IMG/VR virus record: IMGVR_UViG_3300030118_002835
Location: 4,087 to 31,126 of that record
DNA from: a virus
DNA length: 27,040 nt
Reading direction: 5' to 3' (one strand)
Below the pieces are notes generated by a model, which was given only the letters and a program-made list of their open reading frames with translations, made no database searches and had not been told where the DNA came from. This document shows positions 1 to 27,040 of this stretch, one piece after another. Within the stretch, counting starts at the first letter, position 1, and the number at the start of each line of letters is the position of its first letter. Position numbers and translations under genes: made by a program.

Positions 1-1
1 T

Positions 2-919
2 AACGGCTATATGAACAAAAGTGAAATGATATACTATTATAATCAACACAAAGTTGAATTTATTAGTGTAGATGAGCCGCAAAAGATACGAGGCAGAAAG
101 AGAGATATTTTGTATATTAATGAAGCAAACGAATTGACTTACGAAGATTTTCGTCAATTAATTATGAGAACAACAGGTGAGGTTTTGCTTGACTTCAATC
201 CGTCAGACCCTTTGCATTGGATATACGATGAACTTATGACTCGTGAAGATTCAGAAACTTTTGTAAGTACATATAAAGATAATGCCTTTCTTGAGCAGGA
301 AATCATTGACGAAATAGAAAGACTAAAAAACAAAGATGAATTATATTGGAATGTTTATGGCTTAGGTAAAAGAGCAACTTTTGCAGAAGGTATGATTTTT
401 AACGATTGGCAATGGATAGACTATAAAGACTTTCCAGAATCGGATGAGGTTTTTTTAGGATGTGATTTTGGCTACACAAATGACCCGACAGCTATTATAG
501 AAATAAGAAAACAAAATAACAAAGTCTATATAAAAGAAGTTCTTTATCAAACAGGTATGACAAATCAAGATATATCTAACTTTATTAAATCGAATAATTA
601 TATTGATAATATTATGTATTGCGATTCTGCAGAGCCAAAGTCAATCGCTGAACTAAGAAACACAGGTGTGTTAGCAAAGCCATCTGTTAAGGGTCAAGGA
701 AGTTTATCTGCAGGTATATCTCTGATAAAAGAATATGATATTTTTGCCTGCGAAAAATCATTAAATTTAAAACATGAATACCAATATTATATATGGGAAG
801 AACTTAAGGACGGAACAAAAACTAATAAACCAAGGGACAAATTTAATCATTTAATGGATGCACTTCGTTACGGTATGTACACGAGATATTCAAATAAAGG
901 AGAATTTTTTGTCTATTAA
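2..919 (+). CDS. terL: Phage terminase large subunit (N-terminus cut by window edge)
   Basis: This is the DNA-packaging motor: an ATPase that drives DNA into the prohead plus an endonuclease that cuts concatemers. The reading frame is open to the left edge, so the Met at position 11 is probably internal and the N-terminal part with the Walker A loop lies outside the window. Counting from that Met, a Walker B-like LYINEAN is near residues 34-40, followed by the coupling-type motif LDFNPSDP (60-67). The RNase H-like nuclease domain has its acidic residues at D152 (GCDFGYTNDP), D205 (YCDSAEP) and D283 (HLMDALRYG). This matches the PBSX/T4-type terminase family. The portal gene follows after 40 bp, the standard late-gene order. 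Confidence 0.93.
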   Translation, partial: NGYMNKSEMIYYYNQHKVEFISVDEPQKIRGRKRDILYINEANELTYEDFRQLIMRTTGEVLLDFNPSDPLHWIYDELMTREDSETFVSTYKDNAFLEQEIIDEIERLKNKDELYWNVYGLGKRATFAEGMIFNDWQWIDYKDFPESDEVFLGCDFGYTNDPTAIIEIRKQNNKVYIKEVLYQTGMTNQDISNFIKSNNYIDNIMYCDSAEPKSIAELRNTGVLAKPSVKGQGSLSAGISLIKEYDIFACEKSLNLKHEYQYYIWEELKDGTKTNKPRDKFNHLMDALRYGMYTRYSNKGEFFVY

Positions 920-959
920 ATAAATTATTTATTTTATATAACTTTACAAAAAAAAATAT

Positions 960-3146
960 ATGCCTACATTTTATCAAAGAATACAGTCAGCATTAAAAGC
1001 ATTTTCACAAAATACTTCACCAGAGTATAACAGGGCTGTCTATAGTTACATTGGCAATGGCAATATATCAAACAATGAGAATGATGATAATTATATAAGG
1101 AAAGGTTATCAGAAAAACCCAACAATATATTCTTTAATAAATCTTATAACTAAGACCGCAGTAGCAGTTCCGTATATTATTTATGAAAAAAAGGATGAAG
1201 ATGCACTCAAACAATATAAGGCTTTGACCTCTGGCATAGTTAATGATGATTCTTTAATCAAAGCCAACATGATAAAAAAACACGCATTAATAAAAACAGA
1301 ACACACACCCTTACACGATTTATTGGATAGACCTAACCCTGCACAGAGTTATGCAACCTTTATGACAGAAGTAATTGCATTTGGTAAGCTTACAGGTAAT
1401 AGATTTATTTATGGCATTGGACCAGATACTAGAGAAGGAAAAGTATTCAATGAACTTTATGCACTTCCTAGTCACCTCGTAGAGATTAAAAGTAATGGCA
1501 TCTTCGAGCCTGTCAGTAAATATTGTATGAGTTATGGAAGGAATCAATATGATATTGAGGCTGACGATGTATTGCATATTGCAGATTTCAACCCTGATTA
1601 TGATGGTAGCGGCTCACATCTTTATGGGCAATCACCTCTTCTTAGTGGACTACGTTCTATGACAAGTAATAATGAAGCTGTAGAAACAGGATTGAAATAC
1701 TTACAAAATCAAACAGCAAGAGGCATTTTAACAAGTGAAGATGAATCACTAACACCAACACAGGCACAACAATTAAAAGATGCCTTTAGAAGAAATTATC
1801 AAGGTTCACATAATGCCGGAGATGTGATTGTAACACCAAAGAAACTAAGTTGGACCAACTTTGGATTAAGTGCGGGTGACTTACAGCTTTTAGAAACTTA
1901 TAACGCTAGCATCAAAGACTTGTGTAATATATTTAGTGTGCCTGCTGTTCTTTTAAATAATATGGAATCTAGTACATATAATAATATGAGAGAAGCAAAA
2001 AAAGCTTTGTATCAAAACTGTGTAATACCGGAATTAGACAAATTAAGAGATGAACTTAACAGATGGCTTGTGCCTTTATATGGTGAAAATCTTTTTTTAG
2101 ATTTTGATTATAACTCAATATCAGAACTACAACAAGAGCAAGAAAAAATTGTATCTCAATTATCTCAATCTTACTGGCTATCAAACAATGAAAAAAGGAT
2201 GGCTATGGGCTATGGCTTAGATGAGGAAAAAGAAATAATGAATGACTTTTTAGTTCCAAGTAATCTGATACCTATAAGTGATTTAGACTTAGGCTCTGAG
2301 AAGAATTTTTTTGAAAGTGCTGTTGTTGAAAAACAAGAAATGAATGAGAGGTTAAGAAAAGCTTTAAAAAAGAAAGCTGATGACCATAACGAAAGCGTAA
2401 CATCTAAAACAAAAAAAACTAATGTTAGAACTCTATTTGCTGTTTACAAAAGAGGTGTAGGAGCCTATAGAACTAACCCAGAATCGGTTAGACCTACAGT
2501 AAATAGTGAACAGCAATGGGCGATGGCACGTGTAAATTCTTACATTTACGCCCTAAAGAATGGAAAGTTTAGAGGTGGTAAACACGATACAGATTTATTT
2601 CCGGAAGGTCATCCATTAAGTTCAAAAGGTAAATCTTATCATGATGAAGAAGAAGAAAGAAGATATTCAAAACAGGTCCAAGATGAGGTGTACGACTCTC
2701 CAGATGAAGCCATGGACAGAGCCAGAGAGATTGGCTGTAGTCTTACTCATAGCCATAATACAGAAGATGGGACTGTATATATGCCATGTAGAGATATGGA
2801 TGAACTTGAACAAGCTTTAGGAACAGAGAAACAAGAGACTTACGGAGGCTATCCTAAGAAAGCTATTGCTAATGCAGAGCGAGCAATCAAGGTAAATGAT
2901 AAATACAATAATCCTTGTGCTACAGCTGTCGGAAAACAGAGGGCCCAAGATATTGTTTCAAATAGAGCTTTTAGTTTATCTGTTTTGAAAAGAGTTTACA
3001 GCTACCTGTCAAGAGCTAAAGAATATAACACCGGAACTTATGAAAAAGATGACAAGCCTGTATGTGGCACAATAAGTTATAATCTGTGGGGTGGTGATGC
3101 TATGCTTAATTGGTCCGAAAGAAAGCTGAAACAAATCGAGGAGTAA
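960..3146 (+). CDS. HK97-family portal protein with long C-terminal extension
   Basis: The portal is the dodecameric ring at the capsid vertex through which DNA passes. Residues about 40-460 look like an HK97/SPP1-type portal: paired helices near KNPTIYSLINLITKTA, the LLDRPNP segment, and the stretch from SAGDLQLLETYNASIKDLC to MREAKKALYQNCVIPELDKL. Such portals usually run about 400-500 residues, whereas this one has 728. The extra C-terminus contains three recognisable modules: about 485-557 (KRGVGAYRTNPESVRP, QWAMARVN, FPEGHPLSSKGKS), about 575-620 (a His/Cys-bearing piece with CSLTHSHN and YMPC), and about 628-728 (CATAVGKQRA, CGTISYNLWGG, NWSERKLKQIEE). I have seen relatives of these modules attached to other phage head proteins, but I do not know their function. 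The stop overlaps the next start as TAATG. Confidence 0.9.
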   Translation: MPTFYQRIQSALKAFSQNTSPEYNRAVYSYIGNGNISNNENDDNYIRKGYQKNPTIYSLINLITKTAVAVPYIIYEKKDEDALKQYKALTSGIVNDDSLIKANMIKKHALIKTEHTPLHDLLDRPNPAQSYATFMTEVIAFGKLTGNRFIYGIGPDTREGKVFNELYALPSHLVEIKSNGIFEPVSKYCMSYGRNQYDIEADDVLHIADFNPDYDGSGSHLYGQSPLLSGLRSMTSNNEAVETGLKYLQNQTARGILTSEDESLTPTQAQQLKDAFRRNYQGSHNAGDVIVTPKKLSWTNFGLSAGDLQLLETYNASIKDLCNIFSVPAVLLNNMESSTYNNMREAKKALYQNCVIPELDKLRDELNRWLVPLYGENLFLDFDYNSISELQQEQEKIVSQLSQSYWLSNNEKRMAMGYGLDEEKEIMNDFLVPSNLIPISDLDLGSEKNFFESAVVEKQEMNERLRKALKKKADDHNESVTSKTKKTNVRTLFAVYKRGVGAYRTNPESVRPTVNSEQQWAMARVNSYIYALKNGKFRGGKHDTDLFPEGHPLSSKGKSYHDEEEERRYSKQVQDEVYDSPDEAMDRAREIGCSLTHSHNTEDGTVYMPCRDMDELEQALGTEKQETYGGYPKKAIANAERAIKVNDKYNNPCATAVGKQRAQDIVSNRAFSLSVLKRVYSYLSRAKEYNTGTYEKDDKPVCGTISYNLWGGDAMLNWSERKLKQIEE

Positions 3147-4102
3147 TGCCTTTACCTAAGCCTAACCGCTACGAATCAAGAGATGAGTATATTTCTAGGT
3201 GTATGTCTGACGACACAATGAATGAAGAGTACCCTAGAAGAACACAAAGACTTGCTGTATGTAATAATATTTTTTCCGATAAAGAGCAAAAGCAATTCAA
3301 TTTTTCATTAAGAAAATTCATCAGAGCCTTTAAGGTTGGTTATCAAAAATTATTCAGACAATCTGAAAGAGTAAATTTTCGTGTTGCAAAAGATTTTTAT
3401 AGAACAGGATTTGATAATGCTATTGATGATTTTCTTAAAAATGGTATCAAAGACAAAGAATCTTATGAGATTTTTTTCCAAAAAACAGAAATACAAAAAA
3501 TGTATATCAGCATTTATACCACCACAGGATTAACATTTTATAATTGGTATAAAAAAAATTACGATACTTTCATTGGAAAGCAAGAAGAGACAGATAATAT
3601 AGTTGAAAATTTTTTTCAAAATTATGCAATCAATAGTACGTTTACTAAACAGACTTCTGTACAAGCTACAGTTATAAAAAATATTGAAAATATCTTTTCT
3701 AAATTTTTACAAGATGAAGATTTTGTTAAAGACTCTTTTGAAGGTAAATCTAGGAGGCTACATAAACAACTTGATAAAAGAGCCTTATGGGAAGCTAGAA
3801 GAATCGTCAAAACAGAAACTACATTAGCATCTAATTTAGGTGTGAATCAAGGTGCCTTATCTGTTATGAAGCCAGAGCAAATGGTAAAGAAATGGATTTT
3901 AGGTGGTAGTGTAGACCATAGAGAGGGCCATGTCGCACTTGACAGAGAGGACCCGATACCGTTTGAAGATTCATTTGTAAACCCTGTTACAGGTAACATT
4001 TTGCCGTATGCAGGTCAAGGTCCTGCAAGTGAAGTAATTAATTGCTCTTGCTATGTAGCACCAATTCCTAAACGTTCTGAATACCTCTTTAATGGTAATT
4101 AA
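3146..4102 (+). CDS. Minor head / head morphogenesis protein (SPP1 gp7 / Mu gpF-like)
   Basis: This protein is likely a minor head component acting with the portal during prohead assembly. I chose the ATG at 3146, whose A is the last base of the portal stop (TAATG) with AGGAG just upstream, over an in-frame TTG at 3110. That start gives 318 residues beginning MPLPKPNRYESRDEYISRCM, an N-terminal signature I recognise on several phage head proteins. The middle is mostly helical and charged. The C-terminal part has the Mu F-like signature: RRIVKTETTLASNLG, then WILGGSVDHREGHVALD, a GNILPYAGQGPASEVINCSC stretch, and a CxC-type end. Placement right after the portal fits this role. Confidence 0.85.
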   Translation: MPLPKPNRYESRDEYISRCMSDDTMNEEYPRRTQRLAVCNNIFSDKEQKQFNFSLRKFIRAFKVGYQKLFRQSERVNFRVAKDFYRTGFDNAIDDFLKNGIKDKESYEIFFQKTEIQKMYISIYTTTGLTFYNWYKKNYDTFIGKQEETDNIVENFFQNYAINSTFTKQTSVQATVIKNIENIFSKFLQDEDFVKDSFEGKSRRLHKQLDKRALWEARRIVKTETTLASNLGVNQGALSVMKPEQMVKKWILGGSVDHREGHVALDREDPIPFEDSFVNPVTGNILPYAGQGPASEVINCSCYVAPIPKRSEYLFNGN

Positions 4103-4124
4103 AAAAAATATTAAAAAAATGTAC

Positions 4125-4132
4125 TATTTTTG
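4125..4132 (+). promoter_or_regulatory. TAnnTTTG promoter -7 element before prohead protease
   Basis: TATTTTTG matches the Bacteroidota -7 consensus TAnnTTTG exactly and lies 16 bp before the protease start, in a 46-bp AT-rich gap. I see no TTG at the -33 position, so this is a half-match. Confidence 0.5.
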
Positions 4133-4148
4133 AATTTAAAATAACGTT

Positions 4149-4835
4149 ATGATTTTATACAAGCAGGCACCGATTGGTGATATAGATGAAAAAGCAGGCA
4201 TAGTCAAGGGCTATGGTTCTGTGTTTGGCAATAGAGATAGTGATGATGATGTGATTGAAAGAGGGGCATATGCCAAAACAATTAAAGAGAACGGTAAGAG
4301 AGTAAAATATATTTATCAGCACGACATTACAAAACCGATTGGTAAAATGTCTGAATTATATGAAGATGAAAAGGGATTAGCTTTTACTGCAGAAGTACCT
4401 AAAACCACACTTGGAAAAGATGTGATTGAATTAATTAAAGCAGGTGTTATAACAGAAAATAGTGTTGGCATTATGCCAATCGTTAAAGACTATAACGAGG
4501 AAGAAAAAACAAGATATATAAAAGAAGTAAAATTATATGAAATATCTGCTGTAACAATAGCTGCAAATGACCAAGCTATGATTAATGATGTCAAGAGCGA
4601 GGAAAAAAGACAGTTAGATATTAACAAGAAATTTGATGCAATAAATAAATTATTAAGAGATGGTGACATTTCTGATGATTTAGGATATGCCATTGAATAC
4701 CAGCTTCAATGTTTGAAAACTGATATGAGTATCACAAAGCCGGCTGTAGAAGTCACTTTGCCGAAAAAAGAGAGTACAAGCGATGAGGTTTTTAAATTTT
4801 TTTTCAACCGTTTAAATAATTTTAAAAATGAGTAG
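4149..4835 (+). CDS. HK97-family prohead protease (S78/U35)
   Basis: This protease matures the prohead by cleaving the delta domain from the major capsid protein, and itself. The N-terminal half carries the family pattern: GIVKGYGSVFGNRDSDDDVI, GAYAKTI, a catalytic His in YIYQHD (H58), and a catalytic Ser in ITENSVGI (S105). The length of 228 residues is typical for the family. The C-terminal third is charged and helical, as expected for a self-removed scaffold-like tail. The gene overlaps the start of the capsid gene by 8 bp, suggesting coupled translation of protease and substrate. A TAnnTTTG element lies upstream. Confidence 0.93.
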   Translation: MILYKQAPIGDIDEKAGIVKGYGSVFGNRDSDDDVIERGAYAKTIKENGKRVKYIYQHDITKPIGKMSELYEDEKGLAFTAEVPKTTLGKDVIELIKAGVITENSVGIMPIVKDYNEEEKTRYIKEVKLYEISAVTIAANDQAMINDVKSEEKRQLDINKKFDAINKLLRDGDISDDLGYAIEYQLQCLKTDMSITKPAVEVTLPKKESTSDEVFKFFFNRLNNFKNE

Positions 4836-6066
4836 TATAGACGAAAACACTCAAGAGCATCTCAACAAACTCGCTGACTTAATCGATGAAAAGATTGAGA
4901 AAGCAGGGAAGGCATCTAAAGATAATTTAGAAGGCAAAGTTGATGAGGTTGTTAAGGGTGAAGTACAAAATCTCGTTAATAAATTTAACGAGGAGACAGA
5001 GGCTCTGAATAAACGTATTGATACTTTTGAAGTTGAAAATAAAAAGAACAACTTCAACAATACTTTCACGAGCAAGAAAGAAGCGTTTAATGACGCTATC
5101 GAAAAAAGCGAATCTCTACAGGCTATGAAAAGTGGCTCAAGGGGTAACGCATCTATGGAAATCAAAGCAGACGTTTTAATTTCTTCAGATTTTGCAGGTG
5201 CAAGTTCTGCTAGAGATGCGACTGGTGTATTACGTGTAGATGGTATCAAAAGAGACCCATCTAATGTAACAAATATGATGGGCATTATACCTGTTGGAAA
5301 TACAGATTCTAACGTTATTAGATACGTAAAAGAGTCTGCATATACTGACAATGCTGCTAATACAGCAGAAGGTTCTGCACCAACAGATTCAGAATTCCAG
5401 TTAACAGCTGAAGATGCAGTAGTTCAAAAGACAACTGCAGTAATGACTATATCCCAAGAAATGTTGGAAGACACTCCGGGCCTTAGTTCTTACCTTTCTC
5501 AAAGATTACCTGCAAAAATCAGCACGGTGATAGATGACCAACTGATTGGAGGCTCTGGAAGTTCACCTAATTTATTAGGTTTAATGAATGGTGGTACAAC
5601 TTTCGCTGCAGGTGGTTTTGCAAACGCTATTGAATCAGCTCAAGAACTTGATGTTCTATATGTAGCAATGAATCAGTTGGCACTTGCTAATTACGCTGCT
5701 AATGGAATCGTATTGAATCCAACTGATTATCATAAGATAGCACTCTTAAAAGACAGTACTAATGAGTACCTTAGAGGTAACTCTTTAGTGGCTGCAGATG
5801 GCTTCTTTAGGATTAATGGAGTACCTGTTTACATGAATAACAAGATGGCTGCCGGTAACTTTGTTGTTGCTGATTTTTCACAAGCTTCACAAGTATGGCA
5901 AAGAGAAGGTTTACGTGTCGATTTTGGGTACGAAGATTCAGACAATTTTTCCAAATATCTCGTCAGCGTGCGTGGCATTGCAAGAATTGCACATTCAATT
6001 TACTTACCTACAGGTATTGTTAAGGGTTCGTTCTCAACTGCTAAAACAGCACTTGAAACATCTTAA
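4828..6066 (+). CDS. Major capsid protein, HK97 fold, with N-terminal delta domain
   Basis: This is the main shell protein. The first roughly 100 residues are charged and coiled-coil-like (HLNKLADLIDEKIEKAGKAS, then the VENKKNNFNN region), like the HK97 delta/scaffolding domain that the upstream protease removes. The rest fits the HK97 shell domain: RYVKESAYTDNAANTAEGSA, the SQEMLEDTPGLSSYLSQRLP spine-helix region, a P-domain-like section with LNPTDYHKIALLKDSTNEYL, and a C-terminal FSKYLVSVRGIARIAHSIYL strand. At 412 residues it is of normal length. A strong terminator follows, so transcription is likely punctuated here. Confidence 0.94.
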   Translation: MSSIDENTQEHLNKLADLIDEKIEKAGKASKDNLEGKVDEVVKGEVQNLVNKFNEETEALNKRIDTFEVENKKNNFNNTFTSKKEAFNDAIEKSESLQAMKSGSRGNASMEIKADVLISSDFAGASSARDATGVLRVDGIKRDPSNVTNMMGIIPVGNTDSNVIRYVKESAYTDNAANTAEGSAPTDSEFQLTAEDAVVQKTTAVMTISQEMLEDTPGLSSYLSQRLPAKISTVIDDQLIGGSGSSPNLLGLMNGGTTFAAGGFANAIESAQELDVLYVAMNQLALANYAANGIVLNPTDYHKIALLKDSTNEYLRGNSLVAADGFFRINGVPVYMNNKMAAGNFVVADFSQASQVWQREGLRVDFGYEDSDNFSKYLVSVRGIARIAHSIYLPTGIVKGSFSTAKTALETS

Positions 6067-6087
6067 TACAGTTTAATTGATTAGTTT

Positions 6088-6121
6088 AAAAAGGGCAACA
6101 AATTAGTTGTCCTTTTTTTTT
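6088..6121 (+). terminator. Rho-independent terminator after major capsid gene
   Basis: The left arm AAAAAGGGCAAC (6088-6099) pairs with GTTGTCCTTTTT (6106-6117), with one G-U pair and a six-base loop AAATTA, and runs into a T tract. It lies 21 bp past the capsid stop. Confidence 0.88.
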
Positions 6122-6128
6122 ATCTTTA
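6121..6128 (+). promoter_or_regulatory. Near-consensus -7 element (TATCTTTA) after the terminator
   Basis: TATCTTTA differs from TAnnTTTG only at the last base and follows the capsid terminator directly, 23 bp before the next start codon. A promoter here would restart transcription of the connector genes. The match is imperfect and the site overlaps the T tract, so confidence is modest. Confidence 0.35.
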
Positions 6129-6151
6129 CATTGAACAAAAATTTAATTATC

Positions 6152-6328
6152 ATGAAAGTAAAATTAAAAACAGAATTATTAAAGGATGGTGTAACTTACG
6201 ACAAAGGTTGTGTTATGGACGTTTCTGATGCTAGTGCAGAAGTATGGATTGCTAAGGGTTGGGCCTCTAAAGAGGAAAAAGGTAAAAAGGAAACAAAAGA
6301 ATTAAAACAAGATAAAGAGACTAAATAA
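6152..6328 (+). CDS. Small protein between capsid and connector genes
   Basis: This encodes 58 residues from the ATG at 6152. I preferred it over an in-frame TTG at 6107, which lies inside the terminator. The N-terminal half (MKVKLKTELLKDGVTYDKGC, then VMDVSDASAEVWIAKGWA) resembles small beta-rich phage proteins that sit beside capsid or connector genes. Its C-terminus is a lysine/glutamate-rich tail. Its stop shares a base with the next start (TAATG). The function is unknown; a capsid decoration or assembly accessory role is only suggested by position. Confidence 0.7.
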   Translation: MKVKLKTELLKDGVTYDKGCVMDVSDASAEVWIAKGWASKEEKGKKETKELKQDKETK

Positions 6329-6894
6329 TGGTAAGCGTACAGATTGACTCTACTACCGGTAGTGAATTGGTTTCTACTTCTGAAATAAAAGATTATGCAA
6401 GGATTGAGACCACTAGCGATGATACTTTAATTGGTATTTTGAATACTGCGGCTAGGACTGCATGTGAAGATTATATTAATAGAGATATCGTTGCTAAAAC
6501 AAGAACTTATTTCAGAAGCCATATACCTGAGAAGGGTGGTAATTATGATGGTCTTTACGCTGATAGATATAAAATTGTTTTACCATATGCACCAATAAAT
6601 GCAATAACAAGCGTGCAAACTCAAGAGAGTGATGGCTCCTTGAAAACTGCAAGCTTTGATACTTATGGCTTCGATGATAAATATATCATTTTAACGGGCC
6701 TGCCTAACGAAGATATTAAAATAGTATATACGACTACAGGGCTAACAGATAGTGCCTTAAAACTCGCTATATTGCAATTAGCGACCACGTATTACGATAA
6801 TAGGACAGACTTTGTAACAGGTACAATCGTATCTGAAATTCCAACCAATATAAAAAGGATATTAGACCCTTTCAAATTTATAAGCGACATTTAG
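6328..6894 (+). CDS. Head-tail connector (HK97 gp6-like)
   Basis: This is probably the adaptor ring that binds beneath the portal. The N-terminal pattern (STSEIKDYARIETTSDDTLI, then AARTACEDYINRDIVAKT) is the helical core typical of gp6-type connectors, followed by a strand-rich LPYAPINAITSVQTQ segment and the conserved-looking IKIVYTTTGLTDSALKLAIL stretch near the C-terminus. The length (188 residues) and position between capsid and head-closure genes match the family. Confidence 0.85.
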   Translation: MVSVQIDSTTGSELVSTSEIKDYARIETTSDDTLIGILNTAARTACEDYINRDIVAKTRTYFRSHIPEKGGNYDGLYADRYKIVLPYAPINAITSVQTQESDGSLKTASFDTYGFDDKYIILTGLPNEDIKIVYTTTGLTDSALKLAILQLATTYYDNRTDFVTGTIVSEIPTNIKRILDPFKFISDI

Positions 6895-6895
6895 A

Positions 6896-7222
6896 ATGAA
6901 TATCGGTGAATTTAGAGATAGAGTAACGGTCAAAAGGCTAACTAAGTCTGCAGACGGATTTGGAGGATTCACATCTTCACAGTCCACGGTAGCAACTATT
7001 TGGGCTAAATTAATTTTTACAGATGGTGATATGTCTTTCGAAAATGATAAAAGACAGTTAAACAAAGGTATTGAATTAACAATTAGAAAGAATACTGCTA
7101 CTGCTAATATACAAGTTGGTGATGTACTTTTCCCAGAGAGAGACAATAATCAGTATAGAATCAATACAATTTTAGAATTAGATTTGTATTATTTTAGCGT
7201 TAAAGGAAATAGAACAGCATAA
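6896..7222 (+). CDS. Head closure / head-tail joining protein (SPP1 gp16-like)
   Basis: This 108-residue protein starts MNIGEFRDRVTVKRLTKSAD and continues GFGGFTSSQSTVATIWAKL, the usual opening of phage head-tail joining proteins: a small beta barrel that plugs the filled head and docks the tail. The QYRINTILELD segment fits the family's C-terminal strand. It sits between the connector and the gp10-like gene, as in HK97-type genomes, and ends in a TAATG overlap with the next gene. Confidence 0.85.
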   Translation: MNIGEFRDRVTVKRLTKSADGFGGFTSSQSTVATIWAKLIFTDGDMSFENDKRQLNKGIELTIRKNTATANIQVGDVLFPERDNNQYRINTILELDLYYFSVKGNRTA

Positions 7223-7758
7223 TGAGAATAGGAAATACATCTTCTCAAGTTCAAAAATTAAAAAGGGAACTAAACCAAAAAACTAATTTATTAGATGAAA
7301 ATCTTTTTAAAGCTTTAAATGGTTTTAGTTTAGTCTTTTCTGCTTTAGCAAACTCTAATTTAGGTGCTAAGAACTTTAATCTTACGGGAAAGGTAGAGCC
7401 TTTTTTATCTAAAAGAAATCTTACAGGCGGTGCTCAAGTTGATGAATTATATGGAGCCTTTCTTGAATTTGGTACAAGAAGTCAAGTTAATGTTCCAAGT
7501 GAGTTTACTAACATAGCAAAACAATATAAAGGTGCTAAGTTTGAAAGTGGTGCAAGCTTCAAAGAATCTATTGAAAGGTGGATTGTAACAAAGCTTGGTA
7601 AGACGGAAGAAGAAGCAAAACAGATATCATTTCCAATCATGATGAAAATTTTAAAAGTTGGAACAAAGCCGCAACCATATATGTATCCTGCTTTTAAAAT
7701 GGCATTAAAAGATTTATACAGAAATATTAGAAAAGAAATTAAAAACACAACGAAATGA
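7222..7758 (+). CDS. Tail completion protein (HK97 gp10-like)
   Basis: This 178-residue protein has the HK97 gp10 family layout: a helical N-terminus, a central YGAFLEFGTRSQVNVPSEF motif, and a C-terminal PQPYMYPAFKMALKDLYRNI segment. Family members act at the head-tail interface or in tail completion. It is chained to both neighbours: its start overlaps the previous stop and its end overlaps the next start by 4 bp. Confidence 0.85.
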   Translation: MRIGNTSSQVQKLKRELNQKTNLLDENLFKALNGFSLVFSALANSNLGAKNFNLTGKVEPFLSKRNLTGGAQVDELYGAFLEFGTRSQVNVPSEFTNIAKQYKGAKFESGASFKESIERWIVTKLGKTEEEAKQISFPIMMKILKVGTKPQPYMYPAFKMALKDLYRNIRKEIKNTTK

Positions 7759-8189
7759 AAGAGCCTGCACACTTTGTTAGAAGAGGTTTGTTTAATGTTT
7801 TAAATGGTAACATCTCGTATGGTGGTAGCAATGTACCTGTTTATAATGCTGTCCCAAACAATGCAACTTACCCTTACATAGTAATTTACTCTGTTAGCAC
7901 AAATCAAATCGAAGATAATATTAGCAATTACATTGCAGATGTATCTACAAGGATTGAAGTTGTAACAAGATTTGCTGATGGAGATGGTGGTCAATTACAA
8001 GCAAACCAAATTATTAATTCTATCTCACAATTAGTCATTTTAAAAAGCGGCCTGCTGAATCTTAATTCAGATGGCTTCAATGTTTATTCACAAATCAATG
8101 AAGGTATAACTTATCTAACAGAGGATTCACCGGACCATACTTATTATAGAGGTGTTATTTCGTTATCTGTTAAACTAGAACAAATATGA
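7755..8189 (+). CDS. Tail terminator protein (DUF3168-like)
   Basis: This 144-residue protein resembles the tail terminator family, which caps the tube at its head-proximal end. Visible features are an N-terminal helix (VRRGLFNVLNG), the PVYNAVPNNATYPYIVIYSV strand block, and the helix QANQIINSISQLV followed by a C-terminal ISLSVKLEQI strand. In most siphoviruses the tail-tube gene follows directly. Here it is 7.4 kb further on. Confidence 0.8.
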   Translation: MKEPAHFVRRGLFNVLNGNISYGGSNVPVYNAVPNNATYPYIVIYSVSTNQIEDNISNYIADVSTRIEVVTRFADGDGGQLQANQIINSISQLVILKSGLLNLNSDGFNVYSQINEGITYLTEDSPDHTYYRGVISLSVKLEQI

Positions 8190-8665
8190 TAGGACTTGAG
8201 TTATACAGATTTAGTTCACAAAAAGATAGTACCTTAGGAATATTATTTTTTAAAAACCATGAGACAAACGAAAAAGATTTTTTATGCTTTACTATTGAAG
8301 ATGAAAAGAGGGCGGTCAAAGTTTATGGAGAAACTCGCATACCTCAAGGGACTTATAAAATTGAATACAGAAAAGAGGGAGGTTATCACAATAAGTATTC
8401 AAAACGTTTTCCAAGCATTCATAGAGGTATGCTTGAAATTCGGGATGTGCCTAATTTTAATTACATTCTTCTTCATATTGGTAATAGTGATGATGATTCA
8501 GATGGCTGCTTATTACTTGGAAATGTTTTATCACAAAACATTACGAAAGATGGATTTCTAGGGCAATCTACAGAATGTTATAAAAGGGTTTATCCAAAAA
8601 TCTGCGATGTCTTAGACAAACAAAAAAAACTATCAATTAAAATCATTAATTTTGAAGAAAGCTAA
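8186..8665 (+). CDS. DUF5675-like protein
   Basis: This 159-residue protein shows the pattern I associate with DUF5675: an N-terminal DSTLGILF strand, LCFTIEDEKRAVKVYGETRI leading into PQGTY, then LEIRDVPNFNYILLHIGNSD and a GCLLLG motif. The combination of a conserved His (LLHIGN) and Cys (DGCLLLG) resembles the spacing seen in L,D-transpeptidase-like folds, but catalysis is not established. It overlaps the tail terminator gene by 4 bp and precedes membrane proteins and a holin, so a lysis-related role is possible. I see no conventional endolysin elsewhere in the window. Confidence 0.65.
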   Translation: MIGLELYRFSSQKDSTLGILFFKNHETNEKDFLCFTIEDEKRAVKVYGETRIPQGTYKIEYRKEGGYHNKYSKRFPSIHRGMLEIRDVPNFNYILLHIGNSDDDSDGCLLLGNVLSQNITKDGFLGQSTECYKRVYPKICDVLDKQKKLSIKIINFEES

Positions 8666-8675
8666 AATCAAAAAC

Positions 8676-8978
8676 ATGGAGGATATAACCAATAAAAAGG
8701 TTGCAATAGACGTTGATGGTGACGGTAAATCAGATTTACGTATAGATATTAAATTTATAGGTCTATTGGTTGGCGGCATAATATCACTTACAATGACTTA
8801 TTCACAGCTTACTTCTGAAATTGAGATAGCTAAAACTCTTCCAGAGTATAAAATTGAACAAGATGATACCAAAGTTATCAATCAAAAAATTGATTATTTG
8901 ATTCGAGAACTTGAGAAATATGAAGAGCAAACCAACAGAAGATTAAATAATTTAGAAGATAAAGTATATAAGAAATGA
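8676..8978 (+). CDS. Small membrane protein with C-terminal coiled coil
   Basis: From the ATG at 8676 (preferred over an in-frame TTG at 8652 that overlaps the previous gene) this encodes 100 residues. An N-terminal acidic segment (VAIDVDGDGKSDLRIDIKF) resembles a calcium-binding DxDxDG loop. It precedes one membrane segment (IGLLVGGIISLTMTYS) and a long charged coiled-coil-like tail. Similar one-membrane proteins occur near holins in marine phages. The DUF5675-like gene, this protein and the downstream holin may form a lysis cassette. Its stop overlaps the next start as ATGA. Confidence 0.7.
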   Translation: MEDITNKKVAIDVDGDGKSDLRIDIKFIGLLVGGIISLTMTYSQLTSEIEIAKTLPEYKIEQDDTKVINQKIDYLIRELEKYEEQTNRRLNNLEDKVYKK

Positions 8979-9166
8979 AATTATTAAGCGATATAAGTTT
9001 ATCAGAAAAAGATGTAAATGAGCAGTTAAAAACCACACAAACATTATCTAAAATAAATACACTTATGGATGTTGCAGATGGTTTAAAGGAGTGGGAAGGC
9101 GTACAACGTATAGAAATTTTCTTAAGAATTGAACATAAATTAATGGATTTAATAGATGAATTATAA
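8975..9166 (+). CDS. Small hypothetical protein
   Basis: This encodes 63 residues, acidic and predicted helical (SEKDVNEQLKTTQTLSKINT, RIEHKLMDLIDEL), with no membrane segment or recognisable motif. It is coupled to both neighbours: ATGA overlap at its start and TAATG at its end. The function is unknown. Its place inside the membrane-protein/holin cluster suggests a soluble partner in lysis or an assembly accessory. Confidence 0.6.
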   Translation: MKLLSDISLSEKDVNEQLKTTQTLSKINTLMDVADGLKEWEGVQRIEIFLRIEHKLMDLIDEL

Positions 9167-9279
9167 TGAGAATAAACTTAGAGAACGTAGATTTTGCTGT
9201 AGTAGCTGTGACACTTGCTGGTGCCTTGCTAGTTGGTGGTCTAATAATTTATGTTTGGCTAACAGATAAAGATAGATGA
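9166..9279 (+). CDS. 37-residue single-pass membrane protein
   Basis: This short ORF reads MRINLENVDFAVVAVTLAGA and continues through a hydrophobic helix to IIYVWLTDKDR. It has an acidic N-terminus, one membrane segment (about residues 10-31) and a short charged C-terminus. Its ATG shares a base with the previous stop (TAATG) and its TGA overlaps the holin start (ATGA), so it fits the translational chain exactly. It may be a second holin or holin modulator, which is inference from position and topology. Confidence 0.6.
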   Translation: MRINLENVDFAVVAVTLAGALLVGGLIIYVWLTDKDR

Positions 9280-9662
9280 ATAAGATATTTCAAAAAATCT
9301 TTGGCGAAACTGCCACAGGTATTGCTAATATTGTTGACCGCTTTGTGCAGACCAAAGAAGAAAAACATCAAGCAAATAAAGAGATACAGCAATTATTTCA
9401 ATCTTTTGAGATTGAGATGCAAAAGAATACCACAGAGAGGTGGAAGTATGACAGCACTTCTGATAGTTGGCTTTCTAAAAACATAAGGCCCTTGGTTTTA
9501 TTGATTTTAGTTATCAGTACAATCTTACTCGTTTTTATAGATGCAGGTAAAATATCTTTCGAGGTCAAAGAAAGTTGGGTTGACTTATTACAAATTGTTT
9601 TGATAACTGTAATCGGTGCATATTTTGGTTCTCGTGGTCTAGAAAAGTATTCTAAGAAGTAA
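9276..9662 (+). CDS. Holin of the 3TMs type
   Basis: This 128-residue protein has an N-terminal charged helix (residues about 1-55), then the SWLSKNIRPLVLLILVISTI membrane segment, a short exposed loop, a second segment (WVDLLQIVLITVIGAYFG), and the ending SRGLEKYSKK. The W-x(3)-NIRP entry and the YFGSRGLEKY exit are characteristic of the 3TM holin family described for gene-transfer-agent and phage release. It would form lesions in the inner membrane that time lysis. It overlaps the previous ORF by 4 bp and the next by 1 bp. Confidence 0.8.
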   Translation: MNKIFQKIFGETATGIANIVDRFVQTKEEKHQANKEIQQLFQSFEIEMQKNTTERWKYDSTSDSWLSKNIRPLVLLILVISTILLVFIDAGKISFEVKESWVDLLQIVLITVIGAYFGSRGLEKYSKK

Positions 9663-9802
9663 TGGCCAAAAGGTTTTTTCCAAAAGCATACGAAGCAAAA
9701 CCAAAGAAAAAAAGAAGAGGCATACATTCTAAAAATAAAAATACTAACAACAAAAAAGGAAAATATTATAGTGGCTCAAAATACAGAGGACAAGGGAGGT
9801 AA
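9662..9802 (+). CDS. 46-residue basic peptide
   Basis: This short ORF starts in a TAATG overlap with the holin stop and encodes a very basic peptide: MAKRFFPKAYEAKPKKKRRG, then IHSKNKNTNNKK and YYSGSKYRGQGR. The RRGIHSKNKN...KYRGQGR pattern resembles small basic proteins I have seen in other phages, but I cannot assign a function. The charge suggests nucleic-acid binding. Its last 32 bases overlap the GTG-started HNH gene in another frame. Confidence 0.6.
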   Translation: MAKRFFPKAYEAKPKKKRRGIHSKNKNTNNKKGKYYSGSKYRGQGR

Positions 9803-10196
9803 AATTTGTGCAACATGTAAAAAGGTAAAACCCTTGAATAGATATTATAAAAGGGCCAACAAAAAACCAGAGATTCATTGTAGAGATTGTAGAAATAAAA
9901 AAAGAGAAAAAAATCACAGGCATTGGAAACAAGAATTTATTTATAAACTTTCTACGTATATAGATATTAAATGTGTAAGATGTGGTTATGATAAAAATTT
10001 TAGTGCATTAGACTTTCATCATACTAAGAGAAAAAAATTTGCTATTGCAAGGGCAATTAGAAATTTGTCAGAAAAAAGTTTTTACGATGGTAAAGTTGAT
10101 GCTATACTCACAGAGATAATGGCAAAGTGTGAGGTCCTGTGTGCCAACTGTCACAGAGAGCATCATAACAAGCATATAATGAAAATGAAAAAATAG
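9771..10196 (+). CDS. HNH endonuclease with N-terminal zinc ribbon
   Basis: This 141-residue protein begins with a zinc-ribbon-like part (C13-x2-C16 and C37-x2-C40) and a basic linker. The HNH module follows: C68-x2-C71 (CVRCGY), the LDFHH motif (H83/H84), and C124-x2-C127 in LCANCHREHH, which supplies the N and H of the motif. The GTG start overlaps the previous small ORF and I see no better start. Proteins like this are often free-standing homing endonucleases, and some phages use HNH proteins in packaging. Its position far from terminase, between holin and fiber, favours a mobile, selfish origin. Confidence 0.85.
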   Translation: MAQNTEDKGGKICATCKKVKPLNRYYKRANKKPEIHCRDCRNKKREKNHRHWKQEFIYKLSTYIDIKCVRCGYDKNFSALDFHHTKRKKFAIARAIRNLSEKSFYDGKVDAILTEIMAKCEVLCANCHREHHNKHIMKMKK

Positions 10197-10204
10197 TATA
10201 TTTG
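10197..10204 (+). promoter_or_regulatory. TAnnTTTG promoter -7 element before tail fiber
   Basis: TATATTTG is an exact consensus match, starting at the base after the HNH stop codon and lying 16 bp before the fiber start. No TTG is seen at the -33 spacing. Confidence 0.55.
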
Positions 10205-10220
10205 TAAATAAAATAATCTT

Positions 10221-13200
10221 ATGGGTACATCACTTACTGGTAATACTATAGCATCCTCTTATTTAGGGCTTTTAAAAAGCACAGATTCATTAGCGATAGG
10301 TGGAACAAAAAAAATAATAACAGATGGTGCAGGTAATGACTTACCGTTTGGTATTTCGACATCTTCCTTAACGTTCAATGCAGGTGCGGTTGATGTACCT
10401 ACATTATCTATTGGAACTATAAATGAGGGTTTTTATCAACCCACAGATGAAACTTTAGGTGTCACTATTAATGGTTCAGAAGTAGCTAGATTTAATTCTA
10501 CTGGTTTAGGTATAGGCGTATCACCTGCAAGTGGTTTTAAATTAACAACCTCAGACCAATCGTGGATAAAAGGAGGTTTATTAGTTGGTGGAACGAATGG
10601 TGTTAGAACAAGTGGTTCAACATTAGTTATTGATGGGGGTGGGAGTAGTTCTGTAAATCTTAGATTTATATTAAACTCAACTGGTTACGCAACATCTGAT
10701 GGTGGACAAATTATTTTTAGTGATACTGGTATGTTGTCATTAAGGAGTATGGAATCAAGTGGTAGTAATTATGGTATAAATTTACAACAAAAAGGTGGAA
10801 GTACCATTCTTTTTGCAGAAGCAACAAATAAAAATGTAGGTATTAATACATTAACCCCATCATCAAAATTAACAATATCAGGTGGAGATATTCTTCTTGA
10901 TAATTCTAATAAGCTTTTATGGGGCAATACAAGTGATGTTTATATTGCAGGAACTACATCTGCTGATAATATACAATTAGGAGTTGGTGGTTCAACACAA
11001 TTTACTTTTGCACAAACTACAGGTGTAAGACTACATCAATACGGTAGCGGTTCAATAACTGGCACAGTAACACAAAGATTAGGTGTAACATCTACGGGTC
11101 AAGTTGTCGAGATACCTATTGGTGCAGGTGCTTTAGATGGTAGTGGTACAGCAGGTAAAATAGCAAAGTTCACAGATTCAGATACTTTAGGAGATTCATT
11201 AATAAGTGAATCTGGTTCAACTATTTCAATTAATGGTACAGTAGATGCAAACAGTTTTACAGATATTATTACAGACCAAATTTTCACAGCAGGTGGTAGT
11301 TTAGATATTGACACAAGTCTGTCATCAAGAGATGTAACATTTACGCAAAGTTCAAATAATCTGATGACAATAAAAGGTAATGCCTCTGGGGTGGGCATAG
11401 GAACTACTAGCCCCGCATCTAAAGCACACGTAGCTTTTACTGCTGATTTTGATGGTTTAAGAATACAAAACTCAACTAGAGGACATAATTATTTATTAAC
11501 AACAGCAGGTACGTCAGCAGAAGTTTTTTCTATTTACGATTTAGATAATACTAATAATCTTGCTCAATTTGGTAATAGTGGTGTTTCTCTCTATACAGGT
11601 GGTACAGAAAGATTAAATATAAATTCTAGTGGGAACGCAACCTTTTCAGGTGATGTGAATATATCTGGTGGTAATCTTCAAATAGGCTCAGGTCATAATA
11701 CAGCTAGTGCAGGTAATGCAATAATTTTTGCATCTTATGGCTCTGGTACAAATATCGCAGGTGGTGAGGTTCAAATTTATGGTGGTCGTAGTACAGGTAG
11801 TGCATCAGGTGGCTCAATCAAATTTTATACTTCACCTACAGGTTCAAGTGGTTCAAGTTCTAACGCTCATATACAAGCCCTTTCAATAGATTCTTCACAA
11901 AAAGCAACTTTTGCAGGTGATATATCACTTACACAAGCTAATACACCAACAATAGAATTAAAAGACACAACTAATAATCAATTTTTATTAATAAGACATA
12001 ATAATTCTGCAAGTATTTTTGATGTTCATTCTAGTTCACATTATGAGTTTCAAATAAATAGTTCAGAGAAAATGAGGCTTGATAATAGTGGTAGGTTGGC
12101 AATAAACACGACTACCGCATCACAACCTTTAACTGTAGCAGGTAATGTTGATGTTATTAAAGATGCAGGTAATACTACATTATTTCATAGAATACATAAT
12201 CAAGGTACTGCAACAAATGATGATGCAGTTTTAACTTGGCAAACACAAGCGTCAAGACATTTCAGTATGGGTATTCATAGAGATAGTGGTGAATTAACCA
12301 TTTCAAGTAATGACGCTTCTGTAGCAGATAATGAGATGGTAACAATGGCACTTAACGGTGATATGAATTTTGCGTCAAATGGTAATGCAACCCGTAATTT
12401 TATTTTTAAAAATACCGATACAACTGGCACAAGTGTTAGAACACATTTAGAAGCTACAGCAGGGAATAGAACAACAAGATTAGAGGCAATACACTCAGAT
12501 TATAATTATGTAGTTGGTAGCAGTTCAAGATTATATTTACAAACTAATGATGCTAGTAACACACCTTTAACGTTAGATGGAAACAATGCCACCTTTGCTA
12601 ATCACGTTGTAGTTGGCTCTGGTTCATCTGCTACTGCAAACGCAGACGCAGATAATTTAGTAATTGAAGGTAGTTCAAATACAGGTTTGTCTATATTAAC
12701 ACCTGATACATCAGAGAGTAATGTAATGTTTGGAACTGATGCACTTGCTAATCAAGCTAGATTAAATTATAGTTTAAGTACAGTAATATTATCTTTAGCT
12801 ACATTAAGTGGCTCTGGTCAGATTGCACTTAAAAGTGGTAATAATAGTGAAGCAATCAGAATAGATTCATCTCAACTAGTTGGAATTGGTACGACAAGTC
12901 CATCTTCATATAATTCAGCCGCAAATCATTTAGTTATTGCAGGTACTGGCAATACTGGAATTACAATAGCTGGTGGCACATCTAATGATTCAAATATATT
13001 TTTTGCAGATGGTACAAGTGGTGCAGATGCCTATAGAGGAATAATAAGATTTCAACACAGTGATGATTCAATGTTGTTTTTTACACCAGACAGTAGTAGT
13101 TCAACAGCAGAACGTGCAAGAATTAATTCAAGTGGTAATTTGGGACTGGGAACGAGTACAATTCGTCAAAGATTGCATCAACACGTGACTGATAGTGGTT

Positions 13201-15122
13201 CTAATTATCACGCTTTTACAAACAGCACAACTGGTACTGATACGGCAGATGGTTTTGTGGTGGGTATAAATGCAGATGAATCTGCTCTAGTTTGGAATCA
13301 AGAAAACACAGAATTAATTTTTGCCACAAACAATACAGAGAGAGCAAGAATACTTGCAAACGGTGATTTTGTAATAGGTAACACCGTTGTAAATCCTGCA
13401 AGTGGTTTTTCTGACCAAAGAGGTTTTGGTTATGATAATAGTACTGGTAATGTTGAAATTGGTACAACTGGTGATGCACCACTTACATTAGGAAGAAATA
13501 AATCAGCAGATGGCTCTTTATTAATTTTAAGAAAAGAATCATCTGTTATTGGTACATTAGGAAGTAACGCAACAAGTGGTGAACCAGTCTTTGATATAAG
13601 TGCATCAAGTAGTAATGGTCATATGAGGTTTCTCACAAATGGTAGTGAAGCTGTTAGAATTGATAAAAGTCAAAATGTTGCAGTTGGTAATACGACTGCA
13701 TTTGGTACAACCTCAAATAGAACTTGTTTATCTGTGAATGGTACTACTGATGTATCATTAAATATTGGTACTGGTGGTGCTCAAAGAGCGTTTTTATATT
13801 CTAATGGTGCTTATGCTAGACTTGCAACTGCATCTTCGATACCTCTTCAACTAGGTTCTAATGATACTGCTGATGTAGTAATACTTGATAATGGAAATGT
13901 GGGAGTTGGAACGACTGCACCTTCAAGTGATGCTATCGTTAAATTCATTGAAATAGAAGATTCAACAAGTGCAGGAATTGTTCTTGATGCACCAAGACAA
14001 TATTCTATTTTTTCTAGTTCTTCTAGTACGTTATCATTCAGAGACGAAGATGCAGGTGAAACGAGACTTACGTTGGATTCTAGTGGTAATTTTGGGGTAG
14101 GAACGAATGTACCTACAATGAAATTAACTATCGCTCACGCAGACCAAGATGGTTTAAGGTTTACTTGTGCTGATGGTTTAGAAACATTTATAGATTTTGG
14201 TGATGCAAGTGATAATGATATTGGTAGAATTAGTTATGACCATGCTGATAATCATATGGCTTTTAGAACCAATAATAGTGAGAGAGCAAGAATCACATCT
14301 GACGGTAGGTCGTTTTTTAATTATTCAAACGAAACTATCTCAACTTATGGTAGTGGTGCTTATGGTGGTACAGTTGTTGTAAAAGCACCTAGTGGTTCAT
14401 CTAATGGTTTAGCAATATTAAATGAATCTATTGGTGGTACATCAGAAGTAGCGTTAAACTTTACGAATGAATTTGTAGCAAATCAATACAATTATCTTGG
14501 TCGAATCGTAGCTATACCTGAATCAAGTTGGACTGGTACTGCATCTACAAGGTCATCTGCATTATCTTTTCAAACAAATAATGCAGGTACTATTTCTGAG
14601 AAAGCAAGAATCTCAAGTGCTGGTATATTTATGGTAAATCAAACTGCGGGTAATAGTGATGCAGATGGCTTTGTTGTTTTTCCTACTGGTTCAAGCAATG
14701 GTACTATGACTAATTGCTATAATGGTGACGATGGAATTGCTTTAAGGGTAGGCAGAAACTCAGATGGTGATTCGGTTCAATTTGTGAGAGGCACTTCCTC
14801 AGTTGGAACTGTCTCAGTCACATCTAGTGCAACATCATACAATACTTCTTCAGATTATAGATTAAAAGAAGATTTAAAAGATTTTAATGCTTTAGAGATT
14901 GCATCGAAGATAAAGATGTATGACTTCAAATGGAAAGCAGATGATACTAGAAGCTACGGTGTAATGGCACACGAACTTCAAGAAGTAGTGCCACAAGCAG
15001 TTAGTGGTGATAAGGATGACCAATATATGCAACAAGTAGATTACAGTAAGTTAGTACCTATATTACTAAAGTCGATACAAGAACTTGAAGCTAGAGTTAA
15101 AGAACTAGAAAAAGAGATTTAA
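10221..15122 (+). CDS. Giant tail fiber with S74 intramolecular chaperone
   Basis: This 1633-residue protein is rich in Ser, Thr, Gly and Asn. It is probably a trimeric beta-structured fiber or spike that recognises the host surface. The body is built from imperfect repeats of a motif like SERARInSSGNlGiGTttPs; about fifteen can be seen, for example ERARINSSGNLGLGT, AIRIDSSQLVGIGTTSP and RLTLDSSGNFGVGTNVP. The last 91 residues are a Peptidase_S74/endosialidase chaperone: SSDYRLKEDL (Ser1543-Ser1544-Asp1545), MYDFKWK, YGVMAHELQEVVP, DYSKLVPILLKSIQELEARV. That domain trimerises the fiber and then cuts itself off at the SSD site. The gene lies in an unusual place, before the tail tube gene. Confidence 0.88.
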   Translation: MGTSLTGNTIASSYLGLLKSTDSLAIGGTKKIITDGAGNDLPFGISTSSLTFNAGAVDVPTLSIGTINEGFYQPTDETLGVTINGSEVARFNSTGLGIGVSPASGFKLTTSDQSWIKGGLLVGGTNGVRTSGSTLVIDGGGSSSVNLRFILNSTGYATSDGGQIIFSDTGMLSLRSMESSGSNYGINLQQKGGSTILFAEATNKNVGINTLTPSSKLTISGGDILLDNSNKLLWGNTSDVYIAGTTSADNIQLGVGGSTQFTFAQTTGVRLHQYGSGSITGTVTQRLGVTSTGQVVEIPIGAGALDGSGTAGKIAKFTDSDTLGDSLISESGSTISINGTVDANSFTDIITDQIFTAGGSLDIDTSLSSRDVTFTQSSNNLMTIKGNASGVGIGTTSPASKAHVAFTADFDGLRIQNSTRGHNYLLTTAGTSAEVFSIYDLDNTNNLAQFGNSGVSLYTGGTERLNINSSGNATFSGDVNISGGNLQIGSGHNTASAGNAIIFASYGSGTNIAGGEVQIYGGRSTGSASGGSIKFYTSPTGSSGSSSNAHIQALSIDSSQKATFAGDISLTQANTPTIELKDTTNNQFLLIRHNNSASIFDVHSSSHYEFQINSSEKMRLDNSGRLAINTTTASQPLTVAGNVDVIKDAGNTTLFHRIHNQGTATNDDAVLTWQTQASRHFSMGIHRDSGELTISSNDASVADNEMVTMALNGDMNFASNGNATRNFIFKNTDTTGTSVRTHLEATAGNRTTRLEAIHSDYNYVVGSSSRLYLQTNDASNTPLTLDGNNATFANHVVVGSGSSATANADADNLVIEGSSNTGLSILTPDTSESNVMFGTDALANQARLNYSLSTVILSLATLSGSGQIALKSGNNSEAIRIDSSQLVGIGTTSPSSYNSAANHLVIAGTGNTGITIAGGTSNDSNIFFADGTSGADAYRGIIRFQHSDDSMLFFTPDSSSSTAERARINSSGNLGLGTSTIRQRLHQHVTDSGSNYHAFTNSTTGTDTADGFVVGINADESALVWNQENTELIFATNNTERARILANGDFVIGNTVVNPASGFSDQRGFGYDNSTGNVEIGTTGDAPLTLGRNKSADGSLLILRKESSVIGTLGSNATSGEPVFDISASSSNGHMRFLTNGSEAVRIDKSQNVAVGNTTAFGTTSNRTCLSVNGTTDVSLNIGTGGAQRAFLYSNGAYARLATASSIPLQLGSNDTADVVILDNGNVGVGTTAPSSDAIVKFIEIEDSTSAGIVLDAPRQYSIFSSSSSTLSFRDEDAGETRLTLDSSGNFGVGTNVPTMKLTIAHADQDGLRFTCADGLETFIDFGDASDNDIGRISYDHADNHMAFRTNNSERARITSDGRSFFNYSNETISTYGSGAYGGTVVVKAPSGSSNGLAILNESIGGTSEVALNFTNEFVANQYNYLGRIVAIPESSWTGTASTRSSALSFQTNNAGTISEKARISSAGIFMVNQTAGNSDADGFVVFPTGSSNGTMTNCYNGDDGIALRVGRNSDGDSVQFVRGTSSVGTVSVTSSATSYNTSSDYRLKEDLKDFNALEIASKIKMYDFKWKADDTRSYGVMAHELQEVVPQAVSGDKDDQYMQQVDYSKLVPILLKSIQELEARVKELEKEI

Positions 15123-15130
15123 AAAATTAC

Positions 15131-15138
15131 TATATTTG
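15131..15138 (+). promoter_or_regulatory. TAnnTTTG promoter -7 element
   Basis: TATATTTG lies 22 bp before the ATG at 15161 and just after the fiber stop. The following TTAAAATATTAAATA resembles the sequence after the element at 16741, as if the promoter cassette were duplicated. Confidence 0.55.
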
Positions 15139-15160
15139 TTAAAATATTAAATACAAAATT

Positions 15161-15514
15161 ATGGCAAAAGCAAAAAATACTTATTCGTGGGACTGCAAGA
15201 CAGTTGACTGTTACCCATCTAAAGATGATAATACAGACGTAGTTTATAATATACATTGGCGTTACACTTGTACTTCTGACAAAGTAGATGCAGAGAGCAA
15301 TCCTTATAGTGCAACAATTATCGGAACACAAGTTATATCTACAGATGACATTACAGACTTCATACCTTTTGCTGATTTGACAAACGCAAAAGTCACAGAA
15401 TGGTGTGAATCAGCTCTAGGTGCAGAAAAAGTTGACGAGATGAAATCTAGCTTAGATGCACAGATTGCAGAGAAGATTAATCCTACATCTGTTACATTAT
15501 CAGTATCTGAATAA
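15161..15514 (+). CDS. Conserved small phage protein, unknown function
   Basis: This 117-residue protein reads like a family I have met beside tail or fiber genes of marine phages: TYSWDCKTVDCYPSKDDNTD, then VVYNIHWRYTC, a SATIIGTQVIS strand, FIPFADLTNAKVTEWCESAL, and a DAQIAEKINP motif close to the C-terminus. It has four Cys residues, which is notable in this protein set. The function is unknown. It is immediately preceded by a TAnnTTTG element and follows the giant fiber. Confidence 0.7.
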   Translation: MAKAKNTYSWDCKTVDCYPSKDDNTDVVYNIHWRYTCTSDKVDAESNPYSATIIGTQVISTDDITDFIPFADLTNAKVTEWCESALGAEKVDEMKSSLDAQIAEKINPTSVTLSVSE

Positions 15515-15537
15515 AAAAAATTATAATTTATTCTAGC

Positions 15538-15545
15538 TATCTTTG
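15538..15545 (+). promoter_or_regulatory. TAnnTTTG promoter -7 element before tail tube gene
   Basis: TATCTTTG matches the consensus and lies 28 bp before the tail tube ATG, in a 59-bp AT-rich gap. No TTG is seen at -33. Confidence 0.5.
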
Positions 15546-15573
15546 GTCATGTTTAAAATAAAATATAAATAAC

Positions 15574-15996
15574 ATGGCAACAAGTGGAGTTTTTAACGCA
15601 ACAAATTTATTGCTTAAATTATCGTCAGATGGCGGTTCTACATTTACTAATTTAGGACATACTACGAGTTCCTCAATTTCATTTACTCTTGATACACCTG
15701 AAAGTACATCAAAAGACAGCGGTGGCTATAGAGAGGTTATTGCAGGCACAAGAAGTATTGAGATTAGTTTCGATGGTCTCGTAGCTTATGATGATGGTTT
15801 TGGTGCAGAATCTATTGTTAACATATTAAATAACAGAACTAAAATACAAGCTAAATTTGGTACTGCTTCTACAGGAGACCCTGTATATACAGTTGAAGGC
15901 TTTATATCTTCAATGGAAGTAAGTAGTGAAATGGAAAGCCCTGCAAGTTATTCAGGTACTTTCATTGCTACAGGTTCAGTTACAATTACTAGCTAA
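15574..15996 (+). CDS. Major tail tube protein (TP901-1 type)
   Basis: This 140-residue protein forms the tail tube. The pattern is that of TP901-1-like major tail proteins: an N-terminal GVFNATNLLLKLSSDGGSTF strand pair, SFTLDTPESTSKDSGGYREV and then IAGTRSIEISFDGLV, and a C-terminal block (VEGFISSMEVSSEMESPASY, then SGTFIATGSVTI). The small size indicates a tube with no additional Ig-like domain. It heads the tail morphogenesis block, followed directly by the assembly chaperones and tape measure. Confidence 0.9.
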   Translation: MATSGVFNATNLLLKLSSDGGSTFTNLGHTTSSSISFTLDTPESTSKDSGGYREVIAGTRSIEISFDGLVAYDDGFGAESIVNILNNRTKIQAKFGTASTGDPVYTVEGFISSMEVSSEMESPASYSGTFIATGSVTITS

Positions 15997-15998
15997 TT

Positions 15999-16028
15999 TT
16001 GTTATTCCAATATCTTTATTTAGATTTG
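15999..16028 (+). promoter_or_regulatory. Full-consensus Bacteroidota promoter, possibly leaderless
   Basis: TTG (15999-16001), a spacer of exactly 19 bp, then TAGATTTG (16021-16028) form a complete -33/-7 pair. Only 4 bp separate the -7 element from the ATG at 16033, so transcription would begin at or next to the start codon. Confidence 0.6.
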
Positions 16029-16032
16029 GTTT

Positions 16033-16407
16033 ATGAATAAGCAAAGAGGTTATTACTCTTTAAAGATTGGGGGTAAGAACAGAACCATGCACTTTAGCAT
16101 GAATTTTTGGGCATCATTAACAGAAGTTTTAGATGTTGGATTACAAGATTTAGAAAAAGTTTTTTCAGATAAGTCACAGTTATCGTCTATAAGGGCGATT
16201 ATATACTGTGGCTTATTAGCTTATGACCAAGAGGAGGGCAATGAAATAGATTACAATATCTATAAAGTTGGTTCTTGGTTAGATGATTTAAAGCAAGATG
16301 AGTTTCAAAATGTTATGCAGGCTATGACAGAAACAAAGATATTAGGAAACGAAATCAATGCAGGTATAGAAAGGACTCAAAAAAAAACTCAACAGCAAAG
16401 CAAGTAA
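16033..16407 (+). CDS. Tail assembly chaperone, short form (gpG-like)
   Basis: This 124-residue protein is the zero-frame product. The start (MNKQRGYYSLKIGGKNRTMH, then FSMNFWASLTEVLDVGLQDL) is typical of gpG-type chaperones, which coat the tape measure while the tube polymerises. The IYCGLLAYDQEEGNEIDYNI segment supports this. Near the C-terminus it runs through nine A residues (16379-16387) and stops at 16407. It sits between the tail tube and tape measure genes, as in lambda and most siphoviruses. A -1 shift on the A tract gives the long form described separately. Confidence 0.85.
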   Translation: MNKQRGYYSLKIGGKNRTMHFSMNFWASLTEVLDVGLQDLEKVFSDKSQLSSIRAIIYCGLLAYDQEEGNEIDYNIYKVGSWLDDLKQDEFQNVMQAMTETKILGNEINAGIERTQKKTQQQSK

Positions 16408-16736
16408 GTAATTGGGATAGTGTCTTAGATTATTATCTAGGTCAAGTTGGAATCTCTCCTAAAGATTTTTGGAAATATACTTTCAAAGAATGTTACTTGG
16501 TTGCAGAGCATTATCATATAAACAACAATCTAGATTGGGAAAAATTTAGATATGTGTCTTGTATGATTTATAATTCTAACATCACAAAAAGCAATCAAGC
16601 AAAAAAACCACATCAATTATTTAAGTTACCTCAAGATAATATTACAAAAGCCTCCGGCCCAAAATCAACAAAAGAGGAGTACGAAACATTCCTTAAAAAA
16701 ATAGAAGAGAAAGAGAAAAAAAGCAAAGCTAAATAA
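16033..16736 (+). CDS. Tail assembly chaperone, long frameshifted form (gpGT-like)
   Basis: This is the predicted fusion made when ribosomes slip back one base on the A9 tract at 16379-16387. Zero-frame codons there read CAA AAA AAA ACT, giving an A AAA AAA heptamer. After the shift the frame reads NSTAKQVSNWDSVLDYYLGQ, then VGISPKDFWKYTFKECYLVA, and continues to 16736 for about 234 residues in total. The NWDSVLDYYLGQVGISPKDFW pattern is typical of gpT-like extensions. The -1 frame has no ATG before the conserved part, only a TTG at 16497 inside it, so independent translation is unlikely. A hairpin (16424-16441) lies about 37 nt downstream, farther than usual for a stimulator. Transcriptional slippage on the A tract is an alternative mechanism. 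Confidence 0.85.
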
Positions 16737-16740
16737 TTCT

Positions 16741-16748
16741 TATATTTG
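16741..16748 (+). promoter_or_regulatory. TAnnTTTG promoter -7 element before tape measure gene
   Basis: TATATTTG is an exact match 15 bp before the tape measure ATG. The surrounding TATATTTGTTGTAAATATTT closely resembles the sequence at 15131. Confidence 0.55.
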
Positions 16749-16763
16749 TTGTAAATATTTATT

Positions 16764-18863
16764 ATGGCTCTCAGTAATTTTGTAATTCCAGTAAAGGTTG
16801 ATACGTCGCAAGTTTCTAAAGGTCTTAGAAGCGTTTCATCTCAATTTCAAAATTTATCAAACAATCTTAAGGCCACGGGACAGGCTCTAACACTAGGTGT
16901 AACAGCACCTTTAGCACTCTTAGGTAGAGAGTTCGTAAGGACCGCATCTGATGCAGAAGAAACACAAGCAAAATTTAGTGCTGTATTTAAAGAACTTACA
17001 AATGATGCAGAAGAATTTGTACAAGCTACAGCACAGCGTATTGGTCGTTCAACAAATGACCTACGTAAGTTTATGGGTACATTGCAGGATACATTTGTTC
17101 CGCTTGGTTTTGCTCGTGCAGAAGGTCTTGAATTTTCAAAAGCATTAACACAATTAACATTAGATTTAGCCTCTTTCAACAATATGGCTGAATCAGAAGT
17201 TCTAGAAGGCCTACAATCTGCTATTGTAGGTAATCATGAAACAATGAGAAAATTTGGTGTTATAATAAATCAAACAAACTTGAATCAAGAGTTATTGAAT
17301 ATGGGTCTTAAAGATGGCATTAAAAATGCTACAGAGGCACAGAAGGCACAAGCTAGATTGAACATTATAATGGCAGGTACCGCAGATGCACAAGGTGATG
17401 CTGAGAGAACCGGTGCTAGTTTTGCAAACCAAACAAGAAGATTGCAAGGTGTTTTTGAAGAACTTGCTGTTGAACTTGGAAATATCATAATGCCAGTAAT
17501 ACAAAAGATTATTACATTTTTTGGTAATTTAATTACTAGGTTCAGGGGATTAAGTTCAGAAACTAAAATACTTGTTGTAGCATTAGGCGGAATTGCTTTA
17601 GCATTAGGTCCTGTTTTAACCGTACTAGGTATGCTGATTTCACCTATAGGATTAGCAGTAGCAGGGTTCCTCGGTTTCATAAAAGTTATTTATGATAACA
17701 GCGATACTGTTATTGAAAATCTTGTAGCAATAGCAAACAATTTCATTAATATTTATAATCAAAGTTTAATTGTAAGAGCCGGTGTTCAATCTTTATTCTT
17801 TGTATTCAAAACAATTTTTAATGCAATCAAAACAGGTATTGAAAGTATTGTTGAATTATTTAGTGGCTTTGGTAAAATCGTTGTGTCTGCACTAAAAGGT
17901 GATTTGAAAGGAATACAAACAATTTTTAGTGAAACATTTTCTAATATTGGTGAGGATGTACAAGGGTTTGGTAAAGATGTTGCAAATGATTTTCTTAATG
18001 GTTATGAGAATATTATTAATGGACAATTAGAAAACATTACTAAAGAAACACTACAGAACGGTGTGTCAAGTGGTATCGATGCAATTAAAGATTTTATTAT
18101 TACCAAAGCAAAGGAGTTAGGATTAAGTATAGGGACTAATACAAGTTTAGGAGTATCAGAAGGATTAGGTACATTAGTCTCTGATGACGAGGACAGCCCA
18201 TTAACAAAACTAAATAATAAATTGAATGATGTTAAGGAAAAAGGTCAAGAAATGGCTAATGCTGTTAGCGGTGCTTTTGGTCAATTTGCTACAAATGTCG
18301 TCAGTAGTTTTGAATTAGCCAATGAAGGTGCAAGCCAGTTTTTTAATCAGATTGTTAGTATGATGATTAAATTAATACAGATGGTTATACAAGATGCTAT
18401 AATCAGAAAAATGACAAATAAACAAGTTATATCTGACGAAGCGAAAAAAATAGCTACGCTAGCAGGTCTGCAGTTCGCAGGTCTTTCATCTTTAGCATCT
18501 GTAACAAGTGCTAAGATGGTTATTGACCAAGCTTCTGCAACAAGTTCTGCCATTGCAGGTGGTGCGGCTAGTGGTGCGGCAACAGGACCTGCTGCAATTT
18601 TCACATCTCCAGCCTTTATAGCTACTTTGGTCGGTGGTGTTTTAGCGGCATTTGCATCTATCCCTAAATTTGCTAAAGGTGGTATTGTCACAGGTCCTAC
18701 AATCGGTTTAGTTGGAGAGGCCGGTGCAGAGGCTATCATACCATTAAATAAACTAGATAGCATGATGGGTGGTGGAACAAAGGGAGAGTTTGTATTAAGA
18801 GGTCAAGACTTAGTTTTAGCACTCGAAAGGGCTGACGATTTCAGAACAAGAATAACAGGATAA
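16764..18863 (+). CDS. Tail tape measure protein
   Basis: This 699-residue protein sets tail length and is ejected ahead of the DNA. The N-terminus (LSNFVIPVKVDTSQVSKGLR, then VSSQFQNLSNNLKATGQALT) and the GREFVRTASDAEETQAKFSA section match the TP901-type tape measure core. A long hydrophobic stretch lies near residues 268-310, with another near 655-670. The ending FAKGGIVTGPTIGLVGEAGA, then EAIIPL, is the usual tape measure C-terminal motif. By the general rule of about 0.15 nm per residue, the tail would be about 100 nm, a medium siphovirus tail. It overlaps the next gene as TAATG. Confidence 0.92.
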   Translation: MALSNFVIPVKVDTSQVSKGLRSVSSQFQNLSNNLKATGQALTLGVTAPLALLGREFVRTASDAEETQAKFSAVFKELTNDAEEFVQATAQRIGRSTNDLRKFMGTLQDTFVPLGFARAEGLEFSKALTQLTLDLASFNNMAESEVLEGLQSAIVGNHETMRKFGVIINQTNLNQELLNMGLKDGIKNATEAQKAQARLNIIMAGTADAQGDAERTGASFANQTRRLQGVFEELAVELGNIIMPVIQKIITFFGNLITRFRGLSSETKILVVALGGIALALGPVLTVLGMLISPIGLAVAGFLGFIKVIYDNSDTVIENLVAIANNFINIYNQSLIVRAGVQSLFFVFKTIFNAIKTGIESIVELFSGFGKIVVSALKGDLKGIQTIFSETFSNIGEDVQGFGKDVANDFLNGYENIINGQLENITKETLQNGVSSGIDAIKDFIITKAKELGLSIGTNTSLGVSEGLGTLVSDDEDSPLTKLNNKLNDVKEKGQEMANAVSGAFGQFATNVVSSFELANEGASQFFNQIVSMMIKLIQMVIQDAIIRKMTNKQVISDEAKKIATLAGLQFAGLSSLASVTSAKMVIDQASATSSAIAGGAASGAATGPAAIFTSPAFIATLVGGVLAAFASIPKFAKGGIVTGPTIGLVGEAGAEAIIPLNKLDSMMGGGTKGEFVLRGQDLVLALERADDFRTRITG

Positions 18864-21196
18864 TGGCTTACGGTGAAAGATTCAATGTTGACTTTTTTGA
18901 TGTAGATGAAAATAAATTTAAGCTACAGATTTTCAAAGATGGGTTTACAGGTTCTTCATCAAGCAACTTAACTTTAGGTCCTAATCCTGTCCAAATTTCT
19001 TGGAAACAAGCTGACGATTATTTTAACCCAATTATAGGTAGTAACTGCAAATTACAATTCTATATAGATGATAGTACAGGTGGCGATGAATGGGAAGATG
19101 AAGAAACTAATTGGGAGGCTGCCTTTTGGAAGTGGGAAGAGTCTGGACTTGAGTTTTTAATACCCACATTTGACAGAGAGTTCAAAGTCGTTATTTCATT
19201 TAATAATCTTGCAGGTACAAGTGATGCCTATGCTGTAGCAAGTAGACTCAAAGACACAAGTGTAGATTTTACTGTAGCTCTAAACGTTGGAGATATTGTT
19301 GTCAACACAACAACAGGTGCCAGTACTACGGTTGCACAAGTCAGTAGTGCAAATATTATAAAACTAAGTGCGGATATTTTTTCAGATGCAGGGGGAGAAA
19401 ATTATGAGATTTTCCAAAACTATTGGACCGGTTTTATTGTACAGGACCAATTTACTATTCCTATGCAATCCTATCCTTTCTTAGTTGAAATTAATGCTTC
19501 TGATTTAATAGGTACAATAGATGGTTATAATTACGAGTTAACAACAAAAACACCTACAATATTTCAAGCTATAAGAGAGACATTAAAAAATATAAATGTA
19601 CAAAACGGAGCAGGAGACACAGGCAAATCTTTAGACTTTGGTTATAAGATTTTATGTAGGTATAATTCTAAGATTGCTAGCGGCTCTTTAACTTCAAATG
19701 GTAATCCTTTTGATTCTGTATATGTAAATGATGTTACGGCTTTCCAAGATGAAAATGGCAACGCTCTAAATTGCAAAGATATTCTAAAGTCTCTACTAAA
19801 AATATTCAACGCAAGAATTTTCCAACACGAAGGCACGTGGACTATAATTGACAATGGTGCTTTATCTTTAACAACTTTTAGTGATGGCGGTGGCTCTTAC
19901 TCAAAAGAGTTTTTAGCATTTGATAAAACAGGTTCTTCTTTGACAAATTTCTCTATAGCAAATCCGATAACAAACATTGACGATACCTCTGGGTCCGGTA
20001 CCTTACAACCTCTTGGCAGAACACTAGAGAGAGTTATAAAAAGCCCTGCTATAAGAAACAGAGTTATTGTTGATTTGAAATTAAAAAGTGCTTTTGAAAA
20101 TTTTGGTTTTGAACAAACAACAATTAACACTACGGGTTATGGCTTTCTTCCAAGCGGAAGTAATTGGACCCTACAAGATTCTTCTGGTACAGGTTTAAAA
20201 AATACTATTGTTAGCTCTAGCACTTTCAATTCAACTTTATCTGTACAGGTTGGTATAGAGCCATATGGAGGAACTAAAAGTTTATTAGCACAAGGCTCAG
20301 AAGCTACATCATTTAATACTTTAGTAGCATCTAACAACACAGGAAATATTGGAACTACATCCGGCTCTTTATCTTTTAGTTTTGCACATTATGCAAACGA
20401 CCCTGCACAAAGTTCTATCAGTTATACAATCAGATATCAACTTGTCTTGGATGATGGCTCTGGAACTTTATATTACTGGAAAGCTAGCACTAATGAGTGG
20501 GTAACATCATCCACACAAGGTCAGAATACAGTCTCTAGTTCAGTTTCTGAACAATGGGTATTGAATGAATTTACACCAACAGCACCACCTGTTACAGGTT
20601 CTTTAACTGTTAAATTATATACCTCTCACGAGTCGCTACATAATAGTTCTCTTTTTAGAACTTACTACGATGATTTTGTTTTCAAGAGTTCATCAGATTT
20701 AAAATATTATGTTAATACAACAATAGTAACTGAAAGTACAATCAATCAAAACAGTTCTGTAATTAAAAAGTCAGATGTAATTTTTGGTCAGTTAGGAGAT
20801 GTTAAATATTCTAATTGCTTGACTAATTCTAGCAATGTTCCTATTTCTGCTTTCAAATATTTTGATACCATAACATCTGAAACAAGTCTAGAGAACTTAA
20901 CTTGTATGCTAAGGTTAAATGACCTAGCTATAAACAATGATAGATATACAGGAACTTTTAGAAAGATTAAAGAAAGTTATGGCTACCTTAAGCCCGTAGA
21001 TTTATTAACATTACCCAAGCTTAATTTTACAACATTCCAATCTGCTACAAATCATCTTGCAATAGATAATATAACTTTTAATTTAGCTAAGAATAGAATA
21101 AAGATTAACACACACACACCTCAACAAACTAAGTTAACCGCAACTACTGACGTTAGCAATAATCGTTCTTTCTATGAGGAAAAGCCTAGTGATTAA
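18863..21196 (+). CDS. Tail tip / distal tail-associated protein
   Basis: This 777-residue protein is the last gene of the late block. Its N-terminus (YGERFNVDFFDVDENKFKLQ, then IFKDGFTG and a FNPIIGSNCKLQFYIDD segment) resembles tail-tip proteins of Bacteroidota phages. A tryptophan-rich insertion lies at residues 77-91 (W77, W84, W89, W91). Residues about 128-187 form a small beta module (VGDIVVNTTTGAST, then LSADIFSDAGGENYEIF) that I recognise as a recurrent insertion in marine phage tail proteins. The middle has IGTIDGYNYELTTKTPTIFQ, and the remainder is Ser/Thr-rich and strand-like. The most likely role is baseplate hub or distal tail attachment, from position after the tape measure. I cannot assign it more precisely. 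Confidence 0.7.
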   Translation: MAYGERFNVDFFDVDENKFKLQIFKDGFTGSSSSNLTLGPNPVQISWKQADDYFNPIIGSNCKLQFYIDDSTGGDEWEDEETNWEAAFWKWEESGLEFLIPTFDREFKVVISFNNLAGTSDAYAVASRLKDTSVDFTVALNVGDIVVNTTTGASTTVAQVSSANIIKLSADIFSDAGGENYEIFQNYWTGFIVQDQFTIPMQSYPFLVEINASDLIGTIDGYNYELTTKTPTIFQAIRETLKNINVQNGAGDTGKSLDFGYKILCRYNSKIASGSLTSNGNPFDSVYVNDVTAFQDENGNALNCKDILKSLLKIFNARIFQHEGTWTIIDNGALSLTTFSDGGGSYSKEFLAFDKTGSSLTNFSIANPITNIDDTSGSGTLQPLGRTLERVIKSPAIRNRVIVDLKLKSAFENFGFEQTTINTTGYGFLPSGSNWTLQDSSGTGLKNTIVSSSTFNSTLSVQVGIEPYGGTKSLLAQGSEATSFNTLVASNNTGNIGTTSGSLSFSFAHYANDPAQSSISYTIRYQLVLDDGSGTLYYWKASTNEWVTSSTQGQNTVSSSVSEQWVLNEFTPTAPPVTGSLTVKLYTSHESLHNSSLFRTYYDDFVFKSSSDLKYYVNTTIVTESTINQNSSVIKKSDVIFGQLGDVKYSNCLTNSSNVPISAFKYFDTITSETSLENLTCMLRLNDLAINNDRYTGTFRKIKESYGYLKPVDLLTLPKLNFTTFQSATNHLAIDNITFNLAKNRIKINTHTPQQTKLTATTDVSNNRSFYEEKPSD

Positions 21197-21223
21197 AAAA
21201 AAGGCTGCCCTAAGACAGCCTAA
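21195..21223 (-). terminator. Terminator of the leftward operon in the convergent gap
   Basis: On the minus strand AGGCTG pairs with CAGCCT around an eight-base loop and runs straight into eight T residues (21202-21195). On the plus strand there is no T run after the hairpin, so it mainly stops the leftward transcript, although the stem could also slow the late transcript whose last stop codon it overlaps. Confidence 0.8.
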
Positions 21224-21257
21224 ACTTAGTATGAATAATAATTCAAATATAACGCTT

Positions 21258-21653
21258 TTAAGCGATTATTTTCTTGATATCATATTTATCCCCAAAATTG
21301 AAAAGAAAATGCAAGAAATCGCATCTATAGGGCTTAGATTCTGATTTGTTATATACGCCAACAACCTGACATTCTTTTGCCATGATATTTTGGTCAGCTG
21401 GAAATGTATGTTCACAATATACAACAGTACCTATTTTACCACTATCCTCCCAAGAATCAATAATTCTTTCTAACATTAATCTTTGCCCTATAGGTACTTT
21501 GGCACCTTTGAATTTAAACTCAAATAATAAAAGATATTTTGAATCAAACTCAAGAACGGCATCAATATCTGATGGGTGTATTTTTTTATTTTGTACACCG
21601 GTAAAATCAATTAATTGCTTTATTCTTTTGGGATATTTTATTAAGCCTGTCAT
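21258..21653 (-). CDS. Putative PD-(D/E)XK nuclease-like small protein
   Basis: This 131-residue protein has the acidic and lysine pattern of the restriction-endonuclease fold: D29/D31 in HPSDIDAVLEF, then E45-F-K47 in LLLFEFKFKG, with GQRLMLERIIDSW helix residues behind. Similar short proteins are common in phage early regions with no established function; some may act as resolvases or structure-specific nucleases. It is the last gene of the leftward operon, upstream of the terminator. Its start lies 47 bp inside the preceding ORF, and no alternative internal start preserves the motif, so the overlap looks real. Confidence 0.65.
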   Translation of the reverse strand: MTGLIKYPKRIKQLIDFTGVQNKKIHPSDIDAVLEFDSKYLLLFEFKFKGAKVPIGQRLMLERIIDSWEDSGKIGTVVYCEHTFPADQNIMAKECQVVGVYNKSESKPYRCDFLHFLFNFGDKYDIKKIIA

Positions 21654-21816
21654 ACTCTAATTTCTTAAGACTTTCATCCTCAATCTTAATGAATTTTCTA
21701 ATTTTTTTCAACTGTTCTTTATAAATATTAATTAGTTCTCTACGATGGTTCAAATCGTGCATATTGTTAGAACAGCTATCTAAAAAATGTTCTTTTATAT
21801 ATTCAGAGATTTCCAT
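21607..21816 (-). CDS. Small charged helical protein, unknown
   Basis: This encodes 69 residues, strongly helical and basic/acidic (EYIKEHFLDSC, then RRELINIYKEQLKKIRKFIK), with one Cys and a coiled-coil-like centre. I recognise no family. It overlaps both neighbours (22 bp with the previous gene, 47 bp with the next), which is long for this operon, so the exact start may be wrong or one overlap may be dual coding. Its function is unknown; small helical early proteins of this kind often bind a host partner, but nothing here shows that. Confidence 0.5.
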   Translation of the reverse strand: MEISEYIKEHFLDSCSNNMHDLNHRRELINIYKEQLKKIRKFIKIEDESLKKLEYDRLNKISQKNKAIN

Positions 21817-22049
21817 ATTTTTAATTTCTCTTTAAGTTGTTTTTGCTCTTTATTCAATCTTCTTTTCTCAGACGTAATATAATCTATTCTGTTTTTAATT
21901 ATATAATCTAAAGAATCTGTAATCTCATCAGCGGGTATGCTGACACTATATAATTCATTATAGTGTGTCATACCCTCAAAGACTAATTCATTATCGTGGC
22001 TCCAAAAAGCATCAATGTTCCTAAAAGAAATATGTTTTGGGGAACTCAT
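21795..22049 (-). CDS. Small unknown protein, beta N-terminus and coiled-coil C-terminus
   Basis: This encodes 84 residues from the ATG at 22049, which overlaps the stop of the tiny upstream membrane ORF as ATGA; a longer start at 22073 is possible. The N-terminal half looks strand-rich (HISFRNIDAFWSHDNELVFE, then the ELYSVSIPADEI stretch). The C-terminal half is a charged coiled coil (DYITSEKRRLNKEQKQLKEK). No family is recognised. It belongs to a run of short early proteins. Confidence 0.55.
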   Translation of the reverse strand: MSSPKHISFRNIDAFWSHDNELVFEGMTHYNELYSVSIPADEITDSLDYIIKNRIDYITSEKRRLNKEQKQLKEKLKIWKSLNI

Positions 22050-22126
22050 GATACTAAAATTAAAGCTATCCAAGTAAGTGCCGTGAGCATTAAAAGAAAT
22101 AAAAATTCTGTTATAGCTTTTACCAT
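22046..22126 (-). CDS. 26-residue single-pass membrane microprotein (candidate)
   Basis: This short ORF encodes MVKAITEFLFLLMLTALTWI followed by ALILVS. It is almost entirely a membrane helix with a short basic-acidic N-terminus. Its ATG overlaps the end of the upstream 97-residue gene (ATGGTAA) and its TGA overlaps the ATG at 22049 of the downstream gene (ATGA), the geometry of translational coupling. The 47-bp gap between neighbouring genes is otherwise unexplained if the downstream start is 22073, and this ORF fills it. Expression is unproven. Confidence 0.45.
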   Translation of the reverse strand: MVKAITEFLFLLMLTALTWIALILVS

Positions 22127-22413
22127 TTTACATCGCTTTTATGTTCTACATAACCAACAACTTTCAATACAACTATATCAGTTCCGTTATCAGAATCAAT
22201 ATCCAAATAATCTAAATGTGCATCCCAAATATCAGGGTTATCATCTTTTTGTATTTCAAACCACACCGGCTCAATATATCTAGTGTGTCTTTCTTCGTAG
22301 ATGTTATCAGCCAAATCTTTGATAGACTTAACGTTGTCGTTAATCGACATTTTTCTTTTTTTTAACTGTTTGTAAGCATCTGTGTGCTTCATAATCTCAT
22401 TTATCTGCTTCAT
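22120..22413 (-). CDS. Small acidic hypothetical protein
   Basis: This encodes up to 97 residues from 22413; an alternative in-frame ATG at 22392 begins just after the preceding stop and may be the true start. The N-terminus is basic and helical (YKQLKKRKMSINDNVKSIKD). The C-terminal half is acidic and strand-rich (IEPVWFEIQKDDNPDIWDAH, then the LDIDSDNGTDIVVLKVVGYV stretch). I recognise no family. It is coupled to the downstream membrane microprotein by an ATGGTAA overlap. Confidence 0.55.
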   Translation of the reverse strand: MKQINEIMKHTDAYKQLKKRKMSINDNVKSIKDLADNIYEERHTRYIEPVWFEIQKDDNPDIWDAHLDYLDIDSDNGTDIVVLKVVGYVEHKSDVKW

Positions 22414-22564
22414 AATATTTGATTAAATTTTTTATTTTATTACGAACAGAAAGCCACAAGTCAGCTTCAAACTCACTTTGTGACCATTCTGTGTATCTCT
22501 TACAAGTAACATCAATTTCTTTTAGTTCCTGTAATTGATTAATAAAAGGTTTATACTTTTTCAC
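22397..22564 (-). CDS. 55-residue protein with GTG start
   Basis: This short ORF reads MKKYKPFINQLQELKEIDVT and continues CKRYTEWSQSEFEADLWLSV, then RNKIKNLIKYYEADK. It begins with GTG at 22564 just after an in-frame stop, so no longer start exists. The composition is that of a compact helical protein. It fills the 137-bp gap between its neighbours, overlapping the upstream gene by 14 bp and the downstream one by up to 17 bp. No family is recognised. Confidence 0.55.
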   Translation of the reverse strand: MKKYKPFINQLQELKEIDVTCKRYTEWSQSEFEADLWLSVRNKIKNLIKYYEADK

Positions 22565-22838
22565 TTAGTTGTTCAAGTTTCTCTTGAGAATCTAAGATGT
22601 TATCGAAAAAAAACTCATCTCCGGTCTCATGGTCTGTAATCAAGTACTCAACCTCTTGACCGAAGCAGGAAACAATCTGTATATCGTTTTCTAATGAAAT
22701 GTAAACATAACCAGACGAATCATTATATCCTATTTGAAATATTTCCTCATTAGGAAAATATTTGTTATAGGAATCCAAAACAAGACTCAAGCTGTGTTTA
22801 TCGCTCGAACCCATCTTATCAAAATTAAAAATATTCAT
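22551..22838 (-). CDS. Small acidic hypothetical protein
   Basis: This encodes 95 residues with an acidic, strand-rich composition (EIFQIGYNDSSGYVYISLEN, then the QEVEYLITDHETGDEFFFDN stretch) and a helical end (SQEKLEQLSEKV). The negative charge and small size are reminiscent of acidic phage proteins that mimic DNA or bind host factors, but no specific family is visible. It follows the structured non-coding gap, so its mRNA leader would contain that structure. Confidence 0.55.
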   Translation of the reverse strand: MNIFNFDKMGSSDKHSLSLVLDSYNKYFPNEEIFQIGYNDSSGYVYISLENDIQIVSCFGQEVEYLITDHETGDEFFFDNILDSQEKLEQLSEKV

Positions 22839-22863
22839 ATCTAAAGTTTTAAAGTTTTAAAAA

Positions 22864-22955
22864 GATTGAGAGTCTAGCTTAGTCCTCTGCAACTGAATAA
22901 TTTAATATTCTTACTGAGAGGAATTAAATGCCCGCATCTAAACCAACCCTCAATC
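22864..22955 (-). ncRNA. Candidate 92-nt structured RNA or mRNA leader element
   Basis: The 173-bp gap 22839-23011 is the longest non-coding stretch inside the leftward operon. On the minus strand its ends pair perfectly (GATTGAG at 22955-22949 with CTCAATC at 22870-22864), followed by five T residues. Nested inside are GTTTAG with CTAAGC (22943-22938 / 22882-22877, one G-U), CCTCT with AGAGG (22921-22917 / 22888-22884) and GAATA with TATTC (22910-22906 / 22899-22895). An ATTTAAT segment at 22929-22923 is also complementary to ATTAAAT at 22906-22900, allowing a pseudoknot with the innermost hairpin. It is not a canonical tRNA. I recognise no known riboswitch. It could be an independent RNA, a leader element for the 95-residue gene, or an attenuator. 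Confidence 0.45.
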
Positions 22956-23011
22956 ATATAGCTAATATCGAAAGTTTTTTTATAAATTCAAAATATTTTT
23001 AAAAAATATTT

Positions 23012-23362
23012 TTAAAAAGTATTGATGATTTTGTTGTCAATTAACATCTCTAGAATCTCTAGCCAATCGTTCTTTTCCATTATTACGTATTCTCTGCCAC
23101 CTTTACGCTTATGATATATTAATTTGTATTGAGGTTTGTTAGGCCTCATCTCATCTAAAATTTTATGATAACTAGGATTGTTGCTAGTGGCTTTACATTG
23201 TATTGCAAAGGGGTCCGTAGCAACTAAATCAATTTTTGCATTATCAATCATCTTAGATGCGTACCTAGATGTCTCACAATATTTCCAACCTAACTTACGA
23301 AATTCTAGTCGTATTTGTCTTTCGTAATCGTGGCCACGCTTTCTTGACGTTCTCCCTGACAT
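23012..23362 (-). CDS. Hjc-like Holliday junction resolvase / PD-(D/E)XK endonuclease
   Basis: This 116-residue protein has the archaeal-Hjc-like pattern often found in phages: a basic start (SGRTSRKRGHDYERQIRLEF, with E14), TSRYASKMIDNAKIDL (D45), and FAIQCKATSN, where Q55-x-K57 stands in place of E-x-K. These are the metal-binding and catalytic positions of the fold. It would cut branched DNA arising in recombination or replication. It overlaps a small hydrophobic ORF at its start and ends before the structured gap. Confidence 0.8.
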   Translation of the reverse strand: MSGRTSRKRGHDYERQIRLEFRKLGWKYCETSRYASKMIDNAKIDLVATDPFAIQCKATSNNPSYHKILDEMRPNKPQYKLIYHKRKGGREYVIMEKNDWLEILEMLIDNKIINTF

Positions 23363-23426
23363 ATAATAAAGATAATATACTTACAAGTACAATCGCAACT
23401 AATTTAATTATTCTTTTTTTGCCCAT
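23295..23426 (-). CDS. 43-residue membrane peptide overlapping two genes (candidate)
   Basis: This short ORF begins MGKKRIIKLVAIVLVSILSL and ends with a very basic tail (NVKKAWPRLRKTNTTRIS). Its hydrophobic helix is encoded mostly in the 41-bp gap between the resolvase-like gene and the upstream 108-residue gene. The ATG lies inside the end of the upstream gene, and the C-terminal 22 residues overlap the resolvase gene in another frame. The gap-filling membrane helix argues for a real product. The long dual-coding overlap argues against it. Confidence 0.35.
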   Translation of the reverse strand: MGKKRIIKLVAIVLVSILSLLYVRENVKKAWPRLRKTNTTRIS

Positions 23427-23730
23427 CTCTTTCTACAAACAGAGCATAACCTAGATAACAATAATTGATTATATCTGCAAACCTAGAATGAATAGGCTCT
23501 GATTTTTTTAAATTTGCGTTATTTATGTGAGAAAAAATTGACTGTAGCTGTTTATCAAAAAAAACTCCAAAGCATTTTAATTCTGAAATTCCTAACCTTT
23601 CTGCCGTATTTCTAAAATTTGTTAAGACATCAGTATTTTCTAATGTATATTCCGGCCTTTTAGATAGTCTTATTTCCTCAGCATAATTATTTAATTGTCT
23701 TACTAATTTATCAAATTCTTTCTCTGTCAT
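23404..23730 (-). CDS. Conserved phage protein, unknown function
   Basis: This 108-residue helical protein has motifs I recognise from phage early regions: RPEYTLENTDVLTNFRNTAE, then SELKCFGVFFDKQLQSIFSH and EPIHSRFADIINYCYLGYAL. The pattern of a DVL-x-NF motif followed by an EPI-x-SR-x-AD helix recalls proteins annotated as nucleotide-metabolism-like or DUF1599-like, but I cannot confirm this and the MazG metal-binding motif is not complete. It overlaps the upstream primase-like gene by 4 bp (ATGA), so it is cotranslated with DNA-replication genes. Confidence 0.65.
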   Translation of the reverse strand: MTEKEFDKLVRQLNNYAEEIRLSKRPEYTLENTDVLTNFRNTAERLGISELKCFGVFFDKQLQSIFSHINNANLKKSEPIHSRFADIINYCYLGYALFVERDGQKKNN

Positions 23731-24056
23731 TTTTTTAATTTAGTAAAATCTTCATCATTCAAAAGCATATGAATAGCTTCATCATCACTCAAACTATGTG
23801 TTTCGTAACCACAATCTGGGTTTTCACACTTCCAACTGAATGATTGCAAAAATTCTATCACATTGCCACCTTTACCTGATGCAAAACATTTAAAAATTTG
23901 TTTAGATGGTGACACAAAAAATGATGGTGTACTTTCTTTTACAAATGGACTTAATCCTTTATAACTACTTCCTGATTTTTGTAATTTCACAAAATTTTTT
24001 ACAACATCTACAATGTTTATTTTTTTCAATACTTGTCTTTTTTTTCTTCTATTCAT
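23727..24056 (-). CDS. DnaG-type primase zinc-domain-like protein with degenerate zinc site
   Basis: This 109-residue protein matches the N-terminal CHC2 domain of DnaG primases in sequence order: NIVDVVKNFVKLQKSGSSYK, GLSPFVKESTPSFFVSPSKQ and IFKCFASGKGGNVIEFLQ. That domain contacts template DNA and chooses primer sites. Three of its four usual zinc ligands are changed: S36 for Cys, V39 for His and S60 for Cys, with only C57 kept. A CENPDC segment with C77 and C82, plus H87, follows where DnaG normally has a helix. No catalytic TOPRIM domain is attached; that part may be encoded elsewhere, or the protein may work with the host primase. The helicase encoded rightward from 26363 is a plausible partner. 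Confidence 0.75.
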   Translation of the reverse strand: MNRRKKRQVLKKINIVDVVKNFVKLQKSGSSYKGLSPFVKESTPSFFVSPSKQIFKCFASGKGGNVIEFLQSFSWKCENPDCGYETHSLSDDEAIHMLLNDEDFTKLKK

Positions 24057-24057
24057 G

Positions 24058-24303
24058 TTAAATAACTTTTTTTAATACATCATATTTTAAGGGGTCAAGT
24101 TCTTTTATCTTACTTAGATAAACTAATTGTTGGCCCTTAGCTTTTTCTATTTCTTCATCTGTACTGTCGATACCTAGATTACATTCTATTATCTGACATT
24201 TGTGCATAAGTGCATCAATTTTTGCTCTTACAATTTTATTTGTTTGATACGCACCAAACAACTGTCTTTTTTCATATTTGCTTAAATCGTCTGTTGTTGT
24301 CAT
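24058..24303 (-). CDS. Small helical hypothetical protein
   Basis: This 81-residue protein is predicted helical and has two Cys residues (MHKCQIIECNLGIDSTDEEI). The first half is basic (KYEKRQLFGAYQTNKIVRAK) and the second half looks like a pair of antiparallel helices. No family is recognised. It overlaps the exonuclease gene by 4 bp (ATGA) and lies one base before the primase-like gene, so it is coexpressed with both and might be an accessory to one of them. Confidence 0.6.
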   Translation of the reverse strand: MTTTDDLSKYEKRQLFGAYQTNKIVRAKIDALMHKCQIIECNLGIDSTDEEIEKAKGQQLVYLSKIKELDPLKYDVLKKVI

Positions 24304-25055
24304 AAAATTAAACTTCCATCGTTATTATAATTTTCCCACCAAAATCCTCCAACATCATTTGATTCTAAATACTCCTTCCAACAATTAAAAGCTATTCTCC
24401 AAGCATCTTTACCATAATCAATCATATCATCACTCATTGCAAAAACTTCAACTGAATATGGATATTTATTTTCTATTGTTATGAATCTAAATCTTGAAGG
24501 GTCAAACCCTAATGCTTCACAGTAGAAGCAGGCCTGTAGATGATAAGCAAAGTTGTAAATAGAATTTTTAAAATATCTAGGGCTAGCATCTGCTGATGTT
24601 TTGATATCTATAATATAATCATTTTCTTTTATGCCATCCGGCCTTACTCTTACGGGAACATCATTTATTTTACCATAATAAGAAACTTCTTTTTCAGTCA
24701 AGCGTTCAATTAGATTCTTTGCCAAACTATGTTTACTGAAATTATATTTAATATTATCTATAGCGGCTTGCTCTTCCTGCCTAATAATTATTTTACCTTT
24801 ATTTTCTTTAATGAAATCCTCCTTTATCTTTTTTCCTTTATTTGTTCTAAGATTAACTTCCGGCAATACTGCAATATCATTGCTATCTTCAAGTATTGCA
24901 GAATGAACAGCACTACCAAAGTTCATTGCATCTGTCATTCTAAAAGATTCTTTCAAATAATGATTAACAGATTTTTTGTAGATAGTCTTAAGACCACTAG
25001 CAGAAATGCTGTTATGTGAATGATATTGTTCGTTACTATCTTTTATTTTTTTCAT
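24300..25055 (-). CDS. RecE-like PD-(D/E)XK exonuclease (DUF3799 type)
   Basis: This 251-residue protein resembles the exonuclease of phage recombination systems, which resects double-stranded ends to give single strands for annealing. Visible motifs are the YHSHNSISASGLKTIYKKSV start, NFGSAVHSAILE (H51), VPVRVRPDG (D140), and YIIDIKTSADASPRYF with D150-x-K152 in place of E-x-K, followed by YHLQACFYCEALG (Q174). These follow the RecB/RecE nuclease order. No single-strand annealing protein is recognised beside it, though a small SSB-tailed protein lies upstream in the same operon. Confidence 0.87.
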   Translation of the reverse strand: MKKIKDSNEQYHSHNSISASGLKTIYKKSVNHYLKESFRMTDAMNFGSAVHSAILEDSNDIAVLPEVNLRTNKGKKIKEDFIKENKGKIIIRQEEQAAIDNIKYNFSKHSLAKNLIERLTEKEVSYYGKINDVPVRVRPDGIKENDYIIDIKTSADASPRYFKNSIYNFAYHLQACFYCEALGFDPSRFRFITIENKYPYSVEVFAMSDDMIDYGKDAWRIAFNCWKEYLESNDVGGFWWENYNNDGSLIL

Positions 25056-25185
25056 TTTGCTTTAATGATTGATTGATGTAATAGAAAATTCCATATAACA
25101 TTGGTGAACTATATAAGATAGTCCATAAATTAGGGTGCCATGTTTCACCGCAAAATCCTAAACTATGTTTTACTATTTCTATCAT
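25036..25185 (-). CDS. 49-residue small protein, aromatic and weakly hydrophobic
   Basis: This short ORF reads MIEIVKHSLGFCGETWHPNL and continues WTILYSSPMLYGIFYYINQS before a basic tail. The aromatic middle may be a membrane-associated helix. Its end overlaps the exonuclease start by 20 bp, and its ATG lies 4 bp beyond the T run of the terminator at 25190-25241, so it would be translated only from transcripts that read through that terminator or start within it. The function is unknown. Confidence 0.5.
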   Translation of the reverse strand: MIEIVKHSLGFCGETWHPNLWTILYSSPMLYGIFYYINQSLKQNEKNKR

Positions 25186-25189
25186 AAAC

Positions 25190-25241
25190 AAAAAAGTGCC
25201 GGTTTTCAAGGTGCTTCCAAACTACCTATTGACACCGGCAC
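25190..25241 (-). terminator. Strong hairpin terminator or attenuator inside the leftward operon
   Basis: On the minus strand GTGCCGGT (25241-25234) pairs perfectly with ACCGGCAC (25203-25196), followed by TTTTTTG. The 30-base interior contains a second pairing (CAA, bulge, GGT with ACCTTG). It separates the HTH/SSB-like genes from the exonuclease and primase-like genes. Confidence 0.8.
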
Positions 25242-25278
25242 ATAAATTAACTAACTTAATTATGAAATGTCTGACGAC

Positions 25279-25536
25279 CTAAAAAGGCATATCATCAGAA
25301 CTATCTTTTACCGTTTCCTTTCGTTCAAAATTATCCCATTTGATGTATAAATCTTGACCCCCTTTACCTTTATCTTTTCTTTTACCAACAGTCAACCATA
25401 AAGTCTTTTTGTCATCCTCTTTACGGATGCAGTCCGGATTTTTTGCTAATTCGTTTAAATCTAAACATAAAGTATAGAAGTCACCCCATTTACCTTTTTT
25501 GGTCCAACCACTACCTAACCATATTGTATTGCTCAT
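25279..25536 (-). CDS. Small protein with SSB-like acidic C-terminal tip
   Basis: This 85-residue protein has a strand-rich body (NTIWLGSGWTKKGKWGDFYT, then KKTLWLTVGKRKDKGKGGQD and LYIKWDNF) and ends in DSSDDMPF. Acidic residues followed by a hydrophobic Pro-Phe end are the hallmark of the bacterial SSB C-terminal tip, which recruits repair and replication proteins. The body is shorter than a canonical SSB OB fold (about 110 residues), so this could be a minimal OB-like single-strand binder or a protein that mimics the tip. Position between an HTH regulator and a RecE-like exonuclease fits DNA metabolism. The TAATG overlap couples it to the previous gene. Confidence 0.65.
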   Translation of the reverse strand: MSNTIWLGSGWTKKGKWGDFYTLCLDLNELAKNPDCIRKEDDKKTLWLTVGKRKDKGKGGQDLYIKWDNFERKETVKDSSDDMPF

Positions 25537-25724
25537 TATTTTAAAAGTTTATTGTTATTGTTATACTTCTTACCATGATAACAGTAATAAGCTATTTCAC
25601 TAGCTGTATCTATTATGTCATTTATGGTAATATCTTGTGCGTTAGTTTCTGTTTTAATCTTCCAATAATCTATTGAAGATTTTACAGAACTCTGTCTAAT
25701 AATCATTTTTTGTTTCTCATCCAT
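25536..25724 (-). CDS. Small phage protein, unknown function
   Basis: This 62-residue protein begins MDEKQKMIIRQSSVKSSIDY and includes ITINDIIDTASEIAYYCYHG. This pattern, a charged start with IRQSSVK and a helical TINDIID segment, resembles small proteins found beside single-strand-binding or recombination genes in other phages. The function is unknown. Its stop and start overlap neighbours as TAATG on both sides, making a three-gene coupled set with the HTH and SSB-tailed genes. Confidence 0.6.
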   Translation of the reverse strand: MDEKQKMIIRQSSVKSSIDYWKIKTETNAQDITINDIIDTASEIAYYCYHGKKYNNNNKLLK

Positions 25725-25915
25725 TAGACCTCTATTATAAAGCTTTTTATAAATCCTACTTTAGTAAGTTTTTTTAATTCTGAAATTTTAAATCCATCAG
25801 GGTTGTTGAATTTATTGTAAACAGTCATAGTCGTAACATCAATCTTGCTAGCTAGTTTCTGTTTATCGAGTTTCATCTCCTTGAGACGTCCTTCCAAAAG
25901 TTCTGTAGTCAACAT
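25724..25915 (-). CDS. Small HTH (Cro/XRE-like) regulator
   Basis: This 63-residue protein is the first gene of the leftward operon. The middle carries a helix-turn-helix pattern: LDKQKLASKIDVTTMTVYNK, then FNNPDGFKISELKKLTKV, where KLASKIDVTTMTVYNKF is the HTH core. The size is similar to phage Cro proteins. A full -33/-7 promoter ends 5 bp before its ATG, so its mRNA may be leaderless, and an inverted repeat overlaps that promoter's -33 element. This fits negative autoregulation and a possible switch role, which is inferred. Confidence 0.8.
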   Translation of the reverse strand: MLTTELLEGRLKEMKLDKQKLASKIDVTTMTVYNKFNNPDGFKISELKKLTKVGFIKSFIIEV

Positions 25916-25920
25916 AAGAA

Positions 25921-25950
25921 CAAAACTATAAACTTTTTTTGATTTATCAA
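25921..25950 (-). promoter_or_regulatory. Full-consensus leftward early promoter
   Basis: On the minus strand TTG (25950-25948), a 19-bp spacer, then TAGTTTTG (25928-25921) form the -33/-7 pair. The HTH start codon begins at 25915, 5 bp downstream, so the transcript should start at or near the ATG. Confidence 0.7.
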
Positions 25951-25952
25951 AA
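25937..25952. promoter_or_regulatory. Inverted repeat, candidate operator over the leftward promoter
   Basis: TTTTGAT-TT-ATCAAAA is a perfect 7-2-7 inverted repeat covering the -33 TTG of the leftward promoter. It is a natural site for the HTH protein to repress its own operon. The sequence is AT-rich and could arise by chance. Confidence 0.45.
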
Positions 25953-25971
25953 TTTTTTTTAAATTTATTTT

Positions 25972-25979
25972 TAATTTTG
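25972..25979 (+). promoter_or_regulatory. TAnnTTTG -7 element, candidate rightward early promoter
   Basis: TAATTTTG matches the -7 consensus and points toward the unknown gene at 26074 and the helicase, leaving a leader of about 90 nt. No TTG is seen at the expected -33 spacing. Confidence 0.45.
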
Positions 25980-25982
25980 TTC

Positions 25983-26055
25983 TAACTTCTTCTAGCTTTT
26001 ATTATTTTTTTCTTAAAAAAAAATAATAATTTCTTAAGGAAGTTAACTTCTACTA
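25983..26055. repeat. Pair of near-identical 12-bp direct repeats with a 12-bp palindrome
   Basis: TAACTTCTTCTA (25983-25994) and TAACTTCTACTA (26044-26055) agree at 11 of 12 positions and start 61 bp apart, close to six helical turns. The second copy overlaps the perfect palindrome GAAGTTAACTTC (26039-26050). Between them an AT-only inverted repeat (26001-26011 with 26017-26027) could form a hairpin. Candidate operators in the rightward leader. Confidence 0.5.
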
Positions 26056-26073
26056 AAAAAAATAAAAAAAAAC

Positions 26074-26379
26074 ATGCACTTAAAAAAGGAAACACTCAAA
26101 AAATTTATTGAAGATTACGAAAACGACCCAATTACAAAAAAATGGATTGATTCAGTTGACAACCGTGGTAAGTTTCAGAGAGATTTAGATAAACAATTTT
26201 ATGATTTATCAAAATTTACAATAAATAAATTAGTTGACTTGATAATTTTCATGAATGCGTTACACAAGGGTGCAGAAAAAATAACTGATAGTATTCAAGT
26301 TCAGCAAGAAAAATATTTAGATATTGTGACCGATTTAGAAAAACAAATAAACAGATTGAAAAATGGGAATAAAGGTTAG
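26074..26379 (+). CDS. Hypothetical protein, coiled-coil-like
   Basis: This 101-residue protein is mostly helical and charged. The first part (KKETLKKFIEDYENDPITKK) is followed by a short hydrophobic helix (INKLVDLIIFMNALHKG) and a coiled-coil-like C-terminus (QQEKYLDIVTDLEKQINRLK). No family is recognised. It is the first gene rightward from the switch region and overlaps the helicase start by 17 bp, so it is probably cotranslated with the helicase. A helicase loader or accessory role is possible from position only. Confidence 0.65.
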   Translation: MHLKKETLKKFIEDYENDPITKKWIDSVDNRGKFQRDLDKQFYDLSKFTINKLVDLIIFMNALHKGAEKITDSIQVQQEKYLDIVTDLEKQINRLKNGNKG

Positions 26380-27040
26380 AGATTTCGATGATATCTTGAA
26401 AAAAGATTATAATAAAAATGCTTGCAAAGAAGTATTTGTAGATGATATAAAAGACAAACTATTTGATTATTACGAGAAAGGTTATCCAATGGGAGAGAGT
26501 TCTATGATTAAAGGCCTAGATGATAATTTTAGATGGCGAAAAGGATTTTTATATTGCTTTAGTGGTTATCCTCAAAGCGGCAAATCAGAGATTATAAATT
26601 ATTTATCAATACTTAGAGCGTATCATTACAAAGATAAGATTATGATGTACTCACCGGAAACAAATACTGCTGAACTTGTGCTAAACTTATGTCAAGCTTA
26701 TTTAGGTAAAAATGTAAATCCTTTATACGGTGACACTTGTAAAGAGGACGAAATGAATAAAGCTTTAGAATTCATAAGTAATCATTTTGCATTTCTTGAG
26801 AACAATGACGAGATGCCAACAATAAATTCACTAGTAGATAAATTTGAAGATTATGTTGAAAAAGGTTTTAATAATTTCATTATTGACCCATTGAATTGGG
26901 TGGTAGAATCTAATGCAGGAGAAAGTAATATGTATCAATATTTAAAGCTTACCTTAACAATTTTAAAACAATTTGCTAAGAATAATGATAGTATAATGAC
27001 TTATATAGAACACCCAAAGACTCCAAGCTTAAGCAGGGCT
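26363..27040 (+). CDS. DnaB-like (RecA-fold) replicative helicase, cut by window edge
   Basis: The frame is open from the ATG at 26363 to the right edge (226 codons), so the C-terminus is outside the window. A short charged N-terminus leads into GESSMIKGLDDNFRWRKGFL, then a Walker A loop in SGYPQSGKSE. MMYSPETNTAELVLNLCQAY gives the conserved glutamate-bearing strand, FIIDPLNWV is the Walker B, and EHPKTPSLSRA is the start of the DNA-binding/sensor loop. This order matches DnaB/gp4-type hexameric helicases, with no room for an N-terminal primase domain. It would unwind phage DNA and could pair with the separate primase zinc-domain-like protein encoded at 23727-24056 on the other strand. Confidence 0.85.
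   Translation, partial: MGIKVRDFDDILKKDYNKNACKEVFVDDIKDKLFDYYEKGYPMGESSMIKGLDDNFRWRKGFLYCFSGYPQSGKSEIINYLSILRAYHYKDKIMMYSPETNTAELVLNLCQAYLGKNVNPLYGDTCKEDEMNKALEFISNHFAFLENNDEMPTINSLVDKFEDYVEKGFNNFIIDPLNWVVESNAGESNMYQYLKLTLTILKQFAKNNDSIMTYIEHPKTPSLSRA

Follow-up and report, generated by a model that had tools for sequence, protein, structure and literature searches.

The 173-bp gap at 22839-23011, between two minus-strand genes of this phage, holds a putative Bacteroidota sigma-A-type promoter and, immediately behind its predicted start, a 92-nt predicted RNA hairpin, and in a close relative the same unit stands ahead of an unrelated gene. We tentatively read the hairpin as the structured 5′ leader of transcripts from an internal promoter, independent of the gene that follows and acting through protection of the 5′ end and perhaps through attenuation, a reading to which we give somewhat less than an even chance. 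The DNA analysed here ("the window"; 27,040 nucleotides, covering positions 4087-31126 in a virus record of 31,126 bases) encodes the structural proteins of a tailed phage on its plus strand, whereas the minus strand carries small genes of early type. The nearest phage relatives of the resolvase encoded upstream of the gap are all Flavobacterium phages, which together with the promoter type points to a presumed flavobacterial-type host group. The original prediction had called this the only large gap in the early operon, free of any convincing ORF. Neither description held: the interval 25056-25278 is larger (223 bp, holding only a TTG-start 57-aa ORF), and a 27-codon ATG ORF runs across the hairpin (Table 1).

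Table 1 Features in and around the resolvase-distal gap (all on the minus strand of the window)
Feature	Position	Strand	Remarks
RusA-like Holliday-junction resolvase family gene, upstream of gap	23012..23362	-	PHROG 244, E 2e-12; 46 related loci
-33 element TTTG, Bacteroidota sigma-A promoter	22989..22992	-	Own-genome pattern match; aligned with 8 more distant relatives; consensus PMC6847099
-7 element GATATTAG	22962..22969	-	Consensus TAnnTTTG, -12 to -5; T-12 and T-6 deviate
Predicted +1, the A of ATG	22957	-	G of -7 element is -5, then CTAT, then ATG
Predicted 92-nt structured RNA	22864..22955	-	MFE -30.3, z -4.55; top fold of window; copies in L003 and L004
Outer 18-bp stem, 5′ arm	22938..22955	-	Pairs with 22864-22882
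Outer stem, 3′ arm	22864..22882	-	One bulged base; ends CTCAATC
One-sided 15-nt loop AUGCGGGCAUUUAAU	22923..22937	-	22923-22929 is one strand of proposed pseudoknot
Inner stem P3	22914-22922 with 22883-22892	-	Inner region 22883..22922
Apical hairpin P4	22895-22910	-	GAAUA-UUAAAU-UAUUC
T5 run 3′ of outer stem	22859..22863	-	
Leaderless-type 27-codon ORF MIEGWFRCGHLIPLSKNIKLFSCRGLS	22874..22957	-	Overlaps hairpin; codon score like that of open wrong frames; 3/4 variable sites synonymous
Acidic 95-aa protein gene, downstream of gap	22551..22838	-	pI 4.05; other gene there in L004

The predicted fold

The nested minus-strand fold from 22955 to 22864 was confirmed: GATTGAG and CTCAATC pair without mismatch in the 7-bp outer stem, and T5 comes directly after it. 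The fold proved better than shuffled controls. A 95-nt stretch folded at -30.3 kcal/mol, compared with -17.3 ± 2.9 kcal/mol in dinucleotide shuffles (z -4.55; 0 of 200 as good), and the z-score of the entire 173-nt gap was only -2.2. When 5,390 sliding 95-nt windows from both strands were compared after correction for GC, the hairpin ranked first (-4.2). It also counts in favour of the predicted hairpin that this top-ranking fold lies within the gap and on the strand that is transcribed. However, the runner-up is a coding stretch (16131+, GC-corrected -3.97), and several relatives reach z-scores of -4.3 to -5.0 within 300 nt behind the resolvase gene (best of 13 windows), so the fold is notable, or moderately unusual, rather than extreme: the hairpin is real as a predicted fold, and only modestly exceptional. 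The overlapping ORF does not explain the fold, because the hairpin also surpassed synonymous recodings that keep the 27-codon ORF (z -3.8; 0 of 3,000).

The original prediction had recognized no tRNA, hammerhead or common riboswitch here. Rfam 15 covariance models gave no match in the window at the gathering threshold (the best sub-threshold score was RydC, 19.8 bits against 48 needed, E 0.12), and ARAGORN detected no tRNA or tmRNA. An integron attC-type site was dropped on inspection by eye, as its box sequences do not fit. For the proposed pseudoknot, the 7-base complementarity AUUUAAU/AUUAAAU exists, and is identical in all copies, but it consists entirely of A-U pairs and is not supported energetically: the pseudoknot duplex, taken free, is worth -1.1 kcal/mol, against -1.5 kcal/mol for the P4 hairpin that would have to be opened (37 °C), and -3.5 against -4.4 kcal/mol at 15 °C. 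The AUUUAAU strand moreover abuts P3, giving it poor reach.

Other RNA-like stretches were seen in relatives. Behind a 61-aa ORF that follows the same promoter, a tRNA-like mini RNA, AAGCTAA-AATGGTTGCA-GGGTGG-TTCAATT-CCACCC-TTAGCTT, occurs at L015:2249-2292, near L016 position 4101 and near L047 position 464. It has an acceptor-like stem, a short D-loop-like stretch with GG and a perfect T-arm, has no anticodon arm, and was called by neither ARAGORN nor Rfam; it may be what is left of a tRNA-derived attachment site, or else a T-loop RNA. In L022, about 480 bases behind the resolvase (4343-4820) contain no ORF of at least 45 codons, show G-richer RNA-like stretches and matched nothing in Rfam, even with the cut-off relaxed to E 1.

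A candidate promoter in a conserved position would place the hairpin at the 5′ end

At its start the gap reads TTTG-N19-GATATTAG, which resembles the promoters of mapped Flavobacterium starts, whose -7 element is marked by T-12, A-11, T-8, T-7, T-6 and G-5 (PMC6847099; PMC9723704). All letters of the -33 element match, as do four of the six conserved -7 letters; the latter element reads G-12 A T A T T A-6 G-5, and its A-6 deviation is shared with L009 and L013, with fuller matches at the same position in relatives. The A/T-rich stretch directly 3′ of the resolvase gene aligns across the window, L003, L004 and eight others, most of which read TTTG-N19-TAnnTT(T/A)G. Since its position and register behind the resolvase gene are conserved in relatives, the promoter probably predates the hairpin RNA. 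The predicted +1 lies two bases ahead of the outer stem, and the hairpin would therefore be the 5′ end of the transcript. The structured RNA that the original prediction placed in the gap is backed by fold statistics and by a Bacteroidota-type promoter of its own, and belongs to no Rfam family. An A/T-only inverted repeat, AAATATTTTTAAAAA, adjoins the promoter (22990-23015) and appears as a second self-match in the phage's own genome.

The pattern TTTG-N20-A-NN-TTWG-N4-ATG matches exactly twice in the phage's own genome, in the hairpin gap and ahead of a 124-aa gene at 16033; the reversed-pattern control matched nowhere in that genome. Genes of 55, 145 and 69 codons start at the same N4 spacing after this promoter in L009, L013 and L024, respectively. 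Sigma-A-type promoters with an ATG 4-5 bases past the -7 element lie at 15998-16035 of the window and at L009:887, L013:2834, L024:848 and L004:1743. Leaderless gene starts thus seem, from sequence, to recur in these phages, though they are rare in the presumed hosts. In F. psychrophilum, 5.5% of mRNAs are leaderless (PMC9723704), and in B. thetaiotaomicron 5′ UTRs under 10 nt account for 3.7% (PMC7366714).

Three close copies ahead of exchangeable genes

Among the 46 loci with related resolvases, the element is present only in L003 and L004; at the same place, relatives further away show either a short A/T-rich leader or a leaderless start, with no counterpart of the element. Homologue searches used related resolvases, the core 17-mer, a gapped pattern, the downstream protein, a primase-like protein, degenerate codons of the 27-aa ORF and the 3′ half, and also covered phages and plasmids; a covariance model of the hairpin was run over all loci. 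Beyond L003 and L004, no further copy turned up among 2.9 million viral contigs or in species genomes. Four additional core 17-mer matches, located in unrelated sequence, and two gapped-pattern matches were taken as chance, as was L051 (covariance-model E 0.032), which had been picked by the same 17-mer; at an exact 19-mer in one actinobacterial MAG the covariance model had no match. The element is an orphan candidate of a known kind with three copies, not a new category.

In L004, the same promoter, hairpin and spacer to the ATG precede an unrelated 137-codon gene that replaces the acidic protein, and similarity to the window resumes behind the replaced gene. Promoter, hairpin and 25-nt spacer are common to the window, L003 and L004. 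The leader is therefore not tied to the acidic protein, which contradicts its proposed role as a leader switch for that gene. In these 96-98% identical phages single genes are swapped or missing, with breakpoints at gene borders; relative to L004, the acidic gene (22551-22838) is replaced and the region of a DnaG-type zinc-finger gene (23739-24047) is not aligned.

Of the 92 hairpin positions, 3 differ between the window and L003 and 3 between the window and L004 (four variable positions in all), a divergence close to that of the neighbouring DNA (about 3%; 97% identity). The original prediction had named a lack of compensatory changes as counting against the RNA; no pair has changed on both sides, but three sequences at about 97% identity, with four variable columns, are uninformative in this respect. 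Each of the four substitutions either improves the fold or shifts its energy by no more than 1 kcal/mol (about 0.12 by chance), the L004 copy folding at -32.9. Three of the four variable sites are synonymous in the 27-codon ORF, including TAG/TAA (P 0.07). Because 59% of random changes also leave the fold intact, and given the P value for synonymy, these substitutions favour neither the RNA nor the ORF. Three near-identical copies cannot prove a function from sequence.

A 5′ leader and competing readings

If a Bacteroidota sigma-A-type promoter works inside the gap, as an internal promoter of the phage, the hairpin would form the first ~95 nt of its RNA. The long 5′-terminal stem, with two unpaired bases ahead of it, would shield the transcript's 5′ end from decay and bury the AUG at +1, and translation of the next gene would begin from the open A-rich spacer behind the hairpin; the T5 after the stem may also end part of the transcripts (attenuation). 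That stem-loops at the 5′ end can stabilize bacterial mRNAs is established (PMC7509114), and flavobacteria are reported to have structured 5′ leaders as well as leader-peptide attenuators (PMC9723704). For this phage, what the analysis shows is the sequence, the predicted fold, the homology of the promoter and the placement of the unit before different genes; the transcription start, stabilization and attenuation are what we infer. For a leader speak the fold statistics, the position and register of the promoter, the proximity of +1 to the stem, the occurrence of the unit before different genes and the fold-keeping substitutions. Against it stand a -7 element that is off at two of six conserved positions, the absence of compensatory change, a divergence like that of the surroundings and the lack of a counterpart in more distant relatives. 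A competing reading is a relic or chance hairpin: DNA gained behind the promoter in cassette exchange, such as a decayed leaderless gene start, with an unselected fold. The restriction to three close copies conserved no better than their surroundings, the similar z-scores elsewhere in relatives and the frequent cassette turnover at exactly this site all favour such an origin, which we consider unlikely; against it speak the location of the window's best fold, within the gap and on the strand that is transcribed, and the substitutions, which so far keep or improve it.

A phage regulatory RNA in the sense of the original prediction is possible, whereas a decoy or inhibitor RNA is unsupported. 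A standalone small RNA of about 97 nt with host or phage targets would account for the promoter at the 5′ end, the independence from the downstream gene and a 3′ end with intrinsic-terminator-like traits, namely the 7-bp stem base and T5. Yet the T-run is just five bases long, followed by AAAA, and no canonical terminator was called, in a scan that allowed loops of 3-8 only and so excluded the shape of this hairpin. The open 15-nt loop has no other complementary site in the phage genome, and in relatives the promoter serves the genes that follow; we hold a standalone RNA to be improbable. Similarly little weight falls on a tiny leaderless gene, with the 27-codon ORF as its product or as a leader peptide controlling read-through of the hairpin. 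Promoter register puts its AUG at the predicted +1, with the TT(T/A)G-N4-ATG spacing of the genes in L009, L013, L024 and at window 15998, and its variable sites are mostly synonymous. However, that start lies at the base of a strong stem, and the ORF looks non-coding: its codon score of -6.5 is typical of open wrong frames (-7.3 ± 10.3) and lies below 99.8% of segments from real genes, which score 11.2 ± 6.6, and no relative was found in phages, Pfam or the degenerate-codon scan beyond L003 and L004. The ORF may encode a real small protein or a leader peptide, or it may be what remains of a leaderless gene. Very improbable, in our estimate, is a new family of phage regulatory RNA with a leaderless-type promoter, in which translation from the +1 AUG would open the hairpin and control read-through as a portable, gene-independent attenuator.

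If functional, the preferred 5′ leader would be a portable one, placed before a slot whose gene can be exchanged, in marine flavobacterial-type phages, a group with hardly any mapping of regulatory RNA or leaderless translation. A more general point is that in these phages the predicted +1 of sigma-A promoters repeatedly coincides with an ATG.

Comparison with known systems

The candidate promoter resembles the Bacteroidota sigma-A type (-33 TTTG / -7 TAnnTTTG) in its motifs, their spacing and a position conserved in relatives, and departs from the consensus in two of the six conserved -7 letters. With phage-encoded small RNAs the hairpin shares a short structured RNA between early genes and a promoter-like element of its own; in contrast to them, a discrete RNA species is hypothetical here and no target was found. 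Flavobacterial leader-peptide attenuators show the same succession, in which the promoter is followed by a short ORF beginning at the 5′ end, then by a hairpin that has a T-run, and last by the structural gene, whereas the peptide here has no single-amino-acid run, interchangeable phage cassettes follow and codon usage looks non-coding. Compared with the stabilizing 5′ stem-loops of the ompA 5′ UTR type (also recA of Acinetobacter and vacA of Helicobacter), the hairpin has no sequence relation, a much longer stem, a 15-nt one-sided loop and a 5′ position predicted from promoter register; like them, it would be a stem-loop at or near the 5′ end, ahead of the translation start of the coding gene.
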